DNA from: Acidobacteriota bacterium
GTDB taxonomy: Bacteria; Acidobacteriota; Terriglobia; UBA7540
Reading direction: 5' to 3'
Assembly: GCA_902812465.1 (NCBI GenBank)
Contig: CADDZE010000008.1
Location: forward strand, 1-64,000
Length of the DNA stretch: 64,000 nucleotides
Shown one piece after another: positions 1 to 64,000 of this stretch. Made by a program: the position numbers and the translations under genes. Numbering within the stretch: the stretch's first letter is position 1; every line of letters starts with the position of its first letter. Below the pieces are notes generated by a model. That model made no database searches. It saw only the letters and a list, made by a program, of their open reading frames with translations, and was not told the DNA's origin.

Positions 1-198
1 GCCCCACGCCTGCGGCGAGTAGGCCGGAATCATCTGGATGCCCAGCTCCTTCCGCGCCCGTCCTCCCTGCGTCAGCCGCCTCGGATCAACCGGCCCTCCC
101 GCCTGCGGGGCCTCGAAAAAGGGGCTCGCCCGGTCGCTGTAGAGCGCGCACAATCGCCCTTTCTGCTCCCTCACCTCTCGCTGCGCCCCCACCCGTGC
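1..198 (-). pseudogene. Transposase fragment, ISNCY/IS481-like integrase core (partial)
   Basis: Read on the minus strand, the first 198 bases are an open frame of 66 codons running off the left edge. It carries ALYSDRASPFFEAP, then LTQGGRARKELGIQMIPAYS and PQA, which is the central rve/DDE integrase block of ISNCY-type transposases (YSDRxxxFF, LTQxGRAxKxLGIxMIPAYSPQA). An in-frame TGA lies directly upstream at about 199-201 with no start codon between, so the N-terminal half is missing. The element body would continue to the left of the window; no terminal inverted repeat is visible on this side. Family naming is from remembered motifs; the truncation is seen directly. Confidence 0.75.
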
Positions 199-267
199 TC
201 ATTCTTCCGGACATTTAATGTGCTAATGACACGAAGAGTCCTGACCCAGCCCGCGAAGGCGGGTACG

Positions 268-276
268 TGCTATACT
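268..276 (+). promoter_or_regulatory. Extended -10 promoter (TGC TATACT)
   Basis: TGCTATACT fits an extended -10 element (TGn followed by TATAAT-like). No good -35 is seen at 17 bp, which is normal for this class. Transcription would begin near 283, about 50 to 90 bases before the candidate starts of the first gene. Confidence 0.5.
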
Positions 277-329
277 GGCGACGCCTTGCCGCCAACGCCT
301 AAAGGGCAGGATCAGCGAGTGGCCGCCGG

Positions 330-1961
330 TTGGCGAAGTTCTCGGGGTTTCTGTGGAAGGGGAAGGACTTGACGCGGCGCGAGGAGACACGCCCCAACAC
401 GCCTTTCGTACCTTGGGCCGTCCTGACCGGCCTTATGGCAACAGCTTGCATGCCGGCATCCGGACGGGCCCAGCAGACCGTGGTTCGCGATGCCGGGGGC
501 GGCCGCAAGATCGAGCTGACCTATAATTCCAGCGGCCAAGTAGTGCGTACCCGCACGCTCAGCCAGAGTGGGAAACTGGCGGTCCAGGTAGATTACGAGT
601 ACCATCCCGCCTTCCTGGTGCCCCAGCAGACTACCACGAGCTACTGGCCTGATGGCCAAACGATTCGCTCGGTAACCCGGGTCACGTACGACGAGAACGG
701 CAACTTCACCAGCGAGGTCACCACCACATTCGATGAGTCCGGCAAACCCGCGGGAGGGCACAAGCTGACTCACGATCCTTTCACCGGGATTTACCAATGT
801 TCTGAACAACCGGCGGCAGGCGGCAAGTTCCGGCCCGTGGAGTGTCCTGCAGGAGAACAAGAAGGCGGCGGGGAAAAGGAATTGACCTACGAAGAGGTGG
901 CTCGTGAACTGGAGCAAGCGCGCCGCACCGCTGCCCGCTCGCCGGAAGAAGCTCCAGCAGCGGCGGGCCAGCCCGTCGAGCTAGGACTAGTCCTGCCGTC
1001 AGAAATACATGCGGGCGAATCCATCACCGCCAGCGTAATCCACCATCCCAGCCATTATGAGGGCGTCGCTGGCGTGAAAGTGATTGCCTTCCGCCTTCCG
1101 CCTGATGCGCCTCCGGACCTTGACCGCTGGGAGTGCCAGATGGCTGGCCAGGCTCCCCGCCCGGCTAACACCCCGATGAGGTTGGCGGTTCCGCGCGGTG
1201 TGTCGGAATTCAGCATTGCCTTGCGTCCGGTAGGGTCGAGCGGCTCCTTCATGGAGTCTGTCAAGATATCCCCGGGTTGCCAGAATCCGCAGAAGTTCGA
1301 ACGTTTTGAAGGCTCGCCGGTCTGCGTGAAAGGCGGGCTGTGCGTGATCCGCGGCCCGTTTGCCGACGGCCAGGGTGGCGACTTCGCCGCGATCGGTGGC
1401 TACCCGGCGCGCATTCTGGCCGAGACCGCCAGCGCCGCCTACGTCTCCGTTCCGTCGGAGGTAGCGCCTGGGCTCACGCATTTGATCCTAGCTACGGCTT
1501 CGCGGGTCATTGCCATGCCCGTGGCCATCACGCAGCTTGCCTTCTCTCCGGATCACCTCTCGCTGCGTGTGGGGCAGACGATGCTGGTTCACGCCTTCCT
1601 CTCGGGTCCAGAGCAGTTGCCTGACGACTGCTGGCGGGCAGGCATCCCGCCCGGGCTGAGCCCTGCGGAAGCTCGCCGATGGAGAGGATCAGGCTTCGAT
1701 CCACCCGGGCGGGGCGAAGGCCTGCTGCTGGTCACCATTCGCAACGCCGCACCCCAGCTGGCGTCCCTGCGCGGTTCGCAGAATCAGACCTTTGCCTTCC
1801 GCTTGGTGCCCGAATCGTTCAAGCACGGCGAATTCAAATACCAATTTGTAGTCCAAGCTGCGCAATCGGGAACCTTGGCGCTGCAGAGTACGATCATGCC
1901 GTTTTTAGCTCCGGTTCCCGCCCAGGTCTACGATGGCCAGTTGCTCCTGGGCCGGCAGTAG
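330..1961 (+). CDS. Secreted protein of unknown function with YDxxG-type repeats
   Basis: A 543-residue product with an N-terminal export signal: basic stretch around LTRREETR, hydrophobic core PWAVLTGLMATAC, and a likely signal peptidase I site after GRA before QQTVV. Residues about 60-170 hold several short repeats of the form TYNSSGQ, TYDENGN, TFDESGK that resemble RHS/YD-type repeats. The C-terminal half looks like all-beta, possibly immunoglobulin/TIG-like, domains, with several spaced cysteines. The start is uncertain: TTG at 330 or an in-frame TTG at 369, which lies just after the purine-rich run AAGGGGAAGG. It is probably exported to the periplasm or cell surface. I do not recognise a function. 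Confidence 0.7.
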   Translation: MAKFSGFLWKGKDLTRREETRPNTPFVPWAVLTGLMATACMPASGRAQQTVVRDAGGGRKIELTYNSSGQVVRTRTLSQSGKLAVQVDYEYHPAFLVPQQTTTSYWPDGQTIRSVTRVTYDENGNFTSEVTTTFDESGKPAGGHKLTHDPFTGIYQCSEQPAAGGKFRPVECPAGEQEGGGEKELTYEEVARELEQARRTAARSPEEAPAAAGQPVELGLVLPSEIHAGESITASVIHHPSHYEGVAGVKVIAFRLPPDAPPDLDRWECQMAGQAPRPANTPMRLAVPRGVSEFSIALRPVGSSGSFMESVKISPGCQNPQKFERFEGSPVCVKGGLCVIRGPFADGQGGDFAAIGGYPARILAETASAAYVSVPSEVAPGLTHLILATASRVIAMPVAITQLAFSPDHLSLRVGQTMLVHAFLSGPEQLPDDCWRAGIPPGLSPAEARRWRGSGFDPPGRGEGLLLVTIRNAAPQLASLRGSQNQTFAFRLVPESFKHGEFKYQFVVQAAQSGTLALQSTIMPFLAPVPAQVYDGQLLLGRQ

Positions 1962-2140
1962 ATCGTTGAGCACCAGACCGCCTTGCGTTCGCGCAACCCG
2001 GGTAACTTCCATGGCCAGCAACGCTCATTCGGAACACCAGGCTCTCGGCGGTGACCCGGCCCTCACGATGCGCGCGAGGGGTGCGATGATGTCTGATTGG
2101 TGTGGCCGCTCGGTGGCGCGCGGCGCTCGGTGCGGAACCC

Positions 2141-2932
2141 ATGAGCAAGCCCAGAATCTCCGTAGTTCGCTATCTCAACACGGCACCGCTGGTTTGGGGG
2201 CTGCTGCACGGCGAGCAGCGTGGCAAGTACGACTTGGATTTCACCACCCCGGCCCGCTGCGCCGATGCCGTCTTGAATGGACAGGCGGAGGTCGGCATCA
2301 TTCCCTCCATCGTCTACCCACGCCTGCCAGCCGGGGAGATCATTGGCGGCCTCTCAATCTCCTCGCTGCGCACGGTGCGCAGTGTGTTGCTCTTCAGCCA
2401 CCGGCCCATCGCACAGGTGCGCCGCGTGGCCCTCGACCGCGCCTCACGCACCTCGGTGGCCTTGCTGACGGTCTTGCTGCGCAAATTCTACGGGGTGGAC
2501 TTCCGAGCGGCGGCCGCACCTTCTGATCCGGCAAGCATGCTGAAGGCGGCCGATGCGGCGCTGGTGATCGGCGATCCCGCACTGCTTTACCACAACGACG
2601 CAGTCCTCGTGTACGACTTGGCCGAAGAGTGGCACCAGTTTACCGGCCTGCCCTTCGTCTTCGCGGTTTGGGCGGGGCCGGGGCACGCGCAGGTCGCGCG
2701 GTTCCGCCAAGACCTGGAAGACTCGCGCACCTACGGACTCGCCCACCTGGAGGACATTGCTGCTCAGTACGCGCCGCGGCTGGGAATGACGACTGAGGAG
2801 ATCAAGATTTACCTGACCAAGAACATTGACTATAATCTGGGCGAAGACCACCAGAGGAGTCTGGGGCTCTTCTTTCGGCTGGCCAGCGAGGTAGGAATCA
2901 TACCGGAGGCCTGCGAATTGCGCCTGGTCTGA
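2141..2932 (+). CDS. mqnA: Chorismate dehydratase MqnA (futalosine menaquinone pathway)
   Basis: The 263-residue product begins MSKPRISVVRYLNTAPLVWG, the typical MqnA opening (ISVVxYLNTxPL), and has the periplasmic-binding-protein-like fold of the MqnA/MqnD family (AEVGIIPSIVY, ALVIGDPAL). MqnA dehydrates chorismate to 3-enolpyruvylbenzoate, the first step of the futalosine route to menaquinone. The ATG at 2141 is preferred over a GTG at 2102 because family members start with the ISVVRYLN strand. It sits 66 bp before mqnC, which acts later in the same pathway, so co-transcription is likely. Confidence 0.93.
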   Translation: MSKPRISVVRYLNTAPLVWGLLHGEQRGKYDLDFTTPARCADAVLNGQAEVGIIPSIVYPRLPAGEIIGGLSISSLRTVRSVLLFSHRPIAQVRRVALDRASRTSVALLTVLLRKFYGVDFRAAAAPSDPASMLKAADAALVIGDPALLYHNDAVLVYDLAEEWHQFTGLPFVFAVWAGPGHAQVARFRQDLEDSRTYGLAHLEDIAAQYAPRLGMTTEEIKIYLTKNIDYNLGEDHQRSLGLFFRLASEVGIIPEACELRLV

Positions 2933-2936
2933 AGTG

Positions 2937-2959
2937 CGCCAGCCTGCGGCAGCCTGGCG
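2937..2959 (+). repeat. Hairpin between mqnA and mqnC
   Basis: CGCCAG and CTGGCG pair around an inner CTG/CAG with one C-C mismatch and a CGG loop. It begins five bases after the mqnA stop codon. There is no U run, so it is not an intrinsic terminator; it could be an mRNA processing or stability element. The stem is seen in the sequence; the role is inference. Confidence 0.4.
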
Positions 2960-2998
2960 GGCGCCAAAACGCCCCGCCAAGACAGCTACACCCTCGCC

Positions 2999-4036
2999 AT
3001 GCGAATGACACCTTCCCAGGCTCTTGACTTGCTCGCCTCCGATGACCTGATCGGCCTCGGCATGGAGGCCGATGCGGTGCGCCGCCGGCTGCATCCCGGT
3101 AATGTCATCACCTACCAGATCGACCGTAACATCAACTATACCAACATCTGTACCGAGTACTGCTCCTTCTGCGCCTTCTACCGTCCGGTCGGCTCAGCGG
3201 AAGGATACGTCCAGCCGCTCGAGTCCATCTTTCAAAAGATTGAAGAAACCATTTCACTCGGTGGTACCGGAATCCTGATGCAAGGCGGGCTGCATCCCGG
3301 GTTGACGATTGACTATTATGAATGGCTGCTCTCGAGCATTAAGCGGCGCTATCCGGAGCTTCATCTTCACTGCCTCTCGGCTCCCGAGATCCTGAACATT
3401 GCCGAAGTCAGTGACCTCTCGGTGCGCGACACCATCGCCCGCCTGATGGACGCAGGCCTCGATTCGATTCCGGGCGCGGGGGCGGAGATTCTGGACGATG
3501 AGGTGCGCTTCCGGATTGCCCGGCTGAAGTGCCGCACTCAGGAATGGCTAGAGGTCCATCGCACTGCACACCGGCTGGGGCTGCGAACCACCGCCACCAT
3601 GATGTTCGGCGTCGGCGAGACGCTGCAACACCGCGTCAATCACCTCGAGCACTTGCGCCGCCTGCAGGACGAAACGGGAGGGTTCACGGCGTTCATTCCC
3701 TGGTTTTTCCAGCGCGAAAACACGTCGCTGGGCCGCTTCATCAAGCACGAGGCCACGGCGGTCGATTACCTGAAGACGCTCGCCGTCGCGCGCCTCTACC
3801 TGGATAACATTCTCCATGTCCAGGCGTCCTGGCTCACCCCCGGTCACAAGATTTGCCAAATCGCCCTCCGCTTCGGGGCCAACGATGTGGGCAGCATCCT
3901 GATTGAGGAGAATGTCGTCTACGCGGCGGGATGCAAGAACACGTCGAACGAAGAGGAGCTAAGGCACCTGATTGCGGATGCGGGATTCCGGCCTTGCAAG
4001 CGCGATACACTCTATCGCAAGTATTACCTGGACTAG
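2999..4036 (+). CDS. mqnC: Cyclic dehypoxanthinyl futalosine synthase MqnC (radical SAM)
   Basis: A 345-residue radical SAM protein. The [4Fe-4S]/SAM motif CTEYCSFC (CxxxCxxC) lies near residue 52, preceded by the family-typical YQIDRNINYTNIC and followed by FYRPVGS. Further MqnC features are GGTGILMQGG and GAGAEILDDEVR. The enzyme cyclises dehypoxanthine futalosine in menaquinone synthesis. Length and motifs match MqnC rather than its relative MqnE. It follows mqnA and precedes galT by 48 bp on the same strand. MqnB and MqnD are not in this window. Confidence 0.93.
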   Translation: MRMTPSQALDLLASDDLIGLGMEADAVRRRLHPGNVITYQIDRNINYTNICTEYCSFCAFYRPVGSAEGYVQPLESIFQKIEETISLGGTGILMQGGLHPGLTIDYYEWLLSSIKRRYPELHLHCLSAPEILNIAEVSDLSVRDTIARLMDAGLDSIPGAGAEILDDEVRFRIARLKCRTQEWLEVHRTAHRLGLRTTATMMFGVGETLQHRVNHLEHLRRLQDETGGFTAFIPWFFQRENTSLGRFIKHEATAVDYLKTLAVARLYLDNILHVQASWLTPGHKICQIALRFGANDVGSILIEENVVYAAGCKNTSNEEELRHLIADAGFRPCKRDTLYRKYYLD

Positions 4037-4084
4037 ATTCGGCGGGGAGCATCCTGCTGCTTCGCCGCCCCGCCGCTGTGCCTC

Positions 4085-5032
4085 ATGAGCGAGCTCCGCT
4101 GGAACCCGACCGCGCGCGAGTGGGTCTCGACCGCCTCCCATCGCCAAAACCGGCCGTTGATGCCCACCGACTATTGTCCTTTCTGCCCAGGGTCGGGGCG
4201 GGTACCCGAACACTATGACGTCTACCTGTACCCCAATGATTTTGCCGCGCTCACCATCCCCCCCGCGCCGCCCGCGGTCAAGGGCGACCGCCTCTACCGG
4301 GTCAGGCCTGCCTACGGGCAATGCGACGTGGTGCTCTACCACCCGGATCACCATACCTCACTGCCACAGCTCTCCGTGGACCACCTCGTCAAGCTGGTCC
4401 GCTTGTGGCGGCGCCGCTTCACCGAGCTCAAGCGCATACCCGGCATCGAATATGTCCTGATCTTCGAAAACAAGGGGGCGGTGATCGGGGTCACCATGCC
4501 CCACCCGCACGGCCAGATCTACGCCTTCCCCTATGTTCCGCCCCGCTTGAAAACCGAATTAGCGGCGGCACGCTCTTACCAGCGCCGGCACCAGCGCTGT
4601 CTTTACTGCGAGATCCTCCGGAAGGAGCGCCAAAGCGGCCAGCGGCTGGTGGTCGAGAACAGCGCGTTCACCGCTTTCGTGCCCTTTTACGCGCGCTGGC
4701 CTTACGAGGTCCACATCTTCGCCCGCCGCCACCTGGGCACCATCGACGAGTTGCGCCCAGCCGAAGAACGCGCCCTGGCCGAGATTCTGAAAAGGGTGAC
4801 CACAAAATACGATAACTTGTTCAACTTTTCGTTCCCTTACATGATGCTCATGCATCAGCCGCCGGCCAAGGGCCGCTTCCCTTACTACCACTTTCACATT
4901 GAGTTCTATCCACCCTACCGGAGCCGGGACAAACTGAAGTACCTGGCCAGTGTCGAAACCGGCACGGGCAGCTTCCTGAACGATTCGCTGGCCGAGGAGA
5001 AAGCAGCCGAGTTAAGGGCCGCCAGCGAGTGA
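4085..5032 (+). CDS. galT: Galactose-1-phosphate uridylyltransferase
   Basis: A 315-residue HIT-superfamily enzyme. The active-site motif is H140-P-H142-G-Q144 within MPHPHGQIYAF, H142 being the expected uridylylated nucleophile. The N-terminal zinc ligands fit CPFC at about residues 31-34, and the C-terminal half has PYEVHIFARRH and YYHFHIEFYPP. It exchanges UMP between UDP-glucose and galactose-1-phosphate in the Leloir pathway. Only nine bases separate it from galK, so the two are surely an operon. UDP-galactose 4-epimerase is not seen here. Confidence 0.93.
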   Translation: MSELRWNPTAREWVSTASHRQNRPLMPTDYCPFCPGSGRVPEHYDVYLYPNDFAALTIPPAPPAVKGDRLYRVRPAYGQCDVVLYHPDHHTSLPQLSVDHLVKLVRLWRRRFTELKRIPGIEYVLIFENKGAVIGVTMPHPHGQIYAFPYVPPRLKTELAAARSYQRRHQRCLYCEILRKERQSGQRLVVENSAFTAFVPFYARWPYEVHIFARRHLGTIDELRPAEERALAEILKRVTTKYDNLFNFSFPYMMLMHQPPAKGRFPYYHFHIEFYPPYRSRDKLKYLASVETGTGSFLNDSLAEEKAAELRAASE

Positions 5033-5041
5033 GTCGCAGGT

Positions 5042-6211
5042 ATGACCAGGACGCGAATGGAAAGGCAAGCGATAGTGGAGGCATTCCGCGCGGCCTTCGG
5101 CTCGCCTCCGCAGGTGGTGGTGCGAGCCCCGGGCCGCGTCAACCTGATCGGCGAACACACCGACTACAACGAGGGATATGTACTGCCGGTGGCCATTGAC
5201 CGTTACGTCTGGTTTGCAGGAACTCACCGCCATGACCGCCTGGTTCGGGCCCGCGCGCTGGACTTTGGCGCCGAGATCGAGTTTAGCCTGGATGACATTC
5301 AGAAGGACTCGCGCCGTCCATGGGCCAATTATCTGCGGGGCGTCGCAGCCGTGCTGCAGGCCGCTGGCCAGCGGCTGGCCGGTGCCGACCTGGTGTACGG
5401 TGGCGATGTGCCGCGCGAGGCCGGACTCAGCTCGTCCGCGGCCGTCGAAGTAGCGGCCATGGTCTTCTGGCAGCGGTTGCTCCGCCTCCCGCTCGAGGCC
5501 GTCGAAATCGCCACGCTTTCCCGCCGCGCTGAGAACGAGTTCGTTGGCGTGCCGACGGGAATCATGGATCAGTTCGCTTCGGCGTGTGCGCGCCGGGATC
5601 ACGCCTTGTTTCTGGACTGCCGCGACCTGCGCTACCGGCTGGTTCCCCTGCGGGATGACGTAGCCATCGTGGTCTGCAACTCGGGCGTCAAGCGCGCGCT
5701 GGCCAGTTCCGAATACGAGGTGAGATGGCGGCAGTGCCGGGCGGCAGTCGAGGCACTCAACCACTTCGGCCTGCGCGCTCAATCGCTGCGCGACGTCACC
5801 CCCGCTCAACTTCGCGAGGTGGGCAGCCGAATGGATCCCCTGCTGCTGAAGCGGGCACGCCACGTGGTAACGGAAAACCAGCGGGTGTTAGACGCCGTTC
5901 GCAGCCTGGAGCAGGGCGATCTTCAGCAGTTTGGATCACTGCTCAACGCTTCGCATGCCAGCCTCCGCGATGACTACGAGGTGAGCTGCCGGGAGCTAGA
6001 CGTCCTGGTCGAGCTGGCGCAGCAGCAGCCGAGCGTCCTGGGAGCCCGGATGACCGGCGCGGGCTTCGGGGGATGCACCGTCAACCTGGTTCGCCGTGAG
6101 TGCGCGGAGGAATTTGCACGAGTCGTGGCCGAAGGGTATCAGAAAGCCCTCCACCTCCAGGCGGAGGTGTATGTGTGTCAGGCTTCGGACGGCGCGCTGG
6201 CGGGCGGGTAA
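5042..6211 (+). CDS. galK: Galactokinase
   Basis: A 389-residue GHMP kinase. The galactokinase signature GRVNLIGEHTDYN is near residues 31-43, the GHMP ATP loop is EAGLSSSAAVEVA, the region with the catalytic Asp is PTGIMDQFASA, and the C-terminal GHMP motif is GARMTGAGFGGCTVNL. It phosphorylates galactose at C1, making the substrate for GalT directly upstream. Length is normal for the family. The spacing of nine bases and same orientation imply translational coupling or at least a shared mRNA. Confidence 0.95.
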   Translation: MTRTRMERQAIVEAFRAAFGSPPQVVVRAPGRVNLIGEHTDYNEGYVLPVAIDRYVWFAGTHRHDRLVRARALDFGAEIEFSLDDIQKDSRRPWANYLRGVAAVLQAAGQRLAGADLVYGGDVPREAGLSSSAAVEVAAMVFWQRLLRLPLEAVEIATLSRRAENEFVGVPTGIMDQFASACARRDHALFLDCRDLRYRLVPLRDDVAIVVCNSGVKRALASSEYEVRWRQCRAAVEALNHFGLRAQSLRDVTPAQLREVGSRMDPLLLKRARHVVTENQRVLDAVRSLEQGDLQQFGSLLNASHASLRDDYEVSCRELDVLVELAQQQPSVLGARMTGAGFGGCTVNLVRRECAEEFARVVAEGYQKALHLQAEVYVCQASDGALAGG

Positions 6212-6232
6212 AGACCACCGCCTGGCGAATCC

Positions 6233-6652
6233 TTAGTCCGTGGTTCGAATCTGCGAAGGATCGCGAATAATGATTTCAGCGCGCCCGTGGTAGCTGGTGA
6301 CCGTGCCGCGAATCTCTACTGCCCGCCCTCCCAGGGTCGAAAGATCGCCGAACTTGCCGCGGTCCGAGGAGAAGATGACGGTGCTGAACGGGCATCGCCG
6401 GTAGTCCGTGCAGAAATCGAGAAAGACGTTGCCAGCCCGGGAGGTAAAAACACGCAGGACCCGGCCCGAGACGCAGGCTGTCTTTCCCAGTTGCGATGCG
6501 GCGTCATGGAAGTCGACGCACGGACTGGAGCTGGAAGTACCCGCTGCCGACGGCCAAGACTGAGAATGAGTGGTGACGCGGCGGTATACCCAAACCGCCA
6601 GGGCGCCCAGGACGAGCGCCACCACCGCCCATTGAACACGCCTGCGCCCCAT
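6233..6652 (-). CDS. Membrane-anchored OB-fold-like small protein
   Basis: A 139-residue product. Residues 8-24 form one transmembrane or uncleaved signal segment (WAVVALVLGALAVWVY) after an arginine-rich start. The rest (KTACVSGRVLRVF, NVFLDFCTDY, RAVEIRGTVTSYHGRAEIIIRDPSQI) has the strand pattern of the bacterial OB-fold proteins related to tRNA_anti/YhcR domains: a VxGxV strand, an F/L-D strand, then GRAEIIIxDPSQI. It starts six bases after the stop of the upstream secreted nuclease-like gene, so the two are one transcription unit. A link to nucleic-acid or phospholipid breakdown outside the cytoplasm is inference from that pairing. Confidence 0.7.
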   Translation of the reverse strand: MGRRRVQWAVVALVLGALAVWVYRRVTTHSQSWPSAAGTSSSSPCVDFHDAASQLGKTACVSGRVLRVFTSRAGNVFLDFCTDYRRCPFSTVIFSSDRGKFGDLSTLGGRAVEIRGTVTSYHGRAEIIIRDPSQIRTTD

Positions 6653-6658
6653 GATCGC

Positions 6659-7567
6659 CTAAGGTGGGCTCCACCCCACGCGCGAGCCTCGCCACGCACT
6701 CAAGTCGGGTTTGCCGGCGCGCAGCCATGCAGTATACCAGAGCGCGCTGACGAAGCTGGCCGCCGCGTCCAGGCGCTTCTCGGCCATCGGTCCCGCCAGC
6801 CGGATGAAGTTTGGCAGATACTGCGGGTCGAGGTACGTCCTGCCGCGTGCCGCAGTGCGGTCCGCTGCCAGCACAAGGTTGATCTGAGCGTAGCTTTCCA
6901 GGTATTCGCGGAAGATCGCGGCACGCAGGTTTCGAAGCTCGCTGGGCGGGCTGGCGATAATCCGCCACTGACCGGCAGCGGCATTAACGAGCATGGTTTC
7001 GAAGCGGCTGTGCACGCCCCTCTGGCCGCTAAGCTGCCCGTCGTAGTTGACGGTGGTGTGCAAGGGCTGCGTCAGGTCGCAGGCGTAGTGAGCCACCAAC
7101 ACCGCGTCCCGGTTGGCATACGCCCAGCGATGATGGCTCCAGTCGTCCGCCAGGCGGACGGTGAAGCGCTCAATCTGCCAAACCGAGTCGCCTTCCCTCC
7201 GCTGCCAGCCCCTAGGACGCCGGCGCTCGACCACAAATTGCTGGCGAAAAAACCTGAAGGGATAGCGGTCGTAGGCATCTGCCTCGGTGTAGTGATGCGG
7301 CCGCTCGGGAGGGTAGTCGTGCGCCAGGAGGTCGGGGGCGGAAGCGTGCTCGACCAAGTACTCTTCGCGGGCACGAAAACAGGATCGCAGGGGCTCCGGC
7401 AAACCTTCGATCGCGGCCCGATTCACCAGGCGATGACCCTGGTCACCCCAAGGCCGCACTGGTAATGCGGCGATGAGGACCAGGCCGAAAAGGATGAGCA
7501 GGCACTTCCCTGGCGCGCGAAGTACCAGCGGTTTGCCCAGGGGTAACGTCGAGGGCGGTGGCGCCAT
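6659..7567 (-). CDS. Secreted S1/P1-type nuclease or zinc phospholipase C-like protein
   Basis: A 302-residue product with a signal peptide (CLLILFGLVLIAALPVRP) followed by WGDQGHRLVN. In the S1/P1 nuclease and phospholipase C superfamily the mature protein begins with the metal-binding Trp-Gly and a nearby His, exactly this pattern. Further likely zinc ligands lie in HDYPPERPHHYTEAD and HYACDLTQPLHTTVNYDG, the last being the family's HxxxDxxQPLH block. It should act in the periplasm or outside on nucleic acids or phospholipids; the sequence does not settle which. It is the first gene of a two-gene minus-strand unit. Confidence 0.82.
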   Translation of the reverse strand: MAPPPSTLPLGKPLVLRAPGKCLLILFGLVLIAALPVRPWGDQGHRLVNRAAIEGLPEPLRSCFRAREEYLVEHASAPDLLAHDYPPERPHHYTEADAYDRYPFRFFRQQFVVERRRPRGWQRREGDSVWQIERFTVRLADDWSHHRWAYANRDAVLVAHYACDLTQPLHTTVNYDGQLSGQRGVHSRFETMLVNAAAGQWRIIASPPSELRNLRAAIFREYLESYAQINLVLAADRTAARGRTYLDPQYLPNFIRLAGPMAEKRLDAAASFVSALWYTAWLRAGKPDLSAWRGSRVGWSPP

Positions 7568-7585
7568 TCGTTAAAACCAGAACGC

Positions 7586-7594
7586 ATCATAGCA
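7586..7594 (-). promoter_or_regulatory. Extended -10 promoter (TGC TATGAT) for the nuclease-like gene
   Basis: On the minus strand TGCTATGAT occurs with predicted start near 7579, only about 12 bases before the ATG at 7567. No -35 or Shine-Dalgarno sequence is evident. It matches the TGCTAT core of the sites at 268 and 63889. Confidence 0.4.
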
Positions 7595-8610
7595 ACAATC
7601 TCAGGCCAGCGCGACCCCCGGGGAATGCCCGGGCAAGCCTGCGACAAAGCCGAGGATGGCTGGGTGGCGCCAACAAGCGCACGAGGGCTGACCGGCAGAG
7701 TAGCAGAGTTTATGCCACTGGCGTGGAGAGCCTGCTCAAGTCTTCGCGGATGTAACGCACGTGCCAAAGCGTTTGCCGCCGAACCAAAACTCAACCACGT
7801 ATCGGTCCTTTTGCCGGCGCACACGGCAAACGGCTGACGGCTCTATCCATGGTTCCGCCTCGCGCGCCAGTCGGTTATCAGCCTGACCTCTAGTGCCTGG
7901 CGGCCGGCCCAGGGGCTGCCCTTCAACGTTGCGACGCGAATCCACCTTTCTCCCTTTCCCAGTGCGGCGATCCTTTGCCACTGACCGGCGGATGCGCCGG
8001 GTGCCACGCTTGAGCCCTCGCATTCTCTGAACCCAAGCGCTCTTGCCACGGCGCCCGGACCGCATTCTTCCCTCAGTCCCGGTGCTCGCCGCTATTGGGG
8101 ACATGTCCGCTGTTCCACCAAGCGAGCCTAATCACGAGCGTGGGCGAAAGCCGGAGGGGCACCGGCACCAATGCCACAAGTTAACCGCCACGAGCCGCAC
8201 CAACTCCACCAGCAGGTCACCCAAGAAAAAGAAGACCGACACCCAGAGGATCAGTGGTCTCATGGTCAGTCTGCCCGAGGTTTGGGAGCACGGCCGCGCC
8301 CCCAGGGCAGCAAGCTGCTGCCGCTGCCTGTTAAACCTGTCACACGCCCACGGACGGTTCAGGGCACGTTGCGTTCCAGAAGACGAGCGCGACTTCATCT
8401 TGCCAGCAGGCAGGATAACTGCTTGGTGGCAAAAGGCGTTGAGCGGCGGCGCGCGGCCTCTGGGCTCGTCAACCGGAGGGGCAGTCGTCGCAAGCCGCCT
8501 AACCATTTCGCTGATCGACTAACCATTTGGATAGTCCTGCAAGCCTTTAGTTAAGCTCCCTTCTAATTGGCGGCCACTGGGGCCGGTCCCAGCGGCTGGG
8601 CGGTTGCGCA
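7595..8610. other. Gene-poor interval of about 1 kb
   Basis: No convincing gene of normal size. Reading frames here are short, arginine-rich and lack recognisable domains. A minus-strand frame ending near 7738 closes with VRRQKDRYVVEFWFGGKRF, which faintly recalls the arm-type DNA-binding domain of tyrosine integrases, but nothing else of an integrase follows. There is a perfect 6-bp hairpin (CCGGCG, loop GATG, CGCCGG) at 7985-8000. The interval may be eroded DNA. Confidence 0.4.
8132..8263 (-). CDS. Possible small membrane protein, 43 residues
   Basis: An ATG at 8263 opens a 43-residue frame whose product starts MRPLILWVSVFFFLG and continues DLLVELVRLVAVNLW, a single strongly hydrophobic segment, then ends WHWCRCPSGFRPRS. 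No clear ribosome binding site precedes it. The composition contrasts with the arginine-rich frames around it, which is the main reason to list it. It could equally be chance. Confidence 0.25.
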   Translation of the reverse strand: MRPLILWVSVFFFLGDLLVELVRLVAVNLWHWCRCPSGFRPRS

Positions 8611-8639
8611 TTGTCATACTTGCGGGGCCCGGATAGAAT
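8611..8639 (+). promoter_or_regulatory. Sigma-70-type promoter for the CHAD gene
   Basis: TTGTCA (8611-8616), a 17-bp spacer, and TAGAAT (8634-8639), each five of six to consensus. Start near 8646 gives a leader of about 108 bases before the CHAD start codon. Confidence 0.65.
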
Positions 8640-8642
8640 CGA

Positions 8643-8713
8643 GCTGCATAACACCCCAGCGTTGGCTTGATCTCCGGTACGAAATCGTGGCTGATGCCTT
8701 AGGTGTTATCAGC
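8643..8713 (+). ncRNA. Structured 5' leader element upstream of CHAD gene
   Basis: Starting at the predicted +1, GCTG (8643-8646) and ATAACACC (8648-8655) pair with GGTGTTAT (8702-8709) and CAGC (8710-8713), a 12-bp stem with one bulged C. The roughly 46 enclosed bases can form smaller hairpins (CCA/TGG, GGC/GCC). I do not recognise a known riboswitch class. The pairing is seen; a regulatory function is inferred from its position at the very 5' end of the mRNA. The promoter start may lie within its first bases. Confidence 0.4.
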
Positions 8714-8753
8714 GGAATGAAGAGGCCAGCGGGTGAGGCAGGCAAGGTGACAC

Positions 8754-9791
8754 ATGCGCGCAGAAGCTCACCGAACGAAAGATCCCGTCCGCGAACCGGG
8801 TGCAGGCCAACGCCTGGAGCATGGCAGCACAGAGGCACCCACCATCGCAGAGGCAAAACAGTGGGATCACCTGAAGGCCTTAGCTCTTCGTCACCTGAAC
8901 CGGTTTATCGCGCTCGAGCCGAAGGTGCTTCGCGGGGATGACCCTGAGGCGATCCACGACATTCGGGTAGCTAGCCGGCGGCTTCAGCAGGCACTCGACT
9001 TCCTCTTCCCCGCACCACCCCATGGGGTGCGCCGCCTCCGGCGGAGGATTAAACGCTGCCGCGCCGTCCTGTCGGATGTGCGAAACTGCGACGTCTTCCT
9101 GGAACGAGCGAGCCAGCAGCTGGCGCGCAAGCGCACCGCCAGCCGGGCGACTTGGGAGGCCATCCGCAATTACCTGGAGTCCCGGCGAGCAGAGGAGTTT
9201 GCGCGAGCCTTGCGAAAGCTGACCAAGCTCAATCTGGCGTCGGTCTACCTAGCCCTGAAGGAACACCTAACGCCACTATCTTCAGGGACTGACAGCCGCG
9301 GGCCGGTTCCGGCGAAGCTGGACGAGCTTCCTCCCTTGGCCGTTCGCGTGCGCGAAGCCCTTGAGCCCGTCTGGCAGAAATTTGAGGCGCGCCTGGTGGA
9401 GTCGCAGCAGCAGCCCGAGGGCCAGACGATGCACCGTGCGCGCATTGCGGCCAAGAAGCTGCGCTACCTTGTCGAACTGATCGCTGAGTTGGACGTTCCG
9501 GGCGGCCGCGAGCACCTAGCCTGCTTGCGAAGATTACAGACGGAGTTGGGGAAGTGGCATGACCTGGAAGTGATGGATCAGATGCTGGCTGAGATGATTG
9601 TCAAGCCGGGCTTCTTGCGGGAGCACCCGGATGTCGCCGCGGGCGTGATGAGGATCATCTCCAGCCATCGCGCCGCCAAGAAGCGCTATCAAACTCGCTA
9701 CCTGGCTTTGACGTCGGCCGAGGGCTATGCCCGCCTGAAGGCGTGGGCGACCTACCTGCTCGAGCCCTCCCCCGGTTTTCCGGCCCCTTGA
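8754..9791 (+). CDS. CHAD domain protein
   Basis: A 345-residue cytoplasmic protein. The CHAD domain fills residues about 45-330 as two helical repeats with conserved basic helices: IHDIRVASRRLQQALDF, RLRRRIKRCRAVLSDVRNCD and HRARIAAKKLRYLVELI. CHAD domains are known to bind inorganic polyphosphate through these His/Arg/Lys faces. No CYTH triphosphatase domain is fused, unlike many CHAD proteins. AAGGTG lies about six bases before the ATG at 8754. The 3' end overlaps the convergent kinase-like gene by 40 bp. Confidence 0.9.
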   Translation: MRAEAHRTKDPVREPGAGQRLEHGSTEAPTIAEAKQWDHLKALALRHLNRFIALEPKVLRGDDPEAIHDIRVASRRLQQALDFLFPAPPHGVRRLRRRIKRCRAVLSDVRNCDVFLERASQQLARKRTASRATWEAIRNYLESRRAEEFARALRKLTKLNLASVYLALKEHLTPLSSGTDSRGPVPAKLDELPPLAVRVREALEPVWQKFEARLVESQQQPEGQTMHRARIAAKKLRYLVELIAELDVPGGREHLACLRRLQTELGKWHDLEVMDQMLAEMIVKPGFLREHPDVAAGVMRIISSHRAAKKRYQTRYLALTSAEGYARLKAWATYLLEPSPGFPAP

Positions 9792-10600
9792 AGAACCTGC
9801 TCTTCGGCCCGGTCAGCCGAACTTGACTGGCTCGCCGTTCGGTCGGAATCGTCCGGCGTTGGACGAGCCTCTTCCTGCGGCGAGCTGACCAGCCGGGGCC
9901 GGGGTGCGGCGGCCAGCGGCTCACCTGCCAGGACCTGGCTGATTCCCGCTTTCAAGCGGGCGAAGATGGTCTTAATGTCAGCCGACGCGTCAATCACCTC
10001 GAACTTGTATTCTTCCGCGAGCTTGTCGAACTGGGCCAGCAAGGCAGTCTGGTACTTCACGAAGCTGTCGTACATGTCCTCGCTGGGGTGCAGATCCATG
10101 CCCGACTCCCAGTAATCAAAGCCGCGGGAAAACACCACCCTGGGAATCAAGTCTTCTACCCCAATGCGCAGGTAAAAGACCACGTCGGGCTTTAAAGCGA
10201 AGCTGTAGACGTTTCGCACCCATTTTGGATCCAGGCCGCGCACCAGGGCACGGGCCATCAGCGAGTAGATGTAACGGTCCGTGAGCACCACGAAGCCCGC
10301 CCGCAGCGCCGGCACCATCTGCTTCTCCAGGCGGTCGGCAAAGTCCGTAGCGTAGAAGAGACTCAGGGTAATGCGGCCGAGGGTGTGACCTTCCTTGGCC
10401 TGCTTGATCGCCTTGCCGGCCAGCTCCGAACGGGTCATACCCGTATCCAGCACGGCTCGACCCTGTTGTTCGAGCCACGGCTTCAGCAGGTTAATCTGCG
10501 TGGAGCGGCCGACGCCGTCGGTGCCTTCGACGACAATCAGCTTGCCCGTCAGGTCACCCAGGCTCATCCCCGGCAGCACCACGCCGTACGTCTCTCTCAT
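9752..10600 (-). CDS. Thymidylate-kinase-like P-loop protein with Walker A Lys-to-Arg change
   Basis: A 282-residue homologue of dTMP kinase and the second of a tandem pair. The P loop is G26-T-D-G-V-G-R32-S-T, where Arg replaces the Walker A lysine. TDRYIYS matches the DR(Y/H) substrate motif, and YATDFADRLEKQ resembles the family's helix. Residues about 230-282 are a Ser/Pro/Glu-rich, probably disordered tail. The ATG overlaps the stop of the upstream paralogue as ATGA, so translation is coupled. Substrate is unknown; the lid segment (RGFDYWESGMDLHPSEDMYD) does not look like that of a standard Tmk. It may be catalytically weak or regulatory. Confidence 0.78.
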   Translation of the reverse strand: MRETYGVVLPGMSLGDLTGKLIVVEGTDGVGRSTQINLLKPWLEQQGRAVLDTGMTRSELAGKAIKQAKEGHTLGRITLSLFYATDFADRLEKQMVPALRAGFVVLTDRYIYSLMARALVRGLDPKWVRNVYSFALKPDVVFYLRIGVEDLIPRVVFSRGFDYWESGMDLHPSEDMYDSFVKYQTALLAQFDKLAEEYKFEVIDASADIKTIFARLKAGISQVLAGEPLAAAPRPRLVSSPQEEARPTPDDSDRTASQSSSADRAEEQVLQGAGKPGEGSSR

Positions 10601-11280
10601 GGGGCCACCCTCAGGCGCTTGGCTTGTGCCAGCTTCGCTTTGACGATCTGCCGCATCTGCTGCTGCTGCACTTCGATGGGCTGCGTCGCGTCGATCACCG
10701 TAATATCGAACTCGCGCACCATCTTCTCGTACTCGGCGATAATGCGGCCCTGGAATAAATCGAAGCTCTCGTCTGGATCTTCGCTGAGCCCGAGGTCGAG
10801 GCCGGCTTCATAATATTTGAAGCCATTGCGCCCAATGGCGAGGCGCCGGCGCGCCACCTCCAGCGGCACGCGAAAATAGAAAGCGACCGTCGGCTTCACC
10901 GCGAAACTGTAAAGTTCCCGCACCCAGGCTGGATCCATCCCCCGGGCTACGTCGCGCGCAAAAGCCGTGTAGATATAGCGGTCGCAGAGCACCACCGCCC
11001 CGGCCTTCAGCAGCGGGATGATGTTGCGCTCCATCCGGTCAGCAAAATCGGTGGCATGGATCAGCGAGAAGGTGGCGGGCGTCAGCATGAGCTTTTTCTT
11101 GCCCCGCTTGGTCGTGTCGCGCACCAGGGGAGAAGAGTTCCACTCACTGAACACCACGCCGTACCCCTCCGCCTGGAGCCACTGGTGAAGCAGGGTCAAT
11201 TGCGTGGACTTGCCCGAGCCGTCGATGCCCTCGACCACGAACAGCTTGCCGGGAAAGCGATGCTCGCCATAACGCTTCAT
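10597..11280 (-). CDS. Thymidylate-kinase-like protein, intact P loop
   Basis: A 227-residue dTMP-kinase-family protein. Walker A is complete (G18-I-D-G-S-G-K24-S-T), LCDRYIYT is the DRY motif, and THATDFADRM-type helix residues (IHATDFADRMERN) follow. The lid region KYYEAGLDLGLSEDPDESF is unlike canonical Tmk and is shared with its downstream paralogue, so the two duplicated together and probably share a substrate. Canonical function would be dTMP phosphorylation; given the divergent lid another nucleotide or a different acceptor is possible. Located between a TIG-domain protein and the CHAD locus. Confidence 0.8.
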   Translation of the reverse strand: MKRYGEHRFPGKLFVVEGIDGSGKSTQLTLLHQWLQAEGYGVVFSEWNSSPLVRDTTKRGKKKLMLTPATFSLIHATDFADRMERNIIPLLKAGAVVLCDRYIYTAFARDVARGMDPAWVRELYSFAVKPTVAFYFRVPLEVARRRLAIGRNGFKYYEAGLDLGLSEDPDESFDLFQGRIIAEYEKMVREFDITVIDATQPIEVQQQQMRQIVKAKLAQAKRLRVAP

Positions 11281-11395
11281 ACGCTTAAGAAGGAATCGAT
11301 CCTCTGGGTTGCCTGCCGGGACTTCCAGGACAGGCTACCATGCCCGCGGTGACCCCGGGTAGCGAAAGCAGGGCGAAGATACTGTCAGCCCACCT

Positions 11396-12184
11396 TCAGG
11401 GGAGGGCGCGGCGCAGCGAGTCCACAATCGCTTGACCGTCGGCCGGCCGCAAACTGGCCGCAACGAAGTTGTACCGCTTGCCCGAAGCCAGAATAATGTG
11501 GAAGGTTCCTGTGTTAACGCCAAGCATCGAATTTACTGCGACCTCCCGGATATCCTGGAGCTTGACGGAAAAGATCTGCTGGCCATTTTCCTCGTAAGTA
11601 AGAGTCTGCTTCGTCAAACTGAGAATTCCCTTCACCGCATTTCGGGTCTGGATCATCGCGGCCACTTCGCCGAGATTGTAAACTTCGAATTGCTGGCCCT
11701 TCTTCTGCCCGTGGGAAGTTCCAGCCTCACCACCGCCCTGATGGCCTGAACCCGCGGAGGCCGACGCGCTGGAGGGTGCCGAAGCTGGGGCGGAGGAGGC
11801 CGTAACACTCTCTGAAATAACTTCCAGGCTCGCCTCGGTTTCGCTTTCGTCGGGATTAATGACGAACAAACCGGAAGAGCCAGGCTCCGCGTCTGCCGCC
11901 ACTTCGATCTCCACCTTGAGGCTGTGCCCCGATCCGCTGACTCTCTGGACATGGATGCCAGGGTTCGAAAAGCTAACTCGCACCCCGGGCGCGAAGTTCT
12001 TTCCCTTTACTTCCAAGGTGACGTGGCTGCCGCGGGCAACTTGGGCGGGCTTGACCTGCGTGACCTCCGGTAGGGCGCCTTCGCTTTGGCCTGCGCTGGC
12101 GGCCAGCGACCCGCTCCACGAAGCGCACCAGATTACAAACAACAGGGCAGCTCGACGCAGCCCGTGTCCTTTATTTTCAATCAT
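11396..12184 (-). CDS. Exported IPT/TIG-domain protein with C-terminal PH-like region
   Basis: A 262-residue product with a signal peptide (RRAALLFVIWCASWSGSLAASA). Residues about 38-120 form an IPT/TIG immunoglobulin-like domain (PEVTQVKPAQVARGSHVTLEVKG then GKNFAPGVRVSF). A Ser/Ala/Gly linker (residues about 125-160) leads to a C-terminal domain with alternating strands (GILSLTKQTLTYEE, FSVKLQDIREVAV, GTFHIILASGKRYNFVA) resembling a PH/GRAM-like fold. Likely periplasmic or surface exposed. A purine-rich AAGGGGA lies 13 bases before the ATG. Function unknown. Confidence 0.7.
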   Translation of the reverse strand: MIENKGHGLRRAALLFVIWCASWSGSLAASAGQSEGALPEVTQVKPAQVARGSHVTLEVKGKNFAPGVRVSFSNPGIHVQRVSGSGHSLKVEIEVAADAEPGSSGLFVINPDESETEASLEVISESVTASSAPASAPSSASASAGSGHQGGGEAGTSHGQKKGQQFEVYNLGEVAAMIQTRNAVKGILSLTKQTLTYEENGQQIFSVKLQDIREVAVNSMLGVNTGTFHIILASGKRYNFVAASLRPADGQAIVDSLRRALP

Positions 12185-12459
12185 TTGGTGGCTTCGTTCC
12201 CCTTAATTTAGTTCTTACCTCGTGGCCGCTTGCCCACCCCTCCCCTGCAACCCGACGCGCGCCTTCACGGCACGCAGCGGGACCTGGCCGCGCTGTGAAA
12301 CCAACACCCGGTGAACCCCCTTTGGTTTCGATGCTTCAGACGGCGGGGCCGTTGGTCCTGCCGTCGTCCCAAGGTCCAGTCCGACGCCAACCCACGGGAG
12401 TGCGGCAGCCTTTTGGGCCTGTCCGCCTAACGACCGGCCGTTAGCTGGCGGAAATCCAC

Positions 12460-12488
12460 TTGGGCTCTGTCCGTTTCCGCAATATGAT
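12460..12488 (+). promoter_or_regulatory. Candidate promoter in gene-free region
   Basis: TTGGGC (12460-12465), a 17-bp spacer and TATGAT (12483-12488, five of six to consensus). Start would be near 12495. The next coding frame on this strand begins only at 12908, so the first product would be a long leader or separate RNA. Confidence 0.4.
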
Positions 12489-12494
12489 AGCTGA

Positions 12495-12760
12495 GGTCAA
12501 GTGGAACACTTAGTAAGTGCGTTCCAATCTCAAGGGGTTAAGACAGGGTCGGCAGCACTCGGGTTCCCAAATTAATCAGAGCCGTTGGGAACGTAAGTTC
12601 GGGGCTTCTCCGGACCGGGTCGCTGGGGAGGGAGGCCGGGCGAGACGCCTGTCGAGCACCCAAGCTTCTGACCTAGCCTTACGCTGACCTGGAGGACACA
12701 CTCCGAATGAGAGCCGTTCGGGGTTGTGTGTCGCCGCTTAGGGCGAGGAATGCTGAGCGA
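12495..12760 (+). ncRNA. Hairpin-rich candidate structured RNA
   Basis: Downstream of the candidate promoter lie three stem-loops in a region with no gene: GGAAC+ACTT pairing with AAGT+GTTCC (12503-12525); perfect 8-bp GTTCCCAA/TTGGGAAC (12563-12592); and a composite stem GACACAC, CCGAA pairing with TTCGG, GTGTGTC near 12693-12743. I compared by memory with tmRNA, RNase P and SRP RNA cores and saw no match. It may be a small RNA or the leader of the small gene at 12908. Ends are approximate. Confidence 0.35.
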
Positions 12761-12907
12761 TGCCCGCGCCGATCTCCCATTCCCGAAGCATTTGTTTCGT
12801 GACGTCCCCCAGGGGTAAGCTTACCTAGACTTCACAGCGGCGGTCGGAGTTGCCGCGGTAGCGGCGGCTCGTAACCGCAGTGAGTTTTCTGGGCTGGGGC
12901 GAACAAC

Positions 12908-13078
12908 ATGAATTCCACCTGGGCCCAAGCGGCGGCCGCCTTGATCATCCTGGCGGGCGCTGCCTTGGTTACTCGCTGGTTTGCCCGGGCCATGTACATC
13001 ACCTGTTCCCGGTGCGGCATGCTGAACGCCAGGCGACGCACTCAGTGCCGCGGTTGCGGGGAGCCGCTGCCACGTTAA
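12908..13078 (+). CDS. Small membrane-anchored zinc-ribbon protein (56 residues)
   Basis: An ATG at 12908 opens a 56-residue frame. Residues 5-23 are one transmembrane segment (WAQAAAALIILAGAALV), and residues 33-51 hold CSRCGMLNARRRTQCRGCG, a CxxC-x10-CxxC zinc ribbon of the kind that caps many small bacterial membrane proteins. GGGG lies about nine bases before the start. The coherent domain plan in so short a frame makes chance unlikely. It is followed by about 200 bases without a gene, then the M20 deacylase. Function unknown; zinc binding is inferred from the cysteines. Confidence 0.6.
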   Translation: MNSTWAQAAAALIILAGAALVTRWFARAMYITCSRCGMLNARRRTQCRGCGEPLPR

Positions 13079-13284
13079 AGGACTCTGGCAGACGCTCGCT
13101 TCGGACGAGGAGCAGCCTGCCGTTCGCCAAGGGCCTGGAGTGAAGAGCGGAGTCGCCGAAGGTCCTCAAACTCCTCGCCGGGCGCTCTCGTGTGCGTGGT
13201 GCCATTCAGGCGGAACGGTTGAAGCGTAAGGGCGCGCCTATGCACCGTCCCGGCTCAACCTGATTCTCCAACGAAGCTCTAAAC

Positions 13285-14430
13285 ATGATCCATCCGGCCC
13301 GGCTCGCGCAGGTTCTCACCGACCTCGTCCGCATTGAATCCATCAACCCTGCCCTGGTTCCCGGCGGGAGCGGAGAACAGGCTATCGCCCAGTACGCGCA
13401 GCAGTTCATGGAATCCGCCGGCTTGGAAGCCTGGCTCCAGGAAGTACAACCTGGACGGTTCAACGCAGTGGGAGTGCTACGCGGCAGAGGCGGGCGAAGC
13501 CTGATGCTCAACGGCCACCTGGACACCGTCGGGGTGGGCGGCATGGCAGACCCCTTCTCGGCGCGCATCGTCGGCGGCCGGCTCTACGGACGCGGGTCGC
13601 AGGATATGAAGGCGGGTGTGGCTGCGATGCTGGTGGCCGCCGAGTCCCTGGCCGCCGAGGGCCGCCCCGCAGGTGACGTAATCGTGGCATGCGTGGCCGA
13701 CGAGGAGTACCAAAGTGCCGGAACGCGGGCGCTGATCGCTTCCGGCGTGCGGGCCGACGCGGCCATCGTGACGGAACCCACCAGCCTCGAAATCGTGATC
13801 GCACACAAAGGCTTTGCCTGGGCGGATATCGAAACCCGCGGACGCGCCGCCCACGGCAGCCGCCCGGAAGAAGGGGTGGACGCCATCGTACTCATGGGGC
13901 GCGTGCTAGTCGGGATCGAGCAGCTGCAGGCAGAACTGGAGCGCAAGCCTCCGCATACTCTACTGGGGCACGGCTCGGTCCACGCCTCGCTGATTAGCGG
14001 AGGCCAGGAGCTCTCAAGCTACCCAGAGCGGTGCCGCCTGAGCCTCGAGCGTCGGCTGCTGCCCGGAGAAGATGCGTCCACTTTCCACCACGAACTGGAA
14101 CGCATCATCGCCCAGCTGAGCGCCCAGGATCCTGCGTTCAGCGCCCGCCTCAAGTTCGGTTACGCCGCCCAGCCGCTTGAAACTCGGCCGGAAGCGCCCA
14201 TCGCGCAAACCGTGCTCCGGTGTGCCGCGGCGGTTGCAGGCGATCGTGCCCGTTTCGGTGGTGTCGGCTTCTGGACGGACGCGGCCCTGCTCGCCGAGGC
14301 AGGGATTCCCGCCGTCGTCTTCGGCCCCAGCGGTGCCGGCCTGCATGCTGGGGTGGAGTACGCCGTTCTGGCTGACGTGCAGCTTTGTGCTGAGGTGCTT
14401 ACTGCTTGCGCGAGAGCCTTTTGTCTGTAG
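13285..14430 (+). CDS. M20-family metallodeacylase (ArgE/DapE-like)
   Basis: A 381-residue zinc hydrolase. Expected metal and catalytic residues are present: H78 and D80 in NGHLDTVG, D107 in GRGSQDMKAG, E140/E141 in VADEEYQSAG, E164 in VTEPTS, and the C-terminal His in GAGLHAGVEYA. The lid/dimerisation domain spans about residues 170-285 (AHKGFAWADIETRGRAAHGS). The family includes acetylornithine deacetylase and succinyl-diaminopimelate desuccinylase; the sequence alone does not fix the substrate. No arg or dap genes are adjacent. It lacks a strong ribosome binding site. Confidence 0.85.
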   Translation: MIHPARLAQVLTDLVRIESINPALVPGGSGEQAIAQYAQQFMESAGLEAWLQEVQPGRFNAVGVLRGRGGRSLMLNGHLDTVGVGGMADPFSARIVGGRLYGRGSQDMKAGVAAMLVAAESLAAEGRPAGDVIVACVADEEYQSAGTRALIASGVRADAAIVTEPTSLEIVIAHKGFAWADIETRGRAAHGSRPEEGVDAIVLMGRVLVGIEQLQAELERKPPHTLLGHGSVHASLISGGQELSSYPERCRLSLERRLLPGEDASTFHHELERIIAQLSAQDPAFSARLKFGYAAQPLETRPEAPIAQTVLRCAAAVAGDRARFGGVGFWTDAALLAEAGIPAVVFGPSGAGLHAGVEYAVLADVQLCAEVLTACARAFCL

Positions 14431-15053
14431 GGTCACCGGAAGCTCGGGCAAAGCTGGCGGGCGCCAGGGCGGCATCACACTTCCGTAAGAATTTCGAATC
14501 GACGCTCAGGGCGGGTTGCGTCGATATTCGTGAGCTTCTAGGCGCTTGGGGCGGGAGAGTCTCTACCCCAGGCAGGGTCTGGGAACCGCCGACTCGAAGA
14601 GCAGATCAGCCCCTGCAGGTTCGGGCCTCCTGGCAAAATCACGGCGAAGACAATCCGTCGGGACCGTTTTACTTATACAAGCAATGCAATATTTACACTC
14701 GTCAAGTTAAATTTACATAGGTGGTACGCCCCGGAGCTTTGGCCTGCGCCTTCGCTTTCATGAACTTACAACCTTGGACAAAAGTGGGTCGGAGGTTGCT
14801 CCAAAAGATAATGCGCGGCGGGTTTCGCCTTAGCTCAGCTAACAGCGGAGCCGCCGCGTCCGCGGTCTCCCCCTCCCCGCGGATTGATACCCGGGTTTTT
14901 TAACGCCCTGGAGCTGTGGAGTAAGGATCAGGTCAATTCAACTCCACACGCTCCGGGCGCCCGGGCGGTCCCACCCACGAATCTCTCCCAAGTACGGCTG
15001 ATTAGAAGGCCTTGGATTCCCGCGGACCGATGATGCGATCAGCCCTCGGTTCC
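14431..15053. other. Intergenic region without a gene (about 620 bp)
   Basis: No convincing coding frame. It holds a palindrome CTGGCG-GG-CGCCAG shortly after the M20 stop, a hairpin TGGGG/CCCCA at 14547-14570, an AT-rich island at about 14667-14720 with TTTAC three times at 20-24 bp spacing, and CCCGGG followed by six T at about 14890. None is a convincing terminator. Confidence 0.5.
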
Positions 15054-15081
15054 TTGACGCTGGTCTCGACCCCGCTACAAT
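15054..15081 (+). promoter_or_regulatory. Promoter placing the transcript start at the start codon
   Basis: TTGACG (15054-15059), 16-bp spacer, TACAAT (15076-15081). The expected start, about seven bases on, is 15088, which is the A of the ATG of the dehydrogenase gene. No Shine-Dalgarno is present, so the mRNA would be leaderless. Confidence 0.65.
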
Positions 15082-15087
15082 GTCTTG

Positions 15088-16110
15088 ATGCGTCCCATGA
15101 CTGCAACCCCGCCGGTGGTCACCCTGATTCCAGGAGACGGAATTGGACCTGAGGTCACTTCGGCAACCCTGCGCGTGCTCGAAGCCGCGGGAGCCCGCAT
15201 CGGATGGGAAGAGGTGGCGGCGAAACCGATCGTGGGTCGCCGTGCTGAAGACCCCCAGGCCGACCCGGTGATTGCGTCGATTCGGCGAAACCGGGTTGCG
15301 CTCAAGGGTCCCTTGACCACGCCGGTGGGCACCGGCCACCGGAGCATCAACGTGGCGCTACGCCGGGAGCTGGACCTCTACGCAAACTTCCGCCCCGTCC
15401 GCCCCCTTCCCTCCGTGCCGACACCTTTTCCGGCCATCGACCTCATTGTTGTCCGGGAAAACACTGAGGACCTTTACGCCGGGCTCGAACACATCGTCGT
15501 GCCCGGAGTGGTGGAGAGCCTCAAGATCATCACCGAGCGCGCGTCCACTCGCATCGCGCGCTTTGCCTTTGAGTATGCGCGCCGCGCTGGCCGGAAGAAG
15601 ATTGCGGCCGTGCACAAGGCCAACATTATGAAGTTGTCGGACGGGCTCTTCTTAGAGTGCATCCGCCAGGTGGCCCGCGGCTTTCCCGAGATTGAATATC
15701 GGGAGGTGATTGTCGACAACTGCTGTATGCAACTCGTTATGCGCCCTCAGCAGTTTGACGTGCTGCTGCTAGAGAACCTTTACGGCGACATTGTGTCTGA
15801 CCTTTGCGCTGGCCTGGTCGGCGGACTGGGACTGGTGCCGGGCGCCAACATCGGTGAAACCTATGCGATCTTCGAAGCGGTGCACGGAAGCGCCCCCGAC
15901 ATCGCGGGCAAACACCAGGCCAATCCCACCGCGCTGATCCTTTCCGCTTGCCTGATGCTGAAGCACCTTGGCCAAACGGAAGTTGCTGACCGCATCGAGG
16001 CGGCTCTCTATCGCACCTATGAACGCCGGCGCCACCTGACGCGCGACGTTGGCGGAGACGCTTCCACGGAGGACTTCACCTCAGCGGTGATCGGCGAGCT
16101 CCAGGGTTAA
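15088..16110 (+). CDS. Isocitrate/isopropylmalate dehydrogenase family enzyme, NAD-IDH-like
   Basis: A 340-residue beta-decarboxylating dehydrogenase. TLIPGDGIGPEV opens the family fold; LKGPLTTPVGTGHRSINVALRRELDLYANFRPVR holds the substrate arginines, with RENTEDLYAG, HKANIMKLSDGLF, DLLENLYGDIVSDL-type (VLLLENLYGDIVSDLCAGLVGGLG) and EAVHGSAPDIAGKHQANPTA. The S-x-N-x2-LR motif and RENTED segment fit NAD-dependent isocitrate dehydrogenase better than isopropylmalate dehydrogenase. ATG 15088 is taken as start; a second Met at 15100 is possible. It would supply 2-oxoglutarate in the TCA cycle. Confidence 0.85.
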   Translation: MRPMTATPPVVTLIPGDGIGPEVTSATLRVLEAAGARIGWEEVAAKPIVGRRAEDPQADPVIASIRRNRVALKGPLTTPVGTGHRSINVALRRELDLYANFRPVRPLPSVPTPFPAIDLIVVRENTEDLYAGLEHIVVPGVVESLKIITERASTRIARFAFEYARRAGRKKIAAVHKANIMKLSDGLFLECIRQVARGFPEIEYREVIVDNCCMQLVMRPQQFDVLLLENLYGDIVSDLCAGLVGGLGLVPGANIGETYAIFEAVHGSAPDIAGKHQANPTALILSACLMLKHLGQTEVADRIEAALYRTYERRRHLTRDVGGDASTEDFTSAVIGELQG

Positions 16111-16186
16111 GACGCTTCGCAGGACCCGAGCGCTCGCTCAGTAGTTTTTGGCACCGGGGCGACGTCTTGCCTAACCTTCCCCTCTT

Positions 16187-16213
16187 TTGGCGTCCGGTTC
16201 TGGGCGTTAAACT
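16187..16213 (+). promoter_or_regulatory. Promoter adjacent to the homoserine kinase start
   Basis: TAAACT (16208-16213) lies exactly six bases before the ATG at 16220, the same geometry as upstream of the dehydrogenase gene. TTGGCG (16187-16192) is a possible -35 at a short 15-bp spacing. Suggests a second leaderless transcript. Confidence 0.4.
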
Positions 16214-16219
16214 GAGCCT

Positions 16220-17146
16220 ATGCGTCAAGTCTCTCTTCGCATACCCGCCACCAGTGCTAACTTGGGGTGCTTGTTTGATTCCGCCGCCCTGGCTCTTAGT
16301 CTCTACCTCAAGCTACGCGTGGCCTCGCGTGCCGACGACCTGGTGACCGTCCGCTATCGCGGCGTCACGCCAGAACGCGTGCCTACGGATGAGTCTAACC
16401 TGATTGTACGCACCATTCGGGAGACCATGTGCAGCTGCGGCGCCAAGACCAGGGGCCGCGGCTTGGACCTGGAGATCGACAACGAGATTCCAGTGGGCGT
16501 CGGGCTGGGATCGAGCGCCGCAGCCATTGTCGGAGCGCTGGCCGCCTGCCATTGGCTGGCCGACAAGCCCTTTTCCGACGAGGAGCTGGTTACCCTGGCC
16601 GCCGGCATCGAGGGCCATCCGGACAATGTGGCGGCAGCCTGGCACGGCGGCTTTACCGCCGCCGTCGATCTTGGAGACCGTGTCCTGGCCTGTTCCTGTC
16701 CCGTGCCTGACTCGCTTCGGCTTGTTTTGGTCATCCCGGATTACGCCTTACCCACGGAGAAGGCCCGGGCGGTGCTTCCCGACCACTACTCGCGCCGGGA
16801 AGCCGTGCACAACCTGCAGCGCGCTGTACTGCTGGCGGGGCAGTTCTTCTCCGGCAAGGCGGATTTCCACCCCTTCCTGTTTGACGATCGCTGGCACCAG
16901 CCGTATCGCGCACCACTGGTTCCCGGTCTCGCGGAGGCGCTTGCCTTCACCCACTCCGGTCTACTCGGAATCTGTCTGAGCGGCGCCGGACCCTCCATCC
17001 TGGCCTTCGCTCGCAGCCATGCCGAGGCGATCGGCGAAGCGATCTGCCAAACCCTGGCGCGCCACGGTGTAAGGGCGGAATGGCGCGTACTGGCCGCCGA
17101 CAACCAAGGCGCCAAGGGCTGGAATTGGCCGGGCAGTGAAAAGTAA
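16220..17146 (+). CDS. thrB: Homoserine kinase
   Basis: A 308-residue GHMP kinase. VSLRIPATSANLGCLFDSAALALSLYL is the ThrB opening (PATSANLGxGFD with C in place of one G), the ATP loop is PVGVGLGSSAAAIVGAL, EGHPDNVAAAWHGGF is the catalytic region and SGAGPSILAFA the third GHMP motif. It phosphorylates homoserine on the way to threonine. No thrA or thrC lies here; the neighbour upstream is the dehydrogenase, with about 110 bases between including its own candidate promoter. Confidence 0.92.
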   Translation: MRQVSLRIPATSANLGCLFDSAALALSLYLKLRVASRADDLVTVRYRGVTPERVPTDESNLIVRTIRETMCSCGAKTRGRGLDLEIDNEIPVGVGLGSSAAAIVGALAACHWLADKPFSDEELVTLAAGIEGHPDNVAAAWHGGFTAAVDLGDRVLACSCPVPDSLRLVLVIPDYALPTEKARAVLPDHYSRREAVHNLQRAVLLAGQFFSGKADFHPFLFDDRWHQPYRAPLVPGLAEALAFTHSGLLGICLSGAGPSILAFARSHAEAIGEAICQTLARHGVRAEWRVLAADNQGAKGWNWPGSEK

Positions 17147-17147
17147 A

Positions 17148-17193
17148 GGCCCCACCCGGGGGTCCTTTCCCGCGCTCAGGCGGGTAGGGGGCC
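17148..17193 (+). repeat. Nested inverted repeat after thrB
   Basis: Beginning just after the thrB stop, GGCCCC (17148-17153) can pair with GGGGCC (17188-17193), enclosing CCCGC-GCTCAG-GCGGG. There is no U run, so simple Rho-independent termination is not supported; a 3' end stabilising or Rho-related role is possible. Confidence 0.35.
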
Positions 17194-17375
17194 GACGGCG
17201 GACCGCTGTGTTAAACTGAAAGGCGAATCGCTGCGATCCCCTCAAGTCAGAGTCGCCGCCCCGTTGTGGCTGTCGAGTCCGTCCCGGCAAGGCGGAAGTT
17301 CGAGTGGGTAGCCACCGCCCGCTGGGGAGTGCATCCGCAAAAGGGGTCTACCGCAGGGAGGGAGCCAAATATTTG

Positions 17376-19172
17376 ATGCGTAAGCTGGACGCCATGCCGA
17401 ATGCTCTTCCTGAGAAGCCTTCTCCCGCGGCGAGCGTCCCCTCGCCCCCGCTCGAGCTCACCGAGATGCTGACGTTGCTGCTGCAGGCGAGCGAGCGGAT
17501 CAACTCCACGCTGGACCTCGACGAGCTGATGAAGCGGATTGCCGAGATCGTTCACAACGCCGTCCGCTACGAGGTGTTCGCCATTCTGCTGTTGAACGAA
17601 AAGACCCAAGAGCTGCGCGTGCGCTTCAGCGTGGGCCACCCGCGGGAGGCGATGCGCGACCTCCGCATTCGCGTCGGCGAAGGCATCGTGGGGCGCGCAG
17701 CTGCCACCCGCCGCTCGGTCCTGGTGAACGACGTGCGCGAAGACCCGGAATACATCCAGTCACTGCCCTCCATGCGCTCCGAACTGGCCGTCCCCTTAAT
17801 CCTGAAGAACCGGGTCATCGGCGTGATCGACCTCGAAGCGCCTTGGCCCAATTTCTTCAATGAACGCCACCAGCACCTGCTGGAATTGCTGGCCGGCCGC
17901 ATCGCCGTGGCCATTGAGAACGCGCGGCTCTACCGCCGCAGCCAGCGCCAGGCGCGGACGCTGCAACTGCTCCACGAGATCAGCCGCGAGTTAAGCTCCG
18001 TTCTGGTGTTGAACGAGCTGCTGCGCAAGATTGGCACGCTCACGAAGCGCCTCATCGACTACCACCGCTTTGGCATCTTGCTGGCCGACGAGCGCTCGCG
18101 CACGTTCAACACCGTGATCTCCATCAAGCAGGACGAACGCACGCCGGAAAAGACCACCGTGCCCTTCGGCCAGGGACTGGTGGGAGCAGCGGCGGAAGCG
18201 CGCCAAATCATCATTGTGCCGGACGTGCGCCAGGACTCGCGGTACATCATGACTAATCCAGACACCCGCTCGGAGATGACCGTCCCCCTCATTTACCGCG
18301 ACCGGGTGATTGGCGTGGTGGACCTCGAGAGCCTCCAGCCTGGCTACTTCACCGAAGAGCACGCGCGCATCTTTTCTACGCTCGCGCCGCAGATCGCCAT
18401 CGCCATTGAGAACGCGCGCCTGTATGAGCGCGTGGTCCGCAGCGAAGCCCGCATGGAGCGTGACCTCGAGCGCGCCCGGGAAATCCAGATGCACCTGATG
18501 CCACCCGTGTGCCCGCCGATTCCGGGTCTCGAAGCGAGCGCCCGCTTCCAGCCAGCGCGCGAATTGGGCGGCGACCTCTATGACTTTCTCAGCTACGGCA
18601 AGGACCGGCATGCCCTTGCGGTGGGCGACGTCAGCGGCAAAGGAGCACCGGCCGCGCTTTATGGGGCCATGGCCAGCGGTACACTGCGCAGCCTCGCACC
18701 GCAGAGGCTCTCGGCGCCGGAAATGCTGAAGAAGCTGAACCTTCTCCTGCTCGAGCGCAAGATCGAGGGCCACTTCATCACGCTGACGTACTGCCTGTGG
18801 GAGCCCAAGACCCGCACCCTGCGCCTGGCGAATGCGGGTATGCCGCTGCCAATCCTCGTTCGCGGCGGCCGCAGCCACGCCATCCGCGCCGAGGGCGTTC
18901 CGCTCGGCCTGCTGGAGCACACCGAGTATCAGGAGGTCTTACTCACCCTGGAGAAGGGCGACGTCTTAGCCCTATTTTCGGACGGCCTGGTGGAAGCGAC
19001 CAGCCCCGGCCTGGAAGAATTCGGCATGCGGCGGCTGGAGCACCTCTTCCGCCAGCACGCCGACAAGCCGGTGGGTGAAATCGTCGAGGCCGTGTTCCGG
19101 GAGATCGCCCGCTTTGAGGATGGCCGCCCGCCGCGTGATGACCAGACCCTGGTGGTGGTGCGCGCCAAGTAG
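17376..19172 (+). CDS. GAF-GAF-PP2C (RsbU/SpoIIE-type) phosphatase
   Basis: A 598-residue soluble signalling protein. Two GAF domains lie at about residues 30-190 and 205-365, each ending in IAVAIENARLY or IAIAIENARLY; a short helix carrying ERDLERAREIQMHLMP links to a PP2C-like phosphatase at about 385-598 with GGDLYDF, GDVSGKGAPAALYGA and FSDGLVEA, the metal-binding aspartates. Such proteins dephosphorylate anti-sigma-factor antagonists. The ATG at 17376 follows GGGAGGGAG by 11 bases, preferred to an upstream in-frame GTG at 17304. No anti-sigma factor or antagonist gene is next to it. Confidence 0.9.
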   Translation: MRKLDAMPNALPEKPSPAASVPSPPLELTEMLTLLLQASERINSTLDLDELMKRIAEIVHNAVRYEVFAILLLNEKTQELRVRFSVGHPREAMRDLRIRVGEGIVGRAAATRRSVLVNDVREDPEYIQSLPSMRSELAVPLILKNRVIGVIDLEAPWPNFFNERHQHLLELLAGRIAVAIENARLYRRSQRQARTLQLLHEISRELSSVLVLNELLRKIGTLTKRLIDYHRFGILLADERSRTFNTVISIKQDERTPEKTTVPFGQGLVGAAAEARQIIIVPDVRQDSRYIMTNPDTRSEMTVPLIYRDRVIGVVDLESLQPGYFTEEHARIFSTLAPQIAIAIENARLYERVVRSEARMERDLERAREIQMHLMPPVCPPIPGLEASARFQPARELGGDLYDFLSYGKDRHALAVGDVSGKGAPAALYGAMASGTLRSLAPQRLSAPEMLKKLNLLLLERKIEGHFITLTYCLWEPKTRTLRLANAGMPLPILVRGGRSHAIRAEGVPLGLLEHTEYQEVLLTLEKGDVLALFSDGLVEATSPGLEEFGMRRLEHLFRQHADKPVGEIVEAVFREIARFEDGRPPRDDQTLVVVRAK

Positions 19173-19204
19173 TCGATGCATCCCAGGCGGCGCGCCACCG
19201 GCCG

Positions 19205-19483
19205 CTACGCGCTGTAAGGCTTCAGCGCCTGTTCGACATCTTCGGGTGTGAGGGGCTCGCCGTTATTCAGCCTTTCCAAAAGGCTGTTGATGACCTCCTT
19301 GGCCAGCTCTTTGCGGTAGTTCCGGATAAAGCCGTCGTAGAAGTGCTCGCCGGCCATGGCGCGGTTGATCTCGCATTCCTTGTTGTGGTCCTGCAGCTCG
19401 GTGAAGTAGACGACGTGGTAGCGTCCGCCGTAGCGGGTGTCGCGGTAGATCTCAAACATCACTTTGTCGGATTCGAACGGCAT
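19205..19483 (-). CDS. Conserved small acidic protein of unknown function
   Basis: A 92-residue product starting MPFESDKVMFEIYRDTRYGG. The sequence is rich in charged and aromatic residues (YHVVYFTELQDHNKECEIN) and ends in a helical region (ELAKEVINSLLERLNNGEPLTPEDVEQAL). No domain is recognised. The ATG at 19483 follows GGCGAGGCGG, better than an in-frame Met eight codons upstream. Convergent with the phosphatase gene, 32 bases apart. Confidence 0.6.
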   Translation of the reverse strand: MPFESDKVMFEIYRDTRYGGRYHVVYFTELQDHNKECEINRAMAGEHFYDGFIRNYRKELAKEVINSLLERLNNGEPLTPEDVEQALKPYSA

Positions 19484-19554
19484 GGCTATCCGCCTCGCCT
19501 TGGGCAAGCTTCCCTGGCGCGGGAGAACTATTTTAAGGCTGATCCACCCGGCGG

Positions 19555-19583
19555 TTGACGCGGGAGGCCAGACGCGCTAGGCT
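19555..19583 (+). promoter_or_regulatory. Promoter candidate for the DUF72 gene
   Basis: TTGACG (19555-19560), a 17-bp spacer and TAGGCT (19578-19583). Start near 19590, just ahead of the AAAGG ribosome binding site and ATG at 19607. Confidence 0.4.
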
Positions 19584-19606
19584 AGCGGGTGGCGAAAGAA
19601 AGGCGA

Positions 19607-20548
19607 ATGAAAGCGCGCGCCCGCGGCGACCTCAAGATCGGCCCCGCCGGCTGGTCCTATCCCGATTGGCACGGCCTCGTCTATCCTCGCAGCAAACCGC
19701 ATGGCTTCAGCGAGCTCGAATACCTCTCCCACTTCTTCGACTGCATTGAGATCAACACCTCTTTCTATCAGCCCTTGCGGCCCGACTTCGTGAAGGCCTG
19801 GCTGAAACAGGTGGAACACAATCCCCGGTTCGAATTTACCGCCAAGCTTTGGCGCCGTTTCACCCACGACCTCGGCGCCGGCCGCGAAGACGAAAAGGCA
19901 GCCAAGCAGGGCTTGGCTCCTCTGCTGGAATCCGGGCGGCTGGGGGCTTTGCTGCTGCAATTTCCCTGGTCCTTCAAGAACGCACCCGAGAACCGCGACT
20001 ACCTCGCCTCCCTGTTCGTGCAGTTTATCGAGTATCCGCTGGTGGTCGAGGTGCGTCACAGTTCGTGGAACCATCCCGACGTCTACCGCTTCCTGTCGGA
20101 CCTCGGCGTGGGCTTCTGCAACATCGACCAGCCGCTGATCGGGCGTTCGCTGCCACCGAGCGATCGCGCCACTTCACCCGTCGGATATGTGCGGCTGCAC
20201 GGCCGCAACTACGACCAATGGTTTACCGCGGACGAAAACAGCAGCCCCCGCGAGCGCTACAACTATCTCTACAGCCTGGCCGAGCTCGACCCTTGGGTGA
20301 AGCGGATCAAAGCCGTGGCCGCCCAGGCCCAAGTCACCTACGTCATCGCCAACAACCATTTTGAGGGCAAAGGCGTCGTGAATGCACTCGAACTAATCAG
20401 CCTGCTGACCGGCCAGATCGTTTCGGCACCGCAGAGGCTCATCGAGCGCTATCCGGAACTGCAGCAGGTTGCGGTTCCTGAATCCCACGGCCCTTCGCCG
20501 CAGCAGGGCAACTTATTTTTCGACGCGGCGAAGCCCATCCCGCGTTAG
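19607..20548 (+). CDS. DUF72 family protein (YecE-like TIM barrel)
   Basis: A 313-residue product of the DUF72 family: IGPAGWSYPDWHGLVYP at the start, FDCIEINTSFYQPLRPDFVKAW, FEFTAKLWRRFTHDL, and near the C terminus YVRLHGRNYDQW and TYVIANNHFEGKGVVNALEL, all hallmark segments. The fold is a TIM barrel; biochemical role is not established for the family. ATG 19607 with AAAGG four bases upstream is preferred over GTG 19589. It stands alone between oppositely oriented genes. Confidence 0.88.
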   Translation: MKARARGDLKIGPAGWSYPDWHGLVYPRSKPHGFSELEYLSHFFDCIEINTSFYQPLRPDFVKAWLKQVEHNPRFEFTAKLWRRFTHDLGAGREDEKAAKQGLAPLLESGRLGALLLQFPWSFKNAPENRDYLASLFVQFIEYPLVVEVRHSSWNHPDVYRFLSDLGVGFCNIDQPLIGRSLPPSDRATSPVGYVRLHGRNYDQWFTADENSSPRERYNYLYSLAELDPWVKRIKAVAAQAQVTYVIANNHFEGKGVVNALELISLLTGQIVSAPQRLIERYPELQQVAVPESHGPSPQQGNLFFDAAKPIPR

Positions 20549-20614
20549 ACGGCCGCGCGACGCACAGCCTCCCCGCCCGGGACACAGCGAAGCCAGAGAA
20601 CGCAGGGAACGACG

Positions 20615-21427
20615 CTACAGGCGCCGCAGTTCGAGGCAAGCAATTTCCGGCGGACAAGCCACCCGCAGCGGCACCAACACTTTGCCAATTCCGCGCGTGA
20701 CGTAAATCTGCGTCCCCTCCAGCCGGTTCCAGCCTTCGATAAAGCGCTCGCCCAGTTTCGACCGGTAAAGCGATCGCACTACCGGGAGCCGCACCTGGCC
20801 GCCGTGCGTGTGCCCGGCAAGCATGAAATCGATGCCCTGCTTGGCCGCCCGCCAGATCCCCAACGGGTTGTGGCACAGCAGCACCTTAGGCTCGCTGGGC
20901 GGTACGCCGCGGAGGGCCGCATCGAGGTCGTCCAGGCCCCACCACAGGTCATCGACGCCGACCATCCAGAGGATGGCGCTGCCGCGGCGCAGAGCGCAGT
21001 GGGCATTGCGCAGGACGCGAATGCGCTGGCTGCGCAAGGCGCGCGTGACTTCGTCCGCATCCACCTGGAAGTCATGATTGCCCAGCACGGCGAAGACCCC
21101 CAGCCCCGCGCGCAGCCGGCCCAGCGCTCTCGCCACCGGCCAGATGTAGGCAGGAGATAGAGTGACATAGTCTCCGGTGAGCGCCACCACATCCGGCTGC
21201 AGCTGGTTAGCCAACTGCACCACGCGTTCGACGTCTTCAACAGGGGTGAAGAGGCCGTGGTGGATATCGCTGAGGTGGACAATCTTCAGGCCGTCGTGGG
21301 GTGGGGCGAGGCGGCGCAGGCGGATGGTGGTGCGGGTAATTTCCGGATCCCGCCACCAGGCGCGGAGCGGAGCCGGCTGCGGAGCGCGTTCATTCAGAGA
21401 AAGCGTAGTTAGCCTTTGGGCTCTCAT
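20615..21427 (-). CDS. Calcineurin-like metallophosphoesterase
   Basis: A 270-residue product with the binuclear metal motifs in order: HLSDIHHG (DxH), ALTGDYV (GD), AVLGNHDFQ (GNHD), LLCHNP and LAGHTHGGQVRLP (GHxH). This spacing fits the YkuE/YaeI group of phosphodiesterases, several of which act near the membrane; here there is no clear transmembrane segment. Its ATG overlaps the stop of the inositol monophosphatase gene as ATGA (21424-21427), which fixes the start and implies coupled translation. Confidence 0.87.
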   Translation of the reverse strand: MRAQRLTTLSLNERAPQPAPLRAWWRDPEITRTTIRLRRLAPPHDGLKIVHLSDIHHGLFTPVEDVERVVQLANQLQPDVVALTGDYVTLSPAYIWPVARALGRLRAGLGVFAVLGNHDFQVDADEVTRALRSQRIRVLRNAHCALRRGSAILWMVGVDDLWWGLDDLDAALRGVPPSEPKVLLCHNPLGIWRAAKQGIDFMLAGHTHGGQVRLPVVRSLYRSKLGERFIEGWNRLEGTQIYVTRGIGKVLVPLRVACPPEIACLELRRL

Positions 21428-22236
21428 CTTGCCGCCTGCGTATCCGGGGTACGGTGCTGCCTCAGGACTTCCGCAAAGACCCGGCACATCGCCTCGTGCA
21501 CCAGCCCGTTCGAAGCGAACACTTCGTCCCCCAGCAGGCGAAACTCCCGACCCGCCAGGTCCGTCACCCGGCCGCCCGCCTCGGTGACCATCAGGGTGCC
21601 GGCCGCCTTATCCCAGGGATTGAGTTTGAGCTCCCAAAAACCCTCGAAGCGGCCCGCGGCCACGGAACAGAAGTCCAAGGCGGCGGATCCGGCCCGCCGC
21701 ACGCCGTGCGAAAGCTGGGTGAAGCGCAGGTAGAACTCGATGTTCAGCTGGTGATTATCCGCGAAGGGCGGGAACCCGGTGGCCAGCAGGCTTTCCGAGA
21801 GGCTGGCCGTCTTCGAAACGTGAATGCGCCGGTTATTCAAGTAGGCGCCGGCGCCTCGCTCGGCGGTGAAGAGCTCGTCACGCGTGGGATCGTAGACGAC
21901 GCCCGCCACCACCTCGTCCCGGTAAGCCAGCCCGAGCGTCACGCAGAAGACGGGAAACCCGTGGGCGAAATTAGTGGTGCCATCAAGCGGATCCACATAC
22001 CAGCAGTAGTCCGAATCCACCTTCTGGCCGCCACCCTCTTCGCCGACGATGGCGTGCCGGGGAAAATGGCTGCGCAACCGCTCGACGATCAAGGCCTCCG
22101 AGCGACGATCCGCCTCCGTCACCAGATCCGATGGGCGCTTGTATTCGATCTCCTGCGGGCGCTTGGCCAACTGGGCCAGGAGCGCCCCAGCCTCCCGGGC
22201 AATCTCAACCGCAGTGGAAAGATAATTGTCCGTCAT
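21424..22236 (-). CDS. suhB: Inositol monophosphatase family protein
   Basis: A 270-residue phosphatase with all family motifs: VTEADRRSE, IVGEEGGG (GEE), WYVDPLDGTTNFAHGFP (DPxDGT) and ELKLNPWDKAAGTLMVTEAGG (WD). These bind the catalytic Mg ions. Activity on inositol-1-phosphate or related sugar phosphates is expected. Translationally coupled to the phosphoesterase downstream; the molybdopterin synthase gene lies 123 bases upstream on the same strand. Confidence 0.9.
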   Translation of the reverse strand: MTDNYLSTAVEIAREAGALLAQLAKRPQEIEYKRPSDLVTEADRRSEALIVERLRSHFPRHAIVGEEGGGQKVDSDYCWYVDPLDGTTNFAHGFPVFCVTLGLAYRDEVVAGVVYDPTRDELFTAERGAGAYLNNRRIHVSKTASLSESLLATGFPPFADNHQLNIEFYLRFTQLSHGVRRAGSAALDFCSVAAGRFEGFWELKLNPWDKAAGTLMVTEAGGRVTDLAGREFRLLGDEVFASNGLVHEAMCRVFAEVLRQHRTPDTQAAR

Positions 22237-22359
22237 CCTCTTAGCGTGTTCTCACCTGGAGTCCGGCGAGAGCCGAGCTGCATCGCTGCCCTGCGCCGCT
22301 CTGCCAAGGATGGCTGGCCACCTCAAGGGCAGAGTTGCTGGTTGTTTTGGCACCGCCCG

Positions 22360-23082
22360 CTAGAGGGAGCGAGACGGTGCAGCTTGGGGCGGTGAAACTT
22401 CAGCCTGCTCCTCGCTCTCCGCCCAGACCGCGCCATCTTCGAAATACTCCTTCTTCCAAATAGGGACCATCTGTTTCAGGCGGTCAATGGCGTAGTGACA
22501 GGCTTCGAAAGCAGCACGACGATGCGCGGCAGTTACGGCAATCAGCACGCTGGTCTCGCCAATTCGTAACCGGCCGAGCCGGTGCACGATTCCGATGGCG
22601 TCAATGGCGAAGCGCTGCTTCACCTCGGAGCCAATCTGCTGCATTGTGCGCAAGGCCATCGGCTCATAGGCTTCGTATTCGAGGTAAAGGGTGCGCTTGC
22701 CGCGAGAATGGTCGCGCACAATACCCTCGAAGGTTACCACAGCTCCATCGGCTGGCGCTTTCAGCCGCTCCACAAACTCCGCCGGGTGGATCGGCTCGCG
22801 CGTGAGCAAACAGAGGCGGCATCCCTCGCTCCCATTATCCGCGCTGCCACCGCTCACCGGCGGAAGGAACGCCACTTCGTCACCCTCGTGCAACCGGTAT
22901 GAGGGGTCGGCCATCTCCTGGTTGACGGCCGCCCGCAGAGGCAAATCCTGAAGCCGGGGGAAGCGTTGCGCATAGTGCCGGATGAGATGCTGCAAGCATT
23001 CGCCCTCCGGTACATCCACGCATTCCTCGGCGAAACCCGCCACATCATGCGCCCAGCCGAAAAAAAGAACACGAACCCTCAT
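22360..23082 (-). CDS. MoaD-MoaE fusion, molybdopterin synthase
   Basis: A 240-residue fusion. Residues 1-79 are a MoaD ubiquitin-like domain ending LPPVSGG, the double-glycine tail that is thiocarboxylated; from about residue 87 to 225 is MoaE (ADGAVVTFEGIVRDHSRGK, HRLGRLRIGETSVLIAVTAAHR, CHYAIDRLKQMVPIWKKEYFEDG). Together they convert cyclic pyranopterin to molybdopterin. In separate MoaD the GG must be the free C terminus; here Ser80 follows it, so cleavage after Gly79 would be required, as known for fused MoaX of mycobacteria. Other moa genes are absent from the window. Confidence 0.9.
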   Translation of the reverse strand: MRVRVLFFGWAHDVAGFAEECVDVPEGECLQHLIRHYAQRFPRLQDLPLRAAVNQEMADPSYRLHEGDEVAFLPPVSGGSADNGSEGCRLCLLTREPIHPAEFVERLKAPADGAVVTFEGIVRDHSRGKRTLYLEYEAYEPMALRTMQQIGSEVKQRFAIDAIGIVHRLGRLRIGETSVLIAVTAAHRRAAFEACHYAIDRLKQMVPIWKKEYFEDGAVWAESEEQAEVSPPQAAPSRSL

Positions 23083-23263
23083 GCGAGGCTGTCAGCCCTT
23101 CAATTGCCGGCGCTCCCATTATCCCACCGCCTGACGGCGGATCGCTACGAACTGACTCCCGGATGCTCCCCTCTGCTAGTATGACATAACGAAGCGGGCA
23201 GCGATTCGCTTTTGACCTACGGTTCTTCTTTTCGTCTTTTCGTCGGTTGCAGGCTCGCCGGCC

Positions 23264-23626
23264 ATGGCTCAGGTTCTACTGCTCGCCAGGGATTGGAAGG
23301 TACGCGCTTTGCTCCGCGCCCAGCTCCTGGAGGAAGGCATAGACGTTGAGGCGCATGCATCCGCCCGCCTGGCGCTTCTCGGCCTGGAGCGAGCACCGCA
23401 CTTGCCCGATTTAGTCGTGGCGGATCTCACGTTCAGCCCCGCCCCCGATCGTGAGGCGGATAGGCTCGCGCGCTGGGCCAGCCGCCTGCCCGTTTGGGTG
23501 ATCGCGTCGCATACCCTGCCGTTGCGCCGCAGCTTGGCCGAGCGCGGCTTCGAGCGGGTCATCTACCGCCCGGTTGACGCCGGGGGCCTGGTGGAGGAGA
23601 TCAAGCTTCGCTTGCGCGGCAACTGA
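23264..23626 (+). CDS. Stand-alone receiver-like domain, atypical
   Basis: A 120-residue CheY-size protein. VLLLARDWKVRALLRAQLLEEG matches the first strand and helix of receiver domains, but the usual acidic pair is reduced to Asp10. DLVVADLTF supplies a phosphoacceptor-like Asp54, ASHT the Ser/Thr position, and YRPVDAGGLVEEI the C-terminal strand with Arg102 where receivers have Lys. Phosphorylation is therefore doubtful. No output domain or kinase is adjacent. It is divergent from the molybdopterin synthase gene and convergent with the DUF3108 gene. Confidence 0.6.
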   Translation: MAQVLLLARDWKVRALLRAQLLEEGIDVEAHASARLALLGLERAPHLPDLVVADLTFSPAPDREADRLARWASRLPVWVIASHTLPLRRSLAERGFERVIYRPVDAGGLVEEIKLRLRGN

Positions 23627-23666
23627 TGCGGCCAAAGGTTGCGCTGGCCACAACCCCCGGGGCGGC

Positions 23667-24509
23667 TCAACGCCGATTCTGCGCTTCCGCGGCCTGGCCC
23701 GGCACCACGGATTGCAAATTGGCTTCGATCGCCCCCACCGTCATCATCGCCTTGATGCGCAGCGGCAGGCGGTCCGCATCGTCGCTGTACCAAACAAGAA
23801 GCCGCCCCTTGCGCTTGTAGAGATTGCCAAACACGGTGGGCTCGAGGCGGAAGGCGGGGCGGCGGCCTATAGGCGTCTGGATCTCCTCTCGCGCCTGCAC
23901 CTGCACCGATACCACACGGCTCTCTCCCCCGTCGTTCACGGGCACGCTAAGGGTTTCGCCCACGCGCAACGGCTGGCGGCGTGGAAAGTAAAAGGCCGCG
24001 ACAATGTCTTCGACGCAGGGCGGCGCCGGATTCTCCGCATGCTTGGCAGGGTGGCCGGGTCTGGCGAGGTCCTGCTCATCGAGAATGGCCAGCCGCCGCG
24101 AGGGGTCAAAGTGGATCTCCGTCTTCTTGTGCCGGCGTCCTTCGTTCACCGTTTTCGAGATGCGCTGCGAGCAACCGGCGACCGGATCGATGACGGAATG
24201 GAAGTCGTCCTCGACGCGATAGAGCAGCGAGACGAAGCCTTGGGAACGGGCGCTAGCCTCAATCTCGTACGCGTCGCCCGCTCCCTCGCCCACCCGCTTG
24301 ACGGTAGCCACAATTCGGCCGGCGGGGAAGGCGGCCCAGGTTACGCCGTAGGTCAGCGTCTCCCCGGGCCTGAAAAGCAACACACTCCCAAATGCCGCGG
24401 CCGCTGGCGGTGCCGGCAAAAAGACCCGCACGCCAGCCAAGCTCCCGCCCAGGAGGACGAGGGTGAGCAGGCCTGCACGTGCCACAACACTCGCCATGGT
24501 CTTCATCAT
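23667..24509 (-). CDS. DUF3108 periplasmic protein
   Basis: A 280-residue product with a signal peptide (LLTLVLLGGSLAGVRVFLP). The body matches DUF3108: FRPGETLTYGVTWAAFPAGRIVATV, FVSLLYRVEDDFHSVID, FDPSRR, VEDIVAAFYFPRRQPL, and GRLLVWYSDDADRLPLRIKAM near the C terminus. The family is periplasmic and of unknown function. It lies 46 bases downstream of the methyltransferase and ends the LPS-core gene run, so it may be involved in envelope assembly by association. Confidence 0.8.
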   Translation of the reverse strand: MMKTMASVVARAGLLTLVLLGGSLAGVRVFLPAPPAAAAFGSVLLFRPGETLTYGVTWAAFPAGRIVATVKRVGEGAGDAYEIEASARSQGFVSLLYRVEDDFHSVIDPVAGCSQRISKTVNEGRRHKKTEIHFDPSRRLAILDEQDLARPGHPAKHAENPAPPCVEDIVAAFYFPRRQPLRVGETLSVPVNDGGESRVVSVQVQAREEIQTPIGRRPAFRLEPTVFGNLYKRKGRLLVWYSDDADRLPLRIKAMMTVGAIEANLQSVVPGQAAEAQNRR

Positions 24510-24555
24510 CCTGCCAACTGAGAGGCTGTGGCAAGCCGAAACGCCCTGCCTCCCC

Positions 24556-25104
24556 TCATCTCAAAGCCATCTTGATCCACAGGAAGATGATGCCCGCCGC
24601 GAAGCCGCCGGCAGCTTCATATTCGCGGTTCCGGCGATAGCGCTCCCAACGAAACCGCTCGTCAGCCGGAGTTGCCCGCCTCCGGAGTCGGGGCAAGAAG
24701 AGCGGGACAGCAGCCGCATACGAAACGTAGAGATTCCCAAACCGGGCTTGTAGTTGCCGCTCCTCGCGCCGCATCACTGGCCAGTAGACGAAGATGACCA
24801 GTGAGGCGTAGAGTGCAGCTACGATCCATGATTTCCCAGCCAGAGTGAAGCCGGCGCCCATCAGGAAACTGCCGAAGTAGAGCGGATTCCGCGTGTACGC
24901 GTAAGGGCCGGCGGTGGCAAGCTTCTGGTTCTTCTCCAGGTATCCGGCTGCCCAGGCGCGCAGCAGCAGGCCGGCGAAGGCCACGCCGCCTCCCGCTGCC
25001 AGCCAGGGGGCGGTCGGCTGAGAAAGCACGACATAAACGATGCCCAGCGCGAAACCCAGCGGCACGCGCCAGCGAGCAGCCCAGGCGCCATAGCGCTCAT
25101 CCAT
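24556..25104 (-). CDS. Isoprenylcysteine carboxyl methyltransferase family membrane protein
   Basis: A 182-residue integral membrane protein with about four or five hydrophobic segments. GPYAYTRNPLYFGSFLMGAGF and MRREERQLQARFGNLYVSYAAAVP are the SAM-binding motifs of the ICMT/PEMT superfamily (RNPxY, EExxLxxxFGxxYxxY). The bacterial substrate is unknown; a lipid or phosphoethanolamine head group is as likely as a prenylcysteine. Its start overlaps the waaC stop by eight bases, so it is translated with the LPS genes. Confidence 0.83.
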   Translation of the reverse strand: MDERYGAWAARWRVPLGFALGIVYVVLSQPTAPWLAAGGGVAFAGLLLRAWAAGYLEKNQKLATAGPYAYTRNPLYFGSFLMGAGFTLAGKSWIVAALYASLVIFVYWPVMRREERQLQARFGNLYVSYAAAVPLFLPRLRRRATPADERFRWERYRRNREYEAAGGFAAGIIFLWIKMALR

Positions 25105-26143
25105 AGGCTTTTGCTACCCTGCGCCGAATTGCCTCCCGCACCGCTTCCGCCTCGACTCCTTGGATGTAAGAGGGACGGCGGAGCCGCCGCGTGTGGTCGG
25201 TGGGCTCGCCGCTCGCCAGGGCAATATCATCGGCCGCAAACGGCCCGTTGCGCGCTGGATCGGTCGGACCGTAAATCGCCACTACCGGCGTTCCCACCGC
25301 TGCCGCCAGATGTAACGGCCCCGTGTCGCCACCAACGGCGAGGCGGGCGCGCCGTGCCAGGGCGATGAACTGGGTGAGCGTCGAGGCAAAGTAGCCAGCC
25401 CGCGGGTCATCAGCCTGGGCGAGGATGCCGCGAACCAGCGGCTCTTCGACGGCTGAGCCCGTGAAGAGAATGCTCCAGTGCCGCTCCGGTCCCAGGCCTT
25501 GCCTCAGCAGCCGCACTAGCTGCGCATAGCTGTCCGGCGGCCAGCGCTTGCTCTGCCAGCCGCCGCCGGGATTAACGAGGATGAAGTCGCGCACCCCTCG
25601 TTTCGCCAATTGCGCCTCCACGTACCGGTCATCCGCCTCAGGCTGCGGCAGGGGAAACCGCCACTGCTCGCGGCGGAGCACTGGGACGCCGAGCCGCGCC
25701 ACCAGCGCCAACCCCTCTTCGATGGCATGGGAGCCCGGCGGCACGGCCACGCGTTCGGTGTAGAACAGCGCGGCGGGCGGCTCGCGCAAGTGGGCTTCCG
25801 CCAGCCCCAGGCGCCGCGCGGATCCGCTCCAGCGCGCCAGCAGCGCCGATTTGACCAATCCCTGAAAATCGAGCACGGCGTCGTATTCCGCATCCCGCAA
25901 ACTCGCCAGGCCTCGCCAGGCCTCCTCCCAGGTTCGCGGCGAAGCCAGGCGCCGCCGCCAGCCCAGCGTATCGAGGGTCAAAACCCGCCGGACGAACGGA
26001 TTGCCTTCGAGCAACACCGCGTAGCGGGTTTCGACCGCCCAGGTGATTTCCGCCTGGGGAAACGCCTCACCCAGCGCTGCAACCGCGGGAAGCGCGTGCA
26101 CGATGTCCCCAATCGAGCTGAGCCGGATCACCAGGAAGCGCAT
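25097..26143 (-). CDS. waaC: LPS heptosyltransferase I
   Basis: A 348-residue GT9 family enzyme. MRFLVIRLSSIGDIVHALPAV is the N-terminal signature, LDFQGLVKSALLARWSG the WaaC-type acceptor segment, and GGDTGPLHLAAAVGTPVVAIYGPTDPARNGP the ADP-heptose binding block. It adds the first heptose to KDO in the LPS inner core at the cytoplasmic face of the inner membrane. Located 21 bases downstream of hldC, which makes its donor. Confidence 0.88.
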   Translation of the reverse strand: MRFLVIRLSSIGDIVHALPAVAALGEAFPQAEITWAVETRYAVLLEGNPFVRRVLTLDTLGWRRRLASPRTWEEAWRGLASLRDAEYDAVLDFQGLVKSALLARWSGSARRLGLAEAHLREPPAALFYTERVAVPPGSHAIEEGLALVARLGVPVLRREQWRFPLPQPEADDRYVEAQLAKRGVRDFILVNPGGGWQSKRWPPDSYAQLVRLLRQGLGPERHWSILFTGSAVEEPLVRGILAQADDPRAGYFASTLTQFIALARRARLAVGGDTGPLHLAAAVGTPVVAIYGPTDPARNGPFAADDIALASGEPTDHTRRLRRPSYIQGVEAEAVREAIRRRVAKAYG

Positions 26144-26164
26144 CGTCCCGGGCAGAGCGGCGGC

Positions 26165-26653
26165 TCATTCACCGGGCCTGGCCCTCCCCGCCAGTTTGGC
26201 CAGGATCGAACTCGTCGAGTGCCGCTTCGCGTCACCGACAATCCGGACGCTGCCGCCCAGTTCTTCCATCACCGCGCGCTCCGGAACGCTCCGCTCGGTG
26301 TAGTCCGTTCCCTTGCAGTGGACGTGGGGGCGGAGGTCGCGGAGGACTTCAGCAGCCGACACCGATTCAAACACCACCACATAGTCCACCGGTTCGAGGG
26401 AGGCCACCAGCTCGGCACGCGCGGCCGCCGGGAGCAGCGGCCGCCCTGGCCCTTTGAGCGCCGCGACGGCCTGGTCGCCATTGACGCCCACCACCAAAAC
26501 ATCACCCTGCTCGCGAGCCGCTCGCAGGTAGCGCACGTGGCCCACGTGCAGGAGATCGAAGCAGCCGTTGGCGAATACGATGCGCCGCCCTTCGCGGCGC
26601 AGGCGTTCACCCAGGGCCGCCACTTCGGAGCGGGGGATGATGCATGCCTTCAT
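26165..26653 (-). CDS. hldC: Heptose-1-phosphate adenylyltransferase (stand-alone RfaE domain II)
   Basis: A 162-residue nucleotidyltransferase. [22 protein letters not shown] carries the HxGH motif, [20 protein letters not shown] and the C-terminal STSSILAKL (ISSTxI-type) bind ATP. It makes ADP-D-glycero-beta-D-manno-heptose from heptose-1-phosphate. In E. coli this domain is fused to the kinase as HldE; here it is separate but its ATG overlaps the kinase stop as ATGA, keeping the pair coupled. Confidence 0.88.
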
Positions 26654-27669
26654 GCGTTGCGGATCGCCTCCGCCAGCTCCCGGCGCGAGACCGTGGCCGT
26701 GCCACTCTTCATCACCACGAGCCCGCCGGCACAGTTCGCCAGCATGGCAGCATGGAGCTTGCTCGCGCCACTGGCGAGCGCTAGCGTGAACACCGCGATC
26801 ACTGTGTCTCCGGCGCCGGTGACGTCAGCCACCTCGTCGCTGCCAAAGATGGGCAGGCGCCGGGGCGCGCGGCGAGGCTCGTAGAGCACCATGCCTTCGC
26901 GGCCGCGCGTCACCAGCAGCGCGGCGAGCGCCTGGCCGTGCAGCAGGCGGCGCGCCAGGCGGTCCAGAGTCTGCAAGTTGTCACCAATGCGCTGCCCGAA
27001 CGCTTGCTCGACTTCGGGCTCATTCGGGGTGGAGGCGGTAAGGCCGCGATAGGTGCGCACGTCGTAGCGCGAGTCGACGGTCATGATCAGATCCTCGCGG
27101 CCCAGGCGCTTGGCGTGCTGGCGCAGGAATTCTGCCTCGGCAGCGCTCGCAGCGCCGTAGCCATAGTCCGAGAAGAGCAACGCATCGGCTTGCCGCAGAT
27201 GCGGCAGCAGCGACCGGCTCAGGCGGCGGCGCAAGGGGACTGGCAGGCGGTCCGGCTCGCGATCGACGCGGACGATCTGCTGCGGATGCCCGTGTCCCAG
27301 GACGCCGAGGATGCGCGACTTGGTGGGAGTGGGATAATCCGCACGCCGCCGCACCAGAGCCGTAGGCACGCCCTTCTCGCCGAAGTACTTCAGCAAGGCT
27401 TCGCCCGCTTCATCCCGCCCTACGACTCCAGCGACAATGATGCGGGCATCGAGGTCGGCCAGATTGTTTGCCGCGTTCGCCCCGCCGCCTGGCACAATCC
27501 GCCGCTCCCGCTGCTTGAGGATCAAGACGGGTGCTTCGCGCGAAACGCGAGAGATCTCACCGCAGACGAATTCGTCCGCGACCAGATCGCCCAGCAGGAT
27601 GATCCGCCGCCGGGGAAAGCGATCGATCACGGCCAGCAGCGCCGCGCGGTCTGGTGCGGTAATCTGCAT
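26650..27669 (-). CDS. hldA: Heptose-7-phosphate kinase (RfaE domain I, PfkB family)
   Basis: A 339-residue ribokinase-like protein: [25 protein letters not shown] at the start, [16 protein letters not shown] sugar-binding GG motif, and [20 protein letters not shown] with the catalytic Asp. It phosphorylates D-glycero-D-manno-heptose 7-phosphate at C1. ATG 27669 with GGAAGG ten bases upstream is chosen over a Met 35 codons earlier, which would add a basic non-conserved extension. GmhA, GmhB and HldD are not in the window. Confidence 0.88.
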
Positions 27670-27785
27670 CGAAGAACCGCCTTCCGCCCTCGCTCCTCCC
27701 AACCTATGACCCTCGCTCAGATTCCTTCGCCCAGCGGCTCTCATCACAACGGGTACGGCCGGGCGCGGAAGCATGGAGCATCCGG

Positions 27786-28847
27786 TCAGCCTGCCTTAGC
27801 CAGCTCCAGTGCCGCCCGATAAACCTCTGCGACCTCGAGTCCCATCATGCACCGGAAGTCGATGGGACATTCGCGCAGGCCGCACGGGCTGCAGGGGACA
27901 TGATGCTTCACCACCCGCACGCGCTGGCCCACCGGGCCCGTGGCCCGTTCATCCGTGGAGCCGAAGACCGCCACGACAGGCACGCCCAGCGCCGTGGCCA
28001 CGTGCATCGGGCCGGAGTCATTCGAAACCACCAGCTGGCAACACGAGATCAGCGCCATGAACTGGCGCAGCGTGGTCTTCCCGGCCAGGATCGTGGGTGT
28101 GTGTTGCATCTCGCGGGCGATGCCTTCGGCCAGCGGCGCCTCCGCCGCCGACCCGAAGATCAGGATGTCCGCGTGCAGCCCTTCCACCAACCGGTCACTG
28201 AGATCGGCGAAGGACTCAGGCGGCCACCGCTTGGCGGGTCCAAAGCTCGCCCCCGGGCAAAGCCCGACTAGGAACCTGGGGCCCCGCAGCGCCAGTGCTT
28301 CCAGTCGCTCTGCCGCCCACGTCTTCTCAGCAGGAGAAAGCACCAGGCGGATTTCTTCGACCGGTTGCGGCTTGCTAATCACGCCGGCGCGAAAAAGCAG
28401 CTCAAGATAGTAATTTACCTGGTGGCCGTAAGCGGCGCGCGGCGGCGGCTGGACGGGATGCGTCAGCAACAGCTCGCGCCCGTGCCGCTCGTACCCAAGG
28501 CGGGTGGGAATCCGCGCACGCCAGGCCATCCAGGCAGCGTGAAAGGCATTTTGCAAGAGCACCGCCGCGTCAAACGCCTCGGCCTTGAGCTGCCCGATCA
28601 GCTTCCGGAAGCCACGCACGCCACGATGCTCGCCAGTGCGATCGTAGACGATCTGGCGGCTGACGGCTGGATGCCCCTCGTACAGCTCGCTCACCCAAGG
28701 CTTGGAAACCACCACCAGCTCCGCCTCCGGAAAGCGCTTCCGCAGAGCCTCTAGGGCCGGGAGGGATAGCACGGCGTCCCCGATCCAGTTCGTCGCCCGG
28801 ACCATGATCTTGCCCGGATTCACCAGCGCGCTTCCGCGAACAATCAT
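27786..28847 (-). CDS. waaF: LPS heptosyltransferase II
   Basis: A 353-residue GT9 enzyme. IMVRATNWIGDAVLSLPALEAL is the WaaF opening (NWIGD), QNAFHAAWMAWRARIPTRLGY the WaaF-type segment, and SNDSGPMHVATALGVPVVAVFGSTDERATGP the donor site; the C terminus has the cysteine-rich CSPCGLRECPIDFRCM. It adds the second heptose. The start could also be the Met at residue 15. Five bases downstream of lpxK. Confidence 0.88.
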   Translation of the reverse strand: MIVRGSALVNPGKIMVRATNWIGDAVLSLPALEALRKRFPEAELVVVSKPWVSELYEGHPAVSRQIVYDRTGEHRGVRGFRKLIGQLKAEAFDAAVLLQNAFHAAWMAWRARIPTRLGYERHGRELLLTHPVQPPPRAAYGHQVNYYLELLFRAGVISKPQPVEEIRLVLSPAEKTWAAERLEALALRGPRFLVGLCPGASFGPAKRWPPESFADLSDRLVEGLHADILIFGSAAEAPLAEGIAREMQHTPTILAGKTTLRQFMALISCCQLVVSNDSGPMHVATALGVPVVAVFGSTDERATGPVGQRVRVVKHHVPCSPCGLRECPIDFRCMMGLEVAEVYRAALELAKAG

Positions 28848-28852
28848 AAGAA

Positions 28853-29899
28853 TCAGCGAGGCAACACCGCCAGCAGGGCTTGCTCAAGCACCGGTGCCTC
28901 GTGCACATCGACGGGGGCGTGGCACACCAGAATCGCCATCTGCTCTTCCTGAGACGTCGCCCGCTCGTTCAGCGGGGGGAAATTGCAGATGTCCTTTTCT
29001 GTGGTGACGAGAGCCCGGGCGGCTGCGGCGCGCGCCTGAGCCGTCAGTTGCCCCAGCTCGCGGCCGGTGTAACGATGGTGGTCGCGAAACGCTGCGTGCC
29101 CCGCCACACTAAATCCCCACAGCTTGAGGTCAGCCAAGAATGCGTGGGGGTGTCCCGTGCCACAAAAGGCGAATACGGGAAGGTTGCGATAATCTGCGCC
29201 TGCCGGACTGCCGCCGCCGGCCAACTCCCTCACCCCAGCCAGCCGGGTGCGGGCGCGAACAATAAGGGCGCGCGGATTGAGGTTGCAGGCCAGCCTTTCC
29301 AGCGCATCCGGCGGCGCCAGCTCGGTTCGCGTCACAACCACGATCTGGGCGCGGCGGAGCGCGGCGCAGGGCTCGCGCTGGCGCCCGGCCGGCAGCAAGG
29401 CGCCGTCCGACAGTGGCTGCGTGGCGTCCAACAGGACCACGTCGAGGTCGCGCGCTAAGGCCCAGTGCTGAAAGCCGTCGTCGAGCAAATGGACGTCGAC
29501 GCCAAAACGATCCTCGGCCAGAAGGCCGGCGCGGTAGCGGTCAGCGGCCACCACGATGGGGACTTCGGGCAGCCACCGCGCCAGCAGCGCCGGCTCATCC
29601 CCGGCGTGGCGCGGATCGGGCTTCCGGTCAGCCGCCGGATCAATGACGAGGGGGTCGCGCTGCCGCGTCCGACCATAGCCTCGGGTAAGGATACTCGGCC
29701 GGTACCCGTGCCGGAGAAGTGCCTCAGCCATCCAGGCCACCAGCGGCGTCTTCCCCGTTCCGCCTACCGTGATGTTGCCCACACTGATCACCGGACGGTG
29801 CAAGCGCCGGGCCTGCAACCAACCTCTGTGGTAAGCGGCCGTTCGCAAGGCCACGCCACAGCGGAAGGCTCCGGCCAGTGGCCGAAGCAGCGTGGACAT
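28853..29899 (-). CDS. lpxK: Tetraacyldisaccharide 4'-kinase
   Basis: A 348-residue membrane-associated kinase. An N-terminal hydrophobic helix precedes VISVGNITVGGTGKTPLVAWMAEAL, the LpxK P loop, followed by ILTRGYGR, GDEPALLARWLPEVPIVV and HLLDDGFQHWALARDLDVVLLDA. It phosphorylates the lipid A precursor at the 4' position. Start is ATG 29899, with a GTG codon directly before it at 29902. About 100 bases downstream of waaA. Confidence 0.9.
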   Translation of the reverse strand: MSTLLRPLAGAFRCGVALRTAAYHRGWLQARRLHRPVISVGNITVGGTGKTPLVAWMAEALLRHGYRPSILTRGYGRTRQRDPLVIDPAADRKPDPRHAGDEPALLARWLPEVPIVVAADRYRAGLLAEDRFGVDVHLLDDGFQHWALARDLDVVLLDATQPLSDGALLPAGRQREPCAALRRAQIVVVTRTELAPPDALERLACNLNPRALIVRARTRLAGVRELAGGGSPAGADYRNLPVFAFCGTGHPHAFLADLKLWGFSVAGHAAFRDHHRYTGRELGQLTAQARAAAARALVTTEKDICNFPPLNERATSQEEQMAILVCHAPVDVHEAPVLEQALLAVLPR

Positions 29900-30001
29900 C
29901 ACACCCTGTGCGTCTTCCAGCGCTCTTCATCCCCCTTTCTGGCCACTGCGCCCCAGCCACTCGGCAGGCCCACGGCCGGAGCCCGATGCGGCGGTGGACC
30001 G

Positions 30002-31291
30002 TCAGAAGCCTAAGGCGGCCAGGGCCTCCAGCACGCGCCCGGTTGCACCCGACTCGCGTTCGAGCAGGCGCCGTGCGGCCGCGCCCATCCGGCGCTGGCG
30101 CTCTGCGTCCGCCAACAGGTCCTGCGCCGCCCGGGCGAGTCCGTCCGCGTCTTGCACTTCCAGGGCGGCATCCTCCTGCAAGAACAGCATGGCGGCGTCC
30201 CGGAAGTTTTCCATGTGCGGCCCAAAGAGGATCGGCTTGCCCCAGTAGGCAGGCTCCAACAGGTTGTGTCCTCCCGCCGGAACCAGGCTGCCGCCCACAA
30301 AAACGACGTCCCCGCAGCGCAGCAGACCACCCAACTCCCCGATGGTGTCCAGCAGCAGGATTTCGGCTTGCGCAAGCGGCCCGGCGATGCGGTCACCTGC
30401 CAGCCCAGTTCTTCGCACCCAGCGATATCCCTGCTCCGCCACGACTGCCGCCACGGCGTCAAAACGCTCGGGATGGCGCGGCGCCAGAATCAGGAGTCCG
30501 CGCGGGAAACGCCGGCGCACTTGCCCCCAGGCCTTGAGGACCAGCGGCTCCTCCTTCGGCATGGTGCTGGCCGCGATCAGGACTGGCTGGCGGCCCGTGG
30601 AACGCAGGGCCTGCTCCAGGCAGGGCGCGATGGCACTCACGTGGACGGGAGTCGCATCAAACTTCAGGTTTCCGACGGCACGGACGCGTTCGGCGGGCGC
30701 CGCTAACGCCCGGAAGCGTTCCGCATCGCGCTCCGTCTGCGCCAGGATCAGGTCCACGTTGGCCAGCACCCGGCGCATGAACGGGCGCACCAGGCGGTAG
30801 CCGCGAAACGAGCGGTCCGACAAACGCGCATTCACTATCACCACGCGCGCCCCGAATTGATGCGCCCCCTGGAGCAGATTAGGCCACAGTTCCGTCTCGG
30901 CGATCAACAGCAGACCCGGCTTAACTTGCCGCAGCACGCGCTCCACCGACCACTGCCAGTCGAAAGGAAGATAGAAGCGGCCCGCCAAGTCCGGAAGGCG
31001 CGCCGCTCCTGCCTCGCGGCCGGTGGGCGTGACGTGGCTTATGAAGACCGGCCGGTCCGGGTGGCGCCGCCGGATCTCCTGCACCAGGCGGACCACACCG
31101 AGGGTTTCACCCACCGAAACCGCATGCACCCAAATGGCCGGTTGAGCGCTGCTGGGCGGCTGGATTCCAAGGTAGCCCAGCCTCTCCCGCCAGTAGGCGC
31201 GCCAGTTTGCGCGCCGCCGGTATCGCCACCAGTAACCTGGGGCGGCGAGGAGGAATGTTGCGGAGAACAGAATGCTATAGAGCAGGAACAT
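30002..31291 (-). CDS. waaA: KDO transferase
   Basis: A 429-residue GT30 enzyme. An N-terminal membrane anchor (MFLLYSILFSATFLLAAPGYW) is followed by IWVHAVSVGETLGVVRLVQEI with the catalytic Glu, LIAETELWPNLLQGAHQFGARVVIVNARLSDRSFRGY, and the C-terminal GGLLRCGDVVFVGGSLVPAGGHNLLEPAYWGKPILFGPH. It transfers KDO to lipid A precursor at the inner membrane. Sixty bases downstream of the aminotransferase gene. Confidence 0.92.
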   Translation of the reverse strand: MFLLYSILFSATFLLAAPGYWWRYRRRANWRAYWRERLGYLGIQPPSSAQPAIWVHAVSVGETLGVVRLVQEIRRRHPDRPVFISHVTPTGREAGAARLPDLAGRFYLPFDWQWSVERVLRQVKPGLLLIAETELWPNLLQGAHQFGARVVIVNARLSDRSFRGYRLVRPFMRRVLANVDLILAQTERDAERFRALAAPAERVRAVGNLKFDATPVHVSAIAPCLEQALRSTGRQPVLIAASTMPKEEPLVLKAWGQVRRRFPRGLLILAPRHPERFDAVAAVVAEQGYRWVRRTGLAGDRIAGPLAQAEILLLDTIGELGGLLRCGDVVFVGGSLVPAGGHNLLEPAYWGKPILFGPHMENFRDAAMLFLQEDAALEVQDADGLARAAQDLLADAERQRRMGAAARRLLERESGATGRVLEALAALGF

Positions 31292-31351
31292 CGACGGCAG
31301 GCACTATCGCCCGTGGACCTGGGGTAGCCGTTGGGGCATGAACAACCCTTC

Positions 31352-32530
31352 TCAGCGCTTGGCAGCCGCCCCGGTCCTGATCCGCGCCAGACGCCGCGCC
31401 GCCTCGTCCAAGGTCTGGTCCTTCTTACAGAAGCAGAACCTCACTTGCTGACTGCCAGACTCGGGCTGGCTGTAGAAGCTGCTCCCCGGAACCACGGCGA
31501 CTCCCACTTCGGCCACCAGGTAGCGGCTGAACTCGACGTCGTTGGGAAAGCCGAATCCGGCAATGTCGGTCATGATGTAGTAGGCGCCGCGGGGCTTGAA
31601 GCATCGGAAGCCCGCCGCTTCCAGCATCACCAGCGTGCGGTCGCGCCGTCGGACGTAGGCTTGCTGCAGACTGGCGTAGTACTCATCCGGCAGCCGCAGG
31701 GCGTAGGCTCCTGCCTCTTGCAGGGGCGCGGCGGCACCCACGGTGAGGAAGTCATGCATCTTGCGGATGGCGTTGGTAACCTCCGGGTTGGCGATGGCGT
31801 AGCCCACGCGCCAGCCGGTTACGCTATAGGTCTTGGACATGCCGTTGACGGTGATGGTCCGCTCGCGCATGCCCGGCAGCGAGGCCATGGAGATGTGCTC
31901 CGCCCCATCGTAGACCATGTATTGGTAAATCTCGTCAGTGATCACGTAGGAGTTCCACCGCTCCGCCAGGGCAGCGATGGTCGCCAGCTCTTCGCGGGTG
32001 AAGACCTTACCCGTGGGGTTGTTGGGCGTATTCAGGATCAACGCCCGCGTGCGGCGGTTGAACGCCGCGGCCAGTTCCTCCGGATCGAAGCTCCAGTCCG
32101 GGGGCCGCAGGCGGACGAAGCGCGGCACCGCGCCGCAAATCACCGCGTCCGGGCCGTAGTTCTCATAGAAGGGCTCGAAAACGATCACCTCGTCACCGGG
32201 ATCCACCACCGCAAGCATCGAAGCCACCATCGCCTCGGTCGCGCCACAGCAGACGGTGATCTCCCGTTCTGGGTCGATGGCCAGGCCCGTATCACGCTCG
32301 AAGCGCTCCGCGATGGCCTGGCGGAATTCGCGGGCTCCCCAGGTGATCGCGTACTGGTTGATGTCGGCACGGATGGCGCGAACCGCCGCCTCCTTCACCT
32401 CCTCCGGCGCCGCAAAGTCCGGGAAGCCCTGCGCCAGGTTAATGGCGTCATGCTCGAGCGCCAGCCGCGTCATTTCGCGGATCACTGACTCGGTAAATTG
32501 CTGTGCCTTCTGCGAGATCTGTGGTTTCAT
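31352..32530 (-). CDS. PLP-dependent aminotransferase, class I/II
   Basis: A 392-residue fold-type I aminotransferase. The PLP lysine is K233 in VNGMSKTYSVTGWRVGYA; NLAQGFPDF, NTPNNPTGKVF and the Arg that binds the substrate carboxylate near the C terminus (QVRFCFCKKD) are present. The opening and the SKTYSVTGWR motif resemble the kynurenine/methionine/aspartate aminotransferase group. Substrate is not resolved. It lies between slt (32 bases upstream) and waaA in one orientation. Confidence 0.88.
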   Translation of the reverse strand: MKPQISQKAQQFTESVIREMTRLALEHDAINLAQGFPDFAAPEEVKEAAVRAIRADINQYAITWGAREFRQAIAERFERDTGLAIDPEREITVCCGATEAMVASMLAVVDPGDEVIVFEPFYENYGPDAVICGAVPRFVRLRPPDWSFDPEELAAAFNRRTRALILNTPNNPTGKVFTREELATIAALAERWNSYVITDEIYQYMVYDGAEHISMASLPGMRERTITVNGMSKTYSVTGWRVGYAIANPEVTNAIRKMHDFLTVGAAAPLQEAGAYALRLPDEYYASLQQAYVRRRDRTLVMLEAAGFRCFKPRGAYYIMTDIAGFGFPNDVEFSRYLVAEVGVAVVPGSSFYSQPESGSQQVRFCFCKKDQTLDEAARRLARIRTGAAAKR

Positions 32531-32562
32531 GCGAAAGTCCCAAGGGCTGCTAGCGCCTGGCG

Positions 32563-34830
32563 CTATTTCCCTGTCACCACGGCGCAGGAGTTGAAGCGCG
32601 CCGCGCCTCCGAGCAGCGAGCGATAGATTCCCGCATCGCGCAGCACCGATTCGACGTAAATACGCGTTTCGCTAAAGGGGATTGATTCCACAAATTCTGC
32701 CGGCTCTGCAAACGGTCCCTGCTTGAACCAGTCACGCACGCGGAAATCTCCTGCATTATAAGCTGCCAACGCCTCACCTGTATCGCCGTGAAAGGCGCGC
32801 AGGAGAGCGCGCAGGTAACGGCAACCCGCGCGAATGTTATAACCCGGATCTTCCAGCCGGGCCGTCGCTGCTCGGCGTCGGCGTCCGCGCAGGTGAGCGC
32901 TCGCCGTTTCGGGCAGCACCTGCATGAGGCCGCGCGCGCCAGCTGGGGAGCGGGCGCGGGGGTTGAAGGCGGACTCCTGGCGGATCAGCCCCATCACGAG
33001 ATAGGGATCGAGGCCGTTGGCGCGGGCTTGGCGTTGGACCAGGGTCCAGTACTCGCGCGGATAGAGCAGGTCCCAGGCTTCTTGAGGGAGCGCAGCCAAG
33101 GGATAGTCGACGAAATGAGGGAGCAAGCGCCGCGCATCGAGCAAAGCGGCGCTGTGGTTGCCGCGTCGGGCTTCCAAGCGGCAGAGTGCGAAGAGCACCT
33201 CCGGCTCCCCCGGCCGCTCCCTCAAGACGCTGCGCAGGTAACGCGCGGCCAGGTCCTCGAGGCCCAGCCGCTCGAGCGTCCAAAAGGGGGCGAGCAGGGC
33301 CGAGGAACCCGGCCGGCACAGGACGGAGGGTGGCGAAGGCGGGGGCGGGATGCGAGTGGCCAGGGATGTCCCGCCGCTCAGCTCCGCCGGGAGCGCGCGC
33401 AGGCGCGCCGCTGCCTGGAGAGCACAGAAATGGTGCGGAAAGCGATCCTGGAGCAGCCGATAATACGTGACTGCTTCCGCGCTGGCGTGCCTTCGCTCCG
33501 CGAGGCGGCCCAGCCAGTAGAGGGCTGCCGGAACATGGGGCGACTCGGGGTAGCGCAGGATATGATTCGTCAGCTCACGGACCGCTTCCTCCAGCAGCGA
33601 ACTCTGGGCGGTCGCAGAAGGCAGGCTGAGGCTGGCACGCGTGGCCGCCAGATAGCTGGCCCAAGCGGCCCGCCAGTCTGCTTCCGCGGCCTCTTGGGCG
33701 CGCGGAAAACCGTCGGCCAGGGAGCGGTAGTAGCGTCCGGCAGCGATCCAGTCATCCTGGCGAAGGAGGAAGTTGCCGGCCGTGAAGAGGGCTGCCGCAT
33801 AAGCGGGCGAGCGGGGATAACGCTGGGCGAGCTCGTCCACAGCCTCGAAAAGGGCACGCTGGTTGTTCAGTTCGGACTCCGCTTCCACCAGCACACTGAG
33901 CCGTTCGGCATCGGCTGCTGGGTTTTCGGGCAGGCCCTGCTGCAGAACACGCACCGCCTCGGAAGCACGCTTCAACCGCACCAGGCATCGCGCCCGGCGC
34001 ACTTGCCAGGCGGCCGCTTGCGGGTGAGAGGGACTTGCCGCCAGCATCACTTCGTACTGCGCCGCGGCATCCTGGTAGCGCCCCGCCTGAAAGAGGATGC
34101 GCGCGCGGTCCTCCTGCATCTGCCAGGACGCAGCCGGCAGGCGGGATCCCAGGATCGCCTGCAGGGCGCGCAGGCGCCGGCCTGCTTCTTGTGCTTCCAG
34201 CGAGAGCGGGAATTCGAAGTAAAGCTCCTGGTCGAGTCTGGCTTCGAGCTCCCATTTTTCCTGTTTCTCGTAACCCTGGGCGAGCAGCAGGAGCAACGGG
34301 GCACGGTGATGGAGCTCCGGCCAGGCAGCCAGCAGGTCCACGGCGGCCTGCGGCTGGCCAGTCTCCAACAGGGCGCGCGCATTCAACTCCACCGCCTGTG
34401 ACCGCAGGGTACTTGACGGGTAGAGTCGCGTGAATTCGGCGAGCACTTTGACCGCCTGGCCGGGCTGACCGGCCTTTTCAGCAGCATCAGCTGCGTAATA
34501 GGCAGCAAAGTCGGCAAGAGAAAACCCCGTAGCCCTGGCCTGGTCGAGATCGGTTGCGGCCGCCGCGTAGCGCTGTGCCTCATACTCCCGGTATCCAAGA
34601 AGGAAATAGGCTTCGCCCCGAGTCTCGGGCTCGCGAACCCGCTGGGCGTAACGACGTAAGGACGGCCACGAGGCGGGATGCGCGGATCGGGCCACCAGAC
34701 GTCCCAGTTCGGAGTCGAGTCGCGGAGAAGGCGAGGATTCCGCGCCGCCACTGGTCAGCGTCCAGGCCAGAAGGCATAGGAGCGTCAAGCGGGCCACCCC
34801 AATTTGGCAAACGCGGTGTACCTTGCGCAT
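32563..34830 (-). CDS. Soluble lytic murein transglycosylase with TPR superhelix
   Basis: A 755-residue periplasmic enzyme. A signal peptide (ARLTLLCLLAWTLTSGGAES) leads to a long alpha-helical, TPR-like region (residues about 40-590), then a C-terminal SLT domain: GLIRQESAFNPRARSPAGARG with catalytic Glu619, LMQVLPETA, and ALAAYNAGDFRVRDW. It cleaves peptidoglycan to 1,6-anhydromuropeptides. ATG 34830 with AGAAGAG upstream and a TACAAT -10 at 34849-34854 supports this start, not a Met 69 codons earlier. First gene of the LPS run. Confidence 0.9.
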   Translation of the reverse strand: MRKVHRVCQIGVARLTLLCLLAWTLTSGGAESSPSPRLDSELGRLVARSAHPASWPSLRRYAQRVREPETRGEAYFLLGYREYEAQRYAAAATDLDQARATGFSLADFAAYYAADAAEKAGQPGQAVKVLAEFTRLYPSSTLRSQAVELNARALLETGQPQAAVDLLAAWPELHHRAPLLLLLAQGYEKQEKWELEARLDQELYFEFPLSLEAQEAGRRLRALQAILGSRLPAASWQMQEDRARILFQAGRYQDAAAQYEVMLAASPSHPQAAAWQVRRARCLVRLKRASEAVRVLQQGLPENPAADAERLSVLVEAESELNNQRALFEAVDELAQRYPRSPAYAAALFTAGNFLLRQDDWIAAGRYYRSLADGFPRAQEAAEADWRAAWASYLAATRASLSLPSATAQSSLLEEAVRELTNHILRYPESPHVPAALYWLGRLAERRHASAEAVTYYRLLQDRFPHHFCALQAAARLRALPAELSGGTSLATRIPPPPSPPSVLCRPGSSALLAPFWTLERLGLEDLAARYLRSVLRERPGEPEVLFALCRLEARRGNHSAALLDARRLLPHFVDYPLAALPQEAWDLLYPREYWTLVQRQARANGLDPYLVMGLIRQESAFNPRARSPAGARGLMQVLPETASAHLRGRRRRAATARLEDPGYNIRAGCRYLRALLRAFHGDTGEALAAYNAGDFRVRDWFKQGPFAEPAEFVESIPFSETRIYVESVLRDAGIYRSLLGGAARFNSCAVVTGK

Positions 34831-34965
34831 TTTTTCTCTTCTGTATCGATTGTAAACCGCCTTCTGGCCTCCCCTGCGCTCTCCCGGCCGGTCATCCCGA
34901 AAAGCGTTAGCAGGCGTTTTCAGGCCTCGCCGGCGCCGGTTGGTACCCAGAGACAGGGTGGGGCG

Positions 34966-34998
34966 ACAACACGCTTTCCTAGCGTTGTTACACGCTTT
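34966..34998. promoter_or_regulatory. Operator-like repeat cluster between divergent slt and VWFA genes
   Basis: ACACGCTTT occurs at 34969-34977 and again at 34990-34998, exactly 21 bp apart (two helical turns), with ACAACACGCT and AGCGTTGT forming an overlapping imperfect inverted repeat. The rest of the 323-bp intergenic region (34831-35153) has no gene. A binding site for a regulator is inferred from geometry only. Confidence 0.35.
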
Positions 34999-35153
34999 GG
35001 CGGGCCATTCCTGCGGGCTGGCGGAAGACACTCCCACGCCACTCTCGACTCTTGGCGCCGCGGCGGCGAGCCTGTATGAGAAGCCGACAGCTTATACAGA
35101 GCATACAAAAGTTGCTTTCAGCCATCTAATCAGCTGAGGGAGCGTGCACGACG

Positions 35154-36089
35154 ATGCGCAAGACCTTGAATCTGGCAGGTGCGGTACTCGGAGTGGTGGC
35201 GCTGTGTCTTACGTCGGGATGGCTCCAAGCAGGTGATTCAGCAAGCGTGCCGGTCACGGTAACCGTCTCGGTGCACAGCGAGCGAGGAGCGAGTGTGGCG
35301 CTGGCGCGCGAGGACGTGCTGGTCTACCAGCAAGGCTCACGGCGTCCGGTGCTAAGCTGGCGACCCGCTGCTTCCGTGCCGCTCGACTTAGCCATCATGG
35401 TGGACGACTCGCTTGAAAGCCAGTTCGGGCTGCAACTGGACGACCTGAGAAATTTCATCCGCGCCTTGCCCAGCTCAACCCGAGTGGCGATCGTCTACGC
35501 CCAGCACGGCCATGCGACCATCGCGCAGCCATTCACGCCTGACCACGAGCAGGCGGCGAAGGCACTCCGCCTTCCCCAGGGCCGAGTGGAAGCGGGATCG
35601 AGCATCTATTTGGCCGTGGCGGATCTCTTGAAACACTGGCCCGAGGATAGCCACCATCGCCGCTCCGTGCTTCTTATTAGCGATGGTCTGGACCTCTATC
35701 GCGGTCTGGCGGACTCCACGCCGGGAATCAATCCCGATCTGCAACAAGCTATCGAGGCTGCCCAGCGGGCCAGGGTAACAATGTACACGTTGTTTACGAA
35801 TTCGGCGGGACGCGCGGACCGCAACGCTTATTTGAGCGCCAACGGCCAAGGCAGCCTGGAGATGCTGGCGACCGCCACCGGCGGCGAGGCCTTCTTCCAG
35901 GGCACGGAAACCCCGCTGGCCTTTCAGCCATTCCTCAACCGGCTTCGGAACGAACTGGACGGGCAGTACGTCCTGACCTTCGCCGCACAAACCGGCAAGC
36001 AGCCTGGCTATCAGCCGGTGCGCATCACCACGGAACAGCCCGGTGTTAAGCTGATCGGACCGGAGCAGGTTTACGTGCCCGGCTCCTAA
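35154..36089 (+). CDS. VWFA-related secreted protein of the acidobacterial type
   Basis: A 311-residue product with signal peptide (LNLAGAVLGVVALCLTSGWLQAG). VPVTVTVSVHSERGASVALAREDVLVYQQG, then PLDLAIMVDDSLESQFGLQLDDLRNFI and SVLLISDGLDLYRGL form the VWA fold that recurs in acidobacterial secreted proteins. The metal site DxSxS is DDSLE here, so metal binding is uncertain. GAGGGAG lies about 11 bases before the ATG. Role unknown; adhesion or protein binding is the usual VWA function. Confidence 0.85.
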   Translation: MRKTLNLAGAVLGVVALCLTSGWLQAGDSASVPVTVTVSVHSERGASVALAREDVLVYQQGSRRPVLSWRPAASVPLDLAIMVDDSLESQFGLQLDDLRNFIRALPSSTRVAIVYAQHGHATIAQPFTPDHEQAAKALRLPQGRVEAGSSIYLAVADLLKHWPEDSHHRRSVLLISDGLDLYRGLADSTPGINPDLQQAIEAAQRARVTMYTLFTNSAGRADRNAYLSANGQGSLEMLATATGGEAFFQGTETPLAFQPFLNRLRNELDGQYVLTFAAQTGKQPGYQPVRITTEQPGVKLIGPEQVYVPGS

Positions 36090-36104
36090 TTGGATTTCAA
36101 CCCG

Positions 36105-36203
36105 CCTGAGTCCCTGAGCCTCAAACGATGCAACCGCCAGGAGCTTGGCTGGCGTGGCTTCGGCGGCCTCTTGCCGGCCCGGGCTGGCCCCTCAGGGCTC
36201 AGG
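36105..36203. repeat. Inverted repeat between convergent VWFA and TonB receptor genes
   Basis: CCTGAGTCCCTGAG (36105-36118) pairs with CTCAGGGCTCAGG (36191-36203) except for one extra T, with further small stems (GCCAG/CTGGC) between. Lying between two converging genes it could mark the 3' ends of both transcripts. Confidence 0.35.
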
Positions 36204-36280
36204 AAGCACCATCAGCCTGAAGGAGTAGAAGGACCAGGGGCAGACTGAAACCCGCCCCCGGTCAGCGCTCGCGCCTAAGA

Positions 36281-39200
36281 TCAGAAGAACAGCCGCAGCC
36301 CCAGCTCGATCACCCGCCCGTACTGATTGTTATTGACATTGTATTGCCCGGTCAGGGTGCCGAAGTCAGCGGGGTCCTGCAGATTCATGCTCGGATCCGA
36401 GTACATCATGTGGTTGAACGCGTTCAGGAACTGGGCGTAGAAAGTGGTTCCCACGTGCTCGCTGATGCGCGTCTGCTTGGCCAGGGTGAAATCGAGATTC
36501 CAGCGCGCCTGGCCGTGATACGGACCCAGAGGATAGGCACGGGTATCGAGGCCGAGCAGCGCGGGGCGGTAACTGTTGAAGACGGCTGTGGGATTGGCGA
36601 ACAGGTTGCCACCGGTACCCCCACCCCCGGGACACGAGGGGTCATTATTGACGCCCACGTTGCAGTCCGTGTGGACGGCGAGGTGGACCGAGTGGCCGAA
36701 CGCCGAGGTGTCCTTCAAAGGTACGGCGCCCGCACACCAACCGATATTGCCCTCACCGAACTCCTGGCACGAGCCGGTGTAGGTTTCGATGGGCAGTCCC
36801 GTTCCGAAGGTGAAGATTGGGGCGAATGACCATCCACCGATGATCCGGTCCAGAACGCCGTTGCTGGTCGAGAAGTGCTTGCCCCGCCCGAACGGCAATT
36901 CATAGTTCGCAACGATGTTGCTCACCCAAGTGCGGTCCCAGGGGGCAGGCGCGTAATCATAGCGCAGATTGAAGTTGTTGTTGGGAGCCGCCTCGACGTA
37001 CTCCTGGTTGATGCCAATGGTGTTCAAGGTATGGGAGTAGGTGAGGTTGCCCAGCAGGGTCAGCCCGTGTCCAGCCCGCTTCTGTAAAGAAACGATAGCC
37101 GCCTGGTAATTAGAGAAGCCGGTGGTCGTGCCGGCATTCAAGGCAGCATATCCCTGAAGGGTCTCGGGGAGAATGGAGCAGAAATTGCAGCCGGAGAAAT
37201 TCCAACTCCCGTCGATGTCGGCAAAGACCGAGTAAGGCGCTTCAAGGGTAATGTTTGAGGTCCCGGCTGACCCTTCGGCGGACTGAACGGCCGCGGTGCA
37301 ACTGGTAAAGCCCTGGCAGTATGGGCTGCCGGCCAAAGCCGTCTCGAAGAAGGGCTGGGGAGAGGCCGCCTTGCCGGCATGATCAGCCTGCCAGAGATTG
37401 TAGAAGGCCTGGGCATACGATTGCCCGCCCAAAGTCAGCATATAAGGCACGTTATTGATATCGGTACCGAGATAGAGGTGCTTGGCCCAACGTCCCACAT
37501 AGCCCACTTCCAGGATCATCTGCCCGGGAAGCTCCCGCTGGATGCTGAAGTCTACCTGATCGTCGCTGCCTGGGCGGTACTTGTTGTCAAGCGAGAAGAG
37601 GACGCTGGCGGCGGGAGAGTTGATGCCGGGCTCTGCCGGGACGGGAAGGGTCGGGCTCACCGCCGGGAACGGAGCCACGTTGCCGTCCACGCCGATGCGG
37701 AAGGCAGTCGTCGGGTCGACCCCTGCCACCCCATTGCACTTACCATTCGTGCCCGCGCCATTGCAGCGCACCGGCTGACCGAAGCCGTAACCGAGCAGTG
37801 GTGTTAGCGCTAAATTCACCGCATTAGCTCGGTCGTAGATGCGCGCGTAGCCGCCTCGAAACACGGTCTTCTTGTTTCCGAAGAGCTTGCCAAGGAAACC
37901 AGAACTGAAGGCGGGATTCCAAGCCAACGAAACACGGGGGCTGAAACCTCCATAGAAAGGATTGAACGGATATTTGGGACTTCCGCCGACGGCCCGGATG
38001 GGCATGAAGCCAACCACAGGATTATAGACTTGGCCTTGCAGCGCGGCCCTTTGGCGGTTGTCCATATACGACTGGAAGTTGAGGGGGTTGGCGGCCGAAT
38101 CGGTTAGGTAGTCCTGAATGCCCTTCAGCTCGAAGGGAGGCATCTGCACGCCCCATTCAAGGCCGTAGTTGAGGGTCAGGTTGGGCTTGATTTTGAAGGA
38201 GTCGGTGAAGTACAGGCTGTAGCTCTTGGTAATCACATGATCTTCCAGATAGGGTGCGCCGGTGAGGTGAAAGTCCGTCCCGCCCCGTACAAACAACTGC
38301 TGGGCTTGCCCGACCACACCTAGCGCCTCGGCATAGAGCGAATTCCAGGAACCCAGCCGGTTTTTGGTGATGCAGTTGGTGGTAAGGGTGTTGGTGCAGA
38401 TCGGCGGCTGGAATTGGTCAGTCATCTTGAGCCCGCTGGTCTTGGCTATCTGGTAGACCAACTGGGTGAGCGAGCCAGTTACGTTGTCGGGCCGGACGTG
38501 ATTATCCCACCAGTGGGTATACTGGCCGCCGATCTGGAAGAAGTGCTTGCCCTTCAGCCAGCTCACGCTGTCGGCAAAGGTCCAGTCGTGCCCGTTCCAG
38601 GTGCGGAAGCGCGCGTCCTGTGTATCGAAGGCCATGGGAGCCAGCGGATCATTCGTCTCGCCGCCCACTTCCAGTCCTCCTGGTATGCCCAGCACCCCCG
38701 TGGGAACCCCGTAGCGAACCCAGTTCCAATCGTTGCGAAGGTAGCTGACGTGAAACTCATTGGTTAGCGTGGGAGTGAGCATCCCAGTCAACCCTGCGAC
38801 CACGTAACGTGGTTGCTGCGGGTTAGAGGAATGGGAAGCGGGCACGCCTTTCGTATCTCCCTTCACCAGGCCCCCGATGTCCACTTGGTTCGTCGAGGGC
38901 TGAACCAGTTTGTAGAACCGGTAGCTGGTGTTGAAACGCCATTTGGCACCAAAGTCATGATCGATTCTCACCACGAAGAAGTTATCGCTGATGGGAAGCT
39001 TCAAGGGAGCGAAAAAGCCGCAGGTGTTGAGGTGATCGCCGCCGTGCGCGCAATCGTTGGGTTGGGGCTCGTAAGTATTCCACAACTGGCGGATAACCGG
39101 GTTCAGTCCGATGCCGCGTGGATCACAGGGAAGGTTACCGGCCGGCCCGCATCCGGTGGTGCCCGACAGGTCATATTGGTCGATGTTACCGCTCGCGTCG

Positions 39201-40249
39201 CGGAACTGCAGGATGCCCTGCCGCAGGAGGTCACTGGGCACGGTTTTCTCAAAGGCAGCATTGGCGTAAGGATACCGCCGGCCCTCGTAGTTGAAGAAGA
39301 AGAAGGTCTTCCCCCCTAAGATTTCTCCGGAAGGCAGCGGGCCACCCAAACTACCGCCAAAACGGTTCTGATGTTCCTTAGTCTTGGGGGCCTGCCGGAT
39401 ATTCAGATTCCAGCTCGCCGCGTTGAGCCAGTCCGCCTGGAAGTAATCGTAGGCCGATCCATGGAAGGTGTTGGTGCCGCGCTTGGTCACCAGCATGACC
39501 TGGCCCCCTGCCGACGTGCTGAAATCCGCAGTCTGATTGTTGGTGGCGACCTTAAATTCCTCGATGCTCTCCACCGGGGTGGGGATTGCCGCCTGCGGGC
39601 CTACGTAACCGCGATTCCCGCTGACGTACCCGTTGTCCCCGGCCAGATCATCCGTCGCATTGCCTCCGTCGAGCGTGAAGGTGTTCTGGTCCGACATTGC
39701 ACCCGCCACTTGGCCGCCGGTGATGTTGCCTTCGGCTCCGCCGAAGGTGGGAGCCGTAGCGGGCTGAAAGATGAGCAACGACGTCGCGTCTCGGTTCTGG
39801 TTGGGAAGCGTCAGCAGGATGTTGCCGCCTACGGTGGTTCCCATAGTCGAGTTCAGCGTCTGCAGTTCAGCCCCGGGAGTCGCCCGCACCTCGACCGTCT
39901 GGGTGGTGGCGCCAACCTCGAGCGTCACATTCAACGTCAGTTGCTGGCCGACGACCACTTGCTGTTGGGGTATGACCGCCTGGCGAAATCCCGTTTTATT
40001 CACCGTGACGTCATAGGTGCCGGGCAAAACGTTGGTGAAGACGTAATGTCCGTCGGCATTGCTCGTTGTCGACATGCTTGTTTTAGTCGCCACATCCGTG
40101 ATGGTGATTTGCGCGCCCGCAATCACGGCACCGCTCTGGTCCGTCACGGTGCCGACAATGGTGCCCGTGGCGCTAGCCTGACCCTTCAAGAACGCAGGCG
40201 CAACGGCGAAGGCCAGTAAAGATACCAGCATCAGCTTCAAGCTACGCAT
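36281..40249 (-). CDS. TonB-dependent receptor with carboxypeptidase-regulatory-like domain
   Basis: A 1322-residue outer membrane protein. Signal peptide LMLVSLLAFAVAPAFLKGQASA; residues about 28-110 are a CarboxypepD_reg-like domain (GTIVGTVTDQSGAVIAGAQ, DGHYVFTNVLPGTYDVTV); then a plug domain (NTFTLDGGNATDD, PVESIEEFKVATNNQTADF) and a large barrel ending in LGLRLFF, aromatic as expected for BAM recognition. This is the Oar-like class expanded in Acidobacteria, probably importing oligosaccharides or peptides. GGGGGAGGGAC precedes the ATG. No dedicated neighbour reveals the ligand. Confidence 0.92.
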   Translation of the reverse strand: MRSLKLMLVSLLAFAVAPAFLKGQASATGTIVGTVTDQSGAVIAGAQITITDVATKTSMSTTSNADGHYVFTNVLPGTYDVTVNKTGFRQAVIPQQQVVVGQQLTLNVTLEVGATTQTVEVRATPGAELQTLNSTMGTTVGGNILLTLPNQNRDATSLLIFQPATAPTFGGAEGNITGGQVAGAMSDQNTFTLDGGNATDDLAGDNGYVSGNRGYVGPQAAIPTPVESIEEFKVATNNQTADFSTSAGGQVMLVTKRGTNTFHGSAYDYFQADWLNAASWNLNIRQAPKTKEHQNRFGGSLGGPLPSGEILGGKTFFFFNYEGRRYPYANAAFEKTVPSDLLRQGILQFRDASGNIDQYDLSGTTGCGPAGNLPCDPRGIGLNPVIRQLWNTYEPQPNDCAHGGDHLNTCGFFAPLKLPISDNFFVVRIDHDFGAKWRFNTSYRFYKLVQPSTNQVDIGGLVKGDTKGVPASHSSNPQQPRYVVAGLTGMLTPTLTNEFHVSYLRNDWNWVRYGVPTGVLGIPGGLEVGGETNDPLAPMAFDTQDARFRTWNGHDWTFADSVSWLKGKHFFQIGGQYTHWWDNHVRPDNVTGSLTQLVYQIAKTSGLKMTDQFQPPICTNTLTTNCITKNRLGSWNSLYAEALGVVGQAQQLFVRGGTDFHLTGAPYLEDHVITKSYSLYFTDSFKIKPNLTLNYGLEWGVQMPPFELKGIQDYLTDSAANPLNFQSYMDNRQRAALQGQVYNPVVGFMPIRAVGGSPKYPFNPFYGGFSPRVSLAWNPAFSSGFLGKLFGNKKTVFRGGYARIYDRANAVNLALTPLLGYGFGQPVRCNGAGTNGKCNGVAGVDPTTAFRIGVDGNVAPFPAVSPTLPVPAEPGINSPAASVLFSLDNKYRPGSDDQVDFSIQRELPGQMILEVGYVGRWAKHLYLGTDINNVPYMLTLGGQSYAQAFYNLWQADHAGKAASPQPFFETALAGSPYCQGFTSCTAAVQSAEGSAGTSNITLEAPYSVFADIDGSWNFSGCNFCSILPETLQGYAALNAGTTTGFSNYQAAIVSLQKRAGHGLTLLGNLTYSHTLNTIGINQEYVEAAPNNNFNLRYDYAPAPWDRTWVSNIVANYELPFGRGKHFSTSNGVLDRIIGGWSFAPIFTFGTGLPIETYTGSCQEFGEGNIGWCAGAVPLKDTSAFGHSVHLAVHTDCNVGVNNDPSCPGGGGTGGNLFANPTAVFNSYRPALLGLDTRAYPLGPYHGQARWNLDFTLAKQTRISEHVGTTFYAQFLNAFNHMMYSDPSMNLQDPADFGTLTGQYNVNNNQYGRVIELGLRLFF

Positions 40250-40713
40250 AGTCCCTCCCCCGGCAATTTTGAAGATGGGTTTAAAACAGCAGGTGCGAGG
40301 CTAAGAACGAACTTTGCGGAGATACGCAGGTTCCTTGGCAGAAAGGGCGGACAGAAAGCGAGGGTACAGCATGCTTCTTCAGGCTCGGATGCCAAGGCTG
40401 GTCATCCTCCGGCAATGACCAGACAATCAGCCAGCGGTAGGTAACGGCCGGTAGCGGGATCCACTCGGCAAAGCACCCCAGCAAGCCACGAACCGTATCG
40501 GGAGCCGACTGTCCCAGAACGCGGTCTTTACCCTTAGCTTCGACGTACGTAAATAACTAATGATACCAACACCCTGTACGCCGCCAACCTGCGCCTCCTA
40601 TACCACCCGCTTCCTTGCATGTCAAGAAAAAATTTCTTTGCCGGCTGATTAAAATATAGCCCCATTCCCTGTCCCTTTCACGAGGACTGACCAATCGCAT
40701 CCGGAAACGGCCT
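40250..40713. other. Intergenic region with long leader of the TonB receptor
   Basis: No gene is supported here. On the minus strand the 340 bases between the promoter at 40597-40625 and the receptor start would be an untranslated leader. Further upstream are AT-rich stretches, including AAGAAATTTTTTCTT near 40624-40640, a small perfect inverted repeat close to the promoter. Confidence 0.5.
40597..40625 (-). promoter_or_regulatory. Sigma-70-type promoter for the first TonB receptor
   Basis: On the minus strand: TTGACA (40625-40620, perfect consensus), 17-bp spacer, TATAGG (40602-40597). Start near 40590, giving a leader of about 340 bases. Confidence 0.6.
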
Positions 40714-41418
40714 CTAGCCCTGCCTCGGAAACAAGAAGTAACCCGGGCCCACACGCATGTTACGGATGAGGGACGGCGGCGACACCGCAGCGATCAGCAG
40801 GCCGCCCACGGTTTGAACCAGCGCGAGAGGCCAGATATTGGGCTGGCGGGCGTAGACCTCAGCGAAGGCGTAGCCAGCGACCAAGGTAGCGATCATCAGA
40901 ATGGGGTTGGGGATATGCGCGCCGCCGAACATGACTCCTACCAGTAGGGAGCTGAGGTGCTGGCTGCGAATCAACCTCTGCAGGCGGCGATGGAAATAGC
41001 ATTGGGTGAGGTACTGCTGGGCGAAGCACCAGGAGCCGTACCCGGCGAAGTAGGTGAACGCGTGATGTCCCGGCCACATGAGGCTCAGGGCGTGGTGGGC
41101 GAACCCGTAGAGAAGCAGCGGGAGGAAGATGGCCGATGCGAGGGGCAAAATGATCGCGGCGCCTCCTCGCAGCCCCTCTCGCCCCAATCCAAGGTCACGC
41201 AGCCGGTCACCATGCAGCACCTGGCTTCCCAAGACGGCGGCCAGCAGCACCCTCCAGGCACGGGGATGGCTATATTGCCAGACCCAAATGTACAGTAGAA
41301 TGCCCGCGTAGATGGCCAACACTTCGATGGCAGTTGCGCACCTGGCCCAACCGGCACGGCTGGTGCGGGAAGAGGCGTAGCTTGCGAGGTGTTTTCCCAC
41401 CGAGGTTAACGTGCCCAT
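40714..41418 (-). CDS. CPBP (CAAX protease-like) membrane protein with altered active-site motifs
   Basis: A 234-residue protein with about six hydrophobic segments. FGGAH is motif 2 (FxxxH) of the CPBP family, but where motif 1 should read EExxxR it has QQYLTQ (in FAQQYLTQCYFHRRL), and the last motif's His/Asn is replaced (LALVQTVGG). Proteolysis by the known glutamate mechanism is therefore unlikely. The ATG at 41418 is preceded by AAGG and a TACAAT -10 at 41434-41439; an ATG at 41436 or a GTG at 41400 are alternatives. Divergent from the phosphodiesterase gene, whose ATG shares the same CCATGG. Confidence 0.65.
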   Translation of the reverse strand: MGTLTSVGKHLASYASSRTSRAGWARCATAIEVLAIYAGILLYIWVWQYSHPRAWRVLLAAVLGSQVLHGDRLRDLGLGREGLRGGAAIILPLASAIFLPLLLYGFAHHALSLMWPGHHAFTYFAGYGSWCFAQQYLTQCYFHRRLQRLIRSQHLSSLLVGVMFGGAHIPNPILMIATLVAGYAFAEVYARQPNIWPLALVQTVGGLLIAAVSPPSLIRNMRVGPGYFLFPRQG

Positions 41419-42898
41419 GGACTGTGCCTTGACCATTGTACGCCCCGCCCGCCGCTGCCTTGTAAGCAGGCGGCACACCCCTCGACGCAGCGGCTGTTGG
41501 AGGGCGGGGTGGCGTCTCGGGTTAGTCCTGTTGGCTGCCACGCCCTCGCTCTTGCCGGCGCAGGCACCGCAGGAGCGCCATGTGGTCGTCATCTCCGTGG
41601 ACGGCATGGGTTCGAGCTATTACGTCACGCCGCCGCCAGGACTTCGCATTCCGAACCTGCGAAGTCTGATGCAGGCGGGTAGCTATGCGGAGGCGGTCGA
41701 GGGTGTCTATCCCACGGTCACCTACCCCTCCCACACCACACTCATCACCGGACGCCGGCCTGCGGAACACGGCATCTACACCAACCTTGCCTCCCGCGAA
41801 CCCGGGCAACATGCAGGCGACTGGTTCTGGTTCGCCCAGGCGATCAAGGTGCCGACGCTGTGGGACGAGGCACGCGAGCACCATCTCACGACGGCCGCCA
41901 TCGCCTGGCCGGTCAGCGTGGGAGCCCCGATTGACTGGAATGTGCCCGAGATCTGGGATCCGTCGAAGCCGCCGGGCCTTGACATGATGTACCTGGCGAA
42001 GTTCATGAATCCCCTGGTGGGAGCCGAGCTGCTAGGAGCGCTGGGGCTGCCTGCGCCGGGCGCCGATCCGGACACGCTCAAGGCGCGCCTCGCCATCTAC
42101 CTGATCAAGGAACATCAACCCAACCTGACGCTGATTCACTTGGTCGATCTCGACGAGACCGAGCATGAGCACGGGCCCGGCAGTCCGCAGGCCCTCGCCA
42201 CCCTGGCGCACGTGGACAACCTGATCGGCCAGGTGGTGGAGGCGGTGAAGCAGGCCGGACTCGAAAGCTCAACCGATGTCTTCGTCGTATCGGACCACGG
42301 CTTTCTCCCCGTCCGCCGCCTCCTGCACCCTAACGTGCTTCTGGTTAACGCCGGCTTGCTAACCGCAGATCCCCAGGGGCACATCACGGGCGGCAAGGTC
42401 ATGACGGTGGCGAATGGAGGCTCCTTCTTCATCTACTGGCCGGCGAAGCAGAACCGCCAAGCCGAAATCCTGAGCGCCCTGAAACCCCTTCTCGACGCCG
42501 GGCTGGCCTGGGCCGTGCTGGATCAGCAGGCTTTGAAAGAGTTGGGCGGCGATCCGGACGCCAGGCTGGCTTGGGAGGCACCCGAAGGCACGGCATTCGT
42601 TGACTCGGCCCGCGGCAACCTCATCGTGGAGCAGGAGGCCGTCACCGGCACCCACGGCTACCTGCCCTTTCGCCACGGCCTCGAATCCGCTTTTCTGGCG
42701 CACGGCCCACACATCCAGGCTGGCGTGAACCTTCACCGCATTCCCATGACGCGCATCGCGCCCACCATCCTCCAGGCCATGGGCGTCGACGATCCGCAAT
42801 TCGGAGATGACCCGCCGCTTCGGGAGGTGCTGGTCAGGCGCGGGCGCCTTCCGCGAGCTCCGGGCCGGGTTCGACCGCGACGGGCAGCGTCCCCCTGA
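41417..42898 (+). CDS. Type I phosphodiesterase/nucleotide pyrophosphatase (alkaline phosphatase superfamily)
   Basis: A 493-residue exported enzyme. After an arginine-rich start, GLVLLAATPSLLPAQA is the signal peptide. HVVVISVDGMGSSYY gives the metal Asp, YPTVTYPSHTTLITGRRPAEHGIYTN the nucleophilic Thr, and HLVDLDETEHEHGPGS, VFVVSDHGFLPV and THGYLPFRHGLESAF the remaining zinc ligands. The fold fits ectonucleotide pyrophosphatases/phosphodiesterases acting in the periplasm. Start is ATG 41417 or the GTG two codons upstream. Its stop is seven bases from that of the convergent LolA-like gene. Confidence 0.87.
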   Translation: MDCALTIVRPARRCLVSRRHTPRRSGCWRAGWRLGLVLLAATPSLLPAQAPQERHVVVISVDGMGSSYYVTPPPGLRIPNLRSLMQAGSYAEAVEGVYPTVTYPSHTTLITGRRPAEHGIYTNLASREPGQHAGDWFWFAQAIKVPTLWDEAREHHLTTAAIAWPVSVGAPIDWNVPEIWDPSKPPGLDMMYLAKFMNPLVGAELLGALGLPAPGADPDTLKARLAIYLIKEHQPNLTLIHLVDLDETEHEHGPGSPQALATLAHVDNLIGQVVEAVKQAGLESSTDVFVVSDHGFLPVRRLLHPNVLLVNAGLLTADPQGHITGGKVMTVANGGSFFIYWPAKQNRQAEILSALKPLLDAGLAWAVLDQQALKELGGDPDARLAWEAPEGTAFVDSARGNLIVEQEAVTGTHGYLPFRHGLESAFLAHGPHIQAGVNLHRIPMTRIAPTILQAMGVDDPQFGDDPPLREVLVRRGRLPRAPGRVRPRRAASP

Positions 42899-42905
42899 AC
42901 GCCGG

Positions 42906-43622
42906 CTAATTCATCTTCACCCGTCTGGCGCCCGGGGCAGCCTGAATCCGAAACGTGGCCAGCGGGATGCTGTGGTTCACCCGCATGGCCGAGTAACGGG
43001 CGATGATGTAATCACCGGAAGGCTCCAAGAACTTCTGCTGAAGCGGCAACCAGGACTCCTCACCGATCCAGAGCTGCACCTTGGTGAGCTGCGCGGCGAG
43101 GTCCTTATCCTTGGGCGTGAGCTCCAGAACCGCAGCGGCTTCGTCCTCCACGGTCTCTTCGCCGGTGAGCTTCACCTGGTAATACTTCTCCAGCTCGCTC
43201 ACCGGCGTGCCAAAACCAAGGGAGAGCAGCTGTTCCACCAGGTTGCTCCGCTTTCCGATGTCGTATTCCTGGATCTCATTTACTTTGGGCAGATACACTT
43301 GCGCTGTGTTTCCCTTCAGTAGGATCTGTTTCGGATCGGGCTTCTGGAAATCGATCTTGAGCGTCGGGGTCTTGGCCTCCTTGCGGAAATAGAGCTGGCC
43401 GTACTCGGTGGAGCGGTCGTCGACCAGAACGGTGACGGTGGTATAGGCGAGGTCGGCGGAGAGGGTTTGCAGCCCCTTGGCGGTCTGGTCCAGATGCCAG
43501 GCCAGCTCTTTGAAATCCAGGGACGCCCTGCCGTTAGAACGCTGAGCGCGCGCCGAAGGCACCATACCAGCCAGCAGCGGGACGCACACCAAGCGCGTAA
43601 GCACTGAATCGGACAAGGTCAT
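42906..43622 (-). CDS. LolA-like outer membrane lipoprotein-sorting protein
   Basis: A 238-residue periplasmic product with signal peptide (VLTRLVCVPLLAGMVPSARAQ). The beta-rich body (LQTLSADLAYTTVTVLVDDRS, LYFRKEAKTPTLKIDFQKP, KQILLKGNTAQVYLPKVNEIQEYDIG, and VQLWIGEESWLPLQQKFLEPSGD) matches LolA/LolB-type half barrels that bind lipid. It lies 134 bases downstream of the M49 peptidase gene on the same strand. Role in lipoprotein or lipid transport is probable. Confidence 0.8.
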   Translation of the reverse strand: MTLSDSVLTRLVCVPLLAGMVPSARAQRSNGRASLDFKELAWHLDQTAKGLQTLSADLAYTTVTVLVDDRSTEYGQLYFRKEAKTPTLKIDFQKPDPKQILLKGNTAQVYLPKVNEIQEYDIGKRSNLVEQLLSLGFGTPVSELEKYYQVKLTGEETVEDEAAAVLELTPKDKDLAAQLTKVQLWIGEESWLPLQQKFLEPSGDYIIARYSAMRVNHSIPLATFRIQAAPGARRVKMN

Positions 43623-43756
43623 AAGGCCTCTGTTGTTTTAGATGCAAGCCACCGGCAGCGGCAGCCGAGTTGCCCTGCCAGCCGTCCGCGCTCCTGCCGC
43701 AGCGCTCTCGGGATGCCGCCAAGCGGCACCTCGAAGCCAACGTCACAGCTCCGAGT

Positions 43757-45820
43757 TCACTCGCCCGCAATCCGCGTATAGCGCAACTGCTGCTGGAGGA
43801 AGTCGCGCGGATAACTGATGGTGACGTCGTCGATCTGGTGGTGGGCGTCGTAGTGGAGTTCCAGCTCGGGGTTGATCCCCACCCAATAGGTCGGCAGGTC
43901 CAGCTTCCGGTAGCGCTCCACGACCTGGTCCCGCCACGCCGGGTTGAAATGGATACCGTAGCGGGTGATGAGCGCCTTGACGGCATCGTAGTCACCTTCC
44001 GCCTTGATGCGCATCAGCTCGGCCAGCAGCATCCCGACGCCCTGCCGCATCCTCTGGTACTCGGTGATCACCATGTAGACCTTGCCGTCGGCGCGCTGGA
44101 TGGGCTGGATGGCTCCCGTCTTGTCGCGAATGTAATTGACGATCAACTGCGTGCCCCGGCGATGGTCCTCCTCGATGGTGTCGCCCGTGGGAACCTCGCG
44201 CAACTGAACCAGGGCAGCGCGCGCTTCGGCGTCGTAGGCTGCCTTGGCCACCTCATAGTTCGGCATCGCACCCATCTCAATCAGCTTGGGATCCCAAAAG
44301 TTCCACAGCGCCATCAGGTCCGCGCGGGTCTCTTCCAGCGTGGAGTAGTATTCCTTGATGTAGTTGGCGGGCTCGTGCGTGAGCCGCGGGCTGAGCTTGC
44401 CGGACCCGTGTCCGATCACCTCGTGCATCGCCGTGAAGAGCTCCTCGGCTAGGTCGCCATACTTTCGCGCGCGCTCCATCTCCGCCTGGGAACTGGCAAA
44501 CTCCTCGGACACCTTGTGACCTTGGGCGCTGCTGAGAGCGCGCATCGAGCCGGTGAAGATGAAGCTCTTCGAGCCGTACTGGGCGTGAATCTCGGCTTCG
44601 TTCGGGAGGTTGTCGCCAATGGTGGTCACGTCGAAGTCGCCCGTCTCGATAAGGGTCTCATCGGCGTGGACCAGCGGCGGCTGCGGGTGCTCCTGCTTGT
44701 ACTGGGTGTCCCAGGGGGCGCGCTGCTCAAAGTAGGCAACATGGTCGGCAAAGCTTTTCATCAGCCGGTTCATCGGCTCGTCGACGACGGTGACGAAGCC
44801 CTGAATGGCTCCCTTGACCCCCCGCGGATCCTTGTAAACTTCGACGAAGCCATTCGAGAAATCCGGGTTCGAAGGATCGCGCACCCAGTCGATCCCGCAT
44901 TGGATCCAGTCGGCGCGCTCACCCGTCTGGTAATAGCGGATCAGGTCGTGGATCACCCGCTTCTGCGAGTCCGGCGCGTAGGGCAGCGCCCGGCTAAGAT
45001 ACTGGATGGCGAGGCCCAGCTCCCGCGCATAAAGCCCGGGCGGGACCTGCTCGCTCGATCCCGGCGGCGTGCCCGCGCGGTAGGCCTCCTCCACCAGCCT
45101 GCCGCCCTTCTTCACCAGGCGTGAGTTCAGACCATACCTTTCGGTGAACCCCTTCAGGTCCAGCAAGGTCACGCCGTGATAGAAGTTCACCGCGCTCGCT
45201 TCCAGCGGGTCCTGCCCGTTGGGCGGATTCTTCCAGGTAAGCATGGGCTGAAAGTCGGGATCGAAAATGGGCTTCTCGAGCTCACGCAACTCGCGGGCCA
45301 GCCGGCCCGGAGGGCCCAGCCGGGCCCCGTTTTGGAGCGCGCGGCTGGCCGCGGCCCTCAGCTCGGCCGGTGTGAACTCCGGCTCGAATTTGCGCGAAGT
45401 GAACGTGTTATGGTTGCCGTGGTTGCCGAAGAACAGCTTCGCGTAGTCGGTGATCTTCTTCAGCACGGCCGGGTCAATGCCTTGCGAGTGGGTGATGATC
45501 TGCTCGAGCAAATACTTTTCGCGCAGGCCATAGACCGAGTTCTGGTCATAGGCGATCGGGTTGACCGCGATGGCCGCCATGCTGAGCCAGTAAGCGCCGA
45601 TCTTGCTCGCCAGGGGGAGAGCCTTGAAGCTGTCGGCGTAAACCTGGATGAAGCCAGTCGCGCCCACGCGGTCGACCAGGCTGGGTGGTTGAACCCCGGG
45701 CTGCTGGGGTTGGGGCTGCTGGGGTTGGGGCGTCTGGCAAAAAGCTCCGCCGGCCGCCAAGCATAAGAGCAGCACCCCGACTGAGGCAGCCCAACCAGCC
45801 GGATGTTGAACGTTCCTCAT
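43757..45820 (-). CDS. M49 (dipeptidyl peptidase III-like) exported metallopeptidase
   Basis: A 687-residue product. Signal peptide GWAASVGVLLLCLAAGGAFCQ, then a Gln/Pro stretch from a short tandem repeat (QPQQPQPQQP). The catalytic H466-E-V-I-G-H471 is the HExxxH unique to M49, and E496-E-T-R-A-D501 provides the third zinc ligand, 25 residues further on, a short spacing as in Bacteroides DPP III. It should release dipeptides from peptide N termini. ATG 45820 is chosen because it begins the signal peptide. Positioned after lptE in the envelope operon. Confidence 0.85.
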   Translation of the reverse strand: MRNVQHPAGWAASVGVLLLCLAAGGAFCQTPQPQQPQPQQPGVQPPSLVDRVGATGFIQVYADSFKALPLASKIGAYWLSMAAIAVNPIAYDQNSVYGLREKYLLEQIITHSQGIDPAVLKKITDYAKLFFGNHGNHNTFTSRKFEPEFTPAELRAAASRALQNGARLGPPGRLARELRELEKPIFDPDFQPMLTWKNPPNGQDPLEASAVNFYHGVTLLDLKGFTERYGLNSRLVKKGGRLVEEAYRAGTPPGSSEQVPPGLYARELGLAIQYLSRALPYAPDSQKRVIHDLIRYYQTGERADWIQCGIDWVRDPSNPDFSNGFVEVYKDPRGVKGAIQGFVTVVDEPMNRLMKSFADHVAYFEQRAPWDTQYKQEHPQPPLVHADETLIETGDFDVTTIGDNLPNEAEIHAQYGSKSFIFTGSMRALSSAQGHKVSEEFASSQAEMERARKYGDLAEELFTAMHEVIGHGSGKLSPRLTHEPANYIKEYYSTLEETRADLMALWNFWDPKLIEMGAMPNYEVAKAAYDAEARAALVQLREVPTGDTIEEDHRRGTQLIVNYIRDKTGAIQPIQRADGKVYMVITEYQRMRQGVGMLLAELMRIKAEGDYDAVKALITRYGIHFNPAWRDQVVERYRKLDLPTYWVGINPELELHYDAHHQIDDVTISYPRDFLQQQLRYTRIAGE

Positions 45821-45960
45821 CTGTTGGGTTTTCGAAACAAGACTGACCAGCGCCCTCTCCTTGAGGTCCCTCCCATGCTTAGGCCCTCGGCCAGCAAACG
45901 CCGGGCGCTCTTCCCCAAGCTGGCACCGGCCATTATGTCGCAAATCTCCGCGTCCCAACA

Positions 45961-46512
45961 TTAGAAATTCTCCAGGATGGCCGTGACCAGAGTGCGGGCG
46001 AGGTCGCGCGCCAGGCGGTCGAGGGCGGGCTGGTCCTCGGCGAAGAGGGCGGAAGTGTTGGGACTCACTTGGTATTCCTCGCGGAAAATGTAGCTCGGAT
46101 TGGCAAAGATCGCCTTTTGGCTGTGAAGATCGACCAGCTCGACGGCGGTGGTCACCTGAATCTGCAACGTGGTAGCGCGGCCCGTAGTCAGGTCAAAGGC
46201 AACAACCCCGGACCGCACATCCTCCACCGTGCCCTTCAGCACCGCGTCAGCTTCCGCAGGATTGGCGGTGACGCGAAAGCGCGTGCGTTCGATGAACTCG
46301 CGGGTCAAGGCGGCCGCCAGGCGGTGCTCAAGCTGGTACTGATGGGTGTGGTTGACGAAGGCCGGTACGGCGATGGTCTTCACGTCGGGCGGGATGCGGT
46401 CCCCGCGTCCGGCGACGTGATATCCGCAGCCGGGAGCCAGCGCCACGCCCAGGAGGACCGCTGCCGGGCGCAGGGTGTCGAACAGCATGCTGGCGCGAGC
46501 ACGCATCCTCAT
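45961..46512 (-). CDS. lptE: LPS-assembly lipoprotein LptE
   Basis: A 183-residue lipoprotein. The signal ends in GVALAPGCGYHVAGRG, whose Cys would be lipidated and whose GCGYH is the LptE hallmark; IPPDVKTIAVPAFVNHTHQYQLEHRLAAALTREF follows as in the family. LptE plugs LptD and inserts LPS into the outer leaflet. Its ATG overlaps the stop of the Asd-like gene as ATGA, so it is co-translated with the phospholipid genes. Confidence 0.87.
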   Translation of the reverse strand: MRMRARASMLFDTLRPAAVLLGVALAPGCGYHVAGRGDRIPPDVKTIAVPAFVNHTHQYQLEHRLAAALTREFIERTRFRVTANPAEADAVLKGTVEDVRSGVVAFDLTTGRATTLQIQVTTAVELVDLHSQKAIFANPSYIFREEYQVSPNTSALFAEDQPALDRLARDLARTLVTAILENF

Positions 46513-47579
46513 GAGGCCAGGGGTAGCTTGCTGGAAGCAGCTTCGGCGATCTCCACCGCGCTGGTAGCCGCCAGCCGCAAATTGTCCACCACCGCCCAGA
46601 TCCACACGCCCGCCAGGCGGCCTGCATCGGGTAAGATCGCGTCCACCAGGATATCACTGGTTCCTGTCACCTCAGCCTGCGACGGTGCACGTTCGGAGAG
46701 GCGCGCCACCCGAATGCGGTCGCCAGCCACCGCCTGTTTCACCTTCTCCGGAGCAAGGGGCTGCGCCGTTTCGACGTAGAGGGAGACGGCCATTGAATAG
46801 AAGACCGGTGCCTGAAAGAAGCGCAAGGCTGGCACCGGGACGCGATCGCGCAGATATTGAGCCAGCTGGCCGCGAACGCGCGCCTCAGCCTCACTCAGGG
46901 CATCGCGCTGGCCGTGGCCGATCCGGGGCAGAACATTGAAGGCAATCTGCGCGCCGAAGACACCGCGAGGAATCTTCTGGAAGCTCAGCAGATTCACGGT
47001 CTGCTTCTGCAGCTCATCGATCGCCGAGGGCCCGATCTCCGACGCGGGGCTGAAGACGTGAGCGACGGCAACCTTCACCTCGTAGCGGGCGGCGATGCGC
47101 AACAGCAGGCTGCCGATGGTCATCGCCGCCGGATGGGGAGTCACGAGCACCGCAGAGCCCGCCTCGCCCGCGGCGGCACGGTAAGAAGCTGGATCCAGCA
47201 GCGGACCGGCCAGGAGGCGCTGCCTCGTCCCCGTGGCCGCTTCCCCGAGGTCGATGACCACACACGGACGGTGAACTTTCTCCGCCGCGCCACCGGTCCC
47301 CGTCTCTGGCGGCGGGCAGGCGAGAAATCGCGGCAGCCTCGGGCTGGCGAGAAAAACGAAGTCCAGCTCCGACTCCTTCACCTCCTCTTCCGCGACAATG
47401 ACTTCCGCCCGGTCGGTAAGATCGACAATGGGAAGCCCTGGGTCTTCGCCCTCCGCTTCCAAAGTGACCAGGCGGGATACAGGAAAGGCGCGCTGCTCCA
47501 GCACCTCCAGCAGCTCCTTGCCCAGCAGCGACGACGCCCCACTGATCCCGATGCGGTAACCTGCCCGTCCCACCTTCAT
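46509..47579 (-). CDS. Asd/Usg-like protein lacking the catalytic cysteine
   Basis: A 356-residue homologue of aspartate-semialdehyde dehydrogenase: IGISGASSLLGKELLEVLEQRAF is the nucleotide-binding start, VVIDLGEA follows, and HVFSPASEIGPSAIDELQKQ plus AFNVLPRIG mark the dimerisation domain. At the position of the NPNC-T active site it reads T147-P-H-P-A-A-M-T154, with no cysteine, as in the Usg-type paralogues. It cannot carry out the normal reaction. ATGA overlaps on both sides (47576-47579 and 46509-46512) embed it between pssA and lptE. A structural or regulatory role is inferred. Confidence 0.82.
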   Translation of the reverse strand: MKVGRAGYRIGISGASSLLGKELLEVLEQRAFPVSRLVTLEAEGEDPGLPIVDLTDRAEVIVAEEEVKESELDFVFLASPRLPRFLACPPPETGTGGAAEKVHRPCVVIDLGEAATGTRQRLLAGPLLDPASYRAAAGEAGSAVLVTPHPAAMTIGSLLLRIAARYEVKVAVAHVFSPASEIGPSAIDELQKQTVNLLSFQKIPRGVFGAQIAFNVLPRIGHGQRDALSEAEARVRGQLAQYLRDRVPVPALRFFQAPVFYSMAVSLYVETAQPLAPEKVKQAVAGDRIRVARLSERAPSQAEVTGTSDILVDAILPDAGRLAGVWIWAVVDNLRLAATSAVEIAEAASSKLPLAS

Positions 47580-48490
47580 GACGCAGGCACCTCCTCCCGG
47601 TGGGAGCCACCAGGGGCTGACGGCGGATGGTGGCGGAGGTGGGACACCACCCGCAGGACCGGTCCGGCTGCCGCATACATCGAAGCCAGGGCCAGCAGAA
47701 TCCACTCCGAATAGGCCCAGATCAAGTAAACCACCAGCACGATGAGGATCATGACGACAAAGGGGCGCTGGCGGCGCAGGTCAAACGTCTTGAAGGTATG
47801 ATAACGCACCGTGCTGATCATCAGGAAAGCCAAAACCCCCACCAGCACTAGCCAAAGCACGGCCAGGCGCCAGTCAATCAGCGGCGACTTTTCGAAGTGC
47901 ACCACCGCTGCAATGACCGCAGCCGCCCCCGGGATAGGCAGGCCGACGAAGTACCGGCGGTCACTGCTGGCGTGGGTGCTGCTGATATTGAAACGCGCCA
48001 GGCGCGCCGCGCCGCATACGACGAAGGCGAGGGTGACGAGATATCCCAGTGTCCGCAGGTGCTGCAGCGCCAGCGGACCCACCGCTTGGTCCACCGAGCG
48101 GACACCCCAGGCAAAGGCCAGCAACGCCGGAGCTATGCCGAAGGCAATGATGTCCGCCAGCGAATCAAACTCGCGGCCAAAGTCCGACGCCGCCTGGGTC
48201 AGGCGCGCGATGCGCCCGTCAAAGATGTCCCAAACAATGGCCAGCCCGATCGCCTTGGCCGCCACATCGAACCCTACCCAGCTGGGATCACCGCTCGACT
48301 CGGCCGCGGTAGCGCGCAGCGTGGACATGAGGGCCACGTATCCGCAAACCAGCGTCCCGCCGGTGAAGAGGCTGGGCAAGATGAAGACGCCGCGCCGCGG
48401 GCGCCGCTTGCGCTGGTAAACTGCCGCTGGCTGGGGTTCCATCATCCGGACAGCAACTCGCCCACCCGCTCTGGGCTGGGAAGCCGTCAC
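47576..48490 (-). CDS. pssA: CDP-diacylglycerol-serine O-phosphatidyltransferase
   Basis: A 304-residue multi-spanning protein of the CDP-alcohol phosphotransferase family. DGRIARLTQAASDFGREFDS followed by LAD fits DGx2ARx8Gx3Dx3D exactly. RRGVFILPSLFTGGTLVCGYVAL is the PssA opening. It makes phosphatidylserine from CDP-diacylglycerol and serine. Its start overlaps the psd stop as ATGA. The C terminus ends in a basic tail (HLRHHPPSAPGGSHREE). Confidence 0.92.
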   Translation of the reverse strand: MTASQPRAGGRVAVRMMEPQPAAVYQRKRRPRRGVFILPSLFTGGTLVCGYVALMSTLRATAAESSGDPSWVGFDVAAKAIGLAIVWDIFDGRIARLTQAASDFGREFDSLADIIAFGIAPALLAFAWGVRSVDQAVGPLALQHLRTLGYLVTLAFVVCGAARLARFNISSTHASSDRRYFVGLPIPGAAAVIAAVVHFEKSPLIDWRLAVLWLVLVGVLAFLMISTVRYHTFKTFDLRRQRPFVVMILIVLVVYLIWAYSEWILLALASMYAAAGPVLRVVSHLRHHPPSAPGGSHREEVPAS

Positions 48491-49134
48491 CGATCCGGGC
48501 CGTGGCGCGCCGTCTGGCTGCGCCGCCCGCTCGTCGCCAGAATGCTGCTCCCCGCCCTGACGCGATCCCCGGTCTTCACGCAGAGGTGAACGTCCGGCTC
48601 CAAGGCTACGTCCACCCGCGACCCAAACTTGATCAACCCTACCCGTTCGCCTCGGGCCAAAACGTCGCCGGGTCGTTTCCAGAATACGATGCGGCGTGCT
48701 AGCACGCCAGCGATTTGCTTCACTACCACCACCCCGGGTTCGCCCTCCAGCGTGAAGACGTTCTGCTCGTTTTCGAGCGAGGCAGCCTCGCTCGAGGCGA
48801 GGCGAAACGAACCGCGCCGGTAGCTCACCTGGGTGATGGTGCCCGCGATGGGTGCACGGTTCACGTGCACGTCGAGCGGCGACATGAAGATGCTGACGCG
48901 CCGCACCGGCCGGCCGTCGATCTGCTCATCAACGACCTGCACCACGCGTCCGTCCGCGGGGGAAACGATGGCTGAGGGATCCTGGGGAATGGGCCGGTCA
49001 GGGTCGCGGAAAAAATTGAGGACGAAAAGCGCAAGGAGCAGAAAAAAACTGGCGGCTCCAGGCAGGTGCAAGCCGTAAAGACCGCTGGCGATCAGGAGCA
49101 GCGGGAGACCATACCAGTATCCCTCTCGCACCAT
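48487..49134 (-). CDS. psd: Phosphatidylserine decarboxylase, short (archaeal/PSD-B related) type
   Basis: A 215-residue proenzyme. Two hydrophobic segments at residues 8-42 anchor it; SPADGRVVQVVDE, IFMSPLDVHVNRAPIAG and VGLIKFGSRVDVALEPD are family blocks, and RAGSSIL near residue 193-199 is the self-cleavage site (Gly195-Ser196) that creates the pyruvoyl group. It turns phosphatidylserine, made by the next gene, into phosphatidylethanolamine. First gene of an ATGA-linked four-gene operon. Confidence 0.92.
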   Translation of the reverse strand: MVREGYWYGLPLLLIASGLYGLHLPGAASFFLLLALFVLNFFRDPDRPIPQDPSAIVSPADGRVVQVVDEQIDGRPVRRVSIFMSPLDVHVNRAPIAGTITQVSYRRGSFRLASSEAASLENEQNVFTLEGEPGVVVVKQIAGVLARRIVFWKRPGDVLARGERVGLIKFGSRVDVALEPDVHLCVKTGDRVRAGSSILATSGRRSQTARHGPDR

Positions 49135-49282
49135 ACCTGGTTAGAATTCTGAGAATTCGCCCCGCCAGCTGCTGCAAGAACCCGCGGCGGGCTGCTTAAC
49201 AGCCTGCTGTCGCAACCCGCCAGGGCTTCTCTGTCCGGCCCTGGGGGTTCGCTCGACTGACCGGCGAGCCCAGCTGGCCTCT

Positions 49283-49507
49283 CTAGGCGCGCCCCGCGCG
49301 GCGGATGAGCCGTTCCATCTCATCCTTCGCACGCAGCTTCAGCTTCTTCAGCCGGACTTCGGCCATCTGCTCGTCATCGCTGAGGTGCCGCCGCGACGCA
49401 AGCTCTTCCAACTGGCGGCTGTAGCGGGCGTGCTCTTGGTAAAGGCGCTGGTACTCGGGATCGGTGGCCATCAACTGCTCCCGGATGGCCTCGGTGGAAG
49501 TGCTCAC
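49283..49507 (-). CDS. DUF465/YdcH-family small protein
   Basis: A 74-residue, almost wholly alpha-helical protein: TEAIREQLMATDPEYQRLYQEHARY then LKKLKLRAKDEMERLIR. The DPEYQxLxxEHxxY and LKKxKLxxKDEM pattern fits DUF465. Function is unknown; short coiled-coil proteins of this sort are widespread. About 150 bases upstream of psd. Confidence 0.8.
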   Translation of the reverse strand: MSTSTEAIREQLMATDPEYQRLYQEHARYSRQLEELASRRHLSDDEQMAEVRLKKLKLRAKDEMERLIRRAGRA

Positions 49508-49907
49508 GGCCCTGTCACCTCCCTGCAGGAATTCCGCTCTGCCCGCAGGTTAGCATAGTGCCGGAGGGAGTTCAATCTCCCCAAAAAGTGGCGGCCCGGC
49601 AAGGGCCACGACCGCACGCAGAGAGACTCGCGGAGAGCTTCCAAGGTAGCCTCGGGAAATTTCTGGACCACTCAGGCTCCGTCGGCCACGCCACGCGGCG
49701 ACCCTGGCCATCGGGCAGAGGCGTTCTCATTACGTTACGGATAGCCAGGCAGCGTAGAACCCTGATGATCACGAAGGTCTTGACACCTAGGAGTCACTTT
49801 TGATATCCGTCGAGAGCGTTTGGTAGTCAAGCAAGTATAGAAGTCGCGGACCGTTGTCCGGTGTGCCATTTGCGTCGGTGGTACGGGTCAGGAGTCGGAG
49901 GATCACC
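49508..49907. promoter_or_regulatory. Upstream region of the second TonB receptor
   Basis: No gene is seen in these 400 bases. TTGACA (49780-49785) with TATCCG 18 bp later is a possible promoter; the -10 is poor. GGAGGA directly before the receptor ATG is a strong ribosome binding site. Confidence 0.35.
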
Positions 49908-52900
49908 ATGTTGCCCACGGCGTGTCGCGCTCGTATCTTGCTCTTCGTATTGGCTGGCTCTCTGGCGGTTGCTTTCCCCAAGCCAGCCCACCCCCAGGTG
50001 CTGTACGGGTCAGTGGTCGGGACGGTAACCGACCAGACGGGTGCCGTGCTGCCAGGGGCCCAAGTGACCCTGACGAATGACGCGACAGGGCTCAAGCGCC
50101 AGACCACCACCGATTCGGCCGGCCGGTATCGAATCCTTGATTTGCCCGAAGGCAGCTACAGCGCGGAGGTCACAGCGAGCGGCTTTCAGCTCCTGAAGCA
50201 GACGGGCATCCGGGTGGTGATTGGCGAAGTGAATGAGCAGGACTTCCAGCTCACCGTCGGAGCTACCACGCAGGAGGTGACGGTGCAGGCTTCGGCGGCG
50301 GTGCTGGAAACGCAGAAGGCCGACGTCCATACCGAGATCAGCAGCTTCGCCATCGACAACTTGCCTACTGACCCCTACCGCAACTTTCAGACGGTCGAGC
50401 TACTAGCCCCCGGCGTCTTCTCCGACTCTCACATCACCAGGAACTACCCGAACTCCTACGCCGACACGCCCGACCGCTCGCTCAATATCGACGCCAACGG
50501 CCTGCCGCCGCGGATCAACACCACGCGCGTGGACGGCGCCACGAACCTCTTCATTTGGCTGCCTAACCACATGCTGGTGATCCCGCCCCAGGATACGATC
50601 CAGGAAGTAAACGTTCAAACATCCAACTTTGACGTGGAGAAGGGGCTGACGGCCGGCGTGGCCACCGACGTGATCACCAAGTCGGGAACCAATGATCTGC
50701 ATGGCACCCTCTACGGCTTTCATAGTGATAACGCACTGGATGCGAGCAACGTCTTCTATCCCGGAAACCTGAGGAAGGCGAAGCATATTGTGAACCAGGA
50801 TGGCGGCACCATTGGAGGGCCGATCAAGCGCGACAAGCTGTTCTTCTTTGGCAATTGGGAAGGTCTGTTTGAAAGAAACAATTACTCCGCCGCCGCTACG
50901 GTGGCGCCCGTGGCGGACGGCACGACCATCAGCAACTGGCGTGGCGGCGACTTCTCCAGCGCCCTCGGGGCTCCCCTTTTCGATGCCCAGGGCAATCCCC
51001 TGACCGTGTGCACCACCGAAGGCCAGACCGTGCAACTGCGCGAGGGAATGGTATTTGACCCCACCACGGGCAATCCGGACGGAACGAACCGCTGCGTCTT
51101 TTCCTCCAACGGCGCCTTGAACGTCATTCCCTCCAGCCGGCTGAATCAGGGCGCCATGGCTTACTGGGCCTTGGTTCCCACGCCGAACTATTTCCCGCAG
51201 GGTCACATCTTCAACTCCAACACCACCTCCAATTATTTCATCAGCACCACCGACCGGGCCACGCGGCAGATCTTCGGCGGCAGAATCGACTGGAACCGCA
51301 CGGAAAAGCACACCATCTGGGGTCACTACATGGGCCAGAACTTTAACTTCCACGATCCACCCTGGTTCGGTGCGGCGGGAGGGGGGTACTCCACCGGCAC
51401 GAGCCATCAATACGCCCAAACCATGACCGTCGGCCACACCTGGACGCTTTCGCCAGCTCTGGTACTGACCGGACACGTGGGCTTCACCCGTATGTCTGAA
51501 AACAGCCACAACCCCACTTTTGGCAAGCCGCTGGGCGAAACGCTGCTCGGTATTCCAGGCTCGAATGCACCCGATGGCGACCCTCTCTACACAGGTATGC
51601 CCGGATTTTACATGTCCGGCTTTGACACGCTGGGTGACGCCAATTCCTGGCAGCCGGTCTTCCGCAACGATTGGACGCTTACCACGTCGCACAACTTCAC
51701 CTGGGTGCGCCGCAGCCACGAAATTCGCTATGGGGTGGACGTTTCCCACAACCACTTGAATCACTGGCAGCCGGAGATCTTCTGTTGTCCGCGCGGTTAC
51801 CTGGCGTTTTACGGCGACAACTCGGGCCTCGACCTTCCCATTGACGCCGCCTACGACCAGATGCCCGTGTTTACCAAACTCAATGGCGCCCTCACGCCGG
51901 CCGGCACCGGTTTCGCCACGGACCGCCAAAACGAAGTGGCGCTATTCGATCTGGGCATCATTTCCGAATCGTTTAAGAGCCGCCAGTTCATCAAGAACAC
52001 GGCCAAGGACACGCAGTTTGCTCTCTACCTCGGCGACCGCTGGAAGGCCTCGCCCCGGCTCACCGTCGACGCTGGCGTCCGCTACGAATATTTCCCCCTC
52101 ATCACTCGCGACGGGCGCATCAAGTTCGAGCGCTATGATCCGGCCACGAACGAAACCTTGCTAGGCGGAGTGGGTGGTAACCCCGTTCACCTGGGAGTCA
52201 CGACGAGCAAGAAGCTCTTCACCCCCCGGCTTGGCCTGGCTTACCGGTTGAATGACAAAACGGTCTTCCGCACAGGATTCGGGCTGTCCAATGACACGCT
52301 TCCTCTGGAAAGGCCACTGCGGGGCTTCTTCCCCCTCTCGCTGGGCGCCGATAACGTCGTCCCCTCCACGCCCTTCAGCGCCTGGCAGCCGCTGGCCACC
52401 TTCGCCCAAGGCATTCCCCTGCTCCAGGATCCGGACATCTCCAAGGGGGCCGTCATCGCCCCCAACACAGTGGACGTCGGAACGCTGGGGCCGGGCGAAT
52501 TCAAGCGGGCATACATCGAGTTTTGGAACGCCTTTGTGGAGCGCGACTTGCCCGGGCATGTGCTGCTCGGCGTGGGCTATGTGGGGAACCACTACGTGCA
52601 CGAGATGAATGGAAGAAATTTAAACGCGGCCACGCTGGGCGGGGGCAGCGCCAGCCAACCGCTTTACGCTGCCTTCGGGCGAACGGCGGGCACTTACCAG
52701 TTCCAGGGCTACCTGGACTCGCATTACAACTCACTGCAGGTCACGCTCAACCGGCGCTACTCCCAAGGCTTGTTCCTGCAAGGGTCGTACACGTACTCCA
52801 AGGTCATCGGATATACCAGTGACAACAGTTGGGAAGACGCCCTGATGTTCAATTGCCCGCCGTCTCCGGCCTTGCCTCAGGGGTGCCAGGGGCACAACCG

Positions 52901-53483
52901 CGGTGTGGCAGGCTTCGACCACACACACATGTTCAAAATGGGGTTCGTCTACGAGTTGCCCTTGGGTGCTGGCAAACGGTGGGTGAACAGCGAGAAGGTA
53001 TCGCGGGCCATCCTCGGAGGATGGCAGGTGAACGGTTATTTCAGCGCCTGGACGGGTGCGCCTCTCACCCTAACCAGCAGCGGTGGCAGGCTCCAGACTC
53101 CGGGAACGACGCAGACGCCGGACCAGATCGGGCCGGTCAAGTACCCGAAAGGGCAGGGTCCGGGCCAATTTTGGTTTGACCCGTCCAGCTTTGCACCCGT
53201 CCAGGATATCGGCCGCCTTGGAACCCTGGGCCGGAATCCCTCGTGGCTGCGCGGTCCGGGCTTGGTGCAGTTGGACTCCAGCCTGTTCCGGCACTTCAAG
53301 CTGAAGGAGAACTACGATCTCGAATTTCGGGCCGAGGCACAAAACTTGACCAACTCGCCTCATTTCAGCAATCCCTCGACTTACTGTACCAACATCAACG
53401 GCACCTGCGGCGGGAGCTTTGGCCAAATCACCAGCGGCTACGGCGAACGTTATGTCCAGCTCGGGCTGAAGCTGAGATTCTGA
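49908..53483 (+). CDS. TonB-dependent receptor with carboxypeptidase-regulatory-like domain (second)
   Basis: A 1191-residue outer membrane protein. Signal peptide ILLFVLAGSLAVAFPKPAHPQ; CarboxypepD_reg-like domain at residues about 30-115 (GSVVGTVTDQTGAVLPGAQ, GRYRILDLPEGSYSAEV); plug with NIDANGLPPRINTTRVDGATN; barrel ending LGLKLRF. ATG 49908 follows GGAGGATCACC. It is not a recent copy of the first receptor: length, plug and barrel differ throughout. Ligand unknown; plant-polymer breakdown products are a guess from the GH3 gene further on. Confidence 0.92.
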   Translation: MLPTACRARILLFVLAGSLAVAFPKPAHPQVLYGSVVGTVTDQTGAVLPGAQVTLTNDATGLKRQTTTDSAGRYRILDLPEGSYSAEVTASGFQLLKQTGIRVVIGEVNEQDFQLTVGATTQEVTVQASAAVLETQKADVHTEISSFAIDNLPTDPYRNFQTVELLAPGVFSDSHITRNYPNSYADTPDRSLNIDANGLPPRINTTRVDGATNLFIWLPNHMLVIPPQDTIQEVNVQTSNFDVEKGLTAGVATDVITKSGTNDLHGTLYGFHSDNALDASNVFYPGNLRKAKHIVNQDGGTIGGPIKRDKLFFFGNWEGLFERNNYSAAATVAPVADGTTISNWRGGDFSSALGAPLFDAQGNPLTVCTTEGQTVQLREGMVFDPTTGNPDGTNRCVFSSNGALNVIPSSRLNQGAMAYWALVPTPNYFPQGHIFNSNTTSNYFISTTDRATRQIFGGRIDWNRTEKHTIWGHYMGQNFNFHDPPWFGAAGGGYSTGTSHQYAQTMTVGHTWTLSPALVLTGHVGFTRMSENSHNPTFGKPLGETLLGIPGSNAPDGDPLYTGMPGFYMSGFDTLGDANSWQPVFRNDWTLTTSHNFTWVRRSHEIRYGVDVSHNHLNHWQPEIFCCPRGYLAFYGDNSGLDLPIDAAYDQMPVFTKLNGALTPAGTGFATDRQNEVALFDLGIISESFKSRQFIKNTAKDTQFALYLGDRWKASPRLTVDAGVRYEYFPLITRDGRIKFERYDPATNETLLGGVGGNPVHLGVTTSKKLFTPRLGLAYRLNDKTVFRTGFGLSNDTLPLERPLRGFFPLSLGADNVVPSTPFSAWQPLATFAQGIPLLQDPDISKGAVIAPNTVDVGTLGPGEFKRAYIEFWNAFVERDLPGHVLLGVGYVGNHYVHEMNGRNLNAATLGGGSASQPLYAAFGRTAGTYQFQGYLDSHYNSLQVTLNRRYSQGLFLQGSYTYSKVIGYTSDNSWEDALMFNCPPSPALPQGCQGHNRGVAGFDHTHMFKMGFVYELPLGAGKRWVNSEKVSRAILGGWQVNGYFSAWTGAPLTLTSSGGRLQTPGTTQTPDQIGPVKYPKGQGPGQFWFDPSSFAPVQDIGRLGTLGRNPSWLRGPGLVQLDSSLFRHFKLKENYDLEFRAEAQNLTNSPHFSNPSTYCTNINGTCGGSFGQITSGYGERYVQLGLKLRF

Positions 53484-53581
53484 GTCGCAGGGACCGCCCG
53501 CCACCGGACGTTGGGAATGAGCCGGGGTTCAGCGATGGGTGTGAGCCCCGGCCCGGCCGGGCCCAGTGTCGCGTCCATCGC

Positions 53582-54148
53582 TCAGCGCAGTTCTAAGAAG
53601 TTCGCCAGGAGCTGCTTGCCCGAATCTGTGAGAATCGATTCTGGATGGAACTGGACGCCCTCGACTGGCGCTGCGCGGTGCCGCAAACCCATGATCAACC
53701 CGTCCGGCGACGTGGCGGACACTTCGAGGCAGTCCGGCAGGCCATCGCGATCGACCATCAGCGAGTGATAGCGAGTGGCCAGAAAGGGGTTGGGCAAGCC
53801 CGCGAAGATGGTCCGCGCGTCGTGATGGATCCGGCTGGTCTTGCCATGCATGATTTCCGGGGCCCGCACCACCTTGCCGCCAAAGGCCTGGCCAATGGCC
53901 TGGTGACCCAGACAAACCCCCAAAATGGGAACGCGCCCCGCGAAGGTTCGGATCAGGTCGAGGCTAATGCCGGCCTCGGAAGGCGTCTTCGGCCCGGGCG
54001 AGATGACGATTCGCTCCGGCGAGAGCCGCTCGATCTCCTCCAGGCTGATCTGGTCGTTACGGCGCACTTCCATGTGGGCGCCCAACTCGCCCAGGTATTG
54101 TACGAGGTTGTAAGTAAAAGAGTCGTAGTTGTCGATGACCAGCACCAC
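53582..54148 (-). CDS. trpG: Anthranilate/aminodeoxychorismate synthase glutamine amidotransferase subunit
   Basis: A 188-residue class I glutamine amidotransferase: [50 protein letters not shown] with nucleophile Cys, and [12 protein letters not shown] with the catalytic His/Glu. It supplies ammonia to TrpE or PabB; the protein may serve both. No trpE or pabB is near, and it follows the siroheme methyltransferase gene by 144 bases in the same orientation. The symbol pabA would be equally valid. Confidence 0.88.
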
Positions 54149-54292
54149 TGCCAGGCCATTATACGTTCAGCGGGGTGAAGGTACCAGCTCGCCGCAAGGC
54201 TCCCGCTGCCACTGAGCGTTCGCTAGCCAGTTTGCAGGAGGGCTGGGAGGCCGGAAGCAGTTCGGAGGTCCAGGCCCGAACTTCGGCGGGTC

Positions 54293-55069
54293 CTACGTCA
54301 CCGACCTCGCCGCCGCGGGCGGAGCCCCTGCTCGCGCGTTGTAAGCCGCCGCAGCTGCAACCTGGCCAGCAACCAGGATCGACGGCGCAGGAAAGCCGCG
54401 GGCCTGGTGGAGATTTCCAAGATTGCCCAGAAACATCTGCTCCGGCGGCTGTGCGGCGCGAGAGATCAGCAAGCAAGGCGTGTCGTGCGGGAGACCTGCT
54501 GACCCGAGGCGGATGGCAAGCTCCATATAGTCCCTCCCTGGCATGTAGACGACCGCCGTGACGTCCGGCCCCAGCGCGGGCCAGGACGGCTCCGCTCCCG
54601 AGCAATGGTGACCCGTCAAGAACACCACCGAGGAAGCGACATGCCGTTGCGTCAGGGTGATGCGGGCGGAGGCGCAAGCGACTGAGGCAGCGGTAACGCC
54701 AGGCACGATCTCGAAGTCCACGCCAGATTCCCTCAGCGCCCGGATCTCTTCACCGGCGCGGCCGAAGATCAAGGGATCACCACCCTTGAGCCGGACGACC
54801 GTCCAGCCATCCTGCGCATAGGCGATCATCAGGGCGTTAATTTCTTCCTGGGTCATCGTCTGGCGCCCGCAGCCCTTGCCCACGCTGCGCACGGTGGCGC
54901 CCTGGCAGGCCAGGCTTAGGACCTCGGGCGGCACCAGCTCGTCATGCAGGACCACGCTGGCGCTCTGCAGAATGCGAAGGGCCTTGAGCGTGAGCAGCTC
55001 CGGATCACCGGGACCGGCGCCGACCAGGTAGACCTTGCCGCGCTGTGGGCCCCTGGACTGGCGGCTCAT
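54293..55069 (-). CDS. cobA: Uroporphyrinogen-III C-methyltransferase
   Basis: A 258-residue SUMT. KVYLVGAGPGDPELLTLKALRIL is the SAM-binding start, HDELVPPEVL, VRLKGGDPLIFGRAGEE, VPGVTAASVACASARITLTQRHVASSVVFLTGH are standard. It makes precorrin-2, precursor of siroheme. The ATG overlaps the stop of the reductase gene as ATGA, fixing the start, and the reductase needs siroheme, so coupling makes functional sense. The oxidase/ferrochelatase for the last siroheme steps is not in the window. Confidence 0.92.
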   Translation of the reverse strand: MSRQSRGPQRGKVYLVGAGPGDPELLTLKALRILQSASVVLHDELVPPEVLSLACQGATVRSVGKGCGRQTMTQEEINALMIAYAQDGWTVVRLKGGDPLIFGRAGEEIRALRESGVDFEIVPGVTAASVACASARITLTQRHVASSVVFLTGHHCSGAEPSWPALGPDVTAVVYMPGRDYMELAIRLGSAGLPHDTPCLLISRAAQPPEQMFLGNLGNLHQARGFPAPSILVAGQVAAAAAYNARAGAPPAAARSVT

Positions 55070-56973
55070 TTCGACTCCTCGTCCAATTCCAACCGGCCGT
55101 CGCACAGGGTCAGCTTGTAGGCCTTGGCGCGCAAATCGGGGGCGGTTGAGCAAGCACCGGTGCGCAGGTTGAAGCGAAAGCCGTGACCAGGACAGATCAC
55201 CTCTTCACCTTCGATCATGCCCTCTGCCAGCGGAACGCCTTCGTGCGGGCAGGCGTTCTGAAGGGCGTAGAGCCGGCCTCCGCGCTTGAAGACAGCCAGC
55301 TCGGCGCCCTTCAGCCGCACAGTTGTTCCGCACCCTTCGGACAAGTTAAGCACGGCCTGCGCCGGATCCTCGCTCGGGCGGGGCGGATTCTCCGCCGCGG
55401 GTGATACGGGCGGCGAGCCGGCAGGCCCAGCCGACCAGGCTGGGCCTGCCGGCGGTGAGGAAGGCACGCTCCGTAGCTGCTCGCGGACGGCGTCAAAGGT
55501 GCCAAAGCGAAAGAGACCCTCCAGGACTGGTTCGAGGCGGTCGCAGGGAACATCTTCCATCAGCTTCACGGCCAGGTTGGGGCGGGGACCGGACGAGCCG
55601 CCCACGAAGACGTCCACCGCATCGACGATCCCCTCTTCGGTTTTCACCCGTTTGCCCACCAGCCCGACATCGGCCACGCTGTGGTTGCCGCATCCGGCCG
55701 GGCAGCCCGACCAATGAAACGTCAGCGGTTTGTTCTTGGGCAGGACGGCTTCAAGCGCCCGGGCCAGTTTCAGCGCCCGATTCTTCGTTTCGATCAGCGC
55801 CAAATTGCAATAGTCGATCCCCGTGCAGCTCACCAGGCCGCGCAGGATGGGGGGAGGCTCGTAGCGCAATTCCTGGAGCAAGGGCTCCACCGTCAGGTCG
55901 CCAATCTTGCGGTCCGGAATATTGGGCAGGATGACGTTTTGCCCGGTAGTCAGCCGGATCTCGCCGTTGCCGTAAGCTTCGGCAAGGCGCGCCAGCTCCA
56001 ACAGCTGATCGGAAGTGAGGCGGCCGACGGGGACGCAGAGTCCCGCGTAATTCAGCCCCGGCTGCTTCTGGCGGAACACGCCAACGTGGTCGCGGCTATG
56101 CGCCAGGCGCGCGTCGCGGCCCGCGCGCTCCAGCTGGCGTCCCAGCCGCTCCTCGAGTACGCGGCGCAGCTTTACGGTTCCCCAGGCGTCCACAAGAAAG
56201 GCGAAGCGTGCCTTGGCCCGGACGTCCCGCGGCCCGTGATCACGAAAGATCAGCACCAGGGCGCTGGCCAACTCGGCGGCCGCGGCCGGCTCGACGAAGA
56301 CATCTAGCTCCGAGGCGATGCGGTATCCCCCCGAGCCGAGCTTGCCCCCCACCAGGACGTTGAACCCCTCGACCCGCCTGGTGCCCTCTTCGCGGATGGC
56401 GGGAACCAGGGCCAGGTCCTGTGTCTCGGCGTGGGTGCAGTTTTCCTTGCAGCCGGTAATGGTGACGTTAAACTTGCGCGGAAGGTTGGTGTAGGCGCGG
56501 TTGCCGATGAAGATTTCGGTGAACTGGCGGGCGATCGCCGAAGCGTCCAACAGCTCGTTGGGAGTCAGACCGGCCACCGGGCATCCCACCACGTTGCGCA
56601 CGTTGTCCATCCCGGTCTGCAGCGTAGTGAGCCCCACCGCATTCAGGCGATCCCAAATCAGCGGTACGTGCTCCACCCTGAACCAGCGCAACTGAATCTG
56701 CTGGCGGGTGGTGATGTCCACGAACCCTTTGCCGAATTCCTTGCTAATAGCAGCCAGCGTGATGAACTGGGCCGAGCGGCTGATGCCGTTGGGAATGCGC
56801 ACACGCATCATGAAGTGGCCTGGGGTCCGCCGGCGGAAAAAGACCCCCAGCCACTTCAGTCGCTCCCGGTCAGCCTCGCTGATGTTTTCCCAGCCTTCCC
56901 GGGCGAACCGGGGAAGATCCTGCAGGGTGTCGAGCCCGTCCTTCTCCCGCTTGTATTCTTCAATCTTGCTCAT
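55066..56973 (-). CDS. Siroheme nitrite/sulfite reductase fused to a Rieske ferredoxin domain
   Basis: A 635-residue fusion. Residues about 1-500 are a NirA/SiR-type reductase with both duplicated halves; C-T-G-I-D-Y-C and CPAGC (the C-x5-C and CxxxC ligands to [4Fe-4S]-siroheme) lie in the second half. Residues about 500-545 are a Pro/Ala/Gly/Ser linker. The C terminus is a Rieske domain like NirD, with CPHEG and CPGHGF as CxH and CxxH ligands. Ferredoxin-type electron entry through the fused domain is inferred. Nitrite is slightly favoured over sulfite because of the NirD-like domain. Confidence 0.87.
   Translation of the reverse strand: MSKIEEYKREKDGLDTLQDLPRFAREGWENISEADRERLKWLGVFFRRRTPGHFMMRVRIPNGISRSAQFITLAAISKEFGKGFVDITTRQQIQLRWFRVEHVPLIWDRLNAVGLTTLQTGMDNVRNVVGCPVAGLTPNELLDASAIARQFTEIFIGNRAYTNLPRKFNVTITGCKENCTHAETQDLALVPAIREEGTRRVEGFNVLVGGKLGSGGYRIASELDVFVEPAAAAELASALVLIFRDHGPRDVRAKARFAFLVDAWGTVKLRRVLEERLGRQLERAGRDARLAHSRDHVGVFRQKQPGLNYAGLCVPVGRLTSDQLLELARLAEAYGNGEIRLTTGQNVILPNIPDRKIGDLTVEPLLQELRYEPPPILRGLVSCTGIDYCNLALIETKNRALKLARALEAVLPKNKPLTFHWSGCPAGCGNHSVADVGLVGKRVKTEEGIVDAVDVFVGGSSGPRPNLAVKLMEDVPCDRLEPVLEGLFRFGTFDAVREQLRSVPSSPPAGPAWSAGPAGSPPVSPAAENPPRPSEDPAQAVLNLSEGCGTTVRLKGAELAVFKRGGRLYALQNACPHEGVPLAEGMIEGEEVICPGHGFRFNLRTGACSTAPDLRAKAYKLTLCDGRLELDEESK
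55417..55453. repeat. Perfect 16-bp palindrome inside the reductase-Rieske linker
   Basis: GCCGGCAGGCCCAGCC (55417-55432), loop GACCA, GGCTGGGCCTGCCGGC (55438-55453). It lies in frame in the coding sequence and encodes part of the Pro/Ala/Gly linker (PAGPAWSAGPAGS). The arms match perfectly. No second copy was noticed in the window. Confidence 0.8.
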
Positions 56974-56998
56974 GGCAGCGCCCGGCGAATGGCGCGGG

Positions 56999-57026
56999 GA
57001 CTGCGACGCGAAGTCAAGTCGCAGTC
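56999..57026 (-). promoter_or_regulatory. Inverted repeat at the 5' end of the reductase mRNA
   Basis: GACTGCGAC (56999-57007) and GTCGCAGTC (57018-57026) form a perfect 9-bp inverted repeat around ten bases. AGTCAAGT also repeats directly at 57012 and 57023, 11 bp apart. The repeat begins at the predicted transcription start, so it could be an operator or an RNA hairpin controlling the reductase-cobA-trpG unit. Confidence 0.5.
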
Positions 57027-57033
57027 AAGTGAA

Positions 57034-57063
57034 ATTATCTCGGCGGGGCGAGCAGCCTTCCAA
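57034..57063 (-). promoter_or_regulatory. Promoter of the reductase operon
   Basis: On the minus strand: TTGGAA (57063-57058), 18-bp spacer, GATAAT (57039-57034). Start near 57027, next to the inverted repeat. Confidence 0.4.
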
Positions 57064-57319
57064 CACGAATCTTTTTATTTCTCAGATTATGGGCGGTTAT
57101 AGGCTGCGGCTCCGCAACGAGGAGCCCGGGATCTCGGCAGGCCGAGGGTCTGGGGCCGGCCGGGGTGGCCGCCTTGTGTTAACATGGCTCGCCTTGCGCA
57201 CGCGGCCACGCGACCGTTCCATGGTCGCACACGAAGCGGGCGGCAGAGTTGGAGTCTGTGTGGGAGGGTGGCGGCGGGACGCGTTGTGCGACCCGTGATG
57301 TGAAACTCCGAGGGTTACC

Positions 57320-59989
57320 ATGAGCGTGAGAGCCCTTAGCCGATGGGCAGGCGTTGTACTGCTCTGCGGCTCGATCACCCCGGCAGGGCGCGGGCAGGAG
57401 CAGGCACTTCCTTACCGCGACCCATCCCTGCCCATCGAACGCCGGGTCGATGACCTAGTTTCCCGCATGACGCTCGAAGAGAAGGTGCTCCAGATGCAGC
57501 ACACCGCCCCAGCCATCCCGCAGCTGGGGATTCCTGCCTATGACTGGTGGAATGAAGCGCTGCACGGCGTTGCCCGCTCCGGCTACGCCACTGTCTTCCC
57601 CCAGGCCATCGGCATGGCCGCCACCTGGGACGCCGACTTGGTGCACCGCGAAGCCGAAATCATCGCCATCGAGGCACGCGCCAAGTACAACCAGGCGCAG
57701 CGCGAGAACAACCACAGCATCTACTACGGACTTACCTTTTGGTCGCCGAACATCAATATCTTTCGCGATCCCCGCTGGGGCCGCGGCCAGGAGACATACG
57801 GCGAGGATCCCTTCCTGACGGCCAAGCTGGCCACCGCCTTCGTTACCGGGCTGCAGGGCGATGATCCCCGATATCTGAAGGTCGTGGCGACCCCCAAGCA
57901 CTACGCCGTGCACAGCGGGCCAGAGCCCGAGCGGCACCGCTTCAATGTGAATCCCACGCCCCACGACCTGGAGGACACGTACCTGGCGGCCTTCCGCGCT
58001 ACCGTCGTCGAAGGCCACGCCGGCTCGGTGATGTGTGCCTACAACGCCGTGAATGGCCAGCCTGCCTGTGTTAACCCCTACCTGCTCGAGCAAACGCTGC
58101 GCCAAGCGTGGCAGTTCCAGGGTTACGTCACCTCGGACTGCGGAGCGGTGACCGATATCACTTTGGGCCACCACTTCACGCCTGATAACGAACACGGCGC
58201 GGCCGCCGCCGTGCGGGCCGGCACCGATACGACCTGCGGTAACGAGTTTGCCCAAGAGGGAGCGCTGATCAACGCGGTTCGCGATGGGCTGATCAGCCAG
58301 CGGGAAATCGATACGGCAGTGAAGCGGCTCTTCACCGCCCGCATGCGGCTGGGCATGTTTGACCCGCCAGAACGTGTGCCTTTCAACAGCATCCCGATCT
58401 CCGAAAACGATTCGGCACCGCACCAGCAGCTGGCCCTTCGGGCGGCGCGCGAATCGATGGTGCTGCTAAAAAACGACCATGGCATTCTTCCCTTGGAACC
58501 AAGCGTGAAGAAAATTGCGGTCATCGGACCCAATGCCGAGTCCTTGGCTGCGCTCGAAGGCAACTACAACGGCACGCCCTCGCATCCCGTCCTGCCCGTT
58601 GACGGCCTGCAACGGGTCTTGAAGGCTGAGGTGCTCTACGCGCAGGGATCACCTTACGTTACCGAGCTGCCCGTGCCCGTACCGCGCACCGTGTTTCACC
58701 AGGAGAACGGCAAGCCCGGGCTGAAGGGCGAATACTTCGCTGCGGCGGACTTCACGGGCCAGCCCGTCGTCACCCGGGTGGACCCGCAGATCCAGTTTGA
58801 TTGGAACGCGGCGTCCCCCGTCTCGGGCGTCCCGATGAAGGCCTTCGCCGTGCGCTGGACGGGAACCTTGACGCCGCCCGGTCCCGGCCGCTACACCTTT
58901 GGCATCAGCCGTCCCCACTGCTATCCCTGCGGCGACCACGAGACGTATCGGGTTTACCTGGATGACCAGCTCGAGGCCGAAGCCAGCTTCCACGACTTCG
59001 GCTGGCATCCCAAAGCACCGGACTTCACTGTCAGCTTCGCGGATACAACGCCCCATGGCTTCCGCCTCGAATACACTCACCAGGCACCGCTATTTGCTGC
59101 CGGTGCGACGTTCGAATGGCGCCCGCCGGCGGGCGTTCTGCAGCAGGAGGCGGTGAAAACCGCCCGGCAGGCAGACGTGGTGCTGGCGTTTGTGGGGCTG
59201 TCACCCAACCTAGAAGGCGAAGAAATGCCCATTCGCGTGCGCGGGTTCAGCGGCGGGGATCGCACCGAGATCGGCCTGCCAGCGGTGCAGCAGAGTCTGC
59301 TCCAGGCCCTCGCCGCCACCGGCAAGCCACTCGTGGTGGTGCTCATGAACGGCAGCGCCCTGGCTGTCCCCTGGGCGGAGCAGCACGCCGCAGCGATCCT
59401 TGAAGCCTGGTATCCAGGAGAAGAGGGCGGCACAGCCATCGCGGAGACGCTCGCTGGCGCCAATAACCCGGCGGGCCGCCTGCCAGTAACCTTCTACGCC
59501 TCACTTGACCAGCTCCCTGCCTTTGACGACTACTCGATGCGCCATCGCACTTACCGTTATTTCAACGGGAAGCCCCTCTTTCCGTTCGGCTTTGGACTGA
59601 GCTATGCCCGCTTCGCCTACAGCAGCTTGAAACTTTCCTCCCGCCAGCTTCGGGCTGGCGACCCCCTCACCGTCGAGGCAGCTGTGCGCAACACGGCCCC
59701 TGTCGCCGGCGATGAGGTGGCGGAACTCTATCTCGAGTATCCAGAAGTGCCCGCCGCGCCCCAGCGCGCCCTGAAAGGATTCACCCGCCTCCGTCTCGGG
59801 CCAGGCGAAACGCGGCATCTCCGCTTTGTCCTCAGCCCCCGCGACCTGAGCCTGGTAACCGAAGAAGGCCAACACGCCGTGCTTCCCGGGTCGTACACTG
59901 TTTTCGTGGGCGGCGGCCAGCCCCTCGAAGGAACGGGCAGTGTGCGCGGCCAGTTCGTCATCCAGGGCCGGGCAAGTCTGGAACGATAA
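57320..59989 (+). CDS. GH3 glycosidase with PA14 insert, beta-xylosidase-like
   Basis: An 889-residue secreted enzyme. Signal peptide WAGVVLLCGSITPAGRG; GH3 TIM barrel to about residue 350 with the nucleophile Asp273 in YVTSDCGAV (SDCGA is typical of the beta-xylosidase/arabinofuranosidase branch); PA14 domain at about 466-600 (LKGEYFAAADFTGQP, HETYRVYLDD) set inside the second GH3 domain; Fn3-like C-terminal domain. It should act on xylo-oligosaccharides or related beta-glycosides in the periplasm. GAGGG lies five bases before the ATG. Confidence 0.9.
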   Translation: MSVRALSRWAGVVLLCGSITPAGRGQEQALPYRDPSLPIERRVDDLVSRMTLEEKVLQMQHTAPAIPQLGIPAYDWWNEALHGVARSGYATVFPQAIGMAATWDADLVHREAEIIAIEARAKYNQAQRENNHSIYYGLTFWSPNINIFRDPRWGRGQETYGEDPFLTAKLATAFVTGLQGDDPRYLKVVATPKHYAVHSGPEPERHRFNVNPTPHDLEDTYLAAFRATVVEGHAGSVMCAYNAVNGQPACVNPYLLEQTLRQAWQFQGYVTSDCGAVTDITLGHHFTPDNEHGAAAAVRAGTDTTCGNEFAQEGALINAVRDGLISQREIDTAVKRLFTARMRLGMFDPPERVPFNSIPISENDSAPHQQLALRAARESMVLLKNDHGILPLEPSVKKIAVIGPNAESLAALEGNYNGTPSHPVLPVDGLQRVLKAEVLYAQGSPYVTELPVPVPRTVFHQENGKPGLKGEYFAAADFTGQPVVTRVDPQIQFDWNAASPVSGVPMKAFAVRWTGTLTPPGPGRYTFGISRPHCYPCGDHETYRVYLDDQLEAEASFHDFGWHPKAPDFTVSFADTTPHGFRLEYTHQAPLFAAGATFEWRPPAGVLQQEAVKTARQADVVLAFVGLSPNLEGEEMPIRVRGFSGGDRTEIGLPAVQQSLLQALAATGKPLVVVLMNGSALAVPWAEQHAAAILEAWYPGEEGGTAIAETLAGANNPAGRLPVTFYASLDQLPAFDDYSMRHRTYRYFNGKPLFPFGFGLSYARFAYSSLKLSSRQLRAGDPLTVEAAVRNTAPVAGDEVAELYLEYPEVPAAPQRALKGFTRLRLGPGETRHLRFVLSPRDLSLVTEEGQHAVLPGSYTVFVGGGQPLEGTGSVRGQFVIQGRASLER

Positions 59990-60060
59990 GCCGGCGCCTA
60001 TTCCCCAGCCCTTCGGGCAACGTCCGGCCACGCACCTTTCATCGAAGGGAGTTATTTATT

Positions 60061-60078
60061 GGGGCGAGAAACCGCCCC
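60061..60078 (+). repeat. Hairpin in the 5' region of the cytochrome/barrel gene
   Basis: GGGGCG (60061-60066), loop AGAAAC, CGCCCC (60073-60078): a perfect 6-bp GC stem 30 bases before the start codon. It could affect translation of the downstream gene. Confidence 0.4.
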
Positions 60079-60108
60079 ACTAGCAGTCTTTCGCGGAAGG
60101 TGAAGCCC

Positions 60109-61530
60109 ATGAGAGCAAGAACGACCGTACTCACCCTGGGTGGGTTGACTTGGCTGATCCTCGCACCTCCTGTCGCCGTGCCTCGGGGAGGGGTTGGGCA
60201 ACCAACTGCGCCATCGGGCTCCGCGGCGGCGCAAGCGCCAACTGCGGCCGCGGATACCGCCGCTTTGGCAGCGGCGCTTGGCGTTCGCTTCGTTCAAGGC
60301 TCTAGTACCACCCTGATGCTCGAACAGAAGGGCAAGACCTACTTGGTCGACCTCGCCGCACGCATCATCCGCGAGGTGGATCCGCCTTTAGCGGCGCCCG
60401 CCAGCAGCGGCCCCATTCAGCGAGTGCAGGCCGTAGCCACGCGCCAGGCAGCCCAGAATGTTCGGGGTCAAGCGGTCTTCAAAGACAAGTGCGCCTCCTG
60501 CCACGGCGTGGACGGGCGGGGCATCAAGTCCATCGGCACCCCCAACTTCACCGATCCCCAGGTGCAGGCCAGCCTCACCGACCAGCAGATTCTCGACACC
60601 ATTCATAACGGCAAGAAGGGCACCCTAATGACGGGGTGGGCGGGCAAGCTGTCCGAGGATGACATCGCGGCCGTGGCCCAATACATTCGTTCCCTGAACG
60701 CGCCAGGAGCCCAGGCCTCGCCGCCAGAGGCTCCCAAGATCTACGAGCCCGGAGATGACTACATCCTCAGCTTGCCCACGGGCCGGCGGCTGGACCGTCA
60801 CGGCTTCTACGTCAATTTCTCCCATCGCTTCGCCTTCGATCCTGCCTTTACCGGCACGGCGCGCGGGGGCGCACTGCTTGGCTTGGACGGCTTCTCCCTC
60901 TCCTCGTTCGGGTTCCGCTACGGCGTGACGGACAAACTCTCGGTGAGCATCTACCGTGCGCCCAGCTTTATCGCGCGGCCCATCGAGTTGATGGCTGCCT
61001 ACAATCTGCTCGACGAGCACGATGGCCATCCGCTCAATGCCGTGTTCCGCGTTTCCATCGCCGGTCAAAACAACTTCTCCCGCAACTACACGGAAAACTT
61101 CGAAGGCGTCTTCTCTCGCAGCATCACCCCACGTGCCCAGTTCTACGTGGTCCCCACACTCTCCATCAACAACCGCCGCCTCTTCTCTCCCAGCGGCTTC
61201 GGCTCGGCGGATATACCCAACCTGCCCGGCCATAATGACTTCGCCCTGGGCGGCGCGCTCTCGGTTGACGTGCGTCCTACCGTCGCTCTCTTCGCCGAGA
61301 TTGATCCCATGCTCGCCGGCGGGCGCGCGCTGGGCGTCCGTCGCCCCGCCTGGGGATTCGGCATCCAGAAGAAGATCTGGCGCCACGCCTTCACCCTCGG
61401 CTTTACCAACAGCCCCGGAGTGGAAGTGGCCCAGCGCGCCGGCACCCGCGCTGCCTTCCTGAACGACCCGGCGGCCGATAAGCCCGGCGGGCTGACGATT
61501 GGATTCGATCTCTCGCGGCAGATTCACTGA
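60109..61530 (+). CDS. Cytochrome c domain fused to a DUF5777-like beta-barrel
   Basis: A 473-residue product. Signal peptide TTVLTLGGLTWLILAPPVAVP; a short N-terminal domain, then a class I cytochrome c with the heme motif C128-A-S-C-H132 and a downstream Met in GTLMTGWAGKLSEDDIAAVAQYI; from about residue 215 to the end a beta-strand-rich domain (DYILSLPTGRRLDRHGFYVNFSHRFAFD, GVTDKLSVSIYRAPS, DVRPTVALFAEIDPML) resembling DUF5777 outer membrane-like barrels. ATG 60109 follows GGAAGG by eight bases. Electron transfer at the cell surface is a speculative role. Confidence 0.82.
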   Translation: MRARTTVLTLGGLTWLILAPPVAVPRGGVGQPTAPSGSAAAQAPTAAADTAALAAALGVRFVQGSSTTLMLEQKGKTYLVDLAARIIREVDPPLAAPASSGPIQRVQAVATRQAAQNVRGQAVFKDKCASCHGVDGRGIKSIGTPNFTDPQVQASLTDQQILDTIHNGKKGTLMTGWAGKLSEDDIAAVAQYIRSLNAPGAQASPPEAPKIYEPGDDYILSLPTGRRLDRHGFYVNFSHRFAFDPAFTGTARGGALLGLDGFSLSSFGFRYGVTDKLSVSIYRAPSFIARPIELMAAYNLLDEHDGHPLNAVFRVSIAGQNNFSRNYTENFEGVFSRSITPRAQFYVVPTLSINNRRLFSPSGFGSADIPNLPGHNDFALGGALSVDVRPTVALFAEIDPMLAGGRALGVRRPAWGFGIQKKIWRHAFTLGFTNSPGVEVAQRAGTRAAFLNDPAADKPGGLTIGFDLSRQIH

Positions 61531-61693
61531 GCGTCAGCCAGGCGCCGCGCCGCGGGTCTCTAGCGAAGGTGACCCCCGGGCGCCCGCCGTCCTTTCCCGC
61601 AAGAGCAAAAGGCCGGAGTCTACTGGTCAACTTCCCGGACCGAAAGCAGGCCCCGCCGGGAAGCACAAGCAGAAATTGGGCCGCCCGTGCCCG

Positions 61694-62176
61694 TTACGGA
61701 ACCTGATAGACCTCCTTCTGGTTTTCATCAAAGAACAGCAAATGCGCTGTGTTAGGCGCCCAGCCGGGTTCGGCGCGCATCTTGCCCTGGTCGTCATTGA
61801 AGGACAGCGTGGCGCTCTGGCCCTTGGTCCCCAGCAGGGTGCGGAGTGTCTCGTCCTGGCCGTAGAAGCCGAGAGCCGGACCCGTATGCAAGATGCCGAG
61901 CATGGCCTCGACGTTCTTGCCGTTCTGGTCGTAGAAGGCGAGGGGCGGGCCGGCGCTGCGCATTCCCAGAACCGCCCGTGTGCTTCCGCTCTCGTCCACC
62001 AGCACGAACTGGCTGGCCTGAACCGTTCGCTCGTGACGCGCCGCACCCATCAGGATCAGCATGGTGACGGGCAGGCGAGGATGCCCCGGGGCTAGGCGCA
62101 GCCTCCGGTTCTCTTGTTCCATCCGCGCCACACGCCGCGCCAACTCGTGCCCCTCGATCGCCTCCATCGCTTTCAT
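61694..62176 (-). CDS. Tandem-repeat protein (phi-D-x-x-G-x-x-R-A-x-L-G motif), N-terminal coiled coil
   Basis: A 160-residue product. A helical start (MKAMEAIEGHELARRVARM) contains a short coiled coil, then five tandem units of about 22 residues, for example FVLVDESGSTRAVLG, LAFYDQNGKNVEAMLG and LSFNDDQGKMRAEPG, predicted to form a beta-solenoid or similar. AAGGAGG lies eight bases before the ATG at 62176 (a second ATG is at 62179), a strong ribosome binding site. Function unknown. Confidence 0.7.
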   Translation of the reverse strand: MKAMEAIEGHELARRVARMEQENRRLRLAPGHPRLPVTMLILMGAARHERTVQASQFVLVDESGSTRAVLGMRSAGPPLAFYDQNGKNVEAMLGILHTGPALGFYGQDETLRTLLGTKGQSATLSFNDDQGKMRAEPGWAPNTAHLLFFDENQKEVYQVP

Positions 62177-62206
62177 CATCACGGCCTCCTTGACCTTCTC
62201 GGACAC

Positions 62207-62686
62207 CCGCCGCCGAGCGTATCAACCGCTTTGATGATCTTAGCCGTAGGTGAGCCACCCGCGCCGCGAAAATGGAGCTCCCTACGGGCGATTTGCAAGG
62301 CCTGCCAACCGCCGCTGGGCGATTGTGAGGCCGGTGCCGCAACCATTAGTGATCGCCCGGAAGGAGCTACCTGTCACTTCTCACGCCCGACGGGTTCTTC
62401 CCCCTCTATTGAACACTTCCTCATAGCGTTCTTCTTCGAACCGCGGTGTGCCCACGCGCTGGCCGTATGCCTGGTGTAGGCTGTAAGGGTTGTCAGCATT
62501 GTACGGATCGCTATCCGGCGCCCACCTCGGGGTTCGTGGATGCGCAAGGGGTGTTTTGACGAAACGAACCGGATATGTTGTTGAAAAATCAAGGACGGCT
62601 CTGCAGTGATTCACCTGACCAGCGGCCAAATCGCCGCTCGCGCACAGGCGCCGGCTACAGCCTGAGCTACACGAGGTGATTTACCG
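62207..62686. other. Intergenic region without a clear gene (480 bp)
   Basis: I see no supported gene. A minus-strand frame at 62381-62629 lacks a ribosome binding site and recognisable domain. GAGGTGAT at 62673-62680 is the ribosome binding site of the glycosyltransferase. Confidence 0.45.
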
Positions 62687-63805
62687 TTGCCGACAGTGCG
62701 GCAAAAGGTCTTGTTCATCATCCCCACGCTGGGCGGCGGCGGGGCAGAACGGGTGTTCATTACGTTGTTGCGCCATCTGGACCGCACGCGGTTTGAGCCC
62801 CACCTGGGCTTGCTGGCCAAGACGGGCGCCTATCTGCCAGAGGTGCCGGAAGATGTGCCCATACACGACCTGCATGTCTCCCGCGTGCGCCGTTGTCTGC
62901 CCCGGCTCGTGCGTCTGATCCGCCGGCTGCGGCCGCGGGCAGTCCTTTCAACCCTGCGCGAGTTGAACCTGGCACTCGTCGCCGCCAAACCGCTGCTGCC
63001 ACCAGGCACCAGGCTGTTCGTGCGCGAGACGGCGCCAGTTGCCACCGATGTGAGAACGAAGAGCAGGTTTCCCGGTGCCTGGCACTGGCTTTGTCGTCTC
63101 CTCTACGCGAGAGCTGACCGGGTGATCTGTGTCTCGGAAAACGTACTGGACGGGCTGGCGAGCCTGGGGGTCCGGCGCGATAAGCTAGCGCGCATTTACA
63201 GTCCAGTGGACATCGACTTCGTGCGTCGGGAGGCCGCCACCAGCAGTCCTTACCGGAGCGCCGGACTTCATCTGGTGGCGGCGGGCAGGCTAACGCGGGA
63301 AAAGGGCTTTGACGTCCTGCTGGAGGCGATGCAGCTGGTAAGCCAGCACGTGCCGGCGGCCCGCCTGACTATCCTCGGCGAAGGCCCACTAGGGACCGAG
63401 TTGCGCCAACAGCGAGACGCGCTGGGGCTGAGTGAAGTCGTCACCTTTGCCGGCTTCCAGCCCAATCCCTACCCGTACTTTAAGCACGCGCACGCCCTGG
63501 TGCTCTCGTCGCGCTACGAGGGCCTTCCCGTGGTAGTGCTCGAAGCACTGGCGCTAGGTACGAGGGTGATTGCCGTAGACTGCCCGGGTGGCGTGCGGGA
63601 AATCGTCCATGCATACTCCCGCGCCCGATTGGTGCCGAACCTCGATGCGCACTTGCTAGCCCAGGCCATCGTGGGCGCCTGCGAACCTGACGACGGAAAA
63701 GGGGCTGCTTCGGAGGCCGGTGATGAAGAGCTGCTCGCCCAGTTCCGAGTGGAGCGTGTGGTGGACGAGTATGAGAGCGTCCTGAGCGGCGAGGGGCAGC
63801 TGTAA
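62687..63805 (+). CDS. Glycosyltransferase family 4-type enzyme
   Basis: A 372-residue GT-B glycosyltransferase. KVLFIIPTLGGGGAERVFITLLRHL opens the acceptor domain, and the donor domain has AAGRLTREKGFDVLLEA, LTILGEGPLGTELRQQ, VTFAGFQPNPYPYFKHAHALVLSSRYEGLPVVVLEALALGT with the conserved E-x7-E. It is expected to transfer a sugar from a nucleotide donor in polysaccharide or LPS outer-core synthesis. The start is TTG 62687, supported by GAGGTGAT six bases upstream and conservation of the first strand. Confidence 0.87.
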   Translation: MPTVRQKVLFIIPTLGGGGAERVFITLLRHLDRTRFEPHLGLLAKTGAYLPEVPEDVPIHDLHVSRVRRCLPRLVRLIRRLRPRAVLSTLRELNLALVAAKPLLPPGTRLFVRETAPVATDVRTKSRFPGAWHWLCRLLYARADRVICVSENVLDGLASLGVRRDKLARIYSPVDIDFVRREAATSSPYRSAGLHLVAAGRLTREKGFDVLLEAMQLVSQHVPAARLTILGEGPLGTELRQQRDALGLSEVVTFAGFQPNPYPYFKHAHALVLSSRYEGLPVVVLEALALGTRVIAVDCPGGVREIVHAYSRARLVPNLDAHLLAQAIVGACEPDDGKGAASEAGDEELLAQFRVERVVDEYESVLSGEGQL

Positions 63806-63868
63806 ACTAGACAGTCACTCCGAGCGCAACGATTATGTTGGTACGTCCGCCCAATCGTTGAAATTTGC

Positions 63869-63897
63869 GTGACGGCCCAGCCAACCTGTGCTATTCT
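63869..63897 (+). promoter_or_regulatory. Promoter near the right edge
   Basis: GTGACG (63869-63874), 17-bp spacer, extended -10 TGC TATTCT (63889-63897). Start near 63904. It would drive whatever gene begins at or beyond the right edge. Confidence 0.5.
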
Positions 63898-63934
63898 TAG
63901 AGTCGGTTAGAGAAAGGCTTGGAAAGAGGCGAGT

Positions 63935-64000
63935 TTGACCATCATCGAGCAACACCCGCAGCTGCGTCACCGATTTGACCTAGGCATGGTAGCCGGCTAA
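63935..64000 (+). CDS. Possible 21-residue leader peptide
   Basis: TTG 63935 follows AGAGG by five bases and a promoter by 30, and reads MTIIEQHPQLRHRFDLGMVAG before a TAA that occupies the last three bases. It could be a leader peptide, the start of a frame-disrupted gene, or chance. Nothing beyond the edge is visible. Confidence 0.25.
   Translation: MTIIEQHPQLRHRFDLGMVAG

Follow-up and report, generated by a model that had tools for sequence, protein, structure and literature searches.

The linker joining the reductase and Rieske domains of a fused nitrite reductase gene carries a perfect palindrome with 16-bp arms, and the evidence favors, with reasonable though not full confidence, a one-off, local and lineage-specific inverted duplication in an unconstrained linker, where it was tolerated and has no dedicated role. 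Its single copy and its absence from related enzymes make it look like a one-off copying accident and not a mobile or conserved element. The finding is a single mutation, probably an ordinary one, in a linker that tolerates change. As a clear case of a DNA-level event in a protein linker, which it probably lengthened, it is of modest importance; it opens no new class of elements. Feature coordinates (Table 1) refer to the window, i.e. the whole 64,000-nt stretch of DNA that was analysed.

Table 1. Positions of the fused reductase gene, its linker and hairpin, and the adjacent gene in the window.
Feature	Coordinates	Strand	Remarks
Ferredoxin-type assimilatory nitrite reductase (NirA family) with C-terminal NirD-like Rieske domain	55066..56973	-	635 aa
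Interdomain linker, Pro/Ala/Gly/Ser-rich	55339..55470	-	45 residues, about aa 502-545
Perfect hairpin	55417..55453	-	16-bp arms GCCGGCAGGCCCAGCC / GGCTGGGCCTGCCGGC, loop TGGTC (- strand letters)
Candidate in-frame lineage-specific insert	55417..55458	-	42 nt, 14 aa (S506-G519); inferred from linker lengths
Uroporphyrinogen-III C-methyltransferase (siroheme synthesis)	54293..55072	-	context gene

Host gene and hairpin structure

Pfam assigns nitrite/sulfite reductase domains followed by a C-terminal Rieske domain to the open reading frame. Among NCBIfam models, the body of the protein is nearest to ferredoxin-nitrite reductase (NF007125, 4e-172, slightly below the cut-off) and its tail to NirD (TIGR02378, 3e-16, below the cut-off). 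AlphaFold2 gives pLDDT values below 50 at aa 495-531, consistent with the linker being a disordered tether that tolerates insertions. With the 635-aa frame open and the linker predicted to be disordered, the palindrome sits in frame at a tolerated protein site. The start codon of the neighboring uroporphyrinogen-III methyltransferase gene overlaps the nitrite reductase stop codon as ATGA, and this overlap suggests that the two genes are translationally coupled.

An exact inverted repeat with a five-base loop, in frame within coding DNA and at the domain junction, had been described in the original prediction, and we found it as described. Its arms (55417-55432 and 55438-55453) are complementary at 16 of 16 positions across a 5-nt spacer, and the palindrome encodes aa 507-519, PPAGPAWSAGPAG, at the reductase/Rieske junction, a peptide in which AGPA is repeated. 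Base pairing ends sharply past both arms with no decayed extension, the pattern expected from one copying event.

The very stable mRNA hairpin that had also been predicted is borne out by RNA folding, which yields −43.9 kcal/mol for a 71-nt region containing the palindrome (z = −4.9 relative to shuffled sequences). Such stability, together with perfect arms located between two domains, would suit an mRNA hairpin maintained by selection, whether for delaying ribosomes while the protein folds co-translationally or for setting how strongly the Rieske domain and the downstream siroheme gene are expressed. However, the hairpin is conserved in none of the fused orthologues examined, and a role as an intrinsic terminator, which we also considered, was dropped as unlikely because the GC-rich stem has no U-tract on its 3' side (the tail reads TCGCCGCC) and the hairpin is not among terminator-like sites. 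Selection for the hairpin therefore appears quite improbable, and we regard as highly improbable a functional in-gene mRNA structure that, in this lineage, sets the timing of translation or the relative expression of the domains and the siroheme gene.

Copy number and comparison with repeat elements

Rickettsia palindromic elements (RPEs), to which the palindrome had been likened, are 100-150 bp long and highly frequent in the genome, with some located within ORFs (PMC3767692). The palindrome examined here resembles them in being palindromic DNA that lies in frame at a tolerated position of a protein-coding gene, but at 37 nt and in a single copy it differs from that repeat family in both size and copy number, and the analogy does not hold. 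A search for further copies of the arms, which the original prediction had proposed, gave no sign of a family either. Single arms with up to two mismatches matched the genome 15+15 times, versus 14+12 times for the same pattern read backwards as a control, and the full palindrome, with three mismatches allowed at most, was found only at this site in a search of 250 class genomes, the 249 others being without it. Because the arms are no commoner than the control and the full palindrome is unique, there is no repeat family, and we rejected a dispersed element on the basis of these arm and whole-palindrome searches. REPs are 20-40 bp long (PMC3733652), a range that includes our palindrome, but they are high-copy and extragenic whereas the palindrome is single and coding. 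The features that would define a MITE or REP are likewise lacking, as the palindrome is single copy and its flanking repeat is not above chance.

An in-frame insertion of a small mobile palindromic element (RPE-like, a REP or a MITE relic), or of the two terminal inverted repeats that an internally deleted transposon had left behind, would nevertheless explain why the linker exceeds that of most orthologues by about 14-15 aa, which fits one 42-nt insert, and why a near-direct repeat (TCACCGCC/TCGCCGCC) lies at the palindrome edges. Against this, 15% of random linker flanks score equally well, and we therefore rejected the near-direct repeat as a target-site duplication. One inverted pair of arm matches does share a contig (C24), but with ordinary genes nearby and no evident transposase, which led us to reject it as transposon terminal repeats. 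Given further that copies do not exceed the control in the own genome and are absent from the 249 others of the class, a mobile origin is unlikely, and its single copy largely refutes it.

A blastn search with a 101-nt query gave one other match of note, at 87% over 38 nt (33/38), in a TonB-dependent receptor-type gene (C4:27939-27976; L088:7939-7976, G000), covering part of one arm and its flank. The second arm is absent there, no palindrome is formed and the reading frame is different. Although this partial match counts against the favored explanation, 31 of 1,500 control segments of matching GC content do equally well, and the similarity is probably due to composition; the TonB-type gene is accordingly a weak candidate as donor of one arm. 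Searches with the linker region returned no match among plasmids and, among phages, weak partial matches alone (E of 0.3 or higher).

Chance expectation and the linker peptide

We counted perfect stems with loops of up to 20 nt in 1.87 Mb, or 48%, of the genome and in four order-3 Markov shuffles of the same sequence (7.5 Mb in total). The genome yielded 59, 18, 5, 3, 2, 1 and 2 stems of 10, 11, 12, 13, 14, 15 and 16 bp, respectively, versus pooled counts of 198, 54, 16, 10 and 1 for stems of 10 to 14 bp in the shuffled sequences, which contained none longer. By extrapolation, stems of at least 16 bp with loops of at most 20 nt are expected about 0.07 times per genome and about 0.001 times per 64-kb window. 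Among stems of at least 14 bp in the 1.87 Mb, only the one at 55417-55453 is both perfect and within a long ORF. The second 16-bp stem (L159:14424) looks terminator-like, because short T runs flank it and it lies outside any long ORF.

Coincidence at the level of the peptide is another reading: an Ala codon (GCN) is able to base-pair with codons for Gly (GGN) or Pro (CCN) on the same strand, so that repetitive APG linkers can readily give hairpins. The AGPA repeats agree with this, and when the linker was synonymously recoded with its amino acids fixed and the codon usage of the genome, stems of at least 11 bp appeared in about 4% of trials. A 16-bp stem, however, was reached in only 14 of 20,000 such recodings and in none of 20,000 trials with either shuffled residues or shuffled codons, and the equally P/A-rich linkers of two orthologues (L194 and L195, GC 0.80-0.83) reach stems of only 6-8 bp. 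Base pairing between Ala, Gly and Pro codons contributes to the stem but falls short alone, and we consider pure coincidence improbable. The recoding and shuffling results therefore indicate a DNA-level event (or selection) beyond the effect of the peptide.

Fold-back reads are able to yield perfect short-loop palindromes, and the draft genome is fragmented (190 contigs, about 4% estimated contamination), so that an assembly or library artefact in the form of a fold-back chimera was also considered. Such an artefact is very unlikely, as the reading frame is preserved, the domains on either side are complete on a single contig, and a chimera would have had to hit an in-frame length by chance.

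Orthologues, linker length and origin

The best homologue is 69% identical over the reductase part. In the genome-contig scan, the closest homologues (L061 and L062, 66-67% identity) stop short of the Rieske domain. Full-length fused orthologues occur at seven loci in the class of G653 (L118 and L179-L184, 57-63% identity) and also in the phylum to which the Methylomirabilota genome G452 belongs (L194-L200 and L203). Fifteen fused orthologues with a readable linker, about 57-65% identical, were compared. Their linkers have 26-36 residues versus 45 here (9-19 aa shorter), lack the palindrome and form a best stem of 8 bp. Because linker residues are not conserved among them, the only shared features are the position of the linker and the fusion itself.

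The proposal that the palindrome created or extended the linker thus survives in part. Fifteen orthologues are fused without it, so it did not create the fusion, which is independent of it and more widespread; extension is compatible with the longer linker seen here. As evidence against an inserted element, the original prediction had named orthologues sharing the amino-acid linker without the palindrome and a lack of other copies in the genome, and this is what we observed, except that the residues of the linker are not shared. Removal of the 14 residues of the candidate insert would restore a linker of orthologue-like length, and the palindrome may account for much of the lineage-specific lengthening. 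The boundaries of this insert are only putative, because the alignment divides the extra length into 8 + 7 residues.

A single template switch can reportedly produce a perfect reverse-complement stem (PMC8794818), and in yeast such switching is reported to change coding sequence where inverted repeats lie (PMC8604942). Template-switch and quasi-palindrome mutations in bacteria, yeast and RNA genes resemble our case in giving a perfect, short, local and single-copy inverted repeat with a small spacer, which may fall in coding DNA (PMC8604942, PMC8794818). Like them, the palindrome is local, perfect and missing from relatives, here from the 15 fused orthologues. Our case differs in that, with the nearest homologue so divergent, the ancestral sequence and switch points are not reconstructable. 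Mitochondrial coding sequences of Nematomorpha also contain perfect inverted repeats, translated in both arms (PMC6649704), but those palindromes are numerous, average 43 bp and in a few cases are common to all four species, in contrast to the single 16-bp stem found here.

According to the inverted duplication that we favor, a polymerase would have switched template within the Pro/Ala/Gly-coding linker during replication of the nirA-Rieske gene, copying one arm as a reverse complement beside itself and so producing the perfect 16-bp hairpin with its 5-nt loop; alternatively, a pre-existing imperfect quasi-palindrome might have been corrected to perfection. The event would have been tolerated because the reading frame was kept and a disordered tether lengthened. 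The palindrome is probably without function and neutral for the enzyme. The palindrome, its single copy, its absence from orthologues, the longer linker, the predicted disorder and the DNA-level excess are observed, and from them the polymerase event, its recency (suggested by the perfect arms) and its neutrality are inferred. The extra length argues against a simple arm copy, which would add 16-21 nt versus an excess nearer 42 nt relative to most orthologues; a second length change or another source of the first arm would therefore be needed.

In the reductase tree the gene is a long single branch, fused forms do not form one clade and accounting for the fused label takes three changes. The NirA-Rieske fusion is found repeatedly in genomes of the Methylomirabilota phylum and in the class of G653, and close homologues are rare in the own phylum, where 4 of the 396 genomes, its own among them, carry one at E ≤ 1e-110. 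A second, divergent reductase-Rieske fusion is present in another family within the same class (L032; G054:C470:20341-22299), with a different, longer linker and no palindrome, which suggests that it arose independently. Three reductase homologues of the Methylomirabilota phylum (G1086:C127 (L205), G1075:C105 and G1090:C184) have one or two in-frame TGA stops in the matched region, and could be disrupted genes or matches that overrun the end of the gene.
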